From Phycisphaeraceae bacterium D3-23 (GTDB lineage: Bacteria > Planctomycetota > Phycisphaerae > Phycisphaerales > Phycisphaeraceae), in NCBI GenBank assembly GCA_039555135.1, contig CP114179.1, forward strand, positions 682,001 to 746,000: a DNA stretch of 64,000 nt. The letters are read 5' to 3'. Each line of letters starts with the position of its first letter. The first letter of the stretch is position 1. Positions 1-64,000 of the stretch are shown piece by piece. The notes under the pieces are model-generated. The model searched no databases. It was given only the letters and a program-made list of their open reading frames with translations, and was not told where the DNA came from. The position numbers and the translations under genes are program-made.

Positions 1-427
1 CCCTCGCCGACGACCCCGCCGCCCCCCCATCCCACCTCTGGCTCGGCGTCCCCGACCGGCCCGAAACCCCGCAAGACGAAAACAACAACGCCGGCAACCG
101 CGACGGCAACGACAACGCCGACCGCAACAGCATCGAACAACACGACGACAACACCCACGCAACCAACGACCCCGACACCCCCGGCCAGGACGAACCCGCC
201 TCCATCCGCCGCGCCCGCATCGCCCCTCCCCTGCCCCTCCACTTCGGCCGAGCCCTCCTCACCGGCACCCGCGCGCAAGAAAACCCGTCCAGACTTTCCT
301 CCTCATCTCCATCCCCCCCGCCGAAGAAACCCCCACCGCCCCCTCGATCGAAGACCTCAACGCCCAGCCCGCCCAAGACCCCGCCCCCCCCAACGACCTC
401 GCGTCTTCCCCGGCGAACAGCGACTAA
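1..427 (+). CDS. 3' end of a D/N-rich protein, needs a -1 frameshift
   Basis: The 5' end is outside the window. From base 3 one frame gives a plausible acidic, Asn/Asp-rich low-complexity stretch (for example DENNNAGNRDGNDNAD) up to about base 287. The natural-looking C-terminus (FLLISIPPAEETPTAPSIED and on to the TAA at 425-427) lies in the -1 frame. The switch point holds the heptamer A AAC CCG at 281-287, exactly phased as X XXY YYZ for the upstream frame. Either this is a programmed -1 site or one base is wrong or mutated. No domain is recognised. The low complexity suggests a linker or tail of a larger protein. Confidence 0.4.
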   Translation, partial: PRRRPRRPPIPPLARRPRPARNPARRKQQRRQPRRQRQRRPQQHRTTRRQHPRNQRPRHPRPGRTRLHPPRPHRPSPAPPLRPSPPHRHPRARKPVQTFLLISIPPAEETPTAPSIEDLNAQPAQDPAPPNDLASSPANSD

Positions 428-526
428 GAACGCCGGTGCCCGGGGGCGAGTCCGTCAACGGCCTGCTATTCGTCTGCAAGTACAATGCGTGCCGCTACTA
501 AGCTTGGCTCCCGATGGCGCCATGTC

Positions 527-3500
527 TTAGTTCTTCTGCTTGAGTACACCAAACGCACCCGCCAACAACACCGGGATGAGCGCAAAGTTGACTGCCATCA
601 TTCCTGCAGCATAGTTTTCATACTTGATGCCGATGACTGGGAAGCCCTTAATCTCACGTGAGGCGGGTACCCACTCCGTATCGACAACCAGGTACAGGAC
701 GGGAATCTGGACGCGGAGTGCCGAGAAAAAGGCCTGCGAGGTATCCCATTCGCTCCGACTAGGCATGCCTCCATCTTCGAGCCAGGGATTCGATGGGAGA
801 TTGTCGATCGTGTAACTGAGACCACTGTCGCCCTGTGCGAGTTGCTGTGCCTGCTCTGATTGCTCAGCCAGCTCAGATTCCTCGGCTGGCTCTGACTGCT
901 CGGCTTCACTCGGGCCCCCTTGCCGAGGTCGGCCCTCTAATGGGATATGCATGGCGTCGTCTTGCCAGTTCAACGCTGTTTTTCCGTCGCGGTAAAACAA
1001 AGTACTGGAATGAGGCTCGCCCGTCGTCCCGATGTTGACGAGTGGACGTTCCATCGAGTATGGGTTTAGAAAGACTCCGAAATTGATTAGAAACAAGAGG
1101 ATAAACAGGTGGAAAGGGCGCGACGGACGCACGCCATACCCCACGAAGAGGTCCAGGCCTTTGCGCCAAACCATTACTAACAAGGGGAGGTGAGACGCAT
1201 TGGATGGTTTCGACAACTCGATTTTAGTCGGGTCCTGCCCGCCTAAAGGCTGCTCTCGTGTCTCGCGGCGTCGGCGTGAGAGAAAGACTTCATCTGCAAG
1301 GATATCGTCGCCTCGGCTTCGCAGCCAGCGTTCAACCGTTAGATAGTTGTCCCGGCTGAAGACGGTCATGTGTTCCAAGAAACGCAGCAACTGCCCGCGG
1401 ACTTCATACTCTGTCAGGGCATCCCCCCCTTGATTGTTTCTTAGCCGATATCGACCTGCCTGACGAAAATCAAGCGGGACGCCTATGACAAGACTGCGGA
1501 ATCTATTGAAGAGCCAGGCCTGCGCAGGGTCGATCAGGTACATGGCAAACGACAAAGCGACATAGGCCACCACAAACCAGGCCCAGAAAGATGGGTCACG
1601 CGCGAGCAGAACTGTTACCGCGACCCAGCAGAGCCCCGACCACAGAACCTGCCGGAACAAGTCGTTGAAAGAAAATCGCTCCGGCCTGACCCAGCATTGC
1701 AGCGCCGCGTAGCCTGTAACAATAAACAGTAATATAACACCAAAAACGGATGATTTTGTAAATGCCGAATGATAGTACTGATAAAAGACGATAGCTATGA
1801 ATGCTGCGGCAAGTGCTGAGCAAAAGAGTAGTTCTCTAAACTTACGCCCGCTTGATACGACACTCTTAATGTCCATCTTGAGGTCGCGGACGTCGAACTC
1901 CTCAAAGCGGAGGCCATGCATCGAGAAGCATGTCTCGACCGCTACATCCACTTTACCGGGGATGATGTTGCCATCCTGGTCATACGTCAGTGGCTGAACC
2001 CTTCTTTTTGAATGGGCAGACCCGCATTTCATTTTCCCGGCGATCTGGATACGGCCCACCCTCGCGTGATCCATCAGTACTTCGCTGGGCGTTAAACTCG
2101 ATGGGCGATTCGCCTGAGGGCCTTTCGTTTTCTGGGGGGCTGGCACCAGGTTGATGTAGACATCGGAGAGTTGGGCTTCGCGGATATCGATGACACCGCC
2201 GACCTGGGGGTAGGGGCACTCTTCGGCGTACTCGAAGTGAACACCAGCGGCATCAGCCCCAAAGACCCGCCCGTCCACTTTTGCCGACCGCATGGAGAGA
2301 TGGCCTGCGATCCGGGTGCCCAAAAAATCGACCTCGCCGCGCACTTCCACATCCTCCGCTATAAAACTGCCATGGAAGCGCGCATCGGCGAGCATGACAT
2401 GGCCATGGATGCGGGCTAAGCGCAGGTCGATGGCGATAACTATGTCATCCTCATCAACGATCCCCGCGCGGTGTAGTCGGTTGGGTATCCTGTCCGGTTT
2501 GGCGTGATACCGCGTCTGGACCGCATGATATCCCCACGACCCGATCTCGTATTCAGCCGGTGTTTGACGACCTGATCCACCCCTCAACCGAAGCTCGATT
2601 CTGGAAGCAATGTTTCTGACCCGATGCAGACGATCTTCACACTGGGCGATGCGTTTCGACCGTTTGGCGACTTCAATACGTGTCGCGTCTGCTTGGTTGA
2701 TTGCCGCCCAAACTCCAGCGAGTTGCTGCTGCCTCTTATGGCCAAAAAAAGAAAGAAGCTGATACCTAAGGAATCCTTTACGCGAAGAAGGGATGCTCGG
2801 CCGCAGAATACACAACTGTGTGACATCGTTCTTGACTGCCTGCCGTAGAGCGGCGAGTTCCCCTAGGACTTTTTTTTCTTCATCCACGAGTTTTTTGAAT
2901 CTGGGCTCAACGGCCCATTGGCGGTCACGCGTATGGTCGACCTGCTCCATCCCACTGGTGGGCCCCAAAGTCGAGCCCCGAAGATCCAGGTCTCCCGAAA
3001 TCTCGGCGTGGTTCAAGCGTATACCGTCGGCGAAATCGGCGCAATGGATCACAACAGGCCCTTCGACCTCTGCATACTGCATGTCCAGGTAGGCTGCCAC
3101 GGAGGCACTGCCCGCCCGGGCACGCACGATCGCGATCGGCAGTTCGGTCTCCGGTTTTGGGGCATCTACCGAAGCATCTACATCGGAGAGCCCGTGAGGA
3201 GAGAAGAAAACACCTTTCTTGCAGGTGATAAACCGGAGATCGATCTTCCCCTTCGAGAGCGTGCCGCCACTGATCTCGATGCGCCCCCCCGACCTGCCCC
3301 CCCTTCATGGTAAGCGAGGCCACAGATGAGTCGCTCGGGGCGTTAAGTAGAGTGCCGTTGCATCGGACATCCTTTTTGATCTTGGCTCTTAGGTTTACTT
3401 CTCCATGAAATCGGCAGTGGTTCAGGAACACAAAATCATCAAAAGTCGCTCCAAACAGTGTTGTTACTTGGTTGACACGGAGGTAGTCTGCGTCGAGTTG

Positions 3501-4136
3501 TCCCGTGATGTGGGCAGAAGCGGCTACCAGGTCTCCGTGGATCTCTGTCGGTGTCCACTTCTCCTCGTTAGGCTGGCTCGGCCTCAGCATGTTCTTTTCG
3601 TGGGGATGAAGAGACCACTCGCCATCAACCCTGAGGTACGAGGCCTCCACATCACCATCGATTTTGTTGCTGAGCATCAGCAGGTCCGACCCGATTCGTG
3701 CCGAAAACAAGTCGAGTCTGCCATGCACCGTGAGTCTATCGCAGTCAAGAGGCCCTGAAACTTCAATCCGTCTTGCAATGAGATCTGACGGCCCACTGCT
3801 CTGGGGCCCTTGGGCCACTGCTTGACCGACCGTACATTTGGTAAGCGCCAATGCTCCGACCACCGTGACACCTTCAAGGCGAATCCCTTGATGGAAACGA
3901 CATTTGGTAAAAGAGAGCCCATGCTCGAAACGAGCACGGGAAAAATCTACTGGCTTAATAAAATCACAGTTCTCAAACTTTGCGGGCTGAGTCGCGACGA
4001 TATCTGGCAACTCGATTCGGCTTTCCCATTTGACATTTTTCGCGTCGATAATTTTGCCTTCGATGATGGATTCTTTTAGCGCCCCTGTGCCGCTCTGTAT
4101 TCCACCATTGACTATCTCGATTGAATGTTGTGCCAA
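527..4136 (-). pseudogene. Large pentapeptide-like repeat membrane protein, split by a poly-G frameshift
   Basis: Reading leftward from a TTG start (GGAG eight bases upstream) the first about 285 residues show quasi-repeats of the type sIdGdl.a..a.i.G.l.a, as in membrane proteins often annotated 'membrane-associated oxidoreductase'. After SLTMKGGQVGG the frame collapses. The next frame resumes the same repeat style (RIEISGGTLSKGKIDLRF) and continues to KQKN at 527. Removing one G from the 7-G tract at 3284-3290 joins them into about 1,200 residues. The C-terminal half has about six hydrophobic helices and a conserved-looking soluble loop (RNNQGGDALTEYEVRGQ). The function is unknown; a beta-helical surface or envelope protein is likely. 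It may be a pseudogene, a phase-variable gene or a sequencing error. Confidence 0.6.
3284..3303. repeat. Twin 7-base C/G homopolymers at the frameshift
   Basis: Two runs of seven C (plus strand) at 3284-3290 and 3297-3303 are separated by GACCTG inside the pentapeptide-like gene. The coding frames on either side fit if the run at 3284-3290 has six bases instead of seven. Such tracts are classic slippage sites. Confidence 0.7.
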
Positions 4137-4529
4137 AATATTGCTCCAGTGATTCGCGGAGAAACATCCCCACCCGGGCAGGCGGATACTAAGGGAACAG
4201 ACCCCTCTTAGGCGCTCGATGGGTCGTGCAAGGAGGGGTGGAAAATCATGAAGGCATCATATCGCTGCAGAACGATCATGCCAGTGTGTTTGTGCTGGGT
4301 TGGCAGTATGTGGGGACGGGTGAGCCGATTATCTCCAGATTCACAATCGCCCGCTCTGAATCTGCGGCTGCCTCATGGAACGCTGCGCGCGGGATTGTGC
4401 GCGCGTTCGGAGGGGTCTGGGAGGGGAGAGAAGAAGGAAGGCGGGGTGGGCAGTGAGCGATTACGCACTGTGGGGTGGGGGTTTGCCGAGTTGGCTTTAG
4501 GTGTGGGGATGTAGGGGTTGGGGATTGAA

Positions 4530-4556
4530 AAGCCCATGCCGGGTCGGCGTGGGCTT
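4530..4556 (-). terminator. Intrinsic terminator-like hairpin after the RicT-like gene
   Basis: Arms 4530-4540 and 4546-4556 pair over 11 bases with one G-T, with a 5-base loop. On the minus strand the stem is followed by TTTC. It lies 13 bases beyond the stop of the gene at 4569. The rest of 4137-4568 is G-rich and shows no credible gene. Confidence 0.55.
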
Positions 4557-4568
4557 CGGGGGTGCGGG

Positions 4569-5981
4569 TCAGGATGCGGGCGGTGGCGGGTTGTTGCCGC
4601 CCTCTTGGCCGGGCGGGCCGCCGGGGCCTTTTCGTTTTCGTCGTCTTCGTCGGCGACGTTTTTTCTTGGGGGCTTCGCCGTCGGTGGGGGTTTGGTTTTG
4701 GGGGTTATTGTTGTCTTTGGGGAGGTTGGCGCTTAGGTCGCCTTCTTTGGATTGGACTTCGTCGCCGGTGAGGGGCTTGCCGGGCTTGGGGCGTCTTGGG
4801 GGCGACTGCTGGCCGGTCTTGTTGTTGCTGTAGCCGGCGGGCTTGTCTTGATCTTTGGGGGGTCGGGTGTCGGTGTTGCCTGGCTGGGGCTTGGCGCCTT
4901 GTTGCGGTGGTTTTGCGGCGGCGCGGGGGGGCTTTGGGCCGGGCTTTTGCTGCGTGCGGGGCTGCGGGGGTTGGGGGCGTCGTCGGCCGTCGTCTCGGAC
5001 CTGGCCGGGGTCGCCGAACTCGGCGCGCCAGGCGGCGGTTTCTTCTTTGTTGAGTTGTCGGATGTTTTCGATGGGGTAGGCGGCGGGCGGGTTGACGCCG
5101 ATCTTGACGAGGGCGAGCTGGGTGAGGATCTGCGAGCTGAGCACGACGCCGACGCCGTCCTCGGTCTCGACGAGGGACTTTCGGTGCGGGAGTAGTTTTT
5201 TGAGTTCGCTGTAGGTCTGGTCCTCGTAGCGGAGGCAGCACATGAGTCGGCCGCAGCGGCCCGAGATTTTCTGCGGGTCGAGGGTGTTCTTCTGGACTTT
5301 CGCGGTGCGCATCGAGACGGGCTTGAGGACCTTGAGGAACTGCCGGCAGCAGCAGTGCTGGCCGCACTTTTCGTAGTCGGCGACGAGGCGGGCCTCCTCG
5401 CGGTCGCTGACGTGGATCATCTCGATCCGGGTCTGGAGCTCGGAGGCGAGCCGACGGACAAGCTCACGGAAGTCGACGCGGTCCTCGGCGGTGAAGTAGA
5501 ACGAGACCTGCTCGTCGCCCAGGACGAACTCGACCTCGACGAGGTTCATGGGGAGCTTGAGTTCTTCGATGAGCTTCTTGCAGCCGCGGACGACGGCGGG
5601 CTTTCTTGCGTCGAGGCGGGTCTGTTCGTTGAGGTCGTCGATGGTGGCGACCCGGAGGATTTTGCCGCGTGTGGTGAAGGGGTAGTTTTTGCCGCCGGAG
5701 TTTTCGATGTACTGGAGCATCTCTTTGCGTGAGACGCTTTTGCCGCACCCGCTATTGGAGCAGGTGGTGGTGAGCATTTCGACGAGCTCGGTGCCGCGGG
5801 GGGTGACGGCGACGAGCTTTGAGCCGCAGCCGGGCTTGGCGTCGCCGTTATAGGGGAGCTCGGCGACCATGCGTTCGTAGCCGTAGCGTACGACCATGGA
5901 CTTGGGGGCTTCGAGCGCGTCGTAGATTTTCTGGTCCGCTTCTTCCAGCATGACTGGGAGCGGGACGATGGTGCCTGGCAT
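4569..5981 (-). CDS. RicT-like protein with PSP1 C-terminal domain
   Basis: The 470-residue protein has a PSP1 domain (about residues 95-290) like Bacillus YaaT/RicT, which works with RicA and RicF in an Fe-S complex that affects RNase Y and cell-fate signalling. The Cys-rich core is visible as CGQHCCCRQFLK and, 35 residues on, GRCGRLMCCLRYE. An upstream Cys cluster (CSNSGCGKS, about residue 75) is less usual. The last about 140 residues are Pro/Gln/Lys-rich with a run of arginines (KKKRRRRRRRKRKG), suggesting RNA binding; most bacterial homologues lack this tail. The start is chosen for GGAG seven bases upstream. The gene stands alone, ahead of a terminator hairpin. Confidence 0.85.
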   Translation of the reverse strand: MPGTIVPLPVMLEEADQKIYDALEAPKSMVVRYGYERMVAELPYNGDAKPGCGSKLVAVTPRGTELVEMLTTTCSNSGCGKSVSRKEMLQYIENSGGKNYPFTTRGKILRVATIDDLNEQTRLDARKPAVVRGCKKLIEELKLPMNLVEVEFVLGDEQVSFYFTAEDRVDFRELVRRLASELQTRIEMIHVSDREEARLVADYEKCGQHCCCRQFLKVLKPVSMRTAKVQKNTLDPQKISGRCGRLMCCLRYEDQTYSELKKLLPHRKSLVETEDGVGVVLSSQILTQLALVKIGVNPPAAYPIENIRQLNKEETAAWRAEFGDPGQVRDDGRRRPQPPQPRTQQKPGPKPPRAAAKPPQQGAKPQPGNTDTRPPKDQDKPAGYSNNKTGQQSPPRRPKPGKPLTGDEVQSKEGDLSANLPKDNNNPQNQTPTDGEAPKKKRRRRRRRKRKGPGGPPGQEGGNNPPPPAS

Positions 5982-6062
5982 GGGGGGACTCCGGCGGAAA
6001 TGGCCAAAAAAAGCGATGACCTGCCACCATGCTAGCAGGGCTGGGGCAAGCGTTCTTGGATC

Positions 6063-6155
6063 GGGTGCCGGGTCTGGGGTTTGGGGTCTGGGAACGCGCG
6101 CCGCCGTGTGCCGTCATCGGGCGCAACCCGGGACCCGGAACCCGAGACCCGAGTC
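6063..6155. repeat. Heptad-arm palindromic element HA1
   Basis: The left arm 6063-6093 is a series of G-rich heptads (GGGTGCC GGGTCTG GGGTTTG GGGTCTG). The right arm 6126-6153 is the C-rich counterpart (ACCCGGGACCCGGAACCCGA and on). The right arm abuts the stop codon of metF at 6154-6156. The left arm fits a G-quadruplex consensus. Confidence 0.7.
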
Positions 6156-7086
6156 AGCCGCCGCCCAGGGCGATGCTGTCGCTGACGCCGAGGTTGCGGT
6201 AGATCTCGCGGGTGGCGGTTGACTGGTTGAGTGTGTAGAAGTGGATGCCGCGGGCTTTGTGGTCCAAGAGGTCGCGGCACTGCTCGGTGGCCCAGTGGAT
6301 GCCGACGCGCTGGATGGCGTCTTCGTCGCCCTCGCATCGGGCGACGGCGCGGAGGAGTTTGGCGGGGTAGCGTGCGCCGGCGGCGAGCTCGGCCATGCGT
6401 TTCATGCCCTTGCCCGAGGTGATGGGCATGATGCCGGCGATGATGGGGACGTTGATGCCGGCGAGCTCGCAGCGCTCGCGGAAGTCGTAGAAGTCGTGGT
6501 TGCTGAAGAAGAGCTGGGTGCAGATGTAGTCGGCGCCGGCGTCGATCTTCTGCTTGAGGTGGTCCATCTCGAGGAGGCGGTTGGGGGTGGCGGGGTGGCC
6601 TTCGGGGAAGCCGGCGACGCCAACACCAAACCCCCGCCCCCGGAAGTTGGGGACTCGTTCAGACAAGGCCGACTCGACACGACGGATATAGCCCACGAGG
6701 TCGGCGGCGTGATGGAAGGCGTCCTGGCTGCGGTCGTAGTCGGGCTTGTCGCTGGGCGGGTCGCCCCCCAGGGCGAGGACGTTGCATACGCCTTCGCCGG
6801 CGTAGCGCTCGAGGATGTCGGCGATCTCGGCCTCGCTGTGGCAGACGCAGGTGAGGTGCGGGACGGCGGTGACGCCGAGCTCGCGACGGATGCGGAGCAC
6901 GAGGTCGTGCGTCAGCTCGCGCGTCGAGCCGCCCGCGCCGTAGGTCACGGACACAAACGATGGCTTGAGCGCGGCGAGCTCGGCGACGTTGTCGTAGAGC
7001 TTCTGCGCCGCCGAAGGCGACTTGGGCGGGAAGAACTCGAAGGAGAAGGTCGTGCTGTATCGCTCGAAGACGTCACGGATGTGCAT
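6154..7086 (-). CDS. metF: 5,10-methylenetetrahydrofolate reductase
   Basis: The 310-residue FAD-dependent TIM-barrel enzyme reduces methylene-THF to methyl-THF for methionine synthesis. The N-terminal FSFEFFPPKS motif, SVTYGAGGSTRE, the LALGGDPP segment and GVAGFPEGHP are all present, and the length fits bacterial MetF. The start is the ATG at 7086, six bases after a perfect TATAAT, with no Shine-Dalgarno sequence, so a leaderless mRNA is likely. It is divergent from the acetylesterase-like gene at 7159. Its stop codon touches palindromic element HA1. Confidence 0.95.
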   Translation of the reverse strand: MHIRDVFERYSTTFSFEFFPPKSPSAAQKLYDNVAELAALKPSFVSVTYGAGGSTRELTHDLVLRIRRELGVTAVPHLTCVCHSEAEIADILERYAGEGVCNVLALGGDPPSDKPDYDRSQDAFHHAADLVGYIRRVESALSERVPNFRGRGFGVGVAGFPEGHPATPNRLLEMDHLKQKIDAGADYICTQLFFSNHDFYDFRERCELAGINVPIIAGIMPITSGKGMKRMAELAAGARYPAKLLRAVARCEGDEDAIQRVGIHWATEQCRDLLDHKARGIHFYTLNQSTATREIYRNLGVSDSIALGGG

Positions 7087-7092
7087 GGCTGG

Positions 7093-7098
7093 ATTATA
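7093..7098 (-). promoter_or_regulatory. metF -10 box (TATAAT), six bases from ATG
   Basis: TATAAT on the minus strand is followed by CCAGCC and the ATG. Transcription would begin at or within a base or two of the start codon. No good -35 is seen. Confidence 0.65.
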
Positions 7099-7123
7099 TC
7101 CGAATATCCGGATGAGCGGATGA

Positions 7124-7152
7124 TTGAGGCCGGCTTTGTGCCCCGGTACACT
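7124..7152 (+). promoter_or_regulatory. Promoter of the SASA-like esterase gene, leaderless geometry
   Basis: TTGAGG at 7124-7129, a 17-base spacer, TACACT at 7147-7152, then six bases to the ATG at 7159. This is the best sigma-70-like promoter in the window. Confidence 0.7.
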
Positions 7153-7158
7153 CTGGGG

Positions 7159-8103
7159 ATGCGAAACATCCCCCTGCTATGCATTCTAATCTGCTCGTTG
7201 TCCGTTTTCGCGGGGTCCGCTGCGGGTCAGCCGGCGGCAGAGGCGGAGCGACCCACGGTGGATGTGTATCTGCTGGCGGGGCAGTCGAACATGCAGGGCG
7301 TGGGGGAGGTGGCGGAGTTGCCGGCGACGTGGCTTGAGCCGATTGAGGGGGTGTACTTTTGGCATCGCGATGCTTTCCGGATGCTGGACCCGGGCACGTC
7401 GCCGATCTCGGCTCGGCCGGGCAAGTTCGGGCCCGAGCTCGGGTTTGCGCGGTCGATGCGGATGCTTAAACCTGTGCAGGAAATCTACCTGGTGAAGTTC
7501 TACCGTAGCGGCCAACCGCTGCACCATGGGTGGGACGGCAACCAGTGGGTCGGTGGCGACCCGGCCATCGGCCGACGCAATTTCTACCCGGGCGAGACCG
7601 AAGATGACGACATGGTCGGCTCGCACTACGCGGCGATGCTGACGATGGCTCGGACGGCATTTGCGCACCTGCAGTCGGAGGGCTACGAGCCGGTGCTGCG
7701 CGGGGTGGTGTGGATGCAGGGCGAAGCCGATGCTAAAAACGAAACCTCGGCCGACGAGTACGCGGAGAGTTTGGCGCGGCTCAAGCGTCGGATCGAAGAA
7801 GACCTCGACAGTGAGCCGGCGCCCTTCGTGTTTGGCCAGGTGCTTGCGCACGAGCCGGCGCTCGACCGCTTCACCGATCGGCCGCGGCTGCGCGAGCGGA
7901 TGGCGCAGGCGGATATGCGCAGCGGCGACGAGCGCGCGATTGAGGGGGTTTGGATGGTGCCGACCGAGGGCATGCCGCTCAACAACGACACGGTGCACTA
8001 CAACACCGAGGGGATGCGGCTGCTGGGCACGGCGTTTGGCATCGCGATGGTGCAGGCGCAGCATGCACTGGCGGCGCGGGCCAACGAAGACGACGCAGAG
8101 TAG
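7159..8103 (+). CDS. Secreted sialate O-acetylesterase-like (SASA/SGNH) protein
   Basis: The 314-residue protein has a signal peptide (MRNIPLLCILICSLSVFAGS). The SASA-family nucleophile block DVYLLAGQSNMQG follows at about residue 35, with a central VVWMQGEADA and a C-terminal D-x2-H (NNDTVHYN), consistent with a Ser-His-Asp SGNH hydrolase. The family removes acetyl groups from sugars and is abundant in polysaccharide-degrading planctomycetes. The start is fixed by the promoter six bases upstream and the signal peptide. A longer open frame continues upstream but only as antisense of metF. Confidence 0.85.
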   Translation: MRNIPLLCILICSLSVFAGSAAGQPAAEAERPTVDVYLLAGQSNMQGVGEVAELPATWLEPIEGVYFWHRDAFRMLDPGTSPISARPGKFGPELGFARSMRMLKPVQEIYLVKFYRSGQPLHHGWDGNQWVGGDPAIGRRNFYPGETEDDDMVGSHYAAMLTMARTAFAHLQSEGYEPVLRGVVWMQGEADAKNETSADEYAESLARLKRRIEEDLDSEPAPFVFGQVLAHEPALDRFTDRPRLRERMAQADMRSGDERAIEGVWMVPTEGMPLNNDTVHYNTEGMRLLGTAFGIAMVQAQHALAARANEDDAE

Positions 8104-8249
8104 GAGGTGGCCCATCGACGACGTCGCGGGGCCGGTGCGTTGATCGATCCGTTGGCCAATTGCTTAAACGCTCTGCGATGTTCCGATGCCTGTCGCACGA
8201 CCGACCACTCCGAGCAGCGGATCGACCGTGGCACTCCGCCAAATCGAAA

Positions 8250-8273
8250 AGGGCAGGCCACCACGCCTGCCCT
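8250..8273 (-). terminator. Intrinsic terminator of the FG-GAP gene
   Basis: A nine-base perfect stem (AGGGCAGGC / GCCTGCCCT), six-base loop. On the minus strand it is followed by TTTT. It lies 27 bases past the stop of the minus-strand gene, between two convergent genes. The remainder of 8104-8299 shows nothing coding. Confidence 0.75.
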
Positions 8274-8299
8274 CTTCGCTGGATTTCGTACTTACAGTC

Positions 8300-9409
8300 T
8301 TAGTTGCGTCGGTCGTTGTACTGGAAGGGGTAGAACCAGACGTAGCCCTCCATATCGCCGACGAGCAGGTCCATGTCGCCGTCACCGTCGTAATCGACGA
8401 CCTCGACGGTGGAGCGTGTGCCGTTGCGGTCGCCGGTGTGATTAAGATCATAGAGGGGCTGCACCACTTCTTCGCGGGGCGCGAAGGCCGGTTCACCGGG
8501 CTCGCCGACGTTGCAGAACCAGACGACTTCGGCGTTGGCGCCGCTGGAGATAATGTCGAACTTGCCGTCGGCGTTCCAGTCCGCGACGACAGGGATCGCG
8601 TGGGTCAGGTGGGTGCCCAGCGGCTCGCCGTTGGTCGCCATGAGTTCGGTGTTGAGCGCGGCGTAGACGGGCCCGGACCGGCTGCCGATGTTCTCGCGCA
8701 GGTAGAGCCGGCCGCTGCTTGCGCCTAGGAGGATGTCGAGGTCGCCGTCGGCGTCCCAGTCGACCAAGGTAAATCCTTCGCTGCGGTCACCCTTGGCCTG
8801 GCCGGAGGCGTCGTCGGCGAAAGGCATCGGGTCCATCGGGAGATAGCCGGTCTCTTCGCCTTCGTAGACGTAGTGGACGCCGAGCGCGATCTCGTTGCCG
8901 TTCTCGTCTTTGATCGTCACAGGTGCGGCGAAACCGTCTTCGTTGCCCAGCGCGACGTAGCTCTGCCCGCCGAAGCCGCCGGCGATGATATCCATGTGGC
9001 CGTCGCCGTTGTAGTCCACCAACTGGGGACGCAACGACGTGCATCACCAGTTCTTGAAGACGAGTAGTTCGCCGTCGGCCATGCGCACGGGCTCGGCGTC
9101 TGCGTAGGGCGCGGCGCTGTCGGTGCCGAGCCCTTTATAGAAGAAGATGTTGCCGAAGATGTCGCCAACCAGCAGGTCGGGCGTGCCGTCGGCATCGAAG
9201 TCGGCGACGTGAGGCCCGGCGTGGCCACGGCCGCTGCGGGGGACGCCGTCCATCGCGACGCGGAGGTTGATCACGCCCGACTGGGACTGCACCCGGGTGG
9301 GCGACAGGAAGCGGCCATTCCCACCGGCGGGGTTGCCCGCCGAGACGGGCCCGGCGAGTGCGAGAGCCATCGCGGCACCGAGCAGCAAGGAAGTCTGCGC
9401 CATGATCAT
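8300..9409 (-). CDS. Secreted FG-GAP/VCBS repeat protein with in-frame TGA (candidate selenoprotein)
   Basis: A signal peptide (MAQTSLLLGAAMALALAG) is followed by FG-GAP/VCBS repeats with Ca-binding-like loops (DFDADGTPD, DYNGDGHMD, DWDADGDLD, DWNADGKFD, DYDGDGDMD), typical of extracellular beta-propellers. An in-frame TGA at 9046-9044 falls between LLVFKNW and CTSLRPQLVDYNGDG. The frame and the repeat pattern continue undisturbed on both sides, giving about 369 residues in all. The codon after TGA is Cys. A stem-loop can be drawn just downstream, so selenocysteine is possible; a nonsense mutation is the simpler alternative. ATG 9409 or 9403 both fit, with AAAGG upstream. A terminator follows the gene. 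Confidence 0.7.
9004..9043 (-). promoter_or_regulatory. Possible bacterial SECIS-like hairpin after the TGA
   Basis: Just after the TGA, CGTCGTTG can pair with CAAC...GACG about 30 bases later. Inside, GTCC/GGAC and CC/GG form an upper stem with a single bulged U and an apical loop AGTT about 19 bases from the TGA. This meets the loose rules for bacterial SECIS elements. It is a by-eye fold only. Confidence 0.3.
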
Positions 9410-9441
9410 TGCCTTTCGTAGAGGTGTCCAACACATCAGTA

Positions 9442-9507
9442 TAGCCGGTGGCTTACGGACACCGGTTTTGGGTGCGGGGATCGGGCCGGCGTCCGTAGCC
9501 GCGGGCT
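9442..9507. repeat. Inverted repeat, ACGGACGCCGG family
   Basis: The left arm AGCCGGTGGCTTACGGACAC (9443 on) and right arm GTCCGTAGCCGCGGGCT (9490-9506) form an imperfect hairpin upstream of the FG-GAP gene. The arms resemble those of the perfect copy at 42514-42589. Confidence 0.6.
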
Positions 9508-9586
9508 GGCCCTCTATATATAGACAACACCCGGGAAGGCCGGGGTGTTGGTGTGGGCTTGTTTTTCGGCGTCTACTTCGGGATCG

Positions 9587-10024
9587 CTACTGAATGAGCT
9601 GCGCGATCGGCTGGCGGGCATCGAAGCCCGAGTCGGCGTCGTGCCAGTAGCGGACCTCGTCTTCGCCGAGCTTCCATGATAGCGCGGCGTCGTGGCCGTC
9701 GTGGAAGGTGGGGAAGGTGACGATGCCGCGTTCGAAGTCCTGGAGATCGACGCCAACGACGTCGAGCTCACGTACCAGGATGCGGAGGCGTTCCATCGCG
9801 GCGCGGTAGTCGCGTTCGAGGGCCTTGGCGTCCGCGCCGTGGAGTCCGAGTTCGACGCGTTCCATCGTGCGGCGGATGTGGACGACCTCGTCGTGCAGGT
9901 CCACCACATCGGCGACGACACGCGAGACGTACGGCAGCGCACGGTTGGCCTCGTCGACGCAGAACGTGCGTTTCACATCTGCGGCGGGCTCGAGGGTCTT
10001 TGTCTGGGCCGGGTGGTTTAGCAT
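9587..10024 (-). CDS. DUF2203 family protein
   Basis: The 145-residue soluble protein matches the DUF2203 pattern: an early F.vdEANr.LP.v..vv..v.dL.d block, a central helical part (LVRELDVVGVDLQDFERGIVTFP), and a C-terminal WKLGEDEVRYWHDADSGFDAR. The domain is small and helical, and its biochemical role is not known. The start is the ATG at 10024 with AGGAG seven bases before it. It is a single gene with no obvious partner. Confidence 0.8.
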   Translation of the reverse strand: MLNHPAQTKTLEPAADVKRTFCVDEANRALPYVSRVVADVVDLHDEVVHIRRTMERVELGLHGADAKALERDYRAAMERLRILVRELDVVGVDLQDFERGIVTFPTFHDGHDAALSWKLGEDEVRYWHDADSGFDARQPIAQLIQ

Positions 10025-10238
10025 GCCAATACTCCTGATGCTTGAGTTCGCCGCGCTGGGTCGCGTGCCCCTGCTGTATCGGCGTAGCAAGGGGCACGCT
10101 GCACATGCGCGGTCGTGTTGCGTGGCCGATCGTTGCTAATCGGACCTGAACCGCGCACACAACCGCCATAACCCGGCGCAATCCTTCGGCTTTGCAAGCT
10201 TTTTCGGCGCTGAACTGGCGAGGATCAGCCGGCCGACC

Positions 10239-13200
10239 TCAAGCGATCGTGGTGTCGGCCTCGCCCGGGTACAACAGGCGGTAGAGCCCGAGCTTCAGGT
10301 CGATCGCCAACGAAAAGAGGAGCGGCACGACGACCAAGGTGAACAGGGTCGAGACGACCAGCCCGCCGACGACGACGCTGCCCAGCCCGCGGTACAGCTC
10401 ACTGCCCGAGCCGGGCATGAGCACGAGCGGGAGCATCCCGGCGACACTGGTCGCGGTGGTCATGAAGATCGGGCGGATGCGCGAACGCACCGAAGCGCGG
10501 ATCGCTTCGCGCGGGCCCATCGCCTCGGTCGAGTCGCCCTCGCCTTCGCCCAGCCCGCGCATGTAGTTGAGCGCCTGGTGGACGATGAGGATGGCGTTGT
10601 TAACGACGACGCCGATCAGGATGATAAAGCCGAGCATCGTGAGCGTGTCGAGCTGCTGGTTGGGGTTGAGGTAGTGGACAAACGCGAGGCCCATGAACCC
10701 GCCGACCGCGGCGAGTGGGACGGAGAACATGATGACCAGCGGGTAGAGGAAACTCTCGAACAGCGCCGCCATCAACAGGAAGGTCACGAGCAGCGCAATG
10801 AACAGCCGGCTGACGCCCAGCGAGAACAGCGAGTCCGCGTTGAGGCCCGTCCACTCGCCGATCATCGCGGTGCGCACCTGGGCGAGCTTGCTGGCCGACC
10901 CGGCATAGGTGATGTTGACACTGAGCGGGATCGCGGCACCGCCTTGCTCGCTGCGCAGGTGCGTGACGATCGCGCGGATGTCCTGCTCTGCCTGCTCCAG
11001 TGGCACATCGTCGGGCGGGGTCACGCTCAGGGTCACGGACCGGCTTTCTTCGATCCGGGTGATCTCCTGAGGCGCGTCGCTGCGTTCGATCGTCGCGACC
11101 TGCGCCAGCGGGACCGTGCCCCGCTCGCCCGTCGCGGTGCGATACGCGACCGGCAGGCGCGCGAGCTGCTCGGGCGGGTAGCCGTCACCGTTGGCGTTCT
11201 TCGCGACGATATCGATCGAGTCGCCCTGGTAGCGGTAGTCGCCGATGATGAGCCCGTCGACCATCGCCGAGACCGATCGGCCCAGCGCCTCGACATCAAT
11301 ACCCAGGTCTGCGGCCTTCACCCGGTCGATACGGAAGATGACCTCGCGGCGCGGCTTGTCAAAGGTCAGCGGCGAGGGCTGCACCCCGCCATAGCCGTAC
11401 GCACCCCGCAGCGCGCCAAGCAGCGCCGTGGCCGAGTCGCGCACCTCGTCGAGGTTGTCGCCGCTCACCTCGACATCGATCGAACGCGAGCCCGCCGCGC
11501 CTCGGCCAAACAGCGACGACTGGGCCGCAAAACCGATGGACCCGGGCACCGAGCTCGTCGCCGAGCCAAGCAGACCCTCGAGCGGCTTGATGTTTTCCTT
11601 GTCCTGGCTGGTCGCGCCGTTAAACATCGTGCCGTTGAAAGAAACGATGAAGTAGTTGTCGACCGGCGGGACGTTGTCTACCTCGCCACCCCCGAACGGC
11701 AGCATCGGCTTGGGCAGCTCGGCGAGGTCGGCCATGTCGTCGGCCTCCCAGTACGGGCGGACCTGCGACTCGACCACCCGCGCGATCTCTTCATCGGTCG
11801 TGATGTTGTAGCCCGGCGGGTTAATCATGATGCCGAACACCAGGTTCTGGTTCCCACGCGGCAGGTAGTCCGTCGCGGGCATCAGCGTCCACGCGCCCAT
11901 CAGTGACACCAGCGTCAGCACCGCGACGATCGTCACCCGGCCGACCACGCCCGACGGGTGGTTGCTCGTGAGCTTGTAGATCAGTCTTCCATAGCCCTGC
12001 GCGACCCAGCCGAACAGATGCGCCGGGCTGTAGCGCTCCCACACGCTGGGCTCGCGCGTCCCCCGCTCGCGCAGCATCCGGCTGCTCAGGGTCGGGATCA
12101 CCGTGATCGACACGATCAGCGACAGCGACACCGCGGCGCACAGCGCCAGCGCGATATCGCGGAACAGTTGCCCCGCCTCTTCCTCGATGAACAGGATCGG
12201 CAGGAACACCGCAAGCGTCGTCAGCGTCGACGCGAGGATCGCGCCCCACACCTCTTTGCCGGCGTCGTAAGCCGCCTGCATCCGCTTCTTGCCCATCGCC
12301 AGATGCCGGTCGGTGTTTTCGAGGACGACGATCGCGTTGTCGACAACCATCCCCACGGCGAACGCGAGCCCCGCCAGCGAGATCACGTTCAGGTTCCGGC
12401 CCGAGACAAACATGACGACGAACGTGCCGATGATCGAGATCGGGATCGCCGCCGCGACCACCGCCGTGGGCCGAGCGAAGTACAGCACCACGAGCCCGAT
12501 GCCGGTGAGCGCCCCGACGCTCACCCACCAGCGGATCGCGCCCTCGGGGAACAGCAGCACGCCAAGCATCACCAGGAGCAGCAGCGGCGTCGCGACCAGC
12601 ACCAGCAGCGGGCGTCGGCCAAGCTCCAGGAACAGCAGCAGCGCGAGCACCGCCAGCACCCCGCCGATGATGAGGTTGTTCTTGACGAGGTCCAGCGCGT
12701 CGTAGATGTAGCCCGTCTCGTCGTAGACCTTGCGCAGCTCCAGCGTCGGCGGCGCGGCGAGCCCCTGCTCCTGCTGGATCTGCAGCGCGACACCGGGCAA
12801 CACGTCACGATTGACTTGCTCGATGCGCTCGTTGAGCCCGTTCATCACCTCGATGACGTTCGACCCGCTCTCGCGGTAGGCGGGCATCGCCAGCGCAAGT
12901 TCGCCGCGCGACCGCACGAACGAACGCCGCTTCGCGTACGTCAGCCGGACCTCGGCGATGTCGCGGATGCGGATCGGCCCACCGTCGGGGTCGTAGGCCA
13001 CCACGGTGTCGCGGATCGCGTCCAGCGTGTCGTACTGACCCACCGTCCGCACGCGTACGTCGTAGCGGCCCTCATCCACATTGCCTGCCGAGAAGTTCAC
13101 GTTCTCCCCACGCAGCGCGCCGCCCAGGTCCGCGATCGTTAGCTGTCGCTGCGCAACGCGCTCCGGGTCAAACGCGATATGCACCTCGCGCTCACGCCCG

Positions 13201-13739
13201 CCGTAGATCCGCACCTCGCTCACGCCCGGCGTCCGCTCCAAAAACGGCTTGATGTCATCAATCGCCAAGTCCCCCAGCGACTGCACATCAAACCCCTCGT
13301 CCTCACTGGTCATCAGCAGCCACGCGATCGGGCTGCCCGGGCCCGCCTCGCCCGTCGAGATCACCGGCTCATCAACATCCGCGTCGTACGAAGGCACCTC
13401 ACGCAGCGCATCACTCACCAGCGCACGCGCCAGCTGCAGCTCAACGCCGACGCCGAACTCAAGCTCGATCTCCGACGAGCCCTGCGTCGCCGTCGCCGTC
13501 ATCTTCTGTAGGCCCGCCAGATTCTTGAGCACGTCCTCCTGCTGCTCGATGATCTCCTTCTCGACCTCCTCGGGGCTCTTGCCCGTCCAACTCGTCGAGA
13601 CCGTGATGATCGTCGGGTCGGTGTTGGGTGTCAGCTGGATCGGGATCGACACCACCGCGAGCGCGCCGAACAACAGCAGCAGGATCACCCCGACGAACAC
13701 CTTCACCGGGTTATCAATCGCAAAACGAATCGGGTCCAT
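10239..13739 (-). CDS. RND efflux transporter permease (AcrB/HAE1-like)
   Basis: The 1,166-residue inner-membrane pump uses the proton gradient to export drugs or other amphiphiles with the adaptor encoded just upstream. Visible are the N-terminal TM1 and PN-x2-P entry (VSIPIQLTPNTDPTIITV), the TM4 motif GMVVDNAIVVLEN, the duplicated periplasmic and TM modules, and the C-terminal GVVVNNAILIVHQALNYMR. The second Asp of the usual VDD is Asn. It is about 120 residues longer than AcrB, partly from an insertion of about 55 residues with two extra hydrophobic segments between TM2 and TM3 (from LELGRRPLLVLVATP to LYFARPTAVV). It is cotranscribed with the adaptor (gap 40 bases) and likely repressed by the TetR protein. 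Confidence 0.9.
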   Translation of the reverse strand: MDPIRFAIDNPVKVFVGVILLLLFGALAVVSIPIQLTPNTDPTIITVSTSWTGKSPEEVEKEIIEQQEDVLKNLAGLQKMTATATQGSSEIELEFGVGVELQLARALVSDALREVPSYDADVDEPVISTGEAGPGSPIAWLLMTSEDEGFDVQSLGDLAIDDIKPFLERTPGVSEVRIYGGREREVHIAFDPERVAQRQLTIADLGGALRGENVNFSAGNVDEGRYDVRVRTVGQYDTLDAIRDTVVAYDPDGGPIRIRDIAEVRLTYAKRRSFVRSRGELALAMPAYRESGSNVIEVMNGLNERIEQVNRDVLPGVALQIQQEQGLAAPPTLELRKVYDETGYIYDALDLVKNNLIIGGVLAVLALLLFLELGRRPLLVLVATPLLLLVMLGVLLFPEGAIRWWVSVGALTGIGLVVLYFARPTAVVAAAIPISIIGTFVVMFVSGRNLNVISLAGLAFAVGMVVDNAIVVLENTDRHLAMGKKRMQAAYDAGKEVWGAILASTLTTLAVFLPILFIEEEAGQLFRDIALALCAAVSLSLIVSITVIPTLSSRMLRERGTREPSVWERYSPAHLFGWVAQGYGRLIYKLTSNHPSGVVGRVTIVAVLTLVSLMGAWTLMPATDYLPRGNQNLVFGIMINPPGYNITTDEEIARVVESQVRPYWEADDMADLAELPKPMLPFGGGEVDNVPPVDNYFIVSFNGTMFNGATSQDKENIKPLEGLLGSATSSVPGSIGFAAQSSLFGRGAAGSRSIDVEVSGDNLDEVRDSATALLGALRGAYGYGGVQPSPLTFDKPRREVIFRIDRVKAADLGIDVEALGRSVSAMVDGLIIGDYRYQGDSIDIVAKNANGDGYPPEQLARLPVAYRTATGERGTVPLAQVATIERSDAPQEITRIEESRSVTLSVTPPDDVPLEQAEQDIRAIVTHLRSEQGGAAIPLSVNITYAGSASKLAQVRTAMIGEWTGLNADSLFSLGVSRLFIALLVTFLLMAALFESFLYPLVIMFSVPLAAVGGFMGLAFVHYLNPNQQLDTLTMLGFIILIGVVVNNAILIVHQALNYMRGLGEGEGDSTEAMGPREAIRASVRSRIRPIFMTTATSVAGMLPLVLMPGSGSELYRGLGSVVVGGLVVSTLFTLVVVPLLFSLAIDLKLGLYRLLYPGEADTTIA

Positions 13740-13779
13740 GGCTGAGCTCGGTCTCAAAAGGATCGGTCAAAAGGTCGAA

Positions 13780-15102
13780 TCAGGAAGCGGGCGTCGCGGC
13801 CTCGGGCTCGTTTGCACCCGGCCCCTCGGCATCAGCCGCAGGCGACGCGCCCCCCGGCGGCCCGCCGTCCTGCGGGTTCGTCACAATCGCCGGACGCGTC
13901 GGCCACAGCTGTTCCGCGCCCACCACCACCACCGGCATGCCCGGCATCAGCGTTAACCCTTCCATCTTCTGCAAAGGTGAAACCGCAAAACGATTGCCCA
14001 CGCCGAACAATACCTCCACCTCAACAGGCAGCGCGACCGGCAAACCGCCCTCGGGCGCACCGGGCATCGCGCCCACGATCCACACCTGCGCCCCCTGCGT
14101 CGAAAACGTCACCGCGTCACGCGGCACAATCAGCTGCGCCGACTCGGCCGTCAATGGCACCTGCGCGACCACACTCATCCCGACCTTCAGTAAACCGTCG
14201 GGGTTGTCTAATCGCACCTTCACCGGGAACGAACGCGCCGCGCTCGAGCCGTCCGGGCTCACCGCCACAACCTTGCCGACAAACGACCGGCCCAGCGCCT
14301 CGACCCAAACTTCAATCTCCATCCCCACTTGCACACCGCCGACCTGCATCTCCGGCACGTCGATCACCGCGTCGATCCCGCCCGACGAAATGATCTCCAC
14401 CACCGCGCCCCCCGGCCCGAGCCACTGCCCCTGCTCGGCGTTCTTCCTTGTCACGTAGCCATCGAACGGCGCAACGATCTCGACACGCTCAAGCGATACC
14501 TCCGCCCGGTGCAGCGCCGCCTCGTAGGCCTTGACCTCCGCCGCGTCCGCGTCCGCCGCGGCCTTGGCGTCATTGATCGCACGCTGGTCCGAGGCGTTGC
14601 GCGCCGCGAGCGACTCCAGGTGCGCAAGCTCGCGCGCCGTCTGGTCCGCACGCGCACGCGCCGCACTCAAATCCGCCTCCGCCTGCTCCACCTGCAGCTT
14701 CGCCCAGACATCGTCCACCACCGCGATCACCGTCTCGCTCGTGACGTGCGACCCGACATCGACCCGCACCTCCAGCACACGCCCCTCGACCTCCGACGCC
14801 ACCACCGCCCGACGTACCTCACGCAGCCGCCCCACAACCCGCGCGTGATCCTGCACCGTCTCACTCACCACCGACGCCACCACCACCTCCGTCGGCGGCG
14901 CACCGGCCGGGCCGCCTCCCATCGCCGCCATCTGCTCGTCCACCCCCAGCTGCACCGCCTTCTCAAAGCGCTCGCCATACTGCCGGTTCATCACCAGCCA
15001 CACCGACGCACCCACCGCCAACGCAAGCACCACCGTCCCCGCCAGCGCGCCCAGCCAAGCCGTGTGATGCAGCAACCGTTCCAGCTTCGAATCCGCCATC
15101 AT
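13780..15102 (-). CDS. RND periplasmic adaptor (HlyD/AcrA family)
   Basis: The roughly 440-residue membrane fusion protein has one N-terminal TM (GALAGTVVLALAVGASVWLV), then a lipoyl half-motif (VDVGSHVTSETVIAVVDD) and an alpha-helical hairpin rich in Ala and acidic residues. The second lipoyl half (VEIVAPFDGYVTRKNAEQGQ) and a beta-barrel (AVIDVPEMQVGGVQVGMEIEV) follow. It links the pump to an outer-membrane channel; no TolC-like gene is in the window. The start is the first ATG of an ATGATG pair with GAGG upstream. It is the first gene of the operon, directly behind the operators. Confidence 0.9.
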   Translation of the reverse strand: MMADSKLERLLHHTAWLGALAGTVVLALAVGASVWLVMNRQYGERFEKAVQLGVDEQMAAMGGGPAGAPPTEVVVASVVSETVQDHARVVGRLREVRRAVVASEVEGRVLEVRVDVGSHVTSETVIAVVDDVWAKLQVEQAEADLSAARARADQTARELAHLESLAARNASDQRAINDAKAAADADAAEVKAYEAALHRAEVSLERVEIVAPFDGYVTRKNAEQGQWLGPGGAVVEIISSGGIDAVIDVPEMQVGGVQVGMEIEVWVEALGRSFVGKVVAVSPDGSSAARSFPVKVRLDNPDGLLKVGMSVVAQVPLTAESAQLIVPRDAVTFSTQGAQVWIVGAMPGAPEGGLPVALPVEVEVLFGVGNRFAVSPLQKMEGLTLMPGMPVVVVGAEQLWPTRPAIVTNPQDGGPPGGASPAADAEGPGANEPEAATPAS

Positions 15103-15145
15103 CAACCTCGATCCTGCCCGCCCACGCGGCATAGTTCAAAAAATA

Positions 15146-15181
15146 TCGTACAGCGTACGACCTCGGCATGGTACACTGTAC
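15146..15181. promoter_or_regulatory. Two palindromic operators between tetR and the efflux operon
   Basis: TCGTACAGCGTACGA (15146-15160) is a perfect inverted repeat with a 3-base centre. GTACACTGTAC (15171-15181) is a second palindrome with the same GTAC half-site. Their centres are 23 bases apart, about two helical turns. They lie in the divergent gap, next to AT-rich sequence suited to a promoter, so binding of the TetR-family protein there is likely. Confidence 0.75.
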
Positions 15182-15258
15182 GAGCCCAGCCCAAGCCGGT
15201 CAACCCCCCGGCCAGAACGCCGATTCAGCGGCCTTCCCCACGACACAAACCCAAACAC

Positions 15259-15948
15259 ATGACCCACCCCTACCCCCAACCCCCCGCCCCGCCAACGCCC
15301 GGCCCACCCCCAAGCCCCGCCGCGTGGAAGGATGCCGACCGCGAGCACCGCCGCGCGATGATTATCGACCTCGCCCTCCACCTCCTAACCGACGAAGGCC
15401 CCGACGCCCTCACCATGCGACGCGTCGCCCGAGAGCTCGGCGTCGGCGCGATGACCCTCTACACCTACATCGACGGCCAACCCGGCCTCCACCGCGCGAT
15501 GGTCCAGCGCGGCTTCGACATCATCCACCACAACTGCGCCACCGCCTGCGAGACCCAACAAGCACAGAAAGCACAAGCCGACTACGCCGAGGACGGTTCC
15601 GGGGGCTGGTCCGGCGGCGCACGCGCTTACGTCCAGTTCGCCACCCAGCACCCCAACCTCTACCGCCTCATGTTCGACACCCCCGTCGATGCCAACGACG
15701 AACAGTTCGACCAGCTCATGCACGGCGGGTTCCAGGGCCTGCACACCGTCGTCCGCGAACGCCTCGAAGCCCAAGGCCTTAAAGGCAAACTACTCGACAC
15801 CGAAACCCGCAAGCTCGCCGGCCGCTACTGGATCGCCCTCCACGGCCTCGCCACCCTCGCCATCGCCGGCCGCATGCAAGTCCTCCACGGGACGCTCGAC
15901 GAGGTGTTGTTGCATCTGCTCGAAGCGGTGGCGCCGACGAAGGGGTGA
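15259..15948 (+). CDS. TetR/AcrR family repressor of the efflux operon
   Basis: The 229-residue protein has a Pro-rich N-terminal extension of about 22 residues before the DNA-binding domain. The HTH is plain: IIDLALHLLTDEGPDALTMR followed by VARELGVGAMTLYTYIDGQP. The C-terminal part (YVQFATQHPNLYRLMFDTP) resembles the WHG/TetR_C class. Its position divergent from an adaptor-pump operon, with two palindromes between, makes it the local, probably autoregulated, repressor. The start is the ATG at 15259; upstream reading would be antisense to the adaptor gene. Confidence 0.85.
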   Translation: MTHPYPQPPAPPTPGPPPSPAAWKDADREHRRAMIIDLALHLLTDEGPDALTMRRVARELGVGAMTLYTYIDGQPGLHRAMVQRGFDIIHHNCATACETQQAQKAQADYAEDGSGGWSGGARAYVQFATQHPNLYRLMFDTPVDANDEQFDQLMHGGFQGLHTVVRERLEAQGLKGKLLDTETRKLAGRYWIALHGLATLAIAGRMQVLHGTLDEVLLHLLEAVAPTKG

Positions 15949-16067
15949 TTGTTTTAATGCCCAGGGGCAAGGGTGGGGAGAGGTAGCAAAGTTTGAGACA
16001 CCAGCCTGCGCTCGCGGGATCGCTCCACCCACTCAACTCTAGGATCGCGGTGATAGCGCGGGCCGAT

Positions 16068-16811
16068 TCACTCCGCATCCGGCAAGCCATGCACCCTCAG
16101 GCCGAGCGCTTCGAGTTGCTCGGCCGCGCTGTCCGCCTCTTCGCGGGTGAAGTAGTTGACGTTGAGGACGTCGGCGTCTTCTCCTGTCCGGTGCATCAGC
16201 ATGAATTGCTTATCCGTCAGGTCGTTATCGACTGTGAAAAACGAGATGTCGTCGCTGCCTTCTTCATCTGCGGCCTGCTCGGCGGCGCGTTCCATAAACC
16301 ACTCGGTTGATTGCACTTGGAGGTCGTCGACAAAGGTCAGGCCGCGCGTCGTCACCGTCGCGGTGCCCGAACCCGAACTGGGCGAGGGGGTATAAGGGCG
16401 CTCCAAATTGACGAGGTAGTAGCGGGTCTCGCCGGGCATGAAGGGCGGCTCCCACGGGTTTACGACACTGAACGACCGACGGGCGTGCAGGCCGGGCACC
16501 ATCGCGTTGAGACTCGCGGTCAGGTTGGCGATAGGCCTGTCCGTCTGATTGGTGACGGACACGCGGGCGGACGCCCCGGACCAGGTCGGCCCCTGCCCGC
16601 CGATCATCGTCTCGCCCTCGCGCAGCTGCGCATTCTGCGGCCGGGTCTGGCCGACTTCCTGAAGCGAGCCGAGCACATCGATCGTCGTCGTCACCGGCTC
16701 GGCCAACGCATCCGCGCCGGCGTCATCACCCTGCGGCTGAGATTCGGAACCGCAGCCAGCCACGGTAACAACACACGCCAACACAGAAAACCAAAAAGCA
16801 ATTCGCTTCAT
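16068..16811 (-). CDS. Hypothetical lipoprotein
   Basis: The 247-residue protein starts with a lipoprotein signal (FWFSVLACVVTVAGC, lipobox VAGC). A middle domain of Ig-like flavour (ARVSVTNQTDRPIANLTASL) is followed by an acidic linker (AAEQAADEEGSDDIS) and a C-terminal part with alternating strands ending in LGLRVHGLPDAE. No family is recognised. An envelope-attached protein is inferred from the signal only. The start is the ATG at 16811 with GAGG upstream. Upstream 16812-17099 holds only repeats. Confidence 0.7.
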   Translation of the reverse strand: MKRIAFWFSVLACVVTVAGCGSESQPQGDDAGADALAEPVTTTIDVLGSLQEVGQTRPQNAQLREGETMIGGQGPTWSGASARVSVTNQTDRPIANLTASLNAMVPGLHARRSFSVVNPWEPPFMPGETRYYLVNLERPYTPSPSSGSGTATVTTRGLTFVDDLQVQSTEWFMERAAEQAADEEGSDDISFFTVDNDLTDKQFMLMHRTGEDADVLNVNYFTREEADSAAEQLEALGLRVHGLPDAE

Positions 16812-16910
16812 CACGGACCTCGGCTCTAAAGAACAATGGGAGTATTGACGACCCCGGCGACATCGCCCGAGCGGGGAAGTGCAGATTTTACCAACCCATG
16901 GCCAACGCAT

Positions 16911-17087
16911 GTTGGGTGGCGGGTGGCAGGGGCCCGGCGATGCCCCGGAACGAACCGCGTGCGAGGGTGTCCCCGCTCCCAACCTCCGGGGCTTCGCGGC
17001 CTCTGCCCCTGCCACCCGAATGGGCCAACGTGTCTGGCTAGCGCCCGGTGGGTTGCGCTCGCGGACTCGCTCCACCCACCCTACGGG
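16911..17087. repeat. Repeat-filled gap: GGGTGGCAGGGGC inverted repeat plus a GTAGGGTGGGT REP
   Basis: GGGTGGCAGGGGC (16921-16933) is perfectly mirrored by GCCCCTGCCACCC (17005-17017), with further imperfect pairing outward. Directly after it, 17047-17087 is a hairpin GGTGGGT...ACCCACC with the terminal CTAC (GTAG on the other strand) typical of REP elements. A degenerate partner lies near 16003-16035. No gene is seen here. Confidence 0.65.
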
Positions 17088-17099
17088 CGGGGGCTAACC

Positions 17100-17945
17100 C
17101 TACTCGTCCGCGTATTCCCATACGACGACTTCGAGGTCCTGGACGCCCCACTGCATGGCGATGTCGTGGGTGGGGTAAAGGAGGTCGAGACGGTTGCCTT
17201 TGATCGCGCCGCCTCGGTCGAGGACGGGGATGGGGTGGTTGTCGTTGTAGCCGGGGACGGTGAGGATGGTGCCAAACGGGATGGACGGGTCGGCGGCGGC
17301 GAGCTTCATGCCGTTGGTCCAGACGCTCATACCCGAGGCGGTGATACCGTCGGCCCACTTACCGCAGGAGCGCTCGTCGGGGCTGTAGGCGGTGGTGCGC
17401 ATGGTGACGGTGCGGACGGGGCGGATGGGTCGGCCGTCGTAGGTCGGGCCGGTCCAAAGTTCACCATCGACAATCAACCCGGCGTCGCGCGTCTGGCTGG
17501 GGTGGAGCGCGGTGGTACCGGGCAATGCAATAGCGTTAGCAGGCTCGACTGTTTCGGGGTGAGTCTGCTGCGCCTGGGCGCGCTCGGCAGGTGAGACGAC
17601 TGCGCCATCGCGCACCGCGCCGTTGGGTTTCGTTTCGGTCGCGGGCCGGGCGTCAAGCGTGGCATCGGCTGATGGCGTTTCTTCGTGTGCCTGCTTCGCC
17701 GGCCACGCGACACCGGGGCGCGGCGCGGGCTCGGTGTTTTCGTCCGACTCCAGCGCGGCGAGGGCCGGGGCATCCGAGGCGCGCTGGAAGGATTGCCAAG
17801 TCGTCCAACCGAGCACGCCGGCAAACACGACGGCCCCGGCGATGAACGCGACACGCGCGGCGCGAACCCGCATCGGCAGGGGCAGCGTCGCAGTCGCGTG
17901 GGTGTCGGCGTCGGGAGTCGGCATGGCGGTTCGTGGTGCTGGCAT
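17100..17945 (-). CDS. Membrane-anchored 3D-domain protein
   Basis: About 281 residues. One N-terminal TM (RVAFIAGAVVFAGVLGWTTW), a Pro/Ala/Glu-rich linker, then a C-terminal 3D domain of about 105 residues. The three Asp-containing blocks are seen as SPDERSCGKWADGITASG, PSIPFGTIL and PVLDRGGAIKGNRLDLLYPTHDIAMQWG. The fold is the double-psi barrel shared with MltA-type lytic transglycosylases and resuscitation factors, so a role at peptidoglycan is likely. The start could be 17945 or 17924; both keep the TM segment. Confidence 0.8.
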   Translation of the reverse strand: MPAPRTAMPTPDADTHATATLPLPMRVRAARVAFIAGAVVFAGVLGWTTWQSFQRASDAPALAALESDENTEPAPRPGVAWPAKQAHEETPSADATLDARPATETKPNGAVRDGAVVSPAERAQAQQTHPETVEPANAIALPGTTALHPSQTRDAGLIVDGELWTGPTYDGRPIRPVRTVTMRTTAYSPDERSCGKWADGITASGMSVWTNGMKLAAADPSIPFGTILTVPGYNDNHPIPVLDRGGAIKGNRLDLLYPTHDIAMQWGVQDLEVVVWEYADE

Positions 17946-18217
17946 ACATCGGGTAGGGCTGAATTGAACCATAGGATACCAAACGGGGTAATCTGGGCGG
18001 TTTTGGCGACATTTTTTCAAGAAACCGGGGCTGGCCGTCATAAACTGTTCGCCTGCAACACCCTGCGCGCCGGGATGGATGGCCGCCAAGTGATGCACAG
18101 CAAGGTCTGTCGACCCGACCCCTCGCGGGGCTCAGGGGCGGCTTGCGGCGGCAGCTATGCAAACCGAGATCGCGGAAATCGCCCGCGGCGTGAGGGGCGA
18201 TCGCGCGGCCGTGCGGG

Positions 18218-18223
18218 TATACT
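18218..18223 (+). promoter_or_regulatory. Candidate -10 of ndk
   Basis: TATACT follows GCGGG, 48 bases before the ndk start. A similar GCGGGTATACT stands before apaG. No convincing -35 is present. Confidence 0.45.
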
Positions 18224-18271
18224 CCCCGCCCCGAATTTGGACCTGTTCCTTCACACGAAACGAGGCGACCG

Positions 18272-18736
18272 ATGCAGACCACACTTTTGTTTCTGAAACC
18301 AGACGCGGTGCAGCGCGGGCTGATGGGCGAGGTGCTTGCCCGGCTTGAGCGCAAGGGGCTGACGATCGTCGGCATGAAGATGATGATGGTGCCCCAGGCA
18401 TTGGCCGAGGAGCACTATGCGGAGCACAAGGAGCGGCCGTTCTTTAAGGGGCTGCTCGGGTTTGTGACGAGCTCGCCCGTGCTGGTGCTGGCGGTGAAGG
18501 GTGTGAACGCGATCGCGGTCTGCCGGACCCTGATCGGCGCGACCAACGGGCAGAAGGCGGACGCGGGCACGATCCGCGGCGACCTCGGGATGTCCGGCGG
18601 CAACAACCTCATCCACGGCAGCGACGGTGAAGAGGCGGCAGCACGCGAGCTTAAGCTGTGGTTCAAGGACGGCGAGCTGTGCGACTACGACCGCACCGTG
18701 AACCAGTGGGTGTACGACCCGTCGGATCTGGACTAA
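18272..18736 (+). CDS. ndk: Nucleoside diphosphate kinase
   Basis: The 154-residue enzyme transfers the gamma-phosphate between NTPs and NDPs through a phospho-histidine. The N-terminal TLLFLKPDAVQRGLMGEV, the ADAGTIRGDLG loop and the active-site NNLIHGSDGEEAAARE are present. Length is close to the bacterial norm. GAGG lies seven bases before the ATG. It is a single gene followed by a strong palindrome terminator shared with the convergent sensor kinase. Confidence 0.95.
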   Translation: MQTTLLFLKPDAVQRGLMGEVLARLERKGLTIVGMKMMMVPQALAEEHYAEHKERPFFKGLLGFVTSSPVLVLAVKGVNAIAVCRTLIGATNGQKADAGTIRGDLGMSGGNNLIHGSDGEEAAARELKLWFKDGELCDYDRTVNQWVYDPSDLD

Positions 18737-18791
18737 ACAAAGTGATGCACGCGATGGCGTTCGCGCGGCGCGTGTTTGTATCGATCAACCT

Positions 18792-18821
18792 AAAGCCCGG
18801 CCGAGGCCTCGGCCGGGCTTT
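18792..18821. terminator. Bidirectional terminator, perfect 30-base palindrome
   Basis: AAAGCCCGGCCGAGG is followed immediately by its exact reverse complement. A-tract and T-tract flanks make it work in both directions, for ndk and for the convergent sensor-kinase gene. Confidence 0.85.
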
Positions 18822-18847
18822 ACTGCGCACATCATGTCATCGGCGCA

Positions 18848-20350
18848 TCAGTCCCGGGGCAGCGTGATCGTCACCACAAACGCGCCGCCCGTTTCGGAGC
18901 TGGCGCTGATCGTCCCGCCCAGCGCGCGGACGGCGGAGCGTGTCAGCGCGAGGCCAAGCCCGCAGTGCTTGCCGGTGCCGGCGCGGGAGCTGTCGGCCCG
19001 CCAGAAACGATCGAAGACACGGGCCGCGTCTTGGGTGCTGACCGTGCTGCCGGTGTTGGTGATCGTGATTCGGGCGCTAGCTTGCTCCAGCGCGGACGCG
19101 AGCGTGACGGTGCCTTCGGTGTCGACATAGGCGGCGGCGTTGTGCATGACGTTGCGCAGGACCAGTTCGAGCAGGCCCGGCCGGGTCTGGATCGGGGCAT
19201 CAGCGCTGAGGTCGCGTGTCATATTGAAGACACGGCGCGAGGCACCGTTGTGGATGACCAGCCGCCAGACGCGCTCGATCTCCTGGTCAAGCTGGACGGT
19301 GCCCGTGGCGTCCTCGGAGGTGCCCGCTTCGAGGGCGGCGAGTTTCAGCAGGGCCTCGACCAGGGTGCGCATATGCTCGGCGACTTCCAGCAGCTCGGCG
19401 AAGGCCTCGGCAGACTGCTCGGGGCTGCGCGGCTGGGCGCTGGCGACTTCGAGTGTCGTGAGCAGCCCCGCCAGCGGGGTGCGCAGCTCGTGCGCGACGT
19501 CGGCGGAGAAGCCGCGCTCGCGCTCATAGGCCTGCGCGACGCGGGCGAGCACGGCGTTGTACTGCTCGACGATCGGCTGGAGCTCCTGGGGCAGCGGGCC
19601 CGAGGGGATGGGCTTGTTGAGCGCATCGCTTTCGAGCGCGGCGAGCCGGGTGGTGAGCTCATCGACAGGCCGGAGCCCGCGCCGCACGCCATAGCCGACG
19701 ACGATGGACATGAGGATCGCGAGCAGCGCCCCGGCCGCGGCGAGGCCGAGCCCGAGCATGGAGAGCGCCGCATCGATCGCGACAGTTTCGCGCGCGAGCG
19801 ACATCGTGACGGTCCGGTGTGGGCCGTAGTCGCTGCTCGCATATGCGTCGGCGGCCCACTCGAACAGGTCGTCGTCCAGGTCAAGCGGGGGCAGGAACGT
19901 CTCGGTGTATACCCGCCCGCGGCGTCCGCTGGGCAGGCCGACCCACACCGGGTCCTCGGTCTGCCCGGTGGGGAGCTGCGCCGAATCGCCCAGCGTCGGC
20001 GATCGGTAGATCACGGCGTCTGCTTCGCGGAGCATCAGAAAACTCAACGCGTCGTTGGCGTCGTCGTCGCCATCTTCGTCTTCTTCGTCTTCTTCGTCTT
20101 CTTCATCGTCGTCGTCATCTTCCTTCTCCCCGAAATCGTCCATCTCGATATCGTCGAAGCCCGTATCGATTTCGCCGTCTTCGATCTCGATCGCGCTGGC
20201 CATCAGGTCGAACCTGTCTTCGAGTTCCTCGTCGAACTGCTCGATGAGGTAGGCCCGTGCGACGAAGTAGAACGACACCCCCGCGACGAGGGTCGCCACG
20301 CAGACGGTCGCGACGACCCACAGGATCAGCGTTTGCTTCAGGGTGCGCAT
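18848..20350 (-). CDS. Sensor histidine kinase with a highly acidic extracytoplasmic loop
   Basis: The 500-residue inner-membrane kinase has TM1 at about 8-30 and TM2 at about 195-220, followed by HAMP. The H-box SADVAHELRTPLAGL holds the phospho-accepting His, then the N-box LRNVMHNAAAYV and the G-boxes ending in GLGLALTRSAVRALGG. The periplasmic domain starts with about 30 residues that are nearly all Asp/Glu (EKEDDDDDEEDEEDEEDEDG), encoded by GAN triplet repeats. By analogy with the acidic patch of PhoQ this could sense divalent cations, cationic peptides or polyamines. The gene overlaps its response regulator by 13 bases. Confidence 0.9.
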   Translation of the reverse strand: MRTLKQTLILWVVATVCVATLVAGVSFYFVARAYLIEQFDEELEDRFDLMASAIEIEDGEIDTGFDDIEMDDFGEKEDDDDDEEDEEDEEDEDGDDDANDALSFLMLREADAVIYRSPTLGDSAQLPTGQTEDPVWVGLPSGRRGRVYTETFLPPLDLDDDLFEWAADAYASSDYGPHRTVTMSLARETVAIDAALSMLGLGLAAAGALLAILMSIVVGYGVRRGLRPVDELTTRLAALESDALNKPIPSGPLPQELQPIVEQYNAVLARVAQAYERERGFSADVAHELRTPLAGLLTTLEVASAQPRSPEQSAEAFAELLEVAEHMRTLVEALLKLAALEAGTSEDATGTVQLDQEIERVWRLVIHNGASRRVFNMTRDLSADAPIQTRPGLLELVLRNVMHNAAAYVDTEGTVTLASALEQASARITITNTGSTVSTQDAARVFDRFWRADSSRAGTGKHCGLGLALTRSAVRALGGTISASSETGGAFVVTITLPRD

Positions 20351-21039
20351 GGGGGTTCCACCGCGTCCTGGACCATGAGGATGTAGCCCATCCCGCGCCG
20401 CGTGTGGACGCGGCGGGGCTTACCGCGGGCCTCGATCTTCCGCCGGAGCTGGGCGATGTGGACGTCGATCGAGTTGCTGTTGGGCTCGGCGTCGAAGCCG
20501 TAGAGGTGCTCGGTGATCTCGGTGCGCGAGACGACCCGGCCGTGATGCAGCGCGAGGACTTCGAGGATGCCGTACTCCTTGGCGGTGAGCGCGACCTCGC
20601 CTTCGGGCCAGCGCGCGGTGCGGGCGTTGAGGTCGATCGACAAACCACCCGCCTCGATCTGCGTGACGGGCACGTCGTACTTTCGGCGGACCAGCGCGTT
20701 GACCCGTGCGAGCAGCTCTTCAAAAGCAAAGGGTTTCACCAGGTAGTCGTCGGCGCCGCTATTGAGCCCGTTGACCCGGTCGGGCACGCCGTCGCGCGCC
20801 GTGAGAATCAGCACCGGGCTGGTCTTGCCCCCATCGCGCATGCGCTGGAGGATCGTCATGCCGTCCATGCCGGGCAGCATGAGGTCGAGGATCACCGCGT
20901 CGTAGCAGGCGTCCTCGGCGAACCAGAGGCCTTCCTTGCCGTCGCCCGTCGCATCGACCGCGAAGCCGGCCTCGCCCAACCCGCGCACCAGTGAACGCCG
21001 AAGCGGTTCGTAATCTTCGATCACCAGCAGTCGCATCAT
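20338..21039 (-). CDS. OmpR/PhoB-family response regulator
   Basis: The 233-residue protein has an N-terminal receiver (phospho-Asp in AVILDLMLPGMDG, Thr in VLILTARDG, Lys in DDYLVKPFAFEELLARV). A winged-helix DNA-binding domain follows (AQLRRKIEARGKPRRVHTRR then GMGYIL). It is the partner of the acidic-loop kinase and is transcribed first, with GGGAG upstream of the ATG. Downstream, its stop overlaps the kinase start. Sequence similarity looks closest to the PhoP/QseB type. Confidence 0.92.
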   Translation of the reverse strand: MMRLLVIEDYEPLRRSLVRGLGEAGFAVDATGDGKEGLWFAEDACYDAVILDLMLPGMDGMTILQRMRDGGKTSPVLILTARDGVPDRVNGLNSGADDYLVKPFAFEELLARVNALVRRKYDVPVTQIEAGGLSIDLNARTARWPEGEVALTAKEYGILEVLALHHGRVVSRTEITEHLYGFDAEPNSNSIDVHIAQLRRKIEARGKPRRVHTRRGMGYILMVQDAVEPPCAP

Positions 21040-21317
21040 CGACTCCCAAAAAGAAATGGCCGCCGCCGCGGGGACGATCGGCGGCGGCCCACCAAGGATA
21101 CCTCACCCGTTCCCGAAGGCGCATGGAAACGAGACAAAACAACACGACTGAAACCATTCATTCGATCGATGTCGGTGCTGCAACATGGATAGGACGTCCA
21201 TCACGGCTGGCAAGGCCGACCGGGCCGATCAGCCGCACGGAAGAACAGTAGCGGGCCGCAGATGAAGGCAAGGTGAAGCGGGGTGACGGTTGATTGGCAA
21301 TGGCTATCAATGCGGGT

Positions 21318-22262
21318 TCAGCCGCTGCCAACCGTGACGACGCCGGCCCAGCCGCCCAGCGCGGTGACGGACTGCGCGGCGGTCGTGCAGCCGAACGCGC
21401 CTGCGCGATGCGGCGTGAGCCCGCGAGACAGCCCGGCGATGAGCCCAGCCAGGAAGCAGTCGCCTGCGCCGGTGGTATCGACGACCGGGCCGGGCGGCGC
21501 GGCGCTGGGGATGTGTATCTGCCCACCGTGGCTCGGGCTCAGCAGCACACCGTCCGCGCCGCCAAGTTTTACACCGAGAAGCCCATCGCAGCCCGCCGCG
21601 CGGTAGCGTTCGATCATGCGATCGGGGTCGGTCTCGCCCGTCTGCGACTCCGCCTCGCCGCGTGAAGGGACATAGAGGTCGAGGTGTGGCAACACGGGCG
21701 CTAGCTCGTCGAAAGTGCCGCCGCGCTCGAGCCCGCCTGCGCTGTCGAGTGCGGTCTTGCAGCCAAGCGTTTGCAAAGCACGCATGACCTCGGGCAGGTC
21801 GTCGATCAGGTTGGGCAGCAGTGGGTAGTAGCCCAGCAGCACCCAGCCGACACCGCGCCAGCGTTCGGCATCGTCTAGGAAGAACGCGGCGTCGATGCGC
21901 TTGGGTGCGCCTTGAGCATGAAGAAAACTGCGCTCGCCAGAATCATCCACCAGGACGATCGTCGTGCTTGTTGGCGCATCAGGGTGTATCAACAGGCGTG
22001 TCGTATCAACGCCTTCGCGATCGAGTGTGCTGCGCAGGAGCATCCCCCATGCGTCGTCGCCGATATAGGATGCGACGCCGACGCCGAGCCCGAGCCGGCG
22101 CATCGCGATCCCGGCGTTGCTCGTGATCCCGCCGGGCACCGCGCCGGGCGGCGCGATCGCGTGCAGCGCCCCGCCGCCGATGGGCGTGTTTAGAGCAACG
22201 GGCCGACAGACCAGGTCCATCACACACGAGCCGGCGACGATCACGTCCAAGGGTGTGGGCAT
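21318..22262 (-). CDS. PfkB-family sugar kinase
   Basis: The 314-residue ribokinase-type enzyme starts with VIVAGSCVMDLVCRPVAL and has the substrate loop GGALHAIAPPGAVPGG-x-TSNAGIAMRRLG. The C-terminal PfkB signature DTTGAGDCFLAGLIAGLS holds the catalytic Asp and anion hole. Substrate is not predictable; ribose, fructose or a nucleoside are options. The start is the ATG at 22262 because TATCCT lies exactly six bases upstream, a leaderless layout. The 278 bases between its end and the response regulator start show nothing coding. Confidence 0.85.
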   Translation of the reverse strand: MPTPLDVIVAGSCVMDLVCRPVALNTPIGGGALHAIAPPGAVPGGITSNAGIAMRRLGLGVGVASYIGDDAWGMLLRSTLDREGVDTTRLLIHPDAPTSTTIVLVDDSGERSFLHAQGAPKRIDAAFFLDDAERWRGVGWVLLGYYPLLPNLIDDLPEVMRALQTLGCKTALDSAGGLERGGTFDELAPVLPHLDLYVPSRGEAESQTGETDPDRMIERYRAAGCDGLLGVKLGGADGVLLSPSHGGQIHIPSAAPPGPVVDTTGAGDCFLAGLIAGLSRGLTPHRAGAFGCTTAAQSVTALGGWAGVVTVGSG

Positions 22263-22268
22263 CGCCGC

Positions 22269-22274
22269 AGGATA
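22269..22274 (-). promoter_or_regulatory. -10 box of the PfkB gene, six bases from ATG
   Basis: TATCCT, then GCGGCG, then ATG on the minus strand. Confidence 0.5.
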
Positions 22275-22304
22275 CCGCAACCGACACACCCGTACGGGCA
22301 GCGG

Positions 22305-25300
22305 TCAGTCCTGCTCGACCCAAACCGCCTTGGGGTCCTGGGCGACGATCCCCTCGCCGCTGGCGAGCGCATCGGACTGGCTGACGCTGAGCGCGCGGTC
22401 GTAGATCGAGACCTCGTCGAGCGTGCCCAGCCAGGGTCGGCTGCCGCCGACCTCGTTGCCCAGCAGCAGCGGCATCGCCGCGGACCAGGACGTCATCGTG
22501 CCGCCCAACAGCTCACTCTTGACCAACGTACCGTCGACAAAAGTCTTGAGCGCCTCTCCGTCGTAGGCTACAACGACATACACGTAATCGTCATCGGTCA
22601 AAATCGAGCCGGTCTCATAGTTTGGCGACAGGATGCCGTTGCTGCCCGTCGTGCTCGTGCGGACACGTACATCCATCGCCGTGCTCTCCTGGCCCAGCGT
22701 GAAGTTCCGGCTGCCCGTCGAGCTCGACATCGATACGATCCGGGCCGGCCCCGTCGCGCCGCCCGGCGAGGCCCGGCTGAAACGCGCGGCGATCGAAAAC
22801 TCACCCGTCGCCATGATCGCGTCGTAAACCTTGGTCGCATCGCCCAACGACTCTGCGACCGTCGACGCATCAAACGTCAGCGTCCCGGCCGACCAGGTCA
22901 CATCCTCCGGATCGGCGATCGCCAGGTTCAGCGGGTCTTCGAACCCACTCGTATCCTCGACCAGCGTCTCGGAGAGCTGGCCACCGGGCTCGATGCCGTT
23001 GAACAGGTCGATCGCCTGCTGGGCGTTGAGCCGTTCGTCGTAGATGCGAAGGTCGTCTATGAAGCCGTGAAAATGGTCCTTCACCGGCGTCGCCAGGAGG
23101 TCGTCGCTCTGCCAGGCATTCCCGCCCAGGACGATCGGCTCGAAATTGCCCGTCCCGCCCGAGGTCGAGCTTAGGCCACCTGTGTAGCTATTCGTATCCA
23201 CCGCGATGCCATCGAGGTAGAGGACCATACCCTCAGCCCCCCAGGCGAACATGATGTGGTACCACGTGTTCGTCGAGACCGTCCCCGACTCGACCCAGTA
23301 GCTCGTTGTCGTGCTCTGCATCCGCACGCGCACCTTGCCACTCTCGATGAAGACTGAGAAGTGCCCGCCCGTGTCGTAATTGGTCGAGTCCTTGGAGAAC
23401 AGGCCCTGCCGGCCCGACGTCGTATCGGCCTTAAACCAGCACGAAAACGTCCCGCCATCCAGCTCGTATGCCGAGATGTGCGGCATCTCGAGGAAGTCGC
23501 CGCTGCCGTCGAAGTACATCGAAAACCCCGAGCCCGCGAGCGGTGTCGCGCCCGGCTGCCCCCCCGCGGGGTCGCCGCGGAAACTGCCGTGGTTCGCCTT
23601 CTCGATATCGCGCACCGGCGTATCTTCGTCGATCAATTCAGGCAGCGACTTGTCGATATGCACTTGGCTCGCGCCGGACAGCAGCGCATCGTCGCCCGCC
23701 ATCACGCTGCCGAACAGCTCGGCCGCGCCGGACATATTGAGCTCGTCGCTGACGTAGAAAGTGCCCGCCGCACTCGATGTGTCAGCCATCTCCAGATCGC
23801 CGCCGCCGCTGTGGACGTAGATCGTCGCGCGATCTGCGGCAGTCGAGGAGCCATTGAGCTGGCCCGCATCCCGAAGCGCAATACCCTGTGCGACCCAGAG
23901 CGTCAGCGTTGAGCCCTCCGGGACAACAATCTTGGCTGTATCTTCGATCGTCAGCGTGCCATCGACACGGATCACGATGTCGCCTACGACACTCAGCGTC
24001 GCGTCACCCGATAGCGTGAGGTCTTGGTAACGCGTATCCAGAATCAACGGGACAATACCCAAAGCCAACGTGATATCCCCGACACTAGGCAACAGCCCCA
24101 ACGGCGGCGTCATCGATGGCAGACCGACATCCGACGTCAACCGGTCCCGGCTGCCGTCGATCAGCGCCCCACTCGCGACCGAGTAGGCCGTATTGAGGTC
24201 CGCGGATGTGCCGACGTAGGCATCGCCACTGATCGTCGCCGTGTGCGTCAGGATGATCTTGCTGGCATCATCGCTGTTTGTCGAGACCGTGCCGTAGTTC
24301 GAGATGTTGGTCCCGCCGTAGGCCGCGAGCCGGGAGTCGTAGCTATCAACGTTGGCCTGGTCGTTGAGCGTGAGTGTGTCGCCGACCGCGAGCCCCCCGC
24401 CGCCGCCCTCGGTCTCTTCGAGCTGCCAGTGCGCGATGATGCTGGGCAGGATCATGACCTGGTCGAACTCGTAGTGCACGATGAGCTGCGCTACCGCGCC
24501 GCCCTCGTTCGCCGACGCCCACTCCAAAGCGCGACGGGTCAGCAGCCGGCCGTCGTCATTCAAGTTCGACGTGTCGCCCGTCCACGGCAGCTTCACCCGC
24601 CGGGCCGGGGCCGTATTGCTGTTGAGAAGCGCGGCCCCCGTCTCGACGGTCAGCAGCGCGTAGTCGTCGTTGTAGGTCGGCTCGGCGATGCGGTTCGCGC
24701 CCGACGCCACGTTCGTCCGGTTTCGGTGCAGGGTGATGCTGCTGTCCGCGACGGTGAGCACGCCGGTCGAGAACGGTGCCGTGATATAGTGCGTGTTGTC
24801 GACGATGTCGATCTGCGTGCCCGACGCCAACCCGCCATTCGTCGCGATGTCGAAGTAGTACGACATCTGCGCGAGTTCGTACACCACGCCCAGCGGGTGG
24901 GTCCGCAGCTTGCTTCCGACCGTCCCGTACGAAGCATCCGAGCTGATGAACGCGACCTCCGACTCTGCGGCCGCCGTGTCGAAAGCCGTCTGCCCCGCGC
25001 CGTCGTCGAGGATGCTGACGGTGTAGCCCCAGCTCTCGAACAGCGACTGCTTGCGGGTTTCCTCGGCCGTCAGCGAACCCGAGTTGCGCACGACAAACAT
25101 CACCTTAAGCTTGAGCGATTCGGTCCCACTATCGACGCGGGCGCTCACGCGGTGGGTCACGCCATCTACTTTCGCGACGACCGAGAGGTTGAGGGTGTCG
25201 CCCGCGTCGTCGTTGAGGTCGCCGTCGTCGTCCGTGCCGTAGACCGAGAACGTCCCGCCGTTGAGCGGCTGGTCCGCGAGCCAAAGCCCGTTGGGCTGGG

Positions 25301-25550
25301 TCGCCCGCCAGTTGTCGTTTTCCTTGACATACTCGATCGCGAACTCGAGGCCCGCCTCGGCGACTGCGCGGACCTTGGCCTGCCTGTCGATGTTGCTCGC
25401 CACCGCCATCGTCGGGCCTGAACTCCGCATAAACGACAGCGCCAAAATTGCCGCCACCGCCAGCGCGATCACGACCAGCAGCATCGCCGCCCCGGCCTCA
25501 CGCCGACTCGACGCGACACGCTCACGACTACAAATGCTCTTCGCGTACAT
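22305..25550 (-). CDS. Giant PilX/GspK-like minor pseudopilin with two LamG modules
   Basis: About 1,081 residues. The N-terminus has a short basic leader and a prepilin-like hydrophobic helix (GAAMLLVVIALAVAAILALS) followed by KVRAVAEAGLEFAIEYVKEN, as in PilX/GspK proteins. The middle part (about 470-640) resembles the beta-helical region seen in PilX-type proteins. Two concanavalin-like LamG domains follow (SMYFDGSGDFLEMPHIS...DDLRIYDERL and FSIAARFSRAS...LDEVSIYDRALS). Normal minor pilins have 150-350 residues. The start overlaps the upstream stop as TGATG, showing coupled translation with the pseudopilin genes. A carbohydrate-binding or adhesin-like role at the tip of a secretion pseudopilus is inferred. 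Confidence 0.75.
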   Translation of the reverse strand: MYAKSICSRERVASSRREAGAAMLLVVIALAVAAILALSFMRSSGPTMAVASNIDRQAKVRAVAEAGLEFAIEYVKENDNWRATQPNGLWLADQPLNGGTFSVYGTDDDGDLNDDAGDTLNLSVVAKVDGVTHRVSARVDSGTESLKLKVMFVVRNSGSLTAEETRKQSLFESWGYTVSILDDGAGQTAFDTAAAESEVAFISSDASYGTVGSKLRTHPLGVVYELAQMSYYFDIATNGGLASGTQIDIVDNTHYITAPFSTGVLTVADSSITLHRNRTNVASGANRIAEPTYNDDYALLTVETGAALLNSNTAPARRVKLPWTGDTSNLNDDGRLLTRRALEWASANEGGAVAQLIVHYEFDQVMILPSIIAHWQLEETEGGGGGLAVGDTLTLNDQANVDSYDSRLAAYGGTNISNYGTVSTNSDDASKIILTHTATISGDAYVGTSADLNTAYSVASGALIDGSRDRLTSDVGLPSMTPPLGLLPSVGDITLALGIVPLILDTRYQDLTLSGDATLSVVGDIVIRVDGTLTIEDTAKIVVPEGSTLTLWVAQGIALRDAGQLNGSSTAADRATIYVHSGGGDLEMADTSSAAGTFYVSDELNMSGAAELFGSVMAGDDALLSGASQVHIDKSLPELIDEDTPVRDIEKANHGSFRGDPAGGQPGATPLAGSGFSMYFDGSGDFLEMPHISAYELDGGTFSCWFKADTTSGRQGLFSKDSTNYDTGGHFSVFIESGKVRVRMQSTTTSYWVESGTVSTNTWYHIMFAWGAEGMVLYLDGIAVDTNSYTGGLSSTSGGTGNFEPIVLGGNAWQSDDLLATPVKDHFHGFIDDLRIYDERLNAQQAIDLFNGIEPGGQLSETLVEDTSGFEDPLNLAIADPEDVTWSAGTLTFDASTVAESLGDATKVYDAIMATGEFSIAARFSRASPGGATGPARIVSMSSSTGSRNFTLGQESTAMDVRVRTSTTGSNGILSPNYETGSILTDDDYVYVVVAYDGEALKTFVDGTLVKSELLGGTMTSWSAAMPLLLGNEVGGSRPWLGTLDEVSIYDRALSVSQSDALASGEGIVAQDPKAVWVEQD

Positions 25551-26158
25551 CACTCATCCCCCCCGTTACGCAGCGCCGCCGCGCCGACGACTTCGTCCTG
25601 CTCATCTCCCGCCAGCAGCGTCATCCGGAAACTCACTAGCCGCGCCGACTGCACGATGCCCTGGTCGAGCGTGGTCTCAAACGCGGAAATCTCCGACGCC
25701 CAGCGCGTCGCGGGGAAGTCGGCCGTGCCCTTGACGCCGCTGGTCTGCGTCACGAAACTCACGGCCAGGTCGTACGCCGGGTCGCTCGAAGGCGCGGCCG
25801 GCGCCTGGTAGACGTTCAGCGCCTGCGCATCGGCATCAAACTCGATCAGCGTGATTTCACTGAGGTTCGGGGTCTCGCTCTCATCATCATCGTTGATCCA
25901 GAGAAAAAGATACCCGTCGCCGCGATCGAGCACCATCGAGGACTCGCGCACCTCCGCGCTCAGCCGACTGCGCAGCGCCATCTGTTTCGTGATCAGCCCG
26001 CGAAGGTCCTTGTCTGCTTGCGTACCGTACGACACCGCGACCAGCATCGAGGCGATCGCCGACCCGATCAGCGACATCCCCGCCAACGCGAGCATCATCT
26101 CGAGCAGCGTCAGGCCGATCACGCGGCGCACCGTGTTCTTTCGTTTTATCTTCAGCAT
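25550..26158 (-). CDS. Type IV pilin-like minor pseudopilin (PilW/GspJ-like)
   Basis: The 202-residue protein has an N-terminal class III signal: a basic leader (KIKRKNTVRRVIG) is cut before LTLLEMMLALAGMSLIGSAI, with the Glu at mature position 5. The remainder is a small globular domain with many strands (FLWINDDDESETPNLSEITL). It overlaps the preceding PilV-like gene and the following giant gene as TGATG on both sides. The three therefore form a tightly coupled operon for minor components of a type II secretion or type IV pilus-like machine. No ATPase, secretin or platform gene is in the window. Confidence 0.8.
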   Translation of the reverse strand: MLKIKRKNTVRRVIGLTLLEMMLALAGMSLIGSAIASMLVAVSYGTQADKDLRGLITKQMALRSRLSAEVRESSMVLDRGDGYLFLWINDDDESETPNLSEITLIEFDADAQALNVYQAPAAPSSDPAYDLAVSFVTQTSGVKGTADFPATRWASEISAFETTLDQGIVQSARLVSFRMTLLAGDEQDEVVGAAALRNGGDE

Positions 26159-26694
26159 CACGGCGTCTCCGGCACGAACCGCGTCACCGTCCACGACCGG
26201 CCGTCGGTCCCGCCCACGGCGGTCGCGGGCTCGGTCACCGTCACGGTCACACGCATGCCAACTCGGTCCCCGCCCAGCGCCGCGATCGTCACGGTCTTCT
26301 GCTGCACAGTCACGCTCCGCTCGTACCGCTGGTACGCCGTGGGGTACACCGTGCCCGCGTGGTCCGCCAACGCCCCAACCGCCTCGGCAAAGCCGTGGTA
26401 ATCGTCAAGGTTGTCAAACTCGTCACGATCGGATTCACCCGAATCCGGGCCGAGCGTCGTCGCGCCCTCGGGGTCCGCGTAGGGCTTGGCGAGCACCTCT
26501 TCGAGCAGCGCATCCGCCAACGCCGTCGCTCGCGCACGGCGCAACGCGTCAAACGTCTGCGCCTGCCCGGCCGTAACCGCCTGCACCAGGCCCAGTGTCG
26601 CGAACGCCAAAATCGACGATGCGATCAAGACCTCCAGCAGCGTAAAGCCGGCCGTTCTTCGGGGTACACGCACCTTAGGCGTATGAGTTCGCAT
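26158..26694 (-). CDS. Type IV pilin-like minor pseudopilin (PilV/GspI-like)
   Basis: The 178-residue protein starts with RRTAGFTLLEVLIASSILAF, a textbook prepilin peptidase site (G|FTLLE). It continues with ATLGLVQAVTAGQAQTFDALRRARATALAD, the usual helix that packs in the pilus. The C-terminal domain is short and Thr/Val-rich. It is first in the operon and overlaps the next gene by TGATG. It is divergent from the GspH-like gene at 26808; 113 bases separate the two. Confidence 0.82.
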   Translation of the reverse strand: MRTHTPKVRVPRRTAGFTLLEVLIASSILAFATLGLVQAVTAGQAQTFDALRRARATALADALLEEVLAKPYADPEGATTLGPDSGESDRDEFDNLDDYHGFAEAVGALADHAGTVYPTAYQRYERSVTVQQKTVTIAALGGDRVGMRVTVTVTEPATAVGGTDGRSWTVTRFVPETP

Positions 26695-26807
26695 ACACGA
26701 GTCATCGACGACAAACCGGGCCGGGTTAAGCCGACCCCGCCCCGCATCTATAGATGCAACACCGTTTACAACTTAAGCGTCCGAGCGATCGTTTCGATAC
26801 AAGCCCT

Positions 26808-27323
26808 ATGACAATGCAGATAGCCCGCCACTGCCGCGCGTTCTCGATGGTCGAGATGATGATCACCGTCACGATCCTGGGCATTATCGGTGCGCTCGCC
26901 GCGCCGATGCTCAGCCCCAACGCGACGACCAAGCTCCGCAGCGCCGCCACCGTCCTCGCCGCCGACCTTGACGCCTGCCGCGCCGACTCGATCGCGCACG
27001 GCGAAGACCCCCGCCTCATCGTCTTCGACACCGTCGCCGAGGCCTACCACATCGCCGCGAGCTCCGACCCCGACACCCCGCTCCCCCACCCGACCTCCGG
27101 CGGGGACTACACCGTCACTTTCGGCAGCGCCGACACCGCGCAACTCAATGGCGTCACGATCCAGTCCGTCAGTGTCGGCGGCGACGACCAGCTCGGCTTC
27201 GAGATCTACGGCCAACTCGACCAGGCGGCCAACGCCACCATCACCCTCGAAGCCGACGGCGTCACGATCACCCTCACCCTCGACGCCGCGACCGGCGAAG
27301 TCACCATCGGCGAGCTGCAATAA
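26808..27323 (+). CDS. GspH/FimT-like pseudopilin
   Basis: The protein is about 171 residues. The prepilin motif is altered: HCRAFSMVEMMITVTILGIIGALA, where the residue before the F is Ala instead of the usual Gly, although the Glu at +5 and the helix are intact. A GspH-type globular domain follows (TTKLRSAATVLAADLDACRADSIAHGEDPRLI...). It is divergent from the three-gene pseudopilin operon and very likely serves the same apparatus. ATG 26808 or 26814 are both possible starts. Confidence 0.78.
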   Translation: MTMQIARHCRAFSMVEMMITVTILGIIGALAAPMLSPNATTKLRSAATVLAADLDACRADSIAHGEDPRLIVFDTVAEAYHIAASSDPDTPLPHPTSGGDYTVTFGSADTAQLNGVTIQSVSVGGDDQLGFEIYGQLDQAANATITLEADGVTITLTLDAATGEVTIGELQ

Positions 27324-27372
27324 AGCACCGCCCCCAGGCCCACGCGGAGTCCGCGAAGCGCCGGGTACCTAC

Positions 27373-28200
27373 TCAGCCCCGCACCACCGGGTTGCGCAGC
27401 ACACCGATCCCCTCGATCTCCACATGCGCCTCCCCGCCCGGCCTGAGCCACACCTGTGGGTCGCGCGCAACACCTACCCCCGGCGGCGTGCCTGTCAGGA
27501 GCACCGTGCCCGGCAGCAGCGTCGTGTCCTGACTCAAGTACGCGATCAGCTGCGCCACACTGAAAATCATGTCGGCCGTGTGCCCGTCCTGCAGCACCGC
27601 TCCATCGACCTTGCCGACGATGCGCAGCTGCTGCGGGTCGGCGATCGAGTCGGCATCGTCGCCATGCGTGACCAGCACCGGACCCAGCGGACAGAACGTA
27701 TCAAACCCCTTGCCCCGTATGAACTGACCGCCGCTTCCCTGCTTCTGCCACCACCGCGCGCTGACATCATTCGCGCAGGTGTAGCCCAGCACATAACCCA
27801 GCGCATCTTCCTCACTCACGTTGCGCGCGGCCGTCCCGATCACCACCGCCAGTTCCGCCTCCTGGTCCGTCTCGGGCCCATCGAATTCACAGGCCGGGAT
27901 GCGCACATCCCCGCCCGGGTCCTGCACGCTGCTCGTCGGCTTCATAAAGACCACCGGCCGCTCGGGCACCGCCGACCCCGTCTCCGCTGCGTGCGCCCCG
28001 TAGTTCAGACCGATCGCAAAGAGGTTGGGCGGATCGACCGGCGCAAGGCGACGCGCAACCGCCACCACCCGCCCCGTCGGCACAGGCCAAGCCGGGAACA
28101 CCGCCAGCGGCGAAGTGTCCAGCACGTCCGCCCTGCCGTCCCCAAGGTCTTGCCCATACAGCACTTGCCCGTCTTCATCCTCGAACCGCACGACTCGCAT
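27373..28200 (-). CDS. Fumarylacetoacetate hydrolase family protein
   Basis: The 275-residue enzyme has the FAH fold: LFAIGLNYGAHAAE, then the metal-binding acidic set in EFDGPETDQEAELAVVIGTA and GYTCANDVSAR, and a C-terminal LLPGTVLLTGTPPGVGVARD. Such enzymes hydrolyse C-C bonds or decarboxylate acylpyruvates and 2-oxoacids in aromatic or sugar-acid catabolism. The exact substrate is unknown. The start is the ATG at 28200 with AGGAG six bases upstream. A longer open frame through accD antisense is spurious. Confidence 0.85.
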   Translation of the reverse strand: MRVVRFEDEDGQVLYGQDLGDGRADVLDTSPLAVFPAWPVPTGRVVAVARRLAPVDPPNLFAIGLNYGAHAAETGSAVPERPVVFMKPTSSVQDPGGDVRIPACEFDGPETDQEAELAVVIGTAARNVSEEDALGYVLGYTCANDVSARWWQKQGSGGQFIRGKGFDTFCPLGPVLVTHGDDADSIADPQQLRIVGKVDGAVLQDGHTADMIFSVAQLIAYLSQDTTLLPGTVLLTGTPPGVGVARDPQVWLRPGGEAHVEIEGIGVLRNPVVRG

Positions 28201-28226
28201 CCGCTGCTCCTGTGTCCAGGTTTGGC

Positions 28227-28232
28227 TATAAT
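28227..28232 (+). promoter_or_regulatory. Candidate -10 (TATAAT) upstream of accD
   Basis: A perfect TATAAT lies 109 bases before the accD start in the divergent gap. No strong -35 accompanies it. Confidence 0.4.
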
Positions 28233-28341
28233 CCGCTCCACTTGACGATAGCCGAAACGGACCCCGGGAGTTTCCGCCCACCGGCGACAACCGCTCGGGC
28301 CGCGACGCCACAGCCCCTACCCACCGCCAGGAGTCCCTCCT

Positions 28342-29223
28342 GTGACCGATTCCAAAACGACGACCCCCGGCCCCGCCGCTGCCAAAGGCCCGCGCACCTG
28401 GCAAGACAGCGCCGACCCCGCCACCAAAAAACAGACCGTGCCCGAAGGGCTCTGGATGCGCTGCCCGTCCTGCGAGGCGATGCTCTACAAAAAAGCCGTC
28501 GAGCAGAACAACCACGTCTGCCCCGAGTGCGAGCACCACTACCGCATCCACGCCGAGCAGCGCATCGACCTGCTCGTCGACCCCGGCAGCTTCGAGCCGC
28601 TGTGGGAAGGCCTCGGGCCGACCGACACGCTCAGATTCGTCGACCGCATCCCCTACAAAGAACGCATCGTCGCCGAGCAGAAGAAGACGGGCCACAAGGA
28701 CGCGCTGCTCGCGGGCCGGGCGTTTATCAAGGCACGCGGTGTCGTGCTGGCCGTGATGGACACGCGCTTCATGATGGCATCGATGGGCTCGGTCGTCGGC
28801 GAAAAAATCACCCGTGCGATCGAGCTGGGCGCGAAGGAAGACCGCCCCGTTATCGTGGTGTCGGCCTCGGGCGGCGCACGCATGCAGGAGTCCGCGCTCT
28901 CGCTCGCGCAGATGGCCAAGACCTCCGCCGCCCTCGCACGCCTCGACGACGCCGGCGGGCTCTTCATCTCCGTCCTCACCGACCCCACCACCGGCGGCGT
29001 CACGGCCTCGTTCGCGATGCTCGGCGACCTCATCCTCGCCGAACCCAAAGCCCTCGTCGGCTTCGCCGGCCCCCGCGTCATCGCCAACACCGTCCGCCAG
29101 GAACTCCCCGACGGCTTCCAACGCGCCGAGTTCCTCCAGCAAAAGGGCTTCGTCGACCGCGTCGTCCACCGCAAAGACCTCCGCAACGAGATCGCGCGGC
29201 TGATCGACTACGCGGGGAAGTAG
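28342..29223 (+). CDS. accD: Acetyl-CoA carboxylase carboxyltransferase subunit beta
   Basis: The 293-residue subunit transfers the carboxyl group from biotin to acetyl-CoA, giving malonyl-CoA for fatty acid synthesis. The N-terminal four-Cys zinc ribbon (CPSCEAMLYKKAVEQNNHVC then PEC) and the crotonase-type core (VVSASGGARMQES, DPTTGGVTASFAMLGD, GFAGPRVI) are present. It uses a GTG start with AGGAG eight bases upstream. accA is not adjacent, as is common. A low-GC orphan gene follows two bases after the stop. Confidence 0.95.
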   Translation: MTDSKTTTPGPAAAKGPRTWQDSADPATKKQTVPEGLWMRCPSCEAMLYKKAVEQNNHVCPECEHHYRIHAEQRIDLLVDPGSFEPLWEGLGPTDTLRFVDRIPYKERIVAEQKKTGHKDALLAGRAFIKARGVVLAVMDTRFMMASMGSVVGEKITRAIELGAKEDRPVIVVSASGGARMQESALSLAQMAKTSAALARLDDAGGLFISVLTDPTTGGVTASFAMLGDLILAEPKALVGFAGPRVIANTVRQELPDGFQRAEFLQQKGFVDRVVHRKDLRNEIARLIDYAGK

Positions 29224-29225
29224 AA

Positions 29226-29768
29226 ATGGGCTTGCTCGATCGCCTTATACAGCTATTCGGCGGAAGTGCGCCACAACGCCACCCCACCTCCTCTGATTCC
29301 CCAGCCGAGTTCCCAGCTTGGACTGCCTTTCATCACCCGTCTATTGGGCATATCTACTTGGAAGACGAAGATGGCGACCATTCAATGTGGCTTGCCAGTG
29401 AGTTTCGCTTTCAGCGGTATCACGAACCTATTGATGCAAACTTCGATGGTGATCTTGCCAAGCCCTCATCAAAATCAATCAAGGCTTACGACTGGATCAA
29501 TGCGAACTGGCCTGTGTCTCTGCAAACTATCCAAGACCAAGCATTCAACGATTTCTACAAACCATATGCAGCCAACTTCAAGGGCGTTCCAGAGTTTGAA
29601 TCACCTGATCAACTGTGGGGAACTGAAACTGTATTGTGTCTAGGAATTACCGACCGAGACAACTACGAAATCACGCTACGATTCACTTGGCAAAAGCCCA
29701 AGGACGATCACGCAATCACCTTCTACATCGAAGATGGTAGATGTGTTACTCACTCTGTTGATGGTTAG
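29226..29768 (+). CDS. Lower-GC orphan protein of unknown function
   Basis: A 180-residue soluble protein beginning MGLLDRLIQLFGGS and containing many aromatic and acidic residues (YLEDEDGDHSMWLASEFRFQ). No family is recognised with confidence. The composition (acidic, W/Y/F-rich beta protein) resembles cytoplasmic immunity or DUF6985-like proteins. Base composition is visibly poorer in G+C than its neighbours, with codons such as TTT, GAA and CAA used freely, which suggests recent transfer. It starts two bases after accD and is followed by an inverted repeat. Confidence 0.7.
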   Translation: MGLLDRLIQLFGGSAPQRHPTSSDSPAEFPAWTAFHHPSIGHIYLEDEDGDHSMWLASEFRFQRYHEPIDANFDGDLAKPSSKSIKAYDWINANWPVSLQTIQDQAFNDFYKPYAANFKGVPEFESPDQLWGTETVLCLGITDRDNYEITLRFTWQKPKDDHAITFYIEDGRCVTHSVDG

Positions 29769-29772
29769 TACC

Positions 29773-29851
29773 GGGGTGCCACATAACGCAGCTATGTGCC
29801 TACCACCAACACGCTTAAAGGGAACACACATAGCTGCGCCATGTGGCACCC
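29773..29851. repeat. Inverted repeat with GGGTGCCACAT arms
   Basis: Arms 29773-29798 and 29827-29851 pair over about 25 bases with two mismatches, separated by 28 bases. The element starts five bases after the stop of the low-GC gene and ends just before the stop of the convergent SOUL gene. Confidence 0.75.
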
Positions 29852-29858
29852 GCCGCTA

Positions 29859-30554
29859 CTACTCTCCTACCGCTTCCACCTCCACCATCACCTCATTGCG
29901 CCGGTGCCAAGGCAGGGTCCACGGCGGGTCGTAGCCGGCGATGTGGGGGTCGCCGATCGCGCGGTAGCCGTTGGCCTGCAGCCAGTCCATCAGTCGCGGT
30001 GTGTAGGTCGCCAGGTCGTCGCGGTCGAACCAGCCGGAGAAGCAGTAGATCGCGTAGAGCCCGCCGGGGTCGGTGGTGATGGTGACGCGGTCGTCGTTGG
30101 GTTTGGGCGCGTTCTCGGCGGTGTATGCCTTGGGCAGCACGAACGCCATCACCCAGCCGGCGTCGGTCTGTTCCATCACGACCGGCGCGGTCATCGCGAT
30201 GTCTTGGCCTTCGCGGTCCTGCTCCATGACCACGGGCGCGGTCATGGCGATACTCGTGTCGCCTTCGTTGCCGCCGAAGATGTAGCCCGCGAGCCTGCGG
30301 AAGCCCTCGTTGCCGACATTGCTCACGCCCGGCTCGACGACGGTCATCGCCACGGCGGCGGGCTCGTACTGCCGGACCTCGTACCGGCCCTCATCGAGAA
30401 CGGTCGTGCTGGGCCACTCCTCGACGCCGTGGTAGCCGAACAGCGAGCAGCCGACCTGGCTCAAGAGGCCCAACAGGAGCAGCGGAGTAGCGACGAGCAT
30501 CGCAAGGCGGGCGCATCGGAGTCGAACCGGGAACTGGCGTCGCAGAAGAAGCAT
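29859..30554 (-). CDS. SOUL-family heme-binding lipoprotein-like protein
   Basis: About 231 residues. A hydrophobic leader with a possible lipobox (LLLLGLLSQVGCS) precedes a SOUL/HBP domain: YEVRQYEPAAVAMTVV, GFRRLAGYIFGGNEG, then IAMTAPVVMEQ occurring twice in tandem (the second after DREGQD), and DWLQANGYRAIGDPHIAGYDPPW at the end. SOUL proteins bind heme or other tetrapyrroles loosely. The duplicated IAMTAPVVMEQ segment is seen in several family members. The ATG at 30554 has GGA upstream; 30566 is an alternative. Confidence 0.82.
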   Translation of the reverse strand: MLLLRRQFPVRLRCARLAMLVATPLLLLGLLSQVGCSLFGYHGVEEWPSTTVLDEGRYEVRQYEPAAVAMTVVEPGVSNVGNEGFRRLAGYIFGGNEGDTSIAMTAPVVMEQDREGQDIAMTAPVVMEQTDAGWVMAFVLPKAYTAENAPKPNDDRVTITTDPGGLYAIYCFSGWFDRDDLATYTPRLMDWLQANGYRAIGDPHIAGYDPPWTLPWHRRNEVMVEVEAVGE

Positions 30555-30653
30555 GATAGATTCCATCGTGGATTGGAGTGTGCGTACGATGATAGATTCG
30601 CCGTGCCCTGCCTGTTAGATTCACCCGAAACAGAAAACTGCTCCAGCCAATCC

Positions 30654-30719
30654 CCGCCGCGTCACACGCAGCGGGGATTGCATGTTCCCACGTAGATCCC
30701 GCTGCGTGTGAAGTGGCGG
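30654..30719. repeat. Inverted repeat with CACACGCAGCGGGAT arms
   Basis: Arms 30654-30678 and 30696-30719 pair over about 24 bases with few mismatches, 17 bases apart. The right arm is preceded by GTAG. The gap 30567-30830 contains nothing else recognisable. Confidence 0.75.
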
Positions 30720-30830
30720 CTATTCATTCGGGCGCTACCCAATCCGTACAGGCAGACCCGAACTCGCACATGACGACGAACCCTCCCGCGCCGCTCATCC
30801 ACGACACGCAAAGCCCCGATAACGACGGGG

Positions 30831-32093
30831 ATGCCGCACCGATTCGCCCTACCGCTGCTCGCCTTACTCGCCGCACTGTGGGTGCCAGCCGTGCCCCTCG
30901 CGGCAACACCGGTTATTGCCGAAGACGGCGCAGCAGAGCCCACCGCGCTCCGGCTCCGTTCCTTCCGCAGCCACCACTACCTGATCCACACGAACCTCAC
31001 GCGCGAGGAGACCGTGCCGTTTGGAAGACATATGGACGCGGTGTTCGAGCAGTACCAGCGACGGTTCAGCGGGTTCATCGCGCGCGAGCTCGACCCGATG
31101 CCGCTGTACCTGCTGCGCACGCGCGAGGACTACGTCCGGTTCATGGCCGAGCACGATATCGACGCGAGCCACTCGGGCGGGCTGTTCTTCGTCACGCACT
31201 CGCTGCAAGGCCTCGCGACGTGGGCGGAGTCGGGCAGTCGGCCGCGCACGTTCCGGGTGCTGCAGCACGAGGGCTTTCATCAGTTCGCATGGAATTACAT
31301 CGGGCCCAACCTCCCGGTCTGGCTCAACGAGGGGCTCGCGCAGTACTTTGAAGACGCGGTGATCGTCGACGGCCGGATGACGGCCGGGCTCACCCACCGC
31401 GGGCGGATCGAGCGGGTGCGTTCCGCCCTCGAAGCGGGCCAGGCGCTCACGCTCAATCGGCTCAACGGCGTGTCCGGCCGGGTGTGGAACCTGTCGCTGC
31501 GCGAGCAGCCCGAGCACGCGGCGCTGCTCTACGCGCAGTCGTGGTCGGTCGTCTACTTCCTCATCCATGGCGACGAGGGCGCGCATCAGGAACGCTTCGT
31601 CCAGTACCTCAAACTGCTCAACCAGGGCAACGGCGCCGACGAAGCGATGCTGCTCGCATTTGGCCGGGAGGGCTTTGTCGCGGTGCAGGAGGGCTGGCGC
31701 GACTTCGCACGTAACCAGCAGCCCGGCGACCTCGCGACGGCGACCGAACGGCTCGAATTCCTCGGCAACGGGCTGCGCCTGCTCGACGAACAGGGCGGCG
31801 CGATGCCTGCATCAATTGATGAACTCCGCGAAACCCTACAGGCCTACGGCTTCCGCACCCGGCGACAAGAGATGGGCGTGTCGCGTCGGCTCGAAGCGAG
31901 CGACGATGCGCTGTTCGCGTTCGAGCGCGACAGCGGGACGGGCCGGCCCTACGCCGCGTCGTTTCGTATGCTGGCGCCGTCGCGCGACGACCTGCCACCC
32001 CGCATCGTAGCCCCCGGCCTCTCGCCCGAGCCGACGCTCGTCTGGTACCGCGACGCGGACGGAACACTGGTCCAAGACATCGCGTATCGGTGA
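30831..32093 (+). CDS. Secreted DUF1570-type zinc peptidase-like protein
   Basis: The 420-residue protein has a signal peptide (LPLLALLAALWVPAVPLA). The catalytic zinc motif is HEGFH in FRVLQHEGFHQFAWNYIG, with a following LPVWLNEGLAQYFED supplying a downstream Glu, as in peptidase MA/DUF1570 gluzincin-type proteins common in planctomycetes. A TPR-like helical tail follows (LLYAQSWSVVYFLIHGDEGA). A periplasmic or extracellular protease is inferred. Neighbouring repeats isolate the gene. Confidence 0.8.
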   Translation: MPHRFALPLLALLAALWVPAVPLAATPVIAEDGAAEPTALRLRSFRSHHYLIHTNLTREETVPFGRHMDAVFEQYQRRFSGFIARELDPMPLYLLRTREDYVRFMAEHDIDASHSGGLFFVTHSLQGLATWAESGSRPRTFRVLQHEGFHQFAWNYIGPNLPVWLNEGLAQYFEDAVIVDGRMTAGLTHRGRIERVRSALEAGQALTLNRLNGVSGRVWNLSLREQPEHAALLYAQSWSVVYFLIHGDEGAHQERFVQYLKLLNQGNGADEAMLLAFGREGFVAVQEGWRDFARNQQPGDLATATERLEFLGNGLRLLDEQGGAMPASIDELRETLQAYGFRTRRQEMGVSRRLEASDDALFAFERDSGTGRPYAASFRMLAPSRDDLPPRIVAPGLSPEPTLVWYRDADGTLVQDIAYR

Positions 32094-32097
32094 GGAC

Positions 32098-32182
32098 CAT
32101 GGCGGATGGGGGATGGCATCGCGCACCGAGAAACTCGTCGGTTGCGAACTTCACTCCGCCATCGCTCATCCGCAATCCGCAA
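32098..32182. repeat. Heptad-arm palindromic element HA4
   Basis: The left arm GGCGGATGGGGGATGGC (32101 on) and right arm CCGCCATCGCTCATCCGCAA (32157 on) are heptads of the GCGGAT type. On the minus strand the element follows the TGA of the PIG-L gene without a gap. Confidence 0.7.
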
Positions 32183-32866
32183 TCAAATCACCAACCCTTC
32201 AAACGACGACAGCCCCACCGGCTCTTTCGTGAAGAACGGCTCGGCGTAGCGCACGCCGATCCGGCTGCCCATATAGCCGTTGAACTCACGCATCCATTCG
32301 ACCACCCGGCGGTTCTTCTCGGGCAAGACAAACTGGGTCTCGTAGGCCTTGACCGCGCGCTCCTTGTCGTCCATCTGCTCGGTGATATCCAGCAGAAACG
32401 ACGGGTCCGCCACCCAGCGCAGGTGCGTCGCGTAGTAGTAGAACAACCACTTCGGATAGCACGGCTCCCCCGGGATGTTGGACTTCGTTAGTTTTGCATC
32501 GAAGCGGGCGTCCTCGATGATGCGCGTCACCGCGCGGTGGTCGGGGTGGGCGTCTTGCTCGTAAGGCACAAACAGGATGTCGGCCTGGTGTTCACGGATC
32601 ACGGCCGCGGCGGCGTGGCGTGCTTCGAGGGTGTGCTGCACCTCGCGGTTCTTGAGGCCGAGCAGTTTGCGCTTGACGCCCATGATCTCGGCGGCGGCGG
32701 TCCACTCGCGTTCGCGCTGCTCGGGGGAGCCAAGCGGCGTGGGTTCGCCGTTGGTCATGTCGAGCAGCAGGACGTTGTGCCCCTGCTGCGCGAGGCGGAT
32801 GACCGTGCCGCCCATGCCGAGTTCCTGGTCGTCGGGGTGTGGGCCTACCACGAGGATGTTTGCCAT
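32183..32866 (-). CDS. PIG-L family deacetylase (BshB1-like)
   Basis: The 227-residue zinc-dependent N-acetylglucosamine deacetylase has the signature PHPDDQELGMGGT near the start and AHPDHRAVTRII in the middle. The family deacetylates GlcNAc-malate (bacillithiol, BshB1), GlcNAc-inositol or lipid-linked sugars. The C-terminal YMGSRIGVRYAEPF matches the BshB1 subgroup style. It lies 19 bases after a GT4 glycosyltransferase on the same strand, so the pair could make a thiol or a surface glycan. The partner does not look like a typical BshA. Confidence 0.85.
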   Translation of the reverse strand: MANILVVGPHPDDQELGMGGTVIRLAQQGHNVLLLDMTNGEPTPLGSPEQREREWTAAAEIMGVKRKLLGLKNREVQHTLEARHAAAAVIREHQADILFVPYEQDAHPDHRAVTRIIEDARFDAKLTKSNIPGEPCYPKWLFYYYATHLRWVADPSFLLDITEQMDDKERAVKAYETQFVLPEKNRRVVEWMREFNGYMGSRIGVRYAEPFFTKEPVGLSSFEGLVI

Positions 32867-32885
32867 GCGTGTGCTGCTTCCGTGT

Positions 32886-34079
32886 TTAGTTGCGTTGCTT
32901 TGCGGCGTCTTCGCGGGCTAGATCGTAGACTCCCCCGATCGCGCCGGCCATCGGGGCGACGTCGAAATGTCGGCGCACGTGTGCCGCGCCGGCCTCCGTC
33001 ATACGCTTCGCCTCGGCGGGCTGCGTGATTGTGTCGGCGATCGCGTGGGCGAGCGCGCGCTTGTCGCCGACGGGCGCGAGTCGGCCGGTCTCGCCGTCTT
33101 TGATGATGGACGGGATCCCGCCCGCCGCGTAGCCGACGATGGGCACACCACATAGGAGCGACTCGACAAGCGTCCGGCTCTGGCCCTCCTGATACGAAGG
33201 CAAAACGCTGACATCCACGGCCGACAACACCCGCGCCATGTCGGCGTACGGCACGAGCCCAGCGATCGTGACGGATCGCTGCAGCCCGGCGTTGGCGATC
33301 GCGCGTTCGACGTTGGGCCGATCAAACCCATCCCCGATGAACAACAGGTGCAGCGGCTTGCCCGGCAGTTTGTCCGCGAGCTTGGGGTAGATTTCGATCA
33401 GGTCGCGTTGGCCCTTGAGCGCATCGAGCCGGCCCAGGAGGCCGACGACCAACGCATCGGCGGGGAGGTCGTATTGCTCGCGCACCGCCGCGCGCACGTC
33501 CGGCGGGCTGGGCGCGAAGCGGTCGAGTTGGACGCCGCTGGGGACGACCGTGAACTTCTCGCGCTCGGCAATGCCGTGCTCGGCAAACGTATCAACCATC
33601 TGCGGTGTGATCGCGATCAGCCGGTGGCAGCGTTTCGCGGCGTAGCGTTCGAGGTGGATGTAGAGCTTGCGAGTCAGGGCATGCTGGCGGTCGTTAAAGC
33701 CGAGCCCATGCACGGTGTGCACGACAGCGCGCTTGCCTGCCTTGCCGCCCTCCTTCCATGCCGCGGCTCGGCCGAGGATGCCCGCTTTGCTGGAATGCGT
33801 ATGCACAACATCGGGGTCGATGTCGCGGATCAGCCGGCGCAGCGCACGGTAGCACTGCATGTCTTTGACGACACTCGCCTCGCGCACCAACGTCCTTTCG
33901 TGATGCATGACTGCACCGCCACTTTCCGCCTCCTCGATCAACGACCCCTCGGGCCCGAACGTCGGCCCGATGCACAGGTGCACATCATGCCCCGCCGCGG
34001 CCTGTGCGGCACAGGTCAGCACCGTGTTGTGCTGCGCGCCGCCGAAGATCAGGCGTGTGATGAGGTGGAGGATGGTCAT
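32886..34079 (-). CDS. GT4 glycosyltransferase
   Basis: About 397 residues. The N-terminal ILHLITRLIFGGAQHNTVLTC is the GG-loop of exopolysaccharide-type GT4 enzymes. VVHTHSSKAGILGR and FTVVPSGVQLDRF follow, with the C-terminal donor-site motif SYQEGQSRTLVESLLCGVPIVGYAAGG (E-x7-E). It transfers a nucleotide-activated sugar, probably in cell-surface polysaccharide synthesis. It is first in a two-gene unit with the deacetylase. Upstream open frame is only palindromic element HA5. Confidence 0.88.
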   Translation of the reverse strand: MTILHLITRLIFGGAQHNTVLTCAAQAAAGHDVHLCIGPTFGPEGSLIEEAESGGAVMHHERTLVREASVVKDMQCYRALRRLIRDIDPDVVHTHSSKAGILGRAAAWKEGGKAGKRAVVHTVHGLGFNDRQHALTRKLYIHLERYAAKRCHRLIAITPQMVDTFAEHGIAEREKFTVVPSGVQLDRFAPSPPDVRAAVREQYDLPADALVVGLLGRLDALKGQRDLIEIYPKLADKLPGKPLHLLFIGDGFDRPNVERAIANAGLQRSVTIAGLVPYADMARVLSAVDVSVLPSYQEGQSRTLVESLLCGVPIVGYAAGGIPSIIKDGETGRLAPVGDKRALAHAIADTITQPAEAKRMTEAGAAHVRRHFDVAPMAGAIGGVYDLAREDAAKQRN

Positions 34080-34085
34080 GAGGAA

Positions 34086-34164
34086 ATGGCGGATTGCGGA
34101 TGGGGGATGGGGGGATGGAGAAGGCATTGTGCCATCTGCCATCCGCCATCGCACATCCGCCATC
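34086..34164. repeat. Heptad-arm palindromic element HA5
   Basis: Left arm ATGGCGGATTGCGGATGGGG (34086 on); right arm GCCATCCGCCATCGCACATC (34138 on). The outer right end overlaps the TGA stop of truA (minus strand TGATGGCGGATG). Confidence 0.75.
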
Positions 34165-35041
34165 AATACCTGATCCACTCCAGGCAAAGCCCCTGCGGCG
34201 GGAGCGTTGGGCCGGCGAGTCGGCGGTCGGCGGTATCGAGGACACGGTCGATCTGGTCGGGGTCGAATCGGCCGCGCCCGACCTCAATCAAAGTACCCGC
34301 GATAATGCGGACCATGTTGTAGAGGAAGCCGCTACCCTGGATCGTGATGTGGATCTCGTTCGGGTAGGCGACATCGGTGAAGACCTGGCAGTCGTAGATG
34401 GAGCGAACCGTGTCGGCCCGGCCGTGGCCCGCGGCGGCGAAGCCCTCGACGTCGTGCTTGCCGACGAGGCGGCGTGCGGCGTCCTGCATGCGCACAACAT
34501 CGAGCACCGCGCCGAAGCAGTGGTACACCGCGTTACGTTGCCAAAGCGGTTTGTGCTCGGCGTTGAAGATGCGGTAGCGGTACTGCTTGTTGGTGACGCC
34601 GCCGATGCAGTCGAAGCCGGGCACGGCGACCTCGGCGGTGCGGACCTCCATATCCTCGGGCAGCCGGGCGTTGATCGCCTTGGCGAGCCGCTCGGTGGGG
34701 ATGGGGGTGTGCGCATCGAACTGCGCGACCTGGCCCAGCGCGTGGACCCCGCTGTCGGTTCGCGACGCGCCGAGGAGGCCGAGCATGTAGGTCGGGGTAT
34801 TGAGCAGGCGGACCAGGACGGCTTCGAGCTCGCCCTGCACGGTGCGGAGGGGTTCTTCGCCGGGCGGGTTTTGTTTCTGCCAGCCGTGGAACGCGCTGCC
34901 GTCGTAGGCGAGGGTGAGCTTGTAGCGCGGCGCGGGATCGGCGGTGGCGTCGCGCGGGGTATCGGTGTCGGGTTGTTCGGGCGGGGCATCGGTCACGGGC
35001 TGCTGAGATTTGGTCGGCGGCACTTCATGGACGGTCATCAT
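34163..35041 (-). CDS. truA: tRNA pseudouridine(38-40) synthase TruA
   Basis: The 292-residue enzyme modifies U38-U40 in tRNA anticodon arms. The catalytic Asp lies in LLGASRTDSGVHALGQVAQF. Other blocks are YKLTLAYDGSAFHGWQKQ, KQYRYRIFN, FLYNMVRIIAGTLIEVGRG and the C-terminal LAGPTLPPQGLCLEWIRY. An acidic/Pro-rich N-terminal extension of about 35 residues precedes the domain. Two adjacent ATGs (35041, 35038) are possible starts. A zinc-ribbon membrane protein gene lies 29 bases upstream on the same strand. Confidence 0.93.
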   Translation of the reverse strand: MMTVHEVPPTKSQQPVTDAPPEQPDTDTPRDATADPAPRYKLTLAYDGSAFHGWQKQNPPGEEPLRTVQGELEAVLVRLLNTPTYMLGLLGASRTDSGVHALGQVAQFDAHTPIPTERLAKAINARLPEDMEVRTAEVAVPGFDCIGGVTNKQYRYRIFNAEHKPLWQRNAVYHCFGAVLDVVRMQDAARRLVGKHDVEGFAAAGHGRADTVRSIYDCQVFTDVAYPNEIHITIQGSGFLYNMVRIIAGTLIEVGRGRFDPDQIDRVLDTADRRLAGPTLPPQGLCLEWIRY

Positions 35042-35070
35042 ACCGTCGGCAGTCCGCCGCCTTTCGTCGC

Positions 35071-35712
35071 CTAAAACATCTGTCCTAAAATCGCCAACAC
35101 AATCAACATCCCCGCGGCGATCCGGCCCGCCCACCGAAACACACGAGACCGGCTGAGCGCCAGCCGCGGCGCGTTGGTCGCGACGTTCGATGCGTCGGCC
35201 AGCCGTTCGTGCCGGCCTCGGCCGAGCGTGATGAGCAGCGTCGCAGCCCATGCGGGGACGAGTACTGCCGAGGCGATCATCGCGGCGGCGGTGAGGTATG
35301 CCACGAACTGCTGCGGCATCGTCCGGCCCCAGCCGATGTCGAAAATGAGGTCACCGCCATCCAGCAGGAGGCAGACCGTGAGCACGATCAGTGAGATCCC
35401 GGCGGCCTTCGAGAGCATGCCAAACGTGACGCCGGCGCGCAGCGTCGCGGCGTGTCGGTTCTGAGCCCTGCGGAACTGCGTCCAACTCTCGGGCATCGCG
35501 TAGCCGCACTCGGGGCAGCTCGGCACGCCGGGGTTGCCGACCAGGTCGTAGCGGCAATGCGGGCAGTATCGCAGTGTGTGCTCGCCTGACACCAGCGTTA
35601 TGCGCTCCAACTCGGCGTTGCCCAGCCCCGCATCGCAGTGCCAGCATGGACCGGCGGCACGATCGAACAGCGTGTTGCAGTAACGGCATTGCATAGGGTT
35701 CGAGTCGGGCAT
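35071..35712 (-). CDS. Zinc-ribbon membrane protein
   Basis: The 213-residue protein has three CxxC-type pairs in the first 75 residues (CRYCNTLF, CWHCDAG, CPHCRYDLVGN and CPECGYAMP), forming two zinc ribbons. Three hydrophobic segments follow (SLIVLTVCLLLDGG, FVAYLTAAAMIASAVLV, GRIAAGMLIVLAILGQMF). This layout, with RYDLxGN followed by CPECG, is common in planctomycetes and has no known function. AGGA stands just before the ATG. It may be cotranscribed with truA. Confidence 0.75.
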   Translation of the reverse strand: MPDSNPMQCRYCNTLFDRAAGPCWHCDAGLGNAELERITLVSGEHTLRYCPHCRYDLVGNPGVPSCPECGYAMPESWTQFRRAQNRHAATLRAGVTFGMLSKAAGISLIVLTVCLLLDGGDLIFDIGWGRTMPQQFVAYLTAAAMIASAVLVPAWAATLLITLGRGRHERLADASNVATNAPRLALSRSRVFRWAGRIAAGMLIVLAILGQMF

Positions 35713-35759
35713 GGTTCATCCTGCCGCAGAGCAGCGCGCAGTTCACTTTAGACAGTTCA

Positions 35760-36278
35760 TTACCAGCCGAGTGAAGGCCAGTATTCACGATACATCATCA
35801 ATACCCCCGAAGCGACAAAGAGGCCTGCACAGCACACCGCTCCGGCACGATACAGCTTTCCTCTCCCTAGAAACACGATGAAACACAGTCCGATTCCCGC
35901 CGGGACCAGGCTGTATTGCAGAAGACCCATACTGGACACCACCGAGCGAAACCGCGCGTCCAGTCGGGCCAATCGTTTTTCTTCGCCAAGCCGGCGTAGT
36001 TCGTCGGGTGTCAGCACCAAGGCATCGCGGGCCTCGTCCGTGTACTCGATCCCGCGTTCAAAGAGGAGACGCGTCCTGAACATCCGCTCGACCATGCTGG
36101 GGCCGGTTGTACGCCACTTGATGTTGTTGCCTTCGACGGACGGCGGCTGCGGACGGGGGAGAAACCCGCCGACTTGAGCGTTCAGGACTTCGATACGGAC
36201 CGCAGTCGAACAGACCACCAAAGTGACAAGGACCATCAGCAGGAACAACAGCTTGCGGCGGGTCGCCTCATGATTCAT
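35760..36278 (-). CDS. Hypothetical membrane protein
   Basis: The 172-residue protein has an N-terminal TM (LLFLLMVLVTLVVCSTAV), a periplasmic stretch of about 90 residues rich in Arg/Glu helices (LTPDELRRLGEEKRLARLDA), and two C-terminal TMs (YSLVPAGIGLCFIVFLG, GAVCCAGLFVASGVLMM). No family is recognised. The start overlaps the stop of the upstream Lrp-like gene as ATGA, so translation is probably coupled. Confidence 0.7.
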   Translation of the reverse strand: MNHEATRRKLLFLLMVLVTLVVCSTAVRIEVLNAQVGGFLPRPQPPSVEGNNIKWRTTGPSMVERMFRTRLLFERGIEYTDEARDALVLTPDELRRLGEEKRLARLDARFRSVVSSMGLLQYSLVPAGIGLCFIVFLGRGKLYRAGAVCCAGLFVASGVLMMYREYWPSLGW

Positions 36279-37411
36279 GCCCGCATCGCCTCGGGGTCGA
36301 CGCCGACCGAGGCGCACCAATCCGCATAGGCCTGCGGGGCGATCTCGCTGGGCTTGATCTCGCTCTTGCCGCCCCAGAACACGTTGGTGTATTCGACGGC
36401 GATGCCGGCTTCTTCGAGGTGGTCGTCGATCGCGGCTTTGTGTTCGAGGACTTTATCCTTATCCGTGCCGTGCGAGACGCCCATGATGTTGACGTTGGAA
36501 AACTCTTCGCCGCCCTCGCGCCAGTAGGCGTGGGTCATGCAGTGGTGTCGGCCGACCTCGATCCCGGCTGCCATCTCTTTGCCCGTCGGGACGCGCCAGT
36601 GGAACAGCGCGTTGAAGCGGGTGACCCGGCTGCCGTCCTTGTGCTTCTTAACGTGTTCGAGGAAGGTCGAGAATCGGCCGATGAGTTTGCGCTCGGCCAG
36701 GGACTCGGCGATCGCGCAAAACGACTCGAGTGAGACGCCCGCTTCTTTCGCACGGCCGACCCAGAGGTTGGGGCCCAGCTCCTCGGGGGTGAACTCGCGC
36801 TTGAGCGACATCAGGACGTTCCACTCCTCGTCGTTGAGCTCCACAACGGTGGTGTTGAGCACTCTGCCGGGTGCGTCGGTGCGAGCGCCGGGTTCGATTT
36901 CCTTTCGCCGGACGTGGCCGACGCCGAGGGCGAAGAGGTTTTTCGCGGGGAGGAGCTTGTACTTCGTCGCGCCGGTTTTTTCCATGAGCAGTGCGCAGTG
37001 TTTGTCCATGGAATAGCCGACGGGGACCTTGAGCGTGGTCCAGAGCTTGTACGCGCTGCCGGGCGTTTCTTTGTCGGTGGTGCGGAGCACGACGTGGCCC
37101 GAGAACGGGTCCTGCTTGGACATGTACTCGAACGCGTCGAGGAGGTTTTTCGGGGGCACCTGCCAGGCGATGAGCGCCCCGGGCGCGAGCGACGTGGTGA
37201 GCAGGGTTTGGCGGACGCGCCGGATCGTGCCGTGGCGGAGCATGGCGGCGATGCGGTCGATGACGGTGTCGAGCGCGACGCCGGATTGCTGGGCGATATC
37301 CTCGAGCGGGGTGCGTGTGAAGCCCGCGATGCGGTCCTCGGAGACCGCGAGGATCTGTCGGTTGACGGGGTCTTCGACGCTGTAGGGCGTGTCGGGTGTG
37401 GTGGTGGGCAT
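36275..37411 (-). CDS. Lrp/AsnC-type protein with siroheme-decarboxylase-like halves
   Basis: The 378-residue protein contains two copies of an HTH plus AsnC-like domain: LEDIAQQSGVALDTVIDRIA near the N-terminus and LGPNLWVGRAKEAGVSLESF in the second half. The C-terminal MTHAYWREGG...FSNVNIMGVSHG aligns in spacing with the V-x-H-x-Y-x-R and N-x-H blocks of AhbB/NirL-type siroheme decarboxylases. It could be a tandem regulator or a heme-pathway enzyme relative. The start is the ATG at 37411, six bases after TACAAT. It overlaps the next membrane-protein gene. Confidence 0.7.
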   Translation of the reverse strand: MPTTTPDTPYSVEDPVNRQILAVSEDRIAGFTRTPLEDIAQQSGVALDTVIDRIAAMLRHGTIRRVRQTLLTTSLAPGALIAWQVPPKNLLDAFEYMSKQDPFSGHVVLRTTDKETPGSAYKLWTTLKVPVGYSMDKHCALLMEKTGATKYKLLPAKNLFALGVGHVRRKEIEPGARTDAPGRVLNTTVVELNDEEWNVLMSLKREFTPEELGPNLWVGRAKEAGVSLESFCAIAESLAERKLIGRFSTFLEHVKKHKDGSRVTRFNALFHWRVPTGKEMAAGIEVGRHHCMTHAYWREGGEEFSNVNIMGVSHGTDKDKVLEHKAAIDDHLEEAGIAVEYTNVFWGGKSEIKPSEIAPQAYADWCASVGVDPEAMRA

Positions 37412-37417
37412 ACGGGG

Positions 37418-37423
37418 ATTGTA
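37418..37423 (-). promoter_or_regulatory. -10 box of the Lrp-like gene, six bases from ATG
   Basis: TACAAT, then CCCCGT, then ATG on the minus strand. Confidence 0.6.
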
Positions 37424-37546
37424 CGCCGAGGGATCAGGGCGCGATGCGTGATCGCGTGTTCCAGCCGCCGGATCACGAGGCAAGAGCGTGAGCGTTTCGG
37501 CCTTGCCGTATGGCACACAGGAATGTCTGCCCACAGCCGCAAGTGG

Positions 37547-38035
37547 CTAGTACGCGTAGCCGTCTTCGCGGATGCGGATAGCGGGGTCGAACGGGCCCTG
37601 GTATCCGGCGTGGAGCACGGTGCCGATGAACATGTCGTGGTCGCCCTCGACGTCCATGTGGCAGGTGAGTTCGCACTCGAAATAGACGCGGGCGCTTTCG
37701 AGGATGGGTGTTTTGTGGTGGAGGGGTTTGGTCATCGCCATGCCGAGGAACGGGTCGTCGCCGGGGTCGTTGGCGTTGGCGAATTTCCGGATGAGGGTGC
37801 GGTCTTCGACACCGAGCTGGCAGAGCCCGAAGTGGCGCGACTCGCTGATGAGCGGCATGATGGGCGTGCCCTTGCACACGGCGACGCTTATCATCGGCGG
37901 CTCGAAGCAGGCCTGCTGCACCCAGCCGACGAGCGTGCCCAGCCGACGGTCTTCATGGGCGGCGGTAAGCACGAACCGCCCCGACGGGATCGCCCCCAGC
38001 GATTGCCCGATCACATTTCGCAGCGCTTCATCCAT
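37547..38035 (-). CDS. Flavin reductase-like domain protein
   Basis: The 162-residue protein begins EALRNVIGQSLGAIPSGRFVLTA and continues with GWVQQACFEPPMISVAVCKGTP, the split-barrel FMN-binding fold of flavin reductases and FMN-binding split-barrel proteins. The later part CHMDVEGDHDMFIGTVLHAG matches the conserved GDH-x-hhhG-x-V block. It probably binds FMN and reduces flavin or a related substrate. ATG 38035 or 38053 are both possible. A degenerate ATTCCTGTCTGCC-type repeat half lies just downstream (37508-37545). Confidence 0.8.
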   Translation of the reverse strand: MDEALRNVIGQSLGAIPSGRFVLTAAHEDRRLGTLVGWVQQACFEPPMISVAVCKGTPIMPLISESRHFGLCQLGVEDRTLIRKFANANDPGDDPFLGMAMTKPLHHKTPILESARVYFECELTCHMDVEGDHDMFIGTVLHAGYQGPFDPAIRIREDGYAY

Positions 38036-38117
38036 AGGCCGGCCGTGATCCATCCCCAAGCCAAAGCTCCACCATGACACCCCGACACGATACGGCGGGC
38101 CGGGCGGGTTTGCAATT

Positions 38118-38237
38118 TGGGAGTTGGGAGTTGGGGGTTGGGGATTGGGGATTGGGGTAGGCCGTGACGAAACACGCCCGAACGGAGTAGAGTCTGCTTC
38201 TACCCCCAGCCCCGAATCCCTCACTCCCAAATCCCCC
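38118..38237. repeat. Heptad-arm palindromic element HA2
   Basis: The left arm is five tandem heptads (GGGAGTT GGGAGTT GGGGGTT GGGGATT GGGGATT) at 38120-38154. The right arm 38202-38236 is C-rich and roughly complementary (CCCCGAATCCCTCACTCCCA). The left arm is an ideal G-quadruplex motif. The right arm runs up to the start codon of the HAD gene. Confidence 0.75.
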
Positions 38238-38239
38238 TC

Positions 38240-38884
38240 ATGCCCTACCACGCCGCCCTCTTCGACCTCGATGGCACGCTGCTCGACACGCTCACCGACT
38301 TGGCCGACGCCGCCAACCACGCGCTCGCCGCGGTCGGTCGACCGCCCCACCCACGCGAAAGCTACCGCACCCTCGTAGGCCAGGGCATCCGCCAGCTCTT
38401 CATCGACGCCCTCGGGCCCGGCCACGGCCACCTCGTCGACGACGCCATCGCCCAGCAGATGCGCTACTACGAACACCACCGCTTCGACACGACCCGGCCC
38501 TACCCCGGCATCGAGGCGATGATGCGCGGCCTCGCGGAGCGCGGCGTCAAGCCCGGCGTCCTGAGCAACAAACCCGACGACGCGACCCAAGACGTCGTCA
38601 ACCGCTTCTTCCCCAGCCACGACTGGGCCTACATCCGGGGCCACCGCGCAGGCACCACGCCCAAACCCGACCCCCACGCGGCGCTCGAAGCGATCGAAAC
38701 GCTCGGCATCCCGGCTAAGCAATGGCTGTACGTCGGCGACACGGCTGTGGACATGCAGACCGGCAAGAGCGCGGGCATGTACACCGTCGGTGTGTCGTGG
38801 GGGTTCCGGTCGGTCGAGGAACTAAAAACGAACGGCGCGGACGAGATCATCGACCAGCCCAGTGATCTCCTCAAGTTGCTATAG
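38240..38884 (+). CDS. HAD phosphatase, phosphoglycolate phosphatase-like
   Basis: The 214-residue hydrolase shows HAD motif I (ALFDLDGTLLDTLTD), a helical cap (YRTLVGQGIRQLFIDALG), motif II (VLSNKPDD) and motifs III/IV (KPDPHAALEAI and WLYVGDTAVDMQTGKSAGM). This set fits Gph, which removes 2-phosphoglycolate made by DNA repair or RuBisCO oxygenation. The TAG stop is the first part of the following ATAGCCGC inverted repeat. Confidence 0.88.
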   Translation: MPYHAALFDLDGTLLDTLTDLADAANHALAAVGRPPHPRESYRTLVGQGIRQLFIDALGPGHGHLVDDAIAQQMRYYEHHRFDTTRPYPGIEAMMRGLAERGVKPGVLSNKPDDATQDVVNRFFPSHDWAYIRGHRAGTTPKPDPHAALEAIETLGIPAKQWLYVGDTAVDMQTGKSAGMYTVGVSWGFRSVEELKTNGADEIIDQPSDLLKLL

Positions 38885-38965
38885 CCGCACCGCTACGCGG
38901 TGCCGGTGCCTTGCGTGCCAACCCCGCCAGCCGATTCCCCCGGCGGCGCGTAGCGACGCGGCTAT
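38881..38965. repeat. Inverted repeat, ATAGCCGC family (copy 1)
   Basis: ATAGCCGCACCGCTACGCGG at the left and CGGCGCGTAGCGACGCGGCT at the right form a hairpin. It supplies the TAG stop of the HAD gene on the left and the TAG stop of the convergent ykgJ-like gene on the right. A relative is at 44425-44486. Confidence 0.75.
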
Positions 38966-39579
38966 TTCAACCAGCGATCCCCCTCCACCAACCCCACACG
39001 CCACTCCATATAGCGGTACGGCAAGTCGTGCGCCGCATGCAGCGCCCGCAAGCGATCCAGAAATCGCTCGTACACCGCGTGCTGCCAATCGTCCGTGCCC
39101 GGCGTACAGAAATACACCCGACAACCCAGCGGGCGGAGCGTGTGCGTCGAGCAGCGCCCGTCGACCTGATACCGGCACGCGTCGGGGAGCGAGGCGCGGA
39201 TATGGGGTGCCGGGTCTCGGGTCTGGTCTGTGTTGGAAGTCGTAACGTGTCCCGGTTCAATCACGGGCAGTGCGAGCGAAGACGGCTCATCGGCAACGTC
39301 TCGCGGCGCATCCGAAACCCCCGACCCGAGACCCGAGACCCGATCCAGAAACCACGCGATCTCCAGGCCCGTGACGTACAAGCGGTGGCCGTACGAATCG
39401 AACTTGCAGCAGCGGCCCGAGACGTTGCAGGTCGGCGGGCCGTGCGGCAGGCCGCGCGGGGCATCGTGGATGGCCTGGCCGACGTCGTCGTACAGCGCGC
39501 GGATCGCATCATCCACCGCCGCGTCGCGCGACGCGTGGTGCCAGGTCGTCCACAGCTCGGCGTCGGTCGGGTCGGTCAT
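38962..39579 (-). CDS. YkgJ-family Cys-cluster protein with in-frame palindromic insert
   Basis: The 205-residue protein has the family Cys pattern: CNVSGRCCKF, then CRYQVDGRCSTHTLRPLGCR and YFC, which probably binds Zn or Fe-S. Between the N-terminal part (ending EIAWFLD) and the second Cys block (DACRYQVDGRC) sits about 50 residues of unrelated, repeat-derived sequence (RVSGLGSGVSDAPRDVADEP...). These are encoded by palindromic element HA3. The reading frame is kept. The start is the ATG at 39579, directly next to a REP. Confidence 0.78.
   Translation of the reverse strand: MTDPTDAELWTTWHHASRDAAVDDAIRALYDDVGQAIHDAPRGLPHGPPTCNVSGRCCKFDSYGHRLYVTGLEIAWFLDRVSGLGSGVSDAPRDVADEPSSLALPVIEPGHVTTSNTDQTRDPAPHIRASLPDACRYQVDGRCSTHTLRPLGCRVYFCTPGTDDWQHAVYERFLDRLRALHAAHDLPYRYMEWRVGLVEGDRWLK
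39205..39346. repeat. Heptad-arm palindromic element HA3 inside a coding region
   Basis: The left arm GGGTGCCGGGTCTCGGGTCT (39205 on) and right arm GACCCGAGACCCGAGACCCG (39323-39342) are near-complementary heptads. They match the arms of HA1 at 6063-6153. The element lies in frame in the ykgJ-like gene. Confidence 0.8.
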
Positions 39580-39581
39580 GC

Positions 39582-39689
39582 GTAGGGTGGGTGGAATGAG
39601 TCCGCGAATGATATCCACCACGGTCTGTCTACCGCGTTAGGTAACGCATGGTGGGTTGCGCTCGCGGACTCGCTCCCCCACCCTACGGG
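39582..39689. repeat. REPIN: two inverted GTAGGGTGGGT REPs
   Basis: REP 1 (39582-39620) reads GTAGGGTGGGTGGAATGAGT on to ATCCACCA. REP 2 (39650-39689) is the same in reverse, ending ACCCTAC. Each is a hairpin with an outer GTAG. The pair fills the gap between two ykgJ-like genes on the same strand. Confidence 0.8.
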
Positions 39690-39695
39690 AGAGTG

Positions 39696-40175
39696 CTAAA
39701 GATGCCTGGGGTTCTTCGCCAGCTCGACCCGCACGTCCTCGATCGGCACGAAGTTTTTGCCGCGCTTCTCGGGCGAGCGCATCCCCGGGCAGCCCTCGGC
39801 CGCTTCATCCCACGCCTTGCGCGACTTCATATTGCTGGGCCAGAACGGCCAGGTCTTGCACTGCGTCGGCCGAACCGGGTACACCGAACACACCCGCTTG
39901 CCCGCGCCGGTCTCGACGAGGAACACACAGTCGTAGTGGTGCTTGTCCCGCCGGACCTCGCCCAGCGTCCGCTTGCCGTGGGCCTTGGTCGTGTACTTCG
40001 CGTAGAAGTCCGCCATGTCCATCTTGAGATACGCCGCCATCTCGCGGGCCTCGTCCTCCTCAAACCACACGTAGCCCGAGGGCCCGGTGCAGCAGTTGCC
40101 GCACTGGGTACACGAGAAGCTCACGCCCTCGCCGTACCACGGCTCTTTTTTAGCTGTCTTGGGTGTCGAAGTCAC
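39696..40175 (-). CDS. YkgJ-family Cys-cluster protein (Zn/Fe-chelating)
   Basis: The 159-residue protein has the full YkgJ pattern: FSCTQCGNCCTGPSGYVWF, then FYAKYTTKAHG, CVFLVETGAGKRVCSVYPVR, PTQCKTWPFW and EGCPGM. Eight or more Cys residues probably hold a metal centre; the biochemical role is unclear. The GTG start at 40175 is supported by TACAAT exactly six bases upstream. The paralogue at 38962-39579 is the next gene on the strand, separated by a REPIN. Confidence 0.85.
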   Translation of the reverse strand: MTSTPKTAKKEPWYGEGVSFSCTQCGNCCTGPSGYVWFEEDEAREMAAYLKMDMADFYAKYTTKAHGKRTLGEVRRDKHHYDCVFLVETGAGKRVCSVYPVRPTQCKTWPFWPSNMKSRKAWDEAAEGCPGMRSPEKRGKNFVPIEDVRVELAKNPRHL

Positions 40176-40181
40176 GCGGGG

Positions 40182-40187
40182 ATTGTA
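40182..40187 (-). promoter_or_regulatory. -10 box of ykgJ-like gene, six bases from GTG
   Basis: TACAAT, then CCCCGC, then GTG on the minus strand. The rest of 40176-40406 is AT-rich with an A-tract (40299-40313) and probably also carries the promoter for the gene at 40407. Confidence 0.6.
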
Positions 40188-40406
40188 GCGGCATCGGCCC
40201 TCACGCAACGGCAATGACCGCCCCGCACGCTACAAGAACGCTTGGGAGACCGGCACGCTCGGCGAATGTTTATTACATATCATCCAACGATTTTGTGAAA
40301 AAAGAAAAAAAACATCTGTGACATGTTTTGAGCTCACAAGCCCACGTTCAGCCGATATCATATCCCACGAAGGAGGTCGCCCGTTCCACACTCGGAGCTA
40401 CCTCAA

Positions 40407-40730
40407 ATGTTTCAACGTATTCGGATTCGCTTCTCCAAACGCAACTACGTCGCCGAGCTGATCTGGCAGTACCTCGATGGGGTGATCCCGGCCGACCGTT
40501 TTGTGTTCCTCGAAAAAACACTGAGCCGCTGGCCCTGGGCCCGGCAGCAGTTCGTCGATAGCGCGGTGCTCAACGCGCTGCTGTTGGCCTACTACAACCC
40601 CGGCCGATACAAGACCCTGCCCGGGCTTAGCGAGATGCTCTCGCCCCACGCGGGCTACGGCGAAGACGACGGGCTACTCGACGAGCAAGACCCCGAGCCC
40701 CGCCCACGCCGCAAACGGCCTGCGGTGTAG
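40407..40730 (+). CDS. Small protein resembling a stand-alone FecR/anti-sigma N-terminus (paralogue 1)
   Basis: The 107-residue protein has a core LIWQYLDGVIPADRFVFLE, then ARQQFVDSAVLNALLLAYY, and a basic tail RPRRKRPAV. The core matches, block for block, that of the protein at 49242-49535 (LTWGYLDG, LEEKL, ARETFVEHSQLHAML). Planctomycete FecR-type anti-sigma proteins begin in this way, but no TM, FecR or LamG domain follows and no ECF sigma gene is nearby. The ATG has GGAG about nine bases before it. Confidence 0.65.
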   Translation: MFQRIRIRFSKRNYVAELIWQYLDGVIPADRFVFLEKTLSRWPWARQQFVDSAVLNALLLAYYNPGRYKTLPGLSEMLSPHAGYGEDDGLLDEQDPEPRPRRKRPAV

Positions 40731-40770
40731 TCCGCCTAAACGCAACCCGGCGTTATCGTGTGGCGAACGC

Positions 40771-40855
40771 AACTGTTTAGCCGCCCGCCCAACAGGCGGC
40801 GCCTGGCTTTTCGGGGACGCGACGCGCAGCCCATTGGGCTTGCGGCTAAACAATT
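40771..40855. repeat. Inverted repeat with TTTAGCCGC arms
   Basis: AACTGTTTAGCCGC (40771-40784) pairs with GCGGCTAAACAATT (40842-40855), one mismatch, with a smaller inner hairpin (CCGCCCGCC / GGCGGC). It lies between the small protein and the convergent ilvA gene. Confidence 0.7.
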
Positions 40856-40884
40856 CTGCCTCAGTGTACAGCACGCAACTTGCG

Positions 40885-42405
40885 CTACAGCATCCGCGCC
40901 AGCGCCTCGGCCGGCAGGTCGTGGTGCATGTGGCGGAGCTTTTCGTCGCCCTTCATTAGGGCGACAAACGCGGCGCGTGCGGCGTCGGTCTCAAACTCCA
41001 GCCCAACAAGCGCCCGGCCGACGCGCTCGCCGGTGTACGCGTAGTTGAAGTAGCAGACATTCGCGTGCGGCTGAACGAGCTCTAAGAACTCGTGCAGCGC
41101 GCCAGCCCGCTCGGGAAAGTCGTAGCGGAAGAAGTACGGCCGGCTGAACGTCTCGGGGTCGTACTTCACGATGCGGAAGTCGACATCCTCGTGGGCCGTG
41201 ATGTCCTGATAGACGATGCCGCTCGCCTTGCAGCGCTGGTGGACCTGCTCGATCACCTCCGGGGGCGCGTCGAAACCGATGACGGGCTGCCCGTTCGCGG
41301 CGTGGGTCTTGCCGTACTGGAAGTCGACGATGTTGCAGTCGGCCAGCGCGTCGTTCAGGAGCGCCAGCATCGCGCCGGGTTTTTCTTCCATCTCGAAGCG
41401 GATGTGCCGGCGAATCTCCCCGCCGATACCCGCCTCGGCCGCGATCACCGCGAGCTGCGAAAAGTCCATGTTCGCCCCGCACATCACCGCCAGCGCCCGC
41501 TTGCCCTTGAGCTTGTCGCGCTGCGACAGCAACCCCGCAAGCCCCAGCGCCCCGGCCGGCTCGACGATCTGCCGACGCCAGCCCCAAAACCGGCGGATCG
41601 CGCTGCACACCTGCTCGTTGCTGACGCTCAAAAACTCGTCGATCAGCTCGCTGCAGAGCTGGTACGTCAGCTCGCCCGCCTTGCGCACGGCCGTGCCATC
41701 GCAAAAAATATCGAGGTGGTCGAGCTCGACCGGGCCGCCGTGCTCCACCGCCGCCGCCATCGACGCCTGGCCTTCGCCCTCGACGCCGACGATTTTGATG
41801 TTCGGCCAGTAGTGCTTAAGCCAGCACGCCACCGCCGACGCCATCCCCCCGCCGCCGATCTGCAGGTACGCGACGTCGAACGGCCCTTCACCGGACATCA
41901 CGACCTCGTCGGCGATCGTCCCCTGCCCGCCCATCGTCGTCAGGTCGTCGTAGGGATGGATATACACGAGCCCCGCATCGTCCGCGTGCTGCCGCGCCGC
42001 AGCCGAGGCCTCGTCGTAGGTATCGCCGACCAGCTCGATCGTCACGCGGTCGCCGCCGTGCTGCGCCACCGCCTCGCGTTTCATCAGCGGGGTCGGGCGT
42101 GGCATAAAGATCGTCGCGGCGCAGTGCAGTTTCACCGCCGCGACGGCGACGCCCTGCGCATGGTTGCCGGCCGAGGCGCAGACCACCCCACGCGCCCGCT
42201 GGTCGTCGGTCAGCGCGGCCATGCAGTTGTACGCCCCGCGCCACTTGTACGCGTGGATCGGCGGGATGTCCTCACGCTTCACCCACACGTCCAGCCCCTC
42301 GACCTCAAGCCGCTCGAGCGGCGTCGCCGACCGCACCGCGTACACACGCTGGCGCGCCTGCAGGACTTCCTGAAACAACTGTTCACGCAACGTCGGCTCG
42401 GGCAT
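40885..42405 (-). CDS. ilvA: Threonine ammonia-lyase, biosynthetic
   Basis: The 506-residue PLP enzyme deaminates threonine to 2-oxobutanoate, the first step to isoleucine. The PLP Lys lies in PPIHAYKWRGAYN. VVCASAGNHAQGVA and the glycine-rich loop YLQIGGGGMASAVA are present. Two ACT-like regulatory domains follow (about 330-500; HIRFEMEEKPGAMLALLND and YDFPERAGALHEFLELV), so feedback by isoleucine is expected. The start is the ATG at 42405 with GGTGAG five bases upstream; 42417 is an alternative. Confidence 0.93.
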   Translation of the reverse strand: MPEPTLREQLFQEVLQARQRVYAVRSATPLERLEVEGLDVWVKREDIPPIHAYKWRGAYNCMAALTDDQRARGVVCASAGNHAQGVAVAAVKLHCAATIFMPRPTPLMKREAVAQHGGDRVTIELVGDTYDEASAAARQHADDAGLVYIHPYDDLTTMGGQGTIADEVVMSGEGPFDVAYLQIGGGGMASAVACWLKHYWPNIKIVGVEGEGQASMAAAVEHGGPVELDHLDIFCDGTAVRKAGELTYQLCSELIDEFLSVSNEQVCSAIRRFWGWRRQIVEPAGALGLAGLLSQRDKLKGKRALAVMCGANMDFSQLAVIAAEAGIGGEIRRHIRFEMEEKPGAMLALLNDALADCNIVDFQYGKTHAANGQPVIGFDAPPEVIEQVHQRCKASGIVYQDITAHEDVDFRIVKYDPETFSRPYFFRYDFPERAGALHEFLELVQPHANVCYFNYAYTGERVGRALVGLEFETDAARAAFVALMKGDEKLRHMHHDLPAEALARML

Positions 42406-42513
42406 AGCACTCACCATCGGGAAAGGACAAGCCCGAGACTGTAACGATTGAACCGCCAAGACGCCACGAGCGCCAAAGAGGGCAATACTAAGAACGTGTA
42501 CGAGAAGCAGGTC

Positions 42514-42589
42514 CAGCCGGCGGCCTACGGACGCCGGGCCACCCATGCCGCTTCGCGCACCACGTCCGGCGTCCGTAGGCCGCCGGCTG
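42514..42589. repeat. Inverted repeat, CCGGCGTCCGTAGGC family, perfect arms
   Basis: Arms 42514-42537 and 42566-42589 are perfect 24-base reverse complements with a 28-base spacer. An imperfect relative is at 9442-9507. It is the main content of the 277-base gap between ilvA and the BNR protein. Confidence 0.85.
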
Positions 42590-42682
42590 ACCGATCCTTA
42601 TAGCTTGCCGCGGTGTTCCCGTTCACATTCCTCGACCGACGCTTGACTTGCTTAGCGCGCATGGCGTCTTTGCGGTTAACCC

Positions 42683-43792
42683 CTACCCGAACCGTACCGC
42701 GTACACCGGCGGCAGGTTACCCGAGAGTTCCTGCCACGAGTCGCCCTGGTCGCCGCTCGTCCACGCGTTGCCCGTCGTTGTCCCCATCGCCAGCGTCTGG
42801 CCGTCATTATCCAGCGCGAGCGCATGGCGGAACACGATGTCGTAGGCGTCCCCCGTCGGCAGGCCCTTCGTCAGCACATCGAAGCTCTTGCCGCCGTCGC
42901 GGGTCCGCGTCACCACAAACTTCCCATCGAGCGGCACGCGGATCTCGTCGCTCTTGGCCGGCACGAACCAAGCGGTCTGCCCGTCATCCGGGTGGACGGC
43001 ACACGCGAACCCAAACGGCGACGGGCCGGCCTCCTTGATCTCGTCCCACTTCTCCCCGCCGTTGGTCGTGACGAAGATGCCAGTATGGTGCTGGGTCCAG
43101 ATCGTGTCGGGGTCGGATTTGCAATGCGTCAGGATGTGCGGGTCCTGGGCATCGCCGTCGAACTGCTGGTCGGGCGGCATGTAGTTTGCGCGCATGCCGT
43201 CCGTTTTGCGGGTCCACGACTGGCCGTGGTCGTCGCTGACCCACATCCCGCCGCACGAGATGCCGCACGCGAGGTAGTCCGGCTTGTCGGGATGCGTCAG
43301 CACCGAGTGCAGCCCGGCCTCGTCGTACCCGCCACCAAACCACTTCTCGCGCTCGGGCCGGTCCCACAGCGGGCGGTTGAGCGTCCACGTGTCGCCGTGG
43401 TCTTTGGAGTGGAACAACCCGCCGGGCAGCGTGCCGGCCCAGAGCCCGCCGTCGTGTTTGTAGTCGAGCGCGAGCTCCCAGACCATCACGAGCTTCCACG
43501 GGATCGGCTTGCCGGTGTACGGGTGGTTGTAAAGCTCGACCCCCTCGGGGACCGGCGGGTACTCGGGCGTCGCGATCTCGTCCCACGTCTTGCCGCCGTC
43601 GGTGCTGCGGTGCATCTTCGGGCCGTAGTGGCCGTGCTTGAGCGCGGCGATCATCGTGCCGTCACGGGGATCGGGCAAAACATTGACGACCGGGTCGCCG
43701 ATAAACGCGCTGTGCTTGGGCTTCCAGCCCGAGCCGTTGCGGGCGTAGGTGAACAGACCCTTGCGGGTGGCGACGTGGAGAGTGTCGGACAT
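42683..43792 (-). CDS. BNR/VPS10-like beta-propeller (sialidase-fold) protein
   Basis: The 369-residue protein without a signal peptide has repeated Asp-box motifs: STDGGKTWDEI, SKDHGDTWTLN, SDDHGQSWTRK, TTNGGEKWDEI, TRDGGKSFDVL and SGDQGDSWQEL. These define a six-bladed sialidase-like propeller. The catalytic residues of true sialidases are not evident, so a binding or scaffold role is equally likely. AAGGGG precedes the ATG. It is followed on the same strand by a small membrane protein and a MoaD-like protein; this BNR plus MoaD/ThiS pairing recurs in other bacteria. Confidence 0.82.
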   Translation of the reverse strand: MSDTLHVATRKGLFTYARNGSGWKPKHSAFIGDPVVNVLPDPRDGTMIAALKHGHYGPKMHRSTDGGKTWDEIATPEYPPVPEGVELYNHPYTGKPIPWKLVMVWELALDYKHDGGLWAGTLPGGLFHSKDHGDTWTLNRPLWDRPEREKWFGGGYDEAGLHSVLTHPDKPDYLACGISCGGMWVSDDHGQSWTRKTDGMRANYMPPDQQFDGDAQDPHILTHCKSDPDTIWTQHHTGIFVTTNGGEKWDEIKEAGPSPFGFACAVHPDDGQTAWFVPAKSDEIRVPLDGKFVVTRTRDGGKSFDVLTKGLPTGDAYDIVFRHALALDNDGQTLAMGTTTGNAWTSGDQGDSWQELSGNLPPVYAVRFG

Positions 43793-43842
43793 GGTTGGGC
43801 CCCTTGTTGAGATGAGTTGTGGTATGAATCGTTGCGACCGGG

Positions 43843-44055
43843 CTAGTCTTTGCTGGCCTCGCGCATGCCCTGCACGATCCCCCGGACGATCGGGATCAGG
43901 ATGATCGGCGACGCCACCACGGCAATCACGAGCGGGGGAAACCAGCCGCCAAACTCACGCTCGCCCCACGCAAACCAGTTGAATAGATAGCCCGAGCCGA
44001 TGAGCGCGGCGATGAGGGCAATGATCACGATGTCGGCAGTCCTGTTGCCCGTCAA
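43843..44055 (-). CDS. Small membrane protein
   Basis: 70 residues with two hydrophobic segments (IVIIALIAALIGSGYLFNW and FPPLVIAVVASPIILIPIV) and a charged end (QGMREASKD). No family is recognised. It lies 50 bases before the BNR gene and 40 bases after the MoaD-like gene, all on the minus strand, so the three probably form one unit. Confidence 0.65.
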   Translation of the reverse strand: MTGNRTADIVIIALIAALIGSGYLFNWFAWGEREFGGWFPPLVIAVVASPIILIPIVRGIVQGMREASKD

Positions 44056-44095
44056 GTCGTACTCCAGCTAAAAGCGCGAACACCCTCAAGAAACT

Positions 44096-44365
44096 TCACC
44101 CGCCCGACAGCGCCTGCATCACGTAGATCTCATCATCGTCTTCGACCGGATCGCTCAGCGTCTCGTGGTCACGCAGTGGCAGCCCCGCCACCCAAATCGC
44201 GATGTGCTTGCGCACCGCGCCGTCTTCTTCAAGAATATACCCCCGCAACTTCGGGTTGCGATCAAACACACAGGCGAGCGCTTCCTGCACCGTCGCCCCC
44301 GCCACCTGCTCGGGCGGCTGCTCGACATGACGCTGCAAGGTGTGCGTAAACGCGACGGTGGGCAT
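44096..44365 (-). CDS. MoaD/ThiS-type ubiquitin-like sulfur carrier
   Basis: The 89-residue protein has a beta-grasp pattern (VAFTHTLQRHVE, VQEALACVFDRNPKLRGYIL, IAIWVAGLPL, DDDEIYVMQALSGG) and ends in Gly-Gly, the site adenylated and thiocarboxylated in MoaD, ThiS and CysO. It is the first gene of the BNR cassette. No MoeB or MoaE gene is adjacent. The start is fixed by TAGACT six bases upstream, so the mRNA is probably leaderless. Confidence 0.88.
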   Translation of the reverse strand: MPTVAFTHTLQRHVEQPPEQVAGATVQEALACVFDRNPKLRGYILEEDGAVRKHIAIWVAGLPLRDHETLSDPVEDDDEIYVMQALSGG

Positions 44366-44371
44366 GGGAAA

Positions 44372-44377
44372 AGTCTA
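44372..44377 (-). promoter_or_regulatory. -10 box of the MoaD-like gene, six bases from ATG
   Basis: TAGACT, then TTTCCC, then ATG on the minus strand. Confidence 0.5.
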
Positions 44378-44424
44378 CCGCGAATAGGAACGATCCCCAA
44401 ACGCTGTTTGCAGCGAAAAATTGA

Positions 44425-44486
44425 ATAGCCGCATTGCTACGCAACGCCGGGGCCTTGCGACCGGCACCGCGTAGCGGTCCGGCTAT
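44425..44486. repeat. Inverted repeat, ATAGCCGC family (copy 2)
   Basis: ATAGCCGCATTGCTACGCAA at the left, CCGCGTAGCGGTCCGGCTAT at the right. It is the same family as 38881-38965, placed just past the stop of the FucI-like gene. Confidence 0.7.
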
Positions 44487-44508
44487 CTCGATAGCCGCAA
44501 TCTACGGC

Positions 44509-46263
44509 CTACCCCCACCCCCGCCCGTTCTTCCTCGTGCCGCACAAGGTCACGTGCATCCCCATCGCTTTGGCCATCGAAGCCTTGGTGAGCATCGCCT
44601 TGTCCGCCGACGCCGCATCATTCGCATAGGCGCACTGGATATGGTTGGCCTGGTGCCGGGCCATCATCTGGTCGCGCGTGATGCCGTACGTCACCGCGTG
44701 CATGATCGGCCACTGCTCGGTCGTCTCCGCCCAGCGCCGCTTCGTCTCCTTCTTGGGCAGCTTCACTACGCCCGCCCGGCCCAGGTCCATGCACAGCCGA
44801 CCGCCCTCGTAAGCCCCATCCACCCACACGCGCGACCACACGATCTCGCCGGGCTTCGCAATCCCGCGCAGCGTCGAACCACCATTCGGAAAATACATCG
44901 CCGGCTGACGAAGCCCATCGCTGCCCTTCCATCCATCAATATGATGCGCGGGCGGCGCGCTGCCCGAGATCAGGAACACCCACACGTAGTCCTCCACCGT
45001 CCCGCTCGCGTCGTAGTCGCCCCACCGCAGATCGTGCAGCGTGTTCTCCGGCGGCTGGCCCAGCGCATCATGCACAACCTTCGTCATCAAACCATCTAGC
45101 CCCGCGCACTCATCGACCTCGTTGAAGTGCGGGATGCACTGGCCCTTGAACAACTCGCGCTTCCCGTCGCGTGAGAACACCGGCGGGCGGTCCGTGTTGT
45201 TCAGCGTGCCCTCGACCAGGTCGCTGGCCGGGCACAGGTCTTTGAGCCCCTGCTGGTACTGGATGCCGAGCGTGCGGCAGCCGAAGTCGTCCGCGATCCG
45301 CACCGCCGCGATGTACATCCGGCACTGATCCAGCACTTGGCGATCGGTCAGGTGCTTCTTGTGCTTCGCCTTCTTGGGGATATGGAAGGTAAAACCCTTC
45401 TTCTCATACCACTCGAAGACGCGCTGCGCCTCTTTGTTCTTGACGCGCGTCATGGCGTGGTACAGCGCGGACTGGCTGAGGCGTTCCTTGAACACCCCCG
45501 TCGGGTTGAGCAGGTGGTCGGGGATGATCGCGTTGAACATCCCCATGCAGCCCTCGTCGAACACGCCCATGACGGCCTTGTCCCGCGACAGCTCCGCCGC
45601 GAGTTTGGCGCCCAGGTTCTGCGACGCGGCCGGGACCTTAGCGCGCGACAGCGGCTTGCAGTGCTTGGTCGCGTGCGCGCATTCGCCGGTGTCAAGCCAC
45701 TTACGCAGCCGACCAGTAAAGTAGCGGTCGGTGAAGTCATTGCTCCACAGGGTCGAGTAGGCGACCCCCGCCTTGGTCAGCGAGCCGTTGAGGTTCAGCA
45801 TGCCCACCAGCCCGGGCCAGGTGCCCGACCAGTTGGCGACCGTGAGGATCGGCCCGCGGTGGCTCATCAGCCCGTGCAGGATGTGGTGAGAGTATTGCCA
45901 AACCGCCTCGGCCACGATCAGCGGCGCGTCGGGGTCCACCGTACGGAAGACGTCCATCCCTTCCTTCTGGCTGGCGATGAAGCCGTGCTTGTCCTTGGGC
46001 TTGTAGGCGTGGGCGCGCTTGAGGGTGTAGCCCATCTGCTTCACGGCAAGCCCGAGCTGCTGCTCCATCACATCCTGCGCGGCCCAGCAGTTCTGGTTCG
46101 CGCTCAGACGCAGGTCGCCGTTGGCGATCAGAAGCACGGTTTTGCGTCGGCGGGCGTTGCGCACCGCGTCGGCCTTCGTTGCCGAGCGGGGGCGCGGGCG
46201 GGTGCGGGGCTTGCGCGGCTTCGTGACCTTGCCGGTCGCGGGTTTCTTGGGTTTCGTGGCCAT
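44509..46263 (-). CDS. L-fucose/arabinose isomerase-like protein with a basic N-terminal tail
   Basis: The 584-residue protein belongs to the FucI/AraA fold family. [19 protein letters not shown] holds the expected metal-binding Glu, and [12 protein letters not shown] the second acidic ligand. The C-terminal region [27 protein letters not shown] carries a conserved His. The first about 40 residues are Lys/Pro/Arg repeats ([20 protein letters not shown]) like a histone H1 tail, unusual for a sugar isomerase. Sugar specificity cannot be read. AGGAG precedes the ATG. Confidence 0.8.
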
Positions 46264-46329
46264 GCTCGGCTCCTGATCGGGGCTAGTGAATCCGGGCCCG
46301 GATCATACCGCTGCCGCCGCACCGCGTCC

Positions 46330-46335
46330 TACAAT
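46330..46335 (+). promoter_or_regulatory. uvrC -10 box, six bases from ATG
   Basis: TACAAT, then GCGGCC, then ATG at 46342. No clear -35 is seen. Confidence 0.5.
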
Positions 46336-46341
46336 GCGGCC

Positions 46342-47790
46342 ATGCCCGACGCGCCCGAACCCAACCCCACCCCGGCACCCACGGAAACGACGGCCCCCGG
46401 CGAAGCCGAAGATGCGCCTGCCGAGGCCAATGCCGACGCCGCCCTTTCGACCCGTGAAAAGCTGCTCAAAAAAGCGCACGCCCTGCCCAAAGTCCCCGGC
46501 GTCTACCTCATGAAAGACAAGGCCGGCGTCGTGCTCTACGTCGGCAAGGCCGCCGTGCTGCCCAACCGTGTTGTCAACTACTTCACGCCCGCCGCGGACC
46601 ACGGCCCACGCAAGAACAACATGCTCCCGCTCATCGCGGACTTCGACATCCTCGAGTGCGAGACCGAGTGGGAGGCCCTCTTCGCCGAGAACCGGCTGAT
46701 CAAGGACATCCACCCGCGCTTCAACGCGACGCTCACCGACGACCGTACCTTCCCCTATCTCGTCATCACGATGCGCGACGACTTCCCGGGCGTCTTCATC
46801 ACCCGCGAGCCCAACGCCCCGCAGTACAAGGGCGCGAAAGTCCTGGGCCCGTTCCTCCGCGTCAACGCCCTGCGCGAATCGGTCCAGCTTTTGCAACGCA
46901 TCTTCAAGTTCCGCACGTGCTCGCTCACCATCCACGCAGACGACGAGAAGAACAAGTACTTTCGGCCGTGCCTGCTCTACCCGATCAAGCAGTGCAGCGG
47001 CCCGTGCGGCGCAAAGATCGACAAGGACGCCTACCGCGAAGACATCAAGCGGTTCGTGCGGTTCATCAGCTCGAAGCGGAGCGTGCTGCTGCGCGAGCTT
47101 CGCCAGGAGATGCAGCAGGCGAGCGATGCGTTGAACTTCGAGCGGGCGGCCGTGCTGCGTGACCAGATCGATGCGCTGGAAAAACTCGACGCCCGGGGAA
47201 GCGTCAAGGACCAGTGGCAGCCCGAGATCGAGTCGTTCATGCACGACCCGGCCAAGGGGCTCGCGTCGCTGCAACGCGCGCTGGGCATGGAGAGCGCGAT
47301 CCGCTGCGTCGAGTGCATCGACATCGCCCACCTCCAGGGCGGCGAAACGGTCGGCAGCAAGGTGTGTTTCGTCGATGGTCGGCCATTGAAAAACCAGTAC
47401 CGGCGCTACCGCATCAAGTCGCCTGCCCCCAACAGCCCGGCGGGGAAGATCAACGACGACTACGCGAGCATCCGCGAGGTCGTGTCGCGCCGCTACCGCG
47501 AGGCCGGCGCGGGACAGGAGCTCTACCCCGACGTCGTCGTGATTGATGGCGGGCTGGGCCAGCTCCACGCCGCGCTGGAGGCCTTCGACGAACTCGACGT
47601 CAAGCCCCCGATGGTGATCTCGCTGGCGAAGAAGGAGGAGCTGATCTACATGCAGGCGAAGAAGGAACCGATCCGACTTGGCCGGGAGAATCCGGGGCTC
47701 AAGCTCGTGCAGGCCGCGCGTGATGAGGCCCACCGGTTCGCGCAGCACTACCACCACATCTTGCGGCGGAAGAAGGTGATCGGGGAGTAG
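46342..47790 (+). CDS. uvrC: Short UvrC-like excinuclease subunit
   Basis: The 482-residue protein contains the GIY-YIG-like 3' nuclease start (KVPGVYLMKDKAGVVLYVGKA), the Cys cluster (CLLYPIKQCSGPCGA), a UVR helix pair (QASDALNFERAAVLRDQIDAL) and the RNase H-like 5' nuclease domain (VECIDIAHLQGG, VVIDGGLGQLHAALEAF). It stops after DEAHRFAQHYHHILRRKK, so the C-terminal tandem HhH domain of normal UvrC (about 600 residues) is missing. The N-terminus has an extra about 35 residues rich in Pro/Ala/Glu. It works with UvrAB in nucleotide excision repair. Confidence 0.9.
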   Translation: MPDAPEPNPTPAPTETTAPGEAEDAPAEANADAALSTREKLLKKAHALPKVPGVYLMKDKAGVVLYVGKAAVLPNRVVNYFTPAADHGPRKNNMLPLIADFDILECETEWEALFAENRLIKDIHPRFNATLTDDRTFPYLVITMRDDFPGVFITREPNAPQYKGAKVLGPFLRVNALRESVQLLQRIFKFRTCSLTIHADDEKNKYFRPCLLYPIKQCSGPCGAKIDKDAYREDIKRFVRFISSKRSVLLRELRQEMQQASDALNFERAAVLRDQIDALEKLDARGSVKDQWQPEIESFMHDPAKGLASLQRALGMESAIRCVECIDIAHLQGGETVGSKVCFVDGRPLKNQYRRYRIKSPAPNSPAGKINDDYASIREVVSRRYREAGAGQELYPDVVVIDGGLGQLHAALEAFDELDVKPPMVISLAKKEELIYMQAKKEPIRLGRENPGLKLVQAARDEAHRFAQHYHHILRRKKVIGE

Positions 47791-47799
47791 TCAATAAAC

Positions 47800-47902
47800 G
47801 TGGGGCAGACATTCCTGTCTGCCACTGGCCTCAGGCCAGATGAAACGTTGAACCTATGAGCCTTCGGCTATGCCGAATGGCAGACAGGAATGTCTGCCCC
47901 AC
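47800..47902. repeat. Inverted repeat, CAGACATTCCTGTCTG family, perfect arms
   Basis: Arms 47800-47824 and 47878-47902 are perfect 25-base reverse complements. Each arm also folds on itself (GGCAGACATTCCTGTCTGCC). The spacer holds CTGGCCTCAGGCCAG. It lies between convergent uvrC and the VanZ-like gene. Related: 61021-61086 inside mfd, and a half copy at 37508-37545. Confidence 0.85.
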
Positions 47903-47915
47903 CGCTGGCACCGAC

Positions 47916-49034
47916 TCAAACATGATCGGCATAGTTGTGCCGCACGCGCCGCCGCTCCGGGCCCGCGAAGTCGGCCTGGGTGTGTCGTCGGTTGGCGCGG
48001 CGGATGGCGTGGGCGAAGAGGTACGTCGTGATCCCGATCAGCAGCGCCGCGGCGAGGGCGATGATCGGCTCGGTGATGTCCGCGCGGTACGTCTCGCCGA
48101 CACGGGCGCGGTAGAGCTCGACCCCGAGCGCAGCCAACAGCACAGCGACCACCGCACGCTTGAGCGACAGCTTCGCCCGGCTGCGCAGCATGGAGAGCGA
48201 CAGCAGGCACCCTAGCGCCGCGTAGACCAGGAGCGAGCGCCCCAGCAGCAGCGCGGCCGAGTCGTACGACGCCGCAAAATGCCGCTCGAACGGCAGGGCC
48301 ACTTCGTTGTTCGCCTGCGTGGGCATGGGCCCGGCGAAAGCGTGTACCGCCTGGGTCGCGTACCACCCGGTCAGCAGGGCGGCGGTGAGCAGCACCACCG
48401 CCAGCATCGCTCCCGGGCTTCGGCGAAGGAAACGGAGCTGGACCCGCAAGCCGTGCAGCGGCCAGGCGCATCGGCAGTAGACACCGAACATCACGCGCAT
48501 CGCGCACGCCCACAGCCAAGGCGCGATGACGACCGCGAAAATGCCCATGCTGACATTGGCCACGAAATCTGCGAGCGACGCGACCCGCGTCGGCGACCAC
48601 ACCTGGGTGCACTCCATCAGCCAGCCCAGCGCGGCGACGACCCCGCTCCCCAGAACGATCTGCGTGCCGGCACCAAACCCGCGGCGGCGCATCGCGATCC
48701 GCAGCATCACACCCAGCGGGACGTAGAGCACGAGGTTGACGACCAGGTCAACCGTCGAGAGCGAGAATCCCAGCGCGGTGGTTTCCCCGGCAGGCGTCAC
48801 CCAGCCCGGGCCCGAAAGCCAAGCGAAAAGACCGCGCCAAAGCCCGCCGTGCTCGGCGAAGAATCGCGCGGGCTGGAGGTCAAACGGGAGCAGCGAGCCG
48901 TAGACCATCAGGACGAGCCAGACGGCCGCCAGCACGCCAGGCCTCGCGAGCGTCGGCAGCGCGTGCGGCGTCCATCGCCGGCGTCGGCGAGGCCTTGCCT
49001 TCTGTTCTTCTTGTCGCGTGGTGTGGCCCGGCAT
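47916..49034 (-). CDS. VanZ-like membrane protein
   Basis: About 372 residues. A basic N-terminus (KARPRRRRRW) precedes a VanZ-like unit: YGSLLPFDLQP, VNLVLYVPLGVMLRIAMRRRG, and GWLMECTQVWSPTRVASLADFVANVSM. Three to four more TM segments follow. The VanZ family is linked to glycopeptide resistance in enterococci but is widespread with no defined activity. Starts at 49034 or 49076 are possible. The gap to the next gene holds only repeats. Confidence 0.78.
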   Translation of the reverse strand: MPGHTTRQEEQKARPRRRRRWTPHALPTLARPGVLAAVWLVLMVYGSLLPFDLQPARFFAEHGGLWRGLFAWLSGPGWVTPAGETTALGFSLSTVDLVVNLVLYVPLGVMLRIAMRRRGFGAGTQIVLGSGVVAALGWLMECTQVWSPTRVASLADFVANVSMGIFAVVIAPWLWACAMRVMFGVYCRCAWPLHGLRVQLRFLRRSPGAMLAVVLLTAALLTGWYATQAVHAFAGPMPTQANNEVALPFERHFAASYDSAALLLGRSLLVYAALGCLLSLSMLRSRAKLSLKRAVVAVLLAALGVELYRARVGETYRADITEPIIALAAALLIGITTYLFAHAIRRANRRHTQADFAGPERRRVRHNYADHV

Positions 49035-49138
49035 GCGGCTGCTCTCAAAGTACCTGCACGCAACGTAGCGGATCACCGCTGAAAATCACTGGGAGTTGAA
49101 CCGGCAGTCGCTACGCAGCGAGCCGGGCTGTTGCCTTG

Positions 49139-49220
49139 ACGAGCCGCGACCGTTAGGGAGCGGACCCTGTGATTGGCACAAACAAACGCATATGTCCGCT
49201 CCCTCACGGTCGCGGCTCGT
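49139..49220. repeat. Inverted repeat with GAGCCGCGACCGTNAGGGAG arms
   Basis: Arms 49139-49164 and 49195-49220 pair over 26 bases with one mismatch, spacer 30 bases, ending in GTAG on the right. It is just beyond the stop of the small protein gene at 49242. Confidence 0.8.
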
Positions 49221-49241
49221 AGAACCTTCGCGCTGATGCTC

Positions 49242-49535
49242 TTAAGCCGCGCTGGACTTGCCGCCGCGTCGTTTGCGTTTGCGGGCCGGGGGCTCAAGCG
49301 GCGCGGCCGCGGTGTCGCAGGATTCCTCGGCGGGGGCGGGCTGGGCCCGGGTCGTCCGGAAAAAGTCGTGCAGCATCGCATGGAGCTGGCTGTGCTCGAC
49401 AAAGGTCTCGCGTGCCGATTCGCTGGTGAGCAGTTTTTCTTCGAGCTGCGACACCTGCGCGGCCGTCACGTCGCCGTCGAGATAGCCCCAGGTCAGCGTG
49501 TCGAGATCACGGGGCGTTTGATTCTTGTCGGGCAT
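49242..49535 (-). CDS. Small protein resembling a stand-alone FecR/anti-sigma N-terminus (paralogue 2)
   Basis: The 97-residue protein has a core LTWGYLDGDVTAAQVSQLEE, then SARETFVEHSQLHAMLHDFF, and a basic tail ARKRKRRGGKSSAA. The layout equals that of the 107-residue protein at 40407-40730. It contains no Cys-His zinc site and no TM. No sigma factor gene is near. It could bind a sigma factor or a nucleic acid through its tail. The 226 bases upstream to 49761 show nothing else. Confidence 0.65.
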   Translation of the reverse strand: MPDKNQTPRDLDTLTWGYLDGDVTAAQVSQLEEKLLTSESARETFVEHSQLHAMLHDFFRTTRAQPAPAEESCDTAAAPLEPPARKRKRRGGKSSAA

Positions 49536-49761
49536 GGCGCAATCTCGTCGAGGTGGCACGGGCGTACCGGGACAACATCGACGAGATGCGCGACCGACTT
49601 AGGGGGCCGGGCGATAAGTTTTGCGGGTTGTAGGGGTGGGGGAAGTCCGGCGGCGGGTTACACCGGGGGGCCGGTGGACACGAACTGAACTGCGCCGCTG
49701 ATCCGGGCCTTCGCGGACTCAGGCCTCGGCTTGGAAGAACTGTTTGCGATAGCGCGTCGCC

Positions 49762-51291
49762 TTACTCAGCGTTGCCGGCGACGGCTTCTTCGAAGAAGGG
49801 CAGCAGGTCGCTTCGGAACTTTTCGAGCGACTCGCCGTGGGTGAAGACCATGTGGCCCGACTCGTAGTAGCCCATCGTGAGGCGGTCGACCGCGTGGGGG
49901 TGCGTGATCGACTGGTTCAGGGTGTACTCGGCCGCGTGGTACGGCGTCGCGAGGTCGTAGTAGCCGGCGGCGACGAAGACGTGCAGCCCGGGGTTCTCGG
50001 TCATCGCGCGGCGCAGGTCGCCCGAGATGTTGGGGTAGCTGTTTCGCGCGATGTCGAAGTTCCAGCCCAGCCCGGCAAGCACCTCGTAGTTGTCGCTCGT
50101 CTCGTAGCCCAGCTCGTTTCGGACGTAGTCGTTAAACGACGCGGTAAAGCCCGGCGCGACGCGGTAGTAGCTCGGGTCGCCCGTGCCCGAGCGGTCGGAC
50201 GCGCGGTCGAGGTCGGGGCCGACGATCCGGCCGTCGAATCGGCCGATGATGCTGCGTTCGTCGTCGAGCAGCGCGTCGCCGAAGCGCCACTGCGGGACGC
50301 GGAGGTTGCTGCGATCGATCATGTCTTCGCTGAGCCCGGTGTAGCGGGCCATGTCGCGGATCAGCGCCGCGCGCTGGTCGGCGGGCAGCTCTCGGCCACG
50401 CATCAACGCGGGGGTGTAGGTCTCGCGTGCCCAGGTCTCGACTTCGTCGAGCAACTCGGGCAGCTCACGGTCGGCGAGGTCGGCGGCGAGCTTGCCGTGG
50501 TAGTGCGCCAGCGCGGTGTAGGTCGGCATGTACAGCGTGTAGGGCAGGTCGTTGCCCTCGTCGAAACGCAGGGTCTGGAAGTTGAGTACAGCCGAGACGA
50601 GGACGACGCCGCTGACGGCGATGCCTTCGCCCTGGAGGTGTTGCGAGAGCCCGGCCGCGCGGGTCGTGCCGTAGGACTCGCCGGCTAGGAACTTCGGGCT
50701 GCGCCAGCGATCGTTCTCGGTGATCCAGAGGCGGATGAATTCGCCGACGGATCGGATATCGCCCGAGACAGAGTGGTACTGCGCGGCGCTGGTGTCGCCT
50801 TCGGTTTGGGAGAAGCCGGTGGAGACGGGGTCGATGAAGACGAGGTCGGTGGTATCGAGGATGGAGCGGTGGTTGTCGGTGAGTTCGTAGGGCGGGCCGA
50901 CGGTGTGGCCGACATCGTCGAACGCGACGCGGCGTGGGCCGAAGCAGCCCATGTGGAGCCAGATCGAGGACGAGCCGGGCCCGCCGTTGAAGCAGAACAT
51001 GACGGGTCGCTGCGCGGTGTCGTCGATGTCGTCGCGGGTGTAGGCGATGTAGAAGACGCTGGCGAGCGGCTCATCTTTTCGGTTGGTGAGCTGGATCGTC
51101 GCGGCGGTCGCGGTGTAGGGGATTTCGTTGCCGGCGATGGTGACGGTGTGCTGGGTGACGCCGGGCGCTTGTGCGGCTTCCTCGGCGGGTGCCGCTTCGG
51201 CGGGCTGCGCGGCGGACGGCGTGGCGGGCTGCGCGTAGCAAAACGTCGAACTCAGTAGCAAGGCAAGACAGCTCAGGGCAGTGCGTTTCAT
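49762..51291 (-). CDS. Secreted peptidase S10-family (serine carboxypeptidase-like) protein
   Basis: The 509-residue protein has a signal peptide (SCLALLLSSTFCYA) and an Ala/Pro/Glu linker. The S10 core follows: FCFNGGPGSSSIWLHMG (oxyanion region), the nucleophile Ser in PKFLAGESYGTTRAAGL, Asp in VAAGYYDLATPYHA and His in GYYESGHMVFTHG. It is probably a periplasmic or secreted carboxypeptidase. GAGGA precedes the ATG. Divergent from the UbiA gene. Confidence 0.9.
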   Translation of the reverse strand: MKRTALSCLALLLSSTFCYAQPATPSAAQPAEAAPAEEAAQAPGVTQHTVTIAGNEIPYTATAATIQLTNRKDEPLASVFYIAYTRDDIDDTAQRPVMFCFNGGPGSSSIWLHMGCFGPRRVAFDDVGHTVGPPYELTDNHRSILDTTDLVFIDPVSTGFSQTEGDTSAAQYHSVSGDIRSVGEFIRLWITENDRWRSPKFLAGESYGTTRAAGLSQHLQGEGIAVSGVVLVSAVLNFQTLRFDEGNDLPYTLYMPTYTALAHYHGKLAADLADRELPELLDEVETWARETYTPALMRGRELPADQRAALIRDMARYTGLSEDMIDRSNLRVPQWRFGDALLDDERSIIGRFDGRIVGPDLDRASDRSGTGDPSYYRVAPGFTASFNDYVRNELGYETSDNYEVLAGLGWNFDIARNSYPNISGDLRRAMTENPGLHVFVAAGYYDLATPYHAAEYTLNQSITHPHAVDRLTMGYYESGHMVFTHGESLEKFRSDLLPFFEEAVAGNAE

Positions 51292-51309
51292 AAATCCTCA
51301 CGGGTGTCG

Positions 51310-51338
51310 TTGTGGCCAGACGGGGGCGTCCGTATGGT
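51310..51338 (+). promoter_or_regulatory. Promoter of the UbiA-like gene, leaderless geometry
   Basis: TTGTGG (51310-51315), 17-base spacer, TATGGT (51333-51338), then six bases to the ATG at 51345. Confidence 0.6.
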
Positions 51339-51344
51339 ACGCCG

Positions 51345-52178
51345 ATGGGCTGGCTGGTGTTCACGAATCTGTACGTCGCGCTGTGCGGCGCGGCGCTGAC
51401 GGCCGCGACGTGCATGCTGCTCGGGCTGCCGATCCGGCTGGGCGCGCCGGCCGGTCTCGTCTTCGCGGCGACGCTCGTGGTGTACAACCTCGACCGGCTC
51501 GTCGAGCCCAGGCCCGGTGACAGCCCGCACGAACGCTGGGTCGCGCGGCACCGCGCGGCGCTCTGGGTGCTAACGGGTTTCGCGGGGGCCGGGTGTGTCG
51601 TTGCCACATGCTATTTGAGCGCAGGCGCGCAGTGGTCGCTGCTTGCGCCGGCCGTCGTCGCGCTGGGCTACTGCGTCCCGGTCCTGCCGATGCACGGCCG
51701 CGACGGCTGGCGGCTTCGCCGACTCAAGGAAGTGCCCGGTATGAAGCTGCTGCTGATCGGCGCGGTGTGGACCTACGCCACCGCCGGGCTGCCGATGCTC
51801 GACGCCGGCGTCGCGCTTACCACAACCTCGGCGGCCGTCCTCCTGCTGGGCCGGCTGCTGTTTATCCTGGCGGTCGCGCTGCCCTTCGACATCCCCGACA
51901 TGGCGCGCGACCGGGCGAGCGGGATCGTCACGCTGCCCCAGTCGCTGGGCATCGCCGGGGCGCGGCGGGTTGCGCTCGGGCTCACCGCCGGGTTCGTATG
52001 CTGCGCCGCGCTACACCCCTGGCCCGGGGCAGCCGCGCTGCTGGTGACGGGCGCGATCACGGCCGCCCTGCTGCTGGCAATGCACGAAAAACGCGGCGTA
52101 ACCTACTACGAAGTCGCGCTCGACGGGCTGCTGCTCGTCCAGTCCGCCTTGCTCTTCGCGACCGCCCCGGCCGTCTAG
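51345..52178 (+). CDS. UbiA-family prenyltransferase-like membrane protein
   Basis: The 277-residue protein has about eight TM segments. The first acidic motif is degenerate (VYNLDRLVEPRPGDSP for N-D-x3-D). The second, PFDIPDMARDRASGIVTLPQ, matches D-x3-D. It follows UbiA relatives that attach polyprenyl or related chains to an acceptor; whether it is active is uncertain. The start is set by the promoter six bases upstream. apaG follows on the same strand after 48 bases. Confidence 0.8.
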   Translation: MGWLVFTNLYVALCGAALTAATCMLLGLPIRLGAPAGLVFAATLVVYNLDRLVEPRPGDSPHERWVARHRAALWVLTGFAGAGCVVATCYLSAGAQWSLLAPAVVALGYCVPVLPMHGRDGWRLRRLKEVPGMKLLLIGAVWTYATAGLPMLDAGVALTTTSAAVLLLGRLLFILAVALPFDIPDMARDRASGIVTLPQSLGIAGARRVALGLTAGFVCCAALHPWPGAAALLVTGAITAALLLAMHEKRGVTYYEVALDGLLLVQSALLFATAPAV

Positions 52179-52194
52179 CCCGCGAAACAGCGGG

Positions 52195-52200
52195 TATACT
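52195..52200 (+). promoter_or_regulatory. Candidate -10 of apaG
   Basis: TATACT preceded by GCGGG, 26 bases before the apaG ATG. The same GCGGGTATACT stands upstream of ndk. Confidence 0.45.
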
Positions 52201-52226
52201 GGTGCAACGCCGCAAGGGCTCCCGCC

Positions 52227-52643
52227 ATGAACGCCACCCTCATCTCCGACACCACGACCCACGGCATCCGTGTCGGCGCGGCCGCGTTCTACCTGCCCGA
52301 CCCCTCGGTCCCCGAAGAAAACAAGTACGTCTTCGGCTACCGCGTCGTCATCCTCAACGCCGGCGACCAGGGCGTGCAGCTCCTGCGCCGGCACTGGGAC
52401 ATCATCGACGGCGACGGCACGGTCAAGACCGTCGACGGCAAGGGCGTCGTCGGCGAGCAGCCCGAGCTCGAGCCCGGCGAGGCGTTCAAGTACGAGAGCT
52501 TCGCGGTCTTGCCCACCCCCTGGGGGACGATGGAGGGCTACTACGAGATGCAGGACGACGTAGGCGAAACGCTGCGTGTGGCGATCGGGCGATTCTTCCT
52601 GACCGAAGACTCCTCCGCGTCGGGGCAAGGGGACACGCCCTAG
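52227..52643 (+). CDS. apaG: ApaG domain protein
   Basis: The 138-residue protein has an Ig-like ApaG fold: KYVFGYRVVILNAGDQGVQL, RHWDIIDGDG, GVVGEQPELEPGEAFKYESF and TPWGTMEGYYEM. It is associated with CorD/ApaG-type Mg/Co or Ap4A phenotypes; the exact activity is unsettled. It ends directly at the start of the RNase D gene (no gap), so the two are cotranscribed. Confidence 0.9.
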   Translation: MNATLISDTTTHGIRVGAAAFYLPDPSVPEENKYVFGYRVVILNAGDQGVQLLRRHWDIIDGDGTVKTVDGKGVVGEQPELEPGEAFKYESFAVLPTPWGTMEGYYEMQDDVGETLRVAIGRFFLTEDSSASGQGDTP

Positions 52644-53912
52644 ATGTCCGACCCGCCGACACCGAAATCTGAAGACAAATCCAAACCCGGCGGCAGGCCG
52701 GCTTGGCGCGCCTACCGCAGCCGACACCGCCACGACCAGGACAGCGCCGCCCACGCCGAGGACTTTGTCCCCACGCCCAGTGTCGACCACCCGCTCGTGC
52801 CCGACGAGAAGCCGACGCTCATCACCACCGCCGACGCGCTCGCCGACCTGATCGCCGCGCTCCGCACCGCCGGGTCATTCGCCTACGACACCGAGTTCAT
52901 CGGCGAGAACACCTACTACCCGCACCTGTGCCTGATCCAGGCCGGCACCGCCGACACGCTGGCGCTCATCGACCCCTTCGCGGTGGGCGACCTGACCGCG
53001 TGGTGGGAGCTGCTCGCCGACGCATCGGTCGAAAAACTCGTACACGCCGGGGAGCAAGACCTCGAGCCCGTGCAGCGGGTCCTCGGCCGCCCCGCCGCCA
53101 ACGTGTTTGACTCGCAGGTCGCCGCCGGGTTTGCCGGGCTGCCCTACCCGCTTTCGCTGGTGAAGCTGGTCGATGCGATCCTCGATGCGCAGCTCGACGC
53201 GGGCGCGAAGTTTTCGAAGTGGGACCGCCGGCCGCTGACCGAGCAGCAGAAGCACTACGCCGCCAACGACGTGCGCTACCTGCCCGCGATCCGCGAAGCG
53301 CTGCGCCAGCGCCTGGCCGACGCGGGCAATACCGAGTGGGCCCGGCAGGCCTGTGCCGAACTGTGCGACCCCGGGCGATACACGCCGGACCCGACCAAGC
53401 GTAAGGTCAAGGCCAAGGGCGTCAACCAGCTCGCGCCCAAGAAACGCTCGGTGCTCCACGCGCTGCTCTACTGGCGCGAAGACACCGCCCGGGCCGACAA
53501 CCTCCCGCCGCGCGCGATGATCCCCGACGAGGCGATGATGCAGCTGGCATCGACCCTGCCCGCCGGGCCCGAACAGCTGCGCGCGATCAAGTTCCTGCCA
53601 CGGCCCGTGCGCGAGCAGTACGAAGCCCAGATGCTCAGGTGCATCCGCGAAGGCCTCGCCGGCCCGCACAAACCCAGGCCCAAAGCCATGCGCTATGACC
53701 GCGACGAGCACCGCGCGATCGTCAACGCCATGTGGGACCGTGTCGCCGAGCACTGCGAAGCCAACGCCATCGACCCGGCCGTGATGACGAGCAAGCGCGA
53801 GCTGGGCCGACTCGTCGCCGCCCGGCTGGAGGGCCAGCCGGCCCCCAACCTGCCCTGCACCTCGGGCTGGCGCGCGGACCTGCTGGGCGACACCACCGCC
53901 CCGCAAACGTAG
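52644..53912 (+). CDS. rnd: Ribonuclease D-like 3'-5' exonuclease
   Basis: The 422-residue protein has a DEDDy exonuclease domain: AYDTEFIGENTYYPHLCLIQ (D-x-E), HAGEQDLEPVQR (D) and HYAANDVRYL (Y-x3-D). An HRDC-like helical domain follows at about 235-330 (RSVLHALLYWREDTARADN). It trims stable RNA 3' ends such as tRNA. An extra N-terminal Lys/Pro/His-rich stretch of about 45 residues precedes the domain. Its TAG stop codon is the first part (GTAG) of a REP. Confidence 0.9.
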   Translation: MSDPPTPKSEDKSKPGGRPAWRAYRSRHRHDQDSAAHAEDFVPTPSVDHPLVPDEKPTLITTADALADLIAALRTAGSFAYDTEFIGENTYYPHLCLIQAGTADTLALIDPFAVGDLTAWWELLADASVEKLVHAGEQDLEPVQRVLGRPAANVFDSQVAAGFAGLPYPLSLVKLVDAILDAQLDAGAKFSKWDRRPLTEQQKHYAANDVRYLPAIREALRQRLADAGNTEWARQACAELCDPGRYTPDPTKRKVKAKGVNQLAPKKRSVLHALLYWREDTARADNLPPRAMIPDEAMMQLASTLPAGPEQLRAIKFLPRPVREQYEAQMLRCIREGLAGPHKPRPKAMRYDRDEHRAIVNAMWDRVAEHCEANAIDPAVMTSKRELGRLVAARLEGQPAPNLPCTSGWRADLLGDTTAPQT

Positions 53913-53948
53913 GGTGGGTGGAGCGAGTCCGCGAGCGATACCCACCAC
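53909..53948. repeat. REP of the GTAGGGTGGGT family
   Basis: GTAGGGTGGGTGGAGCGAGT...ACCCACCA hairpin. The TAG stop of rnd lies inside the GTAG. Same family as 39582-39689 and 17047-17087. Confidence 0.8.
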
Positions 53949-53980
53949 GCGCTGCCAAATCCAATCGACAAAACAACAAC

Positions 53981-54068
53981 AGCCCGCAGCAAACTGCTGC
54001 GCGGTGTTTAAAAAGTATGTCAATGTCAGGTTACCGACGTAGCGCCGCGCAGCAGTCTGCTGCGGGCG
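53981..54068. repeat. Inverted repeat with GCAGCAGTCTGCTGCGGG-type arms
   Basis: Arms 53981-54006 and 54043-54068 pair over about 26 bases with few mismatches. Each arm has an inner hairpin (GCAGCAAACTGCTGC). The gap 53913-54102 is thus entirely repeats. Confidence 0.8.
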
Positions 54069-54102
54069 ATTCAACAACACGCGCTAAGCCGCAAGCGGCG
54101 GC

Positions 54103-55320
54103 CTACTGCAACATCCCCGCCGCATAAAACTCACTACCCTGCACGCTGAACACCAGCCGATCCTTGTTCGCCTCGTGCCACGCCTTGATCTGTGAGTTGC
54201 TGCCCAAAAACTCGATATGTGCAAGCACCGCCTGCCGAATCGCGGCGTCGTACTGCGTCGTCGGCATGTCGTCACTGGGCAGCAACGCCACCAGATGCGC
54301 TAGCGCCCCGGCATGCCCATGCCCGACCGCGATCTCCGACACCTCGCGCAATTCGCGCGCATCGTTCGGCGTCGTGTTCACCCGCTCCCAGGCGGCGCAC
54401 ACCGCGCTGTCGAGCTCGATGCCCGGCAGCGTACGCATCAGGTTGTAGTACGTCCGCGAACCGCGCGACCGGGCGAGATGCAGCGCCAGCGCATCGTAGG
54501 TCGCCGGGTCGTTCAGCTCGACCATCACCTGCACCCAGGTCCGGGGCATGTAGTCGACGCCCTGCTCCAGGCCCATGATCAAGGTGTCCCGCGCGTCCTC
54601 AGCCCAGCCGTGCTGACGAAGCAGCCCAATCAGCCGGGGCTGGTCAGGCAGCGCCGCGATGATGATGTCCTTATGTGATGCGTCGGCTGTGCGTTTCACC
54701 GCCAGCAGCGCGTAGAAGCGCAGCTCATCCAATTCGATTGCGTCGATCAGTACCCGCATGTGCTCGGCCGCGAGGGCTTGGAGCATCTCGACCTGCACGT
54801 CATTGGCGGACACACGGCGCTGGCCGCGGGTCGCACGCGCGATATCCATGACATACGACCACGCCGCACGCTCGTCCGCGCCGTCGCGCAGCACGATCGA
54901 CGACAAACGGTCGATATCGGGCCCGCCGCGCTGCGCGATTTCGCGGTGGATGATCGGATCCAGGTAGTACCGCAAAACCGGGTACATCTCGTGCGCCTGC
55001 ACCAGCTCGTCGAGGTAGTCGTCCGCGAGCGCATCGAGCAGCGCCGCCTGTGGGTCGTCGCGCTGCGGCGCCTGCTGCAGTGCCTGGGTCGCCTCGGCAA
55101 TCGCCTGCAGGTGCAGCCCGACCTCCGCAGCCGTCGGGTGCTCGGGCAGCGGCACGACGCCAAGCAAGCGAACCTCGGCGGGGCCGGCGTCGACCACCTC
55201 GGCAGGAAGATGCACATCGGCGAACCACACCCCGACCGGCTGCGCCGCCACAACACCCGCCACGCCGGCCAAGCCGGACACCGACGCCGCACAAGCCACC
55301 CATCCCAAACGCCAAGCCAT
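54103..55320 (-). CDS. Secreted alpha-helical repeat protein of unknown function
   Basis: The 405-residue protein has a signal peptide (VACAASVSGLAGVAGVVAA). The rest is almost all helix, with HEAT-like pairs (LRFYALLAVKRTADASHKDI, TYDALALHLARSRGSRTYYN). No catalytic motif is seen. A periplasmic scaffold or binding protein is a guess. GGAG precedes the ATG at 55320. The 292 bases upstream show nothing recognisable. Confidence 0.65.
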   Translation of the reverse strand: MAWRLGWVACAASVSGLAGVAGVVAAQPVGVWFADVHLPAEVVDAGPAEVRLLGVVPLPEHPTAAEVGLHLQAIAEATQALQQAPQRDDPQAALLDALADDYLDELVQAHEMYPVLRYYLDPIIHREIAQRGGPDIDRLSSIVLRDGADERAAWSYVMDIARATRGQRRVSANDVQVEMLQALAAEHMRVLIDAIELDELRFYALLAVKRTADASHKDIIIAALPDQPRLIGLLRQHGWAEDARDTLIMGLEQGVDYMPRTWVQVMVELNDPATYDALALHLARSRGSRTYYNLMRTLPGIELDSAVCAAWERVNTTPNDARELREVSEIAVGHGHAGALAHLVALLPSDDMPTTQYDAAIRQAVLAHIEFLGSNSQIKAWHEANKDRLVFSVQGSEFYAAGMLQ

Positions 55321-55612
55321 CCGGGGCTCCGGTCGTCGGTGCACGAAAGCTCGCGCGCCAACAGGTCAAGAAAACGGGGCGGCACAACACCGCTGCGTCA
55401 CGCGCGGCCGCGCCCCGACCCGCCCCTCCGGCAGATCGGCCGCAGCCCCATCCGACGGGTCGGCGTTCTATCCCCGCGACTTAACCCCTGGCCCCCCGCG
55501 ACACGCAGCGACACCCCAACAACGCCCGCAATACCGGACGCAGCCACAAAAACCTATCGTTTTGGATTCCAACCCCGGACGTCACAAGCCCGAACGCCAC
55601 ATCGCTCTCACC

Positions 55613-55909
55613 CTACTTCTTCTCATCCCGCAGCACCCCGCCCTTGCCCGCGACGAGCTGCGCAACCAGATGCGCCAGCGCCTCGGTGTCGCGCGACTCC
55701 ACAATCACGCCCACCTTTTCCGGGTCGGCCTGGGTCTTGGCGAGCTGCTGCTGCGCCTTCTTCCACAGCCGTGCCTGCTTCGCATCCGTGTCTGCCAGGT
55801 ACAGGTCCGTCACCATCTCCTGCAGCCGCGTCGCGACGATCGTGTCCAGGTGCTCGTAGTACCGCCCGACGATCTTGCCCTGCCCAGCCGTGAGTTCCCG
55901 CTTCGCCAT
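55613..55909 (-). CDS. Conserved-looking small helical protein
   Basis: The 98-residue protein starts MAKRELTAGQGKIVGRYYEH and is predicted to be helical, with many Lys/Glu/Gln (ARLWKKAQQQLAKTQADPEK) and a small beta element (VGVIVESRD). No family is recognised. Ordinary codon usage and AGGA upstream of the ATG support expression. Confidence 0.6.
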   Translation of the reverse strand: MAKRELTAGQGKIVGRYYEHLDTIVATRLQEMVTDLYLADTDAKQARLWKKAQQQLAKTQADPEKVGVIVESRDTEALAHLVAQLVAGKGGVLRDEKK

Positions 55910-55941
55910 CTCGTGGTCCTGTTCCTAAGTACCCTGCGAAG

Positions 55942-55962
55942 CCCACCGATTCCATCTGTGGG
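55942..55962. repeat. Hairpin GATTCCATCTGTGGG (copy 1)
   Basis: CCCACCGAT-TCC-ATCTGTGGG, one internal mismatch. The same hairpin occurs at 57581-57601. It may be a small dispersed repeat that can act as a terminator. Confidence 0.5.
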
Positions 55963-56043
55963 TCTCCCCGCAGATTCAAAGTATACGGGAACCAGGCCGC
56001 CGCCCGTACGTCTGATCGATCCCCGACCTCCAAGAGAAAACCC

Positions 56044-56544
56044 ATGCCAAACTTCCTGACCCAGCGCCTCGCCCTCCCTTGCCTCGTCTTCCTCTACAGC
56101 GCCGCCTTGCTCTTCCCGGCCACGCTCGCCGCCGACGAAGAAGGCGACAAAGATACAGCCCCCGAGTCCCGTGTCGCCGTCACCGTTATCCTCCCCGCCG
56201 AACTCGACGACTTCCACGGCAGCGCGCTCGTCGTCACGCTCTACGAGTTTGACCCCCGACTTGCGGACGCCGGCGCGACCCCGCGCGAGCAGGTCATCGT
56301 CCGACACCTCGGCCACCAGCAGGGCATCGAGCAGACCCTCCGATTCAACATCGGCGACACCCTCAACGCGCCCAACCCCGACCGCAAATACTACCTCTCT
56401 GTCCGCATTTACGAAGACCTCGGCGACGAAGACGGCTACGCCGAAGGCGAACAGCTCCACTACTGCCACAACGAACACCCCAACCTGCCCGGCACGGTCT
56501 ACGACACCACCAACGGCAGCGAAGCCACCTTCACCGCCCGCTGA
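56044..56544 (+). CDS. Secreted YbaY-like protein
   Basis: The 166-residue protein has a signal peptide (LVFLYSAALLFPATLAA). An acidic linker precedes a beta domain (VAVTVILPAELDDFHGSALV, YYLSVRIYEDLG, LPGTVYDTTNG) that resembles the YbaY/type III chaperone-lipoprotein domain. The assignment is tentative. The C-terminal HYCHNEHPNLPGTVYD has His and Cys residues that might bind metal. Confidence 0.6.
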   Translation: MPNFLTQRLALPCLVFLYSAALLFPATLAADEEGDKDTAPESRVAVTVILPAELDDFHGSALVVTLYEFDPRLADAGATPREQVIVRHLGHQQGIEQTLRFNIGDTLNAPNPDRKYYLSVRIYEDLGDEDGYAEGEQLHYCHNEHPNLPGTVYDTTNGSEATFTAR

Positions 56545-56596
56545 GCCCGCCATATCGACCCCGCATGTGGAAAAACCGGCCTGAATCGCTCAGTTT

Positions 56597-56626
56597 TTGC
56601 CACCGAGCCGATTGAAGTGCTATACT
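56597..56626 (+). promoter_or_regulatory. Promoter of the structured leader and DUF3553 gene
   Basis: TTGCCA (56597-56602), 18-base spacer, TATACT (56621-56626). It gives a leader of about 238 bases before the ATG at 56872. Confidence 0.65.
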
Positions 56627-56632
56627 ACACCT

Positions 56633-56871
56633 GTCCGATAGGGGTAATGTCAACCAAGCATTTCGCGGTTTGACGCCTGCCTCATCGAATGTTTACGCAG
56701 ATCAGCAGCCACGTCGGAGCAACGGCTCCGGCCTAGTCGGTCTCTAAAAAGACCGACGCCCGGCCGCGATTCGGCCACGGGCCAGGCAACTGTATTGCCC
56801 ACCCATCACGGGCCGCTGATATGCCTAAGGGTACGCCGCTTTCCAGGTCCTTCGACCTCTGCGGCGCAAGA
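56633..56871 (+). ncRNA. Structured leader RNA or small RNA, unknown class
   Basis: The 327-base gap 56545-56871 contains at least three strong hairpins after a good promoter: CGGAGC...GCTCCG (56715-56729); GTCGGTCT-CTAAAA-AGACCGAC (56736-56757); and CCCGGCCG...CGGCC-AC-GGG directly after. No terminator U-run is seen, so it is more likely a long 5' leader than a free RNA. It does not match any riboswitch known to me. Confidence 0.35.
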
Positions 56872-57540
56872 ATGAATCCGACGGAGCGTTTCCAAGTCGG
56901 CGACCGTGTCGCCCACCCGCGCCGCCCTGAATGGGGCTCGGGGCTTGTCGTCAAAGCCGACACCATCACACACGAGGGGCAAGAAGCCCAGCGTCTGCGG
57001 GTCGACTTTGCAAACAAACGCAACGCCGTCATCAACACCGCCATCGCGCCGCTGACCCGCAGCGGCGATCAAGGAAAGATGGCACCGAAAGGAATCAATG
57101 GGGATATGAGTATGACACGAACCGGAACCACAAACGGGCCACAAAACGCCGACGGCGGCTGGCTGGACGACCTCGAAGGCGCGGCCGGCGGCAGCAAAAA
57201 CAAAAACCTCTGGGACCTGCCCTACCAACTGGACGACCCGTTCTCGTCCATGGAGCAGCAGCTCGATGCGACGCTTGAGACCTTCAAGTATTCGACCGAG
57301 CCCGGGCCCCTCTTCCAGTGGGCCGTGGTCCAGACCGGGCTCGACGACCCGCTCACCGAGCACACCCGCGTCGAGCTCGAGCAGGCCTTCCCCCGCTACG
57401 CCCGCGACCGGGACAACCGCCTCTTCGAGCTGGTCCGCCAGTTCAAACGACGCGGCGCACACGCCTACCTCAAGCAGACCGCCAACGCCTGCAAGTACCC
57501 CGCAGGCAAGGCGATGCTGGAAAAAGCCATCCGGGCCTGA
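56872..57540 (+). CDS. DUF3553 domain protein
   Basis: The 222-residue protein starts with the DUF3553 domain (FQVGDRVAHPRRPEWGSGLV, then VVKADTITHEG, RLRVDFANKR), a small beta-barrel found at the end of UvrD helicases and in planctomycete proteins. A Gly/Asn-rich linker follows, then a helical domain (LPYQLDDPFSSMEQQLDATL, ELVRQFKRRGAHAYLKQTAN). Function unknown; the DUF3553 barrel suggests nucleic-acid or protein binding. The start is the ATG at 56872, though 56821 is open in the same frame. Confidence 0.7.
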   Translation: MNPTERFQVGDRVAHPRRPEWGSGLVVKADTITHEGQEAQRLRVDFANKRNAVINTAIAPLTRSGDQGKMAPKGINGDMSMTRTGTTNGPQNADGGWLDDLEGAAGGSKNKNLWDLPYQLDDPFSSMEQQLDATLETFKYSTEPGPLFQWAVVQTGLDDPLTEHTRVELEQAFPRYARDRDNRLFELVRQFKRRGAHAYLKQTANACKYPAGKAMLEKAIRA

Positions 57541-57580
57541 GCCGGAGCGCTCGCCGCACACGACGAGTTACACCCTGAAG

Positions 57581-57605
57581 CCCGCAGATTCCATCTGTGG
57601 GTTTT
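57581..57605 (+). terminator. Hairpin plus T-run after the DUF3553 gene (repeat copy 2)
   Basis: CCCGCAGAT-TCC-ATCTGTGGG with one G-T pair, followed by TTTT. It ends 17 bases before the ligA -10 box. Confidence 0.65.
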
Positions 57606-57621
57606 CCGATGCGCGCCGCTG

Positions 57622-59846
<2,225 letters not shown>

Positions 59847-59847
<1 letters not shown>

Positions 59848-59975
59848 TGCCAAAGCGACATCGCACGAAGTTTGGTGTCGGCACCCGGTGGTTGGAATGG
59901 CTGGGCATTGCAATGTTTGCGTGGACGCTGATCTTTTTCGCTATCGTATTGATCCGCGCGTTCATCGCGAACTAG
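59847..59975 (+). CDS. 42-residue single-pass membrane protein downstream of ligA
   Basis: ATG overlaps the ligA TAA (TAATG), a classic coupled start. Sequence: a basic head (MPKRHRTKFGVGTRWLEW) and one TM helix (LGIAMFAWTLIFFAIVLIRA), ending FIAN. No family is recognised. Coupling and a clean TM helix support a real gene, but a chance open frame cannot be ruled out. Confidence 0.55.
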
Positions 59976-60035
59976 AACCGAGGTTCTTTTCTGTATTGCC
60001 CGAGGCCCTCATTCCAAACTGCTAGAACCTAAGCA

Positions 60036-60605
60036 ATGATCCGCCGAGCGACGGTTGCCGACGTGCCCGTGATGGGGCGCATTATCAATGACTGTGCCGA
60101 GTTGGGGCAGATGCTGCCCAAGGCGCAGGCGGTGTTGTACGAGAACATCCGGGAGTTCCATGTCGCGGAGATGCCGGATGCGGACGGCACACCCACGGTC
60201 GTCGGCGTCTGTGGGCTGTCCGTTGTCTGGGCGAACCTCGCGGAGGTCGCGTCGCTGGCGGTCGATCCCGACTTCCGGGGGCACGGCCTCGGGCGCAAGC
60301 TCGTCGAGGTTTGCCTGCGGGAAGCGCGCGACCTGGGCATACGCAAGGTGATGACGCTGACGTATGAGCGCGCGTTCTTCGAGCGCTGCGGGTTCACGGT
60401 GATCGACCGGATGAACCTGCCGCTCAAGGTGTGGAGCGAGTGTGTGCGGTGCCCTAAGAACCAGGCCTGCGACGAGATCGCGATGGTGCGGGAGTTTGAG
60501 GATATCCCGGAGGTCGCGGGCATGAAGCCGCCGCCTAAGCCGCTGGATTATGAAGTCCCGGTGGTTCTGACGACGCGGGGGAGAGCGCCGGGCCAAGGGA
60601 CTTAA
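60036..60605 (+). CDS. GNAT acetyltransferase, N-acetylglutamate synthase-like
   Basis: The 189-residue protein has the GNAT acetyl-CoA motif (ASLAVDPDFRGHGLGRKLVE). The pattern IRRATVADVPVMGRIINDCA and KVMTLTYERAFFERCGFTVI is that of single-domain ArgA/short NAGS enzymes. WSECVRCPKNQACDEIAM, with two Cys pairs, is the usual C-terminal block of that group. It could make N-acetylglutamate for arginine synthesis. The stop codon is inside a perfect 26-base palindrome. Confidence 0.8.
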   Translation: MIRRATVADVPVMGRIINDCAELGQMLPKAQAVLYENIREFHVAEMPDADGTPTVVGVCGLSVVWANLAEVASLAVDPDFRGHGLGRKLVEVCLREARDLGIRKVMTLTYERAFFERCGFTVIDRMNLPLKVWSECVRCPKNQACDEIAMVREFEDIPEVAGMKPPPKPLDYEVPVVLTTRGRAPGQGT

Positions 60606-60616
60606 GTCCCTTGGCC
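60591..60616. repeat. Perfect 26-base palindrome at a stop codon
   Basis: GGCCAAGGGACTT followed by its exact reverse complement. It encodes the last residues (GQGT) and the TAA of the GNAT gene and may also terminate transcription before mfd. Confidence 0.8.
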
Positions 60617-60652
60617 TTGGACGACTTGTTTCAAGCTAAACTACCGATCGAC

Positions 60653-63600
60653 ATGCCATCCGCCCACCCCTGGCTCGCGACGATCGTCGAGTCGGCGCAC
60701 GCCCGTGCGCTGGCCGAGCGATTGGAGCGCGCGGGTGCCGCTGCCGATGCTTCAGGCGGCGTCGTCGCCGACGGGTCGCGCGGGTCGAGTACCGCCCTGC
60801 TCGCGGGCGCGGTCGCGGTCCAGACGGGCCGACCGATCCTGCTCGTGGTCGCGCACCTCGACGAGGCCGACGACGCGGCCGAGGACCTTGCGCTCCTCGA
60901 CGCCGCGGGCTACCCGGTTACGGCCCAGCGCTTCGGCGCGCTCGAAGTGCTGCCCGGCGAGTCAGGCGTCAGCTTGGAACTGCTCGCCGAGCGGCTGGGG
61001 GTGGTGGAAGCGCTCGGTAAGACAGGCATTCCTGCCTGTCATTCAGCGAAGCTGAACCGGTCGACCGACAGGCAGGAATGCCTGTCCTACGGGGTCATCG
61101 TCGCGCCGATCCAGGCACTCATGCAGTCCGTCCCGCGCCCCGAAGCCGCCGCCGAGTTCACCCTCTCCCTCGAGCGCGGCGGCGAGCTCCCGCCCGGCCA
61201 ACTCTTCGACTGGCTCGACCGCGCGGGCTACACCCGAAACGACGCCATCGACCAGCCCGGCGACTTCGCCGTGCGCGGCGGCATCGTCGACCTCTACCCC
61301 CCGGCCGGCCGCGCGTCCGACGACAACGGCAACCCCGTACGCATCGGCCCCGTCCGGCTCGACTTCTTCGGCGACGAGATCGAAACCCTCCACCGCATCA
61401 ACCCCGACACCCTCGGCTCCACCGATCCGCTCCGCAGCATCTCGCTCATCGGCGCACGCCCCGCCGCGATCCAGGACGACAACAACGCCTGCCTCATCGA
61501 TCTGCTCCCCGTAGAAACGATCCCCGTCCTGCACGAGGTCATGGAGCTCTCCGAGCAGGCACGCGGCTACTACGAACGCCTCACCGACCCGCGCGGGATC
61601 TACGCCCCGAAGACCATCTTCGCCAAGCTGCTCAATCGCCCGCACGTCGAGGTCAACCAGTACTCCGCCGACACCGGCGCCGCCACGCGCAAACGGCTGG
61701 GCCAATCCGACGCCGACATCGCGCCCGTCACGCTACCACTAGCGCCCCTGCCGCCGTTCGACACCGACGCGAAGTCGGCCGTGACCGAGCTGGGTGAGCT
61801 CGCCGCCGACCACGACGTCACCGTCCTATGCCACAAGCCCGCCGAGGCGAAGCGTCTGCGTGAGCTGCTGACCGAGCACGCGCCCGCCGCGGTGGACCAC
61901 ATCACGCTCGAAGTCGGAGATTTGCATCGGGGGTTTGTGTGGGGGGCCGACGGAATGTCGGATGGCGGATCGCGGATCGCGGATAGACAGCAAAATCCAT
62001 CCGCCATCGCCCATCCGACATCGCCCTTGGTCCTCGTCCCCCACCACGAGCTCTTCCACCGCTACGACACGGGCAAGGGCTCGCGCAACATCCGGCGGAT
62101 CACGTCCACCGCGATCGAACGCGCGGGCACGGGCGATAGCACGGCCGGGAAGCTCGTCAGCGATATCTTCCTCGACATCGACCCGGGCGACTACGTCGTG
62201 CACATCGACCACGGCATCGCGCTCTTCGCCGGGATCAAGACGCTGCGCCGCGAGGGCACGAGCCAGGAGTACCTCACCCTCGAGTTCGACGCCAGCGCCA
62301 AACTGCACGTGCCGGTCACGCAGATCGACCTGATCCAGAAGTACGTCGGCGGGTTCTCGGGCCGACCGCCGCTGTCGAAGCTCGGCGGGAAACGCTGGAA
62401 AAAACAGAAGGAATCCGTCGCCGAGGCCGTCAAGGACCTCGCCGCCGAGCTGCTGCGCGTGCAGGCCGCGCGGACCGTGCAGCCGGGCATCCGTTACCCC
62501 GCCGACACGAATTGGCAGAAAGAATTCGAGGCCGAGTTCCCCTTCGACGAGACCGAGGACCAGCTCGCGGCGATCGCGGCGGTCAAGCGTGACATGGCCT
62601 CGCCCCAGCCGATGGACCGGCTGATCTGCGGCGACGTCGGCTTCGGGAAGACCGAGGTCGCCATCCGCGCGGCGTTCAAGGCCGCCGAGTTCGGCAAGCA
62701 GGTCGCCGTGCTCGTCCCCACCACCGTCCTCGCCGAGCAGCACGAGCGATCCTTCCGGGGGCGCATGGCGGACTACCCGTTCACGGTCGATTCGCTCTCG
62801 CGTTTCAAGACCGGCAAGCAGCAGAAAACCACGCTCGAACGCGTCGCCAAAGGCCAGATCGACATCCTCATCGGCACGCACCGTATCCTCAGCAACGACG
62901 TCAAGTTCGCTGACCTCGGCATGGTCATCATCGACGAGGAGCAGCGCTTCGGCGTCGAGCATAAGAACAAGCTGCTCCAGTTCCGCATGACCGCCGATGT
63001 CCTCACGCTTAGCGCGACGCCCATCCCGCGCACGCTGCACATGTCGATGGTCGGGCTCCGCGATATCTCGTCGCTCACCACCGCGCCCGTCGACCGACGC
63101 GCGATCGTCACCGAAGTCATCCCCCACAGCAAGGAACGCATCAAGCAGGCCCTCGTCCGCGAGCTCAACCGCGACGGCCAGGTCTTCTTCGTCCACAACC
63201 GTGTCAACAACATCGAGTCCGTCGCCGACGAGATCAAGCAGCTCGTGCCCGACGCGAAGGTCATCGTCGGCCACGGCCAGATGTCCCCGCGCCTGCTCGA
63301 AAAGATCATGCTCACCTTCATCCGCGGCGACGCCGACATCCTCGTCAGTACGACGATCATCGAGTCCGGCATCGACATCCCCACCGCGAACACGATGTTC
63401 ATCAACCAGGCCAACCACTTCGGGCTCGCCGAGCTGCACCAGCTCCGCGGCCGGGTCGGCCGATGGAAGCACCGCGCGTACTGCTACCTGCTGCTGCCCG
63501 AGGATAAATCCATCACTGAAGTCGCGGCCAAACGGCTCAAGGCGATCGAGAGCTACGCGATGCTCGGCGCGGGGTTCAAGATCGCGATGCGCGACCTCGA

Positions 63601-64000
63601 GATCCGCGGCGCGGGCAACCTGCTGGGCGCGGAGCAGTCGGGCCACATCGCGGCGGTGGGCTATGAGATGTACTGCCTGCTGCTCGAACAGGCCACCAAA
63701 CGCCTGAAAAACGAGCCCATCATCGACGCGAGCAAGACGCACCTCGAGCTGCCCTTCGCGGGCACACTGCCCAAGCGGTACATCAAGGCCGACAAGCACC
63801 GCATGTCCGCATACCGCCGGCTGACGCGCGTCGATGCGCTCGACGACCTCGACGCCGTCGTGCGCGACCTGACCGACGCCTACGGCAAGCCGCCGCCGCC
63901 GGCGCAGACCTTCATCGACATCACCGAGGTCCGCATCGCCGCGGCCGCGCTCGCGGTGGATCGGCTTCAACTCGAAGGCCCGGACCTGATCTTTACCCTG
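60653..64000 (+). CDS. mfd: Transcription-repair coupling factor (3' end outside window)
   Basis: About 1,116 residues are visible. Order: UvrB-like N-terminal modules; RNAP-interaction domain (DIDPGDYVVHIDHGIALFAG); helicase motifs (Walker A CGDVGFGKTEVAIRAAF, DEEQRFGVEHK, LTLSATPIPRTLHMSMVGLR); TRG region (LHQLRGRVGRWKHRAYCYLL); and the start of the C-terminal autoinhibitory domain. It displaces stalled RNA polymerase and recruits UvrA. Two in-frame insertions made of palindromic elements lie in the N-terminal half: about 24 residues (KTGIPACHSAKLNRSTDRQE...) at 61018-61092, and about 27 residues at 61950-62025. TAAACT lies ten bases upstream of the ATG. Confidence 0.95.
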   Translation, partial: MPSAHPWLATIVESAHARALAERLERAGAAADASGGVVADGSRGSSTALLAGAVAVQTGRPILLVVAHLDEADDAAEDLALLDAAGYPVTAQRFGALEVLPGESGVSLELLAERLGVVEALGKTGIPACHSAKLNRSTDRQECLSYGVIVAPIQALMQSVPRPEAAAEFTLSLERGGELPPGQLFDWLDRAGYTRNDAIDQPGDFAVRGGIVDLYPPAGRASDDNGNPVRIGPVRLDFFGDEIETLHRINPDTLGSTDPLRSISLIGARPAAIQDDNNACLIDLLPVETIPVLHEVMELSEQARGYYERLTDPRGIYAPKTIFAKLLNRPHVEVNQYSADTGAATRKRLGQSDADIAPVTLPLAPLPPFDTDAKSAVTELGELAADHDVTVLCHKPAEAKRLRELLTEHAPAAVDHITLEVGDLHRGFVWGADGMSDGGSRIADRQQNPSAIAHPTSPLVLVPHHELFHRYDTGKGSRNIRRITSTAIERAGTGDSTAGKLVSDIFLDIDPGDYVVHIDHGIALFAGIKTLRREGTSQEYLTLEFDASAKLHVPVTQIDLIQKYVGGFSGRPPLSKLGGKRWKKQKESVAEAVKDLAAELLRVQAARTVQPGIRYPADTNWQKEFEAEFPFDETEDQLAAIAAVKRDMASPQPMDRLICGDVGFGKTEVAIRAAFKAAEFGKQVAVLVPTTVLAEQHERSFRGRMADYPFTVDSLSRFKTGKQQKTTLERVAKGQIDILIGTHRILSNDVKFADLGMVIIDEEQRFGVEHKNKLLQFRMTADVLTLSATPIPRTLHMSMVGLRDISSLTTAPVDRRAIVTEVIPHSKERIKQALVRELNRDGQVFFVHNRVNNIESVADEIKQLVPDAKVIVGHGQMSPRLLEKIMLTFIRGDADILVSTTIIESGIDIPTANTMFINQANHFGLAELHQLRGRVGRWKHRAYCYLLLPEDKSITEVAAKRLKAIESYAMLGAGFKIAMRDLEIRGAGNLLGAEQSGHIAAVGYEMYCLLLEQATKRLKNEPIIDASKTHLELPFAGTLPKRYIKADKHRMSAYRRLTRVDALDDLDAVVRDLTDAYGKPPPPAQTFIDITEVRIAAAALAVDRLQLEGPDLIFTL
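61021..61090. repeat. REP-like element inside mfd
   Basis: GACAGGCATTCCTGCCTGTC (61021-61040) is the perfect reverse complement of 61067-61086. CTAC follows (GTAG on the minus strand), the REP hallmark. It is in frame and translated. Related to 47800-47902. Confidence 0.85.
61954..62025. repeat. Heptad-arm palindromic element HA6 inside mfd
   Basis: Left arm GTCGGATGGCGGATCGCGGA (61957 on); right arm ATCCGCCATCGCCCATCCGA (61999-62018). Same GCGGAT heptads as HA4 and HA5. It adds about 27 residues (SDGGSRIADRQQNPSAIAHP) to the protein in frame. Confidence 0.8.

Follow-up and report, generated by a model that had tools for sequence, protein, structure and literature searches.

The window, a stretch of 64,000 nucleotides from the genome of Phycisphaeraceae bacterium D3-23, carries on its reverse strand a gene for an FG-GAP repeat protein whose reading frame is crossed by a TGA codon. 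The following features were located in this gene:

8300..9409, reverse strand: FG-GAP repeat gene, very probably a selenoprotein gene (TGA-readthrough translation, Pfam and homologues)
9338..9409, reverse strand: probable signal peptide, residues 1 to about 24 (by eye, a hydrophobic stretch that ends in Val-Ser-Ala)
9044..9046, reverse strand: in-frame TGA, very probably the selenocysteine (Sec) codon, residue 122 (homologue conservation)
9041..9043, reverse strand: TGC for Cys123, second half of the Sec-Cys pair (Cys in 112 of 113 TGA sequences)

The gene starts at ATG 9409 or 9403, ends at TAA 8302-8300 and encodes 369 residues with Sec at position 122; the TGA at 9046-9044 is the sole stop inside the frame 9409-8300. 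The original prediction of a secreted FG-GAP protein read straight through this TGA, with repeats on both sides of it and a TGC as the following codon, agrees with these data. The frame is open from either ATG to the TAA, the next codon (9043-9041) is TGC, and a signal-like hydrophobic N-terminus, judged by eye, precedes the TGA. Pfam FG-GAP_3 (PF13517, five stretches) scores 72.8 bits against a gathering cut-off of 26.9 and FG-GAP (PF01839) 44 bits against 22.1, while in the predicted structure the TGA falls between the first blade and the other four. No NCBIfam model fits the protein, the best having an E-value of 0.12 and lying below its cut-off.

The gene has a DUF2203 gene and an RND efflux pair as its upstream neighbours and, downstream on the opposite strand, an esterase with a SASA domain; none of these gives a hint of function. 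Recurrent neighbours were also sought in 21 family loci, where no conserved genes pointing to a reaction were found: the search returned no more than the gene's own antisense frame, in nine loci, and one FG-GAP cluster, in two. No family matches on plasmids were detected by tblastn.

In the GC-rich DNA of this window, frames that stay open before and after a TGA are no rarity. Across its six frames, 14 TGA junctions have 120 or more open codons in front and 200 or more behind, and TGA terminates 18 of the 36 non-overlapping ORFs of 200 codons or more that were picked mechanically. Readthrough is lifted above chance by homology, and not by the length of the frame alone.

Homologues and the Sec column

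When 397 genomes of the class were searched with a single sequence, 32 yielded matches, the genome of origin included. Sixteen of the 45 matches listed hold one TGA; among the other 29, 28 start past residue 122, and the remaining one (L044), which covers that position, reads Gly. Seventeen members were picked from the class matches for a UC or CC motif to form a profile (A1), so the resulting sample leans towards Sec and Cys members. With this profile, family matches at an E-value of 1e-30 or better were found in 100 of 392 genomes of the phylum, and 123 of the 133 matches listed hold exactly one TGA, the remainder being seven full-length sequences without TGA and three fragments beside the site. 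Ninety of the 133 were retrieved, of which 83 carry TGA at the Sec column and seven TGC or TGT (L159, L178-L183); for 40 of the 123 one-TGA matches, it is known only that the one TGA lies inside the match. Counted by genome, 93 of the 392 sampled Planctomycetota genomes have members with TGA, and seven have Cys members only. Both genome searches read through every stop and count each, and neither TAA nor TAG occurs among the matches listed (45 in the class, 133 in the phylum).

The column was aligned in 150 distinct sequences, including that of the window; all frames in this alignment had been ended at any TAA or TAG, which therefore could not appear in it. TGA is present in 114, TGC or TGT in 14 and other codons in 22, counts in which related sequences are not independent. 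The 14 Cys sequences were reduced to 11 by dropping L231, L043 and L035 as misaligned; L231 carries its UC motif one step further on. The Cys homologues that the original prediction had proposed to look for at the TGA position are these 11, and the residue at the column depends on similarity as follows:

At least 300 bits (86 distinct homologues): 75 TGA, 11 Cys, no other residue
250-300 bits (14): 12 TGA, 2 other
200-250 bits (26): 21 TGA, 2 nominal Cys, 3 other
Below 200 bits (24): 6 TGA, 1 nominal Cys, 17 other

Sense codons other than Cys, which had been named as a sign against Sec, are thus absent at 300 bits and above (0 of 86) and present only in divergent relatives and in L240, a Gly-Cys type from the phylum of Rubritalea. 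By eye, many of the divergent non-Cys relatives are FG-GAP proteins whose alignment at the column is unreliable. Asp, Gly, Ser or Glu stand at the Sec column in L077, L044-L048, L108, L240 and the second gene of L085, which suggests that the Sec-Cys pair is dispensable in some FG-GAP relatives. Among these, L044-L048, L108 and L240 form, together with L039, a divergent FG-GAP group that keeps the second Cys only and has Gly or Ser in the place of Sec. L077, a relative at 290 bits, has GAC AAC (Asp-Asn) replacing Sec-Cys, perhaps another natural loss. In L085, from Candidatus Aegiribacteria, Sec and non-Sec copies adjoin, a TGA member (4884-6092) being followed at about 6300-7500 by a paralogue with GAA ACC (Glu-Thr).

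The codon after the TGA encodes Cys in 112 of 113 TGA sequences. The sole exception (L074:5181-5186) reads TGA GAC (Sec-Asp), which counts against an obligatory Sec-Cys pair. The genome of origin itself holds a second FG-GAP gene (G000:C1:260736-261911, L051), which shares TGA TGC and the hairpin and belongs to a VSGVWUCTSSTPQ subtype.

TGA members are not confined to Planctomycetota. They also occur, according to labels taken from the titles of metagenome bins, in Verrucomicrobiales, Rubritalea, a Bacteroidales bin and Candidatus Aegiribacteria. In the phylum of Rubritalea, four of 288 genomes match, and three of them hold TGA members; the fourth (G898) has a Gly-Cys type without TGA. The Rubritalea genome G748, one of the three, holds four family members with one TGA each in 2.7 Mb. 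One of its members lies about 2.5 kb from selA, a proximity that was not used as evidence, as three other ORFs lie between them.

The history of the column was followed in a FastTree tree of the 125 sequences that score at least 150 bits and read TGA, TGC or TGT at the site, a selection that makes the full conservation of the Sec column among them a matter of construction. Under midpoint rooting, the root is Sec, and three Sec-to-Cys changes, leading to clades of seven, three and one sequences, account for the distribution, compared to at least nine in 200 shuffles. Three replacements of Sec by Cys thus seem to have taken place, and each of them seems, from the sequences, to have been accompanied by the loss of the hairpin described below.

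The SECIS hairpin

The original prediction drew a hairpin with a bulged U and a small loop about 19 bases downstream of the TGA, like bacterial SECIS elements (bSECIS), and such a structure is present:

9004..9039, reverse strand: SECIS hairpin (fold and covariation of the apical stem)

Its lower helix joins 9039-9032 to 9011-9004 in eight pairs, and its apical stem pairs 9030-9025 with 9020-9019 and 9017-9014 in six, leaving U 9018 bulged and an AGUU loop at 9024-9021 that begins 19 nt downstream of the TGA. From the TGA onwards, a stretch of 43 nt folds with -18.8 kcal/mol (z -2.75), and none of 200 shuffles is as good. Published bSECIS constraints comprise a loop of 3-9 nt with a G in its first two positions, an upper stem of 4-16 bp, a spacing of 16-37 nt between UGA and loop and a minimum free energy (MFE) of at most -7.5 (PMC13188914); with 19 nt, AGUU, six apical pairs and -18.8, the window hairpin falls within all of them.

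The apical stem is shared by the family. All five pairs of a five-pair apical stem form in 101 of 113 TGA sequences and four of the five in the other 12, L085 being left out of these counts for a one-codon insertion, although its hairpin is visible in the alignment. The pairs are mostly U-A, C-G, C-G, A-U and C-G, closed by loops such as AGUUU or AGGUU, and the apical 18 nt have an MFE of -4.7 to -11.0 (mean -7.23) in the 113 sequences. In all 11 Cys homologues, on the other hand, the stem is lost (2-4 pairs, MFE 0 to -1.6) while the amino acids are largely kept; even L159, with four nominal pairs, reaches just -1.2.

Codon choice at the stem points in the same direction. Val is encoded there by GTG in 94 of 94 cases, compared to 36% of 3440 elsewhere in the same genes, and Pro by CCA in 76 of 102, compared to 9% of 3221, a background whose upstream codons may include a little non-coding sequence. 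The two choices are coupled: 74 sequences combine CCA with GTG, 16 CCG with GCG and six CCG with GTG (a G-U pair), and none combines CCA with GCN, so that Ala in place of Val goes with the Pro codon CCG and not with CCA. The four CCC cases, the type found in the window, all go with TTG GTG, which lets a U bulge out. When synonymous codons were shuffled within columns (n = 200), the mean MFE was -6.28 (sd 0.09, lowest -6.49), compared to the observed -7.23.

Covariation was measured in 46 sequences, no two of them more than 82% identical. Stem cells are paired in 98.3%, compared to 94.9% in shuffles and 23-51% when the stem is slid, and 10 cells are changed on both sides, compared to 2.0 in shuffles, with none of 500 as high. 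Two other measures in these sequences are not outstanding, namely the number of pairs with a double change (two, compared to 1.0, with 44 of 500 shuffles as high) and the number of pair types (equalled or exceeded in 462 of 500 shuffles). RNAalifold recovers the same helix, and the six TGA members from the Rubritalea phylum, which were found after the stem had been defined, all form five of five pairs, L238 being a repeat of L088. An Rfam search at the site, up to an E-value of 10, gave six matches, all chance-like and none of them a SECIS. The bacterial SECIS suggested for the window thus conforms to the published constraints, and its apical stem covaries across homologues.

Sec machinery and the reading of the TGA

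The genome of origin encodes all four components that the original prediction proposed to look for, selA, selB, selC and selD; their absence had been named as grounds for rejection. The tRNA-Sec scores 65.3 bits (cut-off 47) and is called SeC(tca) by ARAGORN; selB (360.6 bits) and selA (522.2 bits) lie side by side at 3626090-3629622, both over their cut-offs, and selD (360.8 bits) is over its curated cut-off. This selD is itself a selenoprotein gene, with an in-frame TGA in DYADCGGUAGK (G000:C1:3621249-3622178, L018), a context that corresponds to the UxxK motif of the 2026 inventory.

Across the phylum, selA is found at an E-value of 1e-20 or better in 246 of 392 genomes, 239 of them over the cut-off. 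By the same threshold, it is present in 90 of the 93 genomes with TGA members, compared to one of the seven with Cys members only (Fisher p 4.8e-7), and in 155 of the 292 without a family match. Two of the three TGA genomes without a selA match (G559 and G701) have selB over its cut-off and the third (G595) has neither, and all three are 77-82% complete. G573 holds the Cys form despite having selA and selB. The selA test covered nine of the genomes behind the 11 Cys homologues, and in eight of them no match reaches the cut-off. Among genomes of named loci, selA is over the cut-off in 12 of 12 with TGA members and in neither of two with Cys members, a test covering 12 of the 17 TGA loci, in which some genomes seem to repeat the 392 (same contig positions).

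Sec is thus very probably inserted at the TGA at 9046-9044 of the FG-GAP protein, a reading of the sequence supported by the Sec machinery, the Cys homologues and the covarying hairpin. It has also been considered that the codon is read as Cys or Trp, either by near-cognate readthrough or with the help of a variant tRNA. Since close homologues replace it by nothing but Cys, a Cys reading would fit the alignment too; however, TGA members track selA (90 of 93 compared to one of seven), the hairpin is restricted to TGA forms, and TGA is the terminal stop of the family genes in L068, L070, L071, L074, L075 and L079, which indicates that the code is not reassigned. A global code change and near-cognate readthrough were both rejected, and decoding of this kind is very improbable. 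A true stop, splitting the gene as a pseudogene or through a sequencing error, was rejected as still less credible: TGA does end 18 of the 36 long ORFs of the window and long frames around a TGA arise by chance in such GC-rich DNA (the 14 junctions), but the same TGA is found in 114 distinct sequences from many genera and several phyla, the stop counts of both genome searches include no TAA or TAG, and the two halves of the gene are conserved, along with the pattern of hairpin and Cys substitution.

SelA, SelB, SelD and tRNA-Sec(UCA) are encoded in the genome. Under the Sec reading, SelB, bound to the hairpin that starts 4 nt after the UGA, would deliver Sec-tRNA at UGA 9046-9044 and translation would continue with Sec in place of a stop, a step strongly supported by sequence and whose mechanism is taken from established knowledge of SelB. 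Without selenium, a truncated product of 121 residues would be expected.

Predicted fold and the Sec-Cys pair

The protein is predicted to be exported and to fold into a five-bladed, calcium-binding propeller. An AlphaFold2 model built with 20 sequences (mean pLDDT 81.6, pTM 0.82) holds five blades, the TGA lying between blade 1 and blade 2:

9137..9217, reverse strand: predicted blade 1, residues 65-91 (AlphaFold2 model strands)
8951..9025, reverse strand: predicted blade 2, residues 129-153 (AlphaFold2 model strands)
8330..8782, reverse strand: predicted blades 3 to 5, residues 210-240, 272-298 and 334-360 (AlphaFold2 model strands)

Most family rows also hold an insertion near the C-terminus (residues 330-383 of L082, helical in the model of that protein), which is absent from the window protein.

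In the model, the loop that leads into the first strand of blade 2 carries the Sec-Cys pair, which puts the pair at the far end of the blade from the DxDxDG calcium loop. It is at that blade end that five-bladed propeller enzymes have their active sites, in the case of the glycosidases in a central funnel, and the model suggests that the pair is placed where these enzymes carry theirs. In integrins, calcium loops and the FG-GAP motif are described at opposite blade ends (PMC3192720). The Cys after Sec is 99% conserved among the 125 members, a level that, apart from the residues of the calcium loops and some Gly, Pro and Trp, few positions match.

The closest solved folds according to VIA-align are five-bladed glycosidases (5b6s, Z 18.4 over 262 residues at 3.6 A), and Foldseek TM-scores by query range from 0.19 to 0.49 among the best 50 matches. 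Families GH62, GH43, GH130 and GH32 share with the window protein the fold only, with an identity of 13% or less among the VIA-align matches listed, and were rejected as functional relatives, as the structure searches gave no more than a fold. Sec is not known to occur in the five-bladed propeller glycosidases of these four families. With FG-GAP and integrin-type propellers (PF13517, PF01839), the protein shares repeats over the cut-off and calcium loops of the DxDxDG type. However, integrins have seven blades, compared to the five predicted here, which sets the protein outside the seven-bladed integrin type, and unlike those propellers it holds a Sec-Cys pair before the conserved Pro of blade 2.

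By analogy with the funnel active sites of the five-bladed glycosidases, Sec122-Cys123 is proposed to be an extracytoplasmic redox site, most likely alternating between a selenolate and a Sec-Cys selenenylsulfide, a role that could about equally well prove right or wrong. Another possibility, a serious one if somewhat short of even, is that the pair is non-catalytic and serves in soft-metal binding, in the storage or carriage of selenium or as a structural vicinal bond. The failure to find a conserved neighbour gene in 21 loci would fit such a role, as would the solved relatives by sequence, among which binding proteins (integrins and lectins, for example) prevail, and the adjacent Cys-Sec of metal-linked families (CU in SaoL, HgcA and MbdU; PMC13188914). 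On the other hand, most uncharacterised selenoproteins are expected to serve redox functions (PMC13188914), and the neighbouring Cys and the replacement of Sec by Cys fit a redox pair at least as well.

Compared to prokaryotic selenoproteins at large (PMC13188914), the family shares the in-frame UGA, the downstream hairpin, the Cys homologues and the Sec machinery, as well as a G in the first two loop positions and a spacing, 19 nt, within the range of 16-37 nt. Most characterised selenoproteins have a thioredoxin-like fold (PMC13188914), unlike the propeller predicted here. Sec next to Cys, according to the motif column of the inventory, is also found in CopZ-like proteins, SaoL, HgcA and KCU-star (adjacent CU or GxUC), which belong to other domain families and are set apart by their descriptions in the inventory.

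That 2026 inventory comprises 119 prokaryotic selenoprotein families and subfamilies, and also lists those of Haft and Tolstoy 2025 (PMC13188914). Neither its Table 1 nor NCBIfam contains an FG-GAP or propeller family, and a text search of the literature for FG-GAP, propeller or VCBS selenoproteins found none, Haft and Tolstoy 2025 and Deng et al. 2026 being outside its scope; a paper on a selenium-binding protein that it returned concerns a different thing. None is named in the passages covered of deep-Sep (with its Table 3), of the 2016 bacterial survey, of the 2006 survey or of the work on Porphyra planctomycete genomes. A family of Sec-containing FG-GAP propellers is therefore absent from the published selenoprotein inventory, with a candidate in the papers outside the scope of the search being possible.

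The family adds to the selenoproteome a widespread group with an unexpected fold, and TGA members are found in 90 of the 246 Planctomycetota genomes bearing selA. It may tentatively be seen as a large, ancestrally Sec-containing family of secreted propeller selenoenzymes, with a fold new to the catalogue and a reaction new for selenoenzymes, and as one reason why Planctomycetota keep selenocysteine, although this broader view is rather more doubtful than likely. The reaction of the Sec-Cys propeller is now open to testing, and the occurrence of Sec and Cys forms in related genomes provides a natural experiment on the benefit of Sec in a secreted propeller. Such genes are probably hidden by standard annotation, which would end them at the TGA. 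The filter of deep-Sep requires known Sec homologues, or Cys homologues among the top hits, a requirement that contrasts with a family in which Sec forms dominate (114, compared to 11 Cys forms in this sample).
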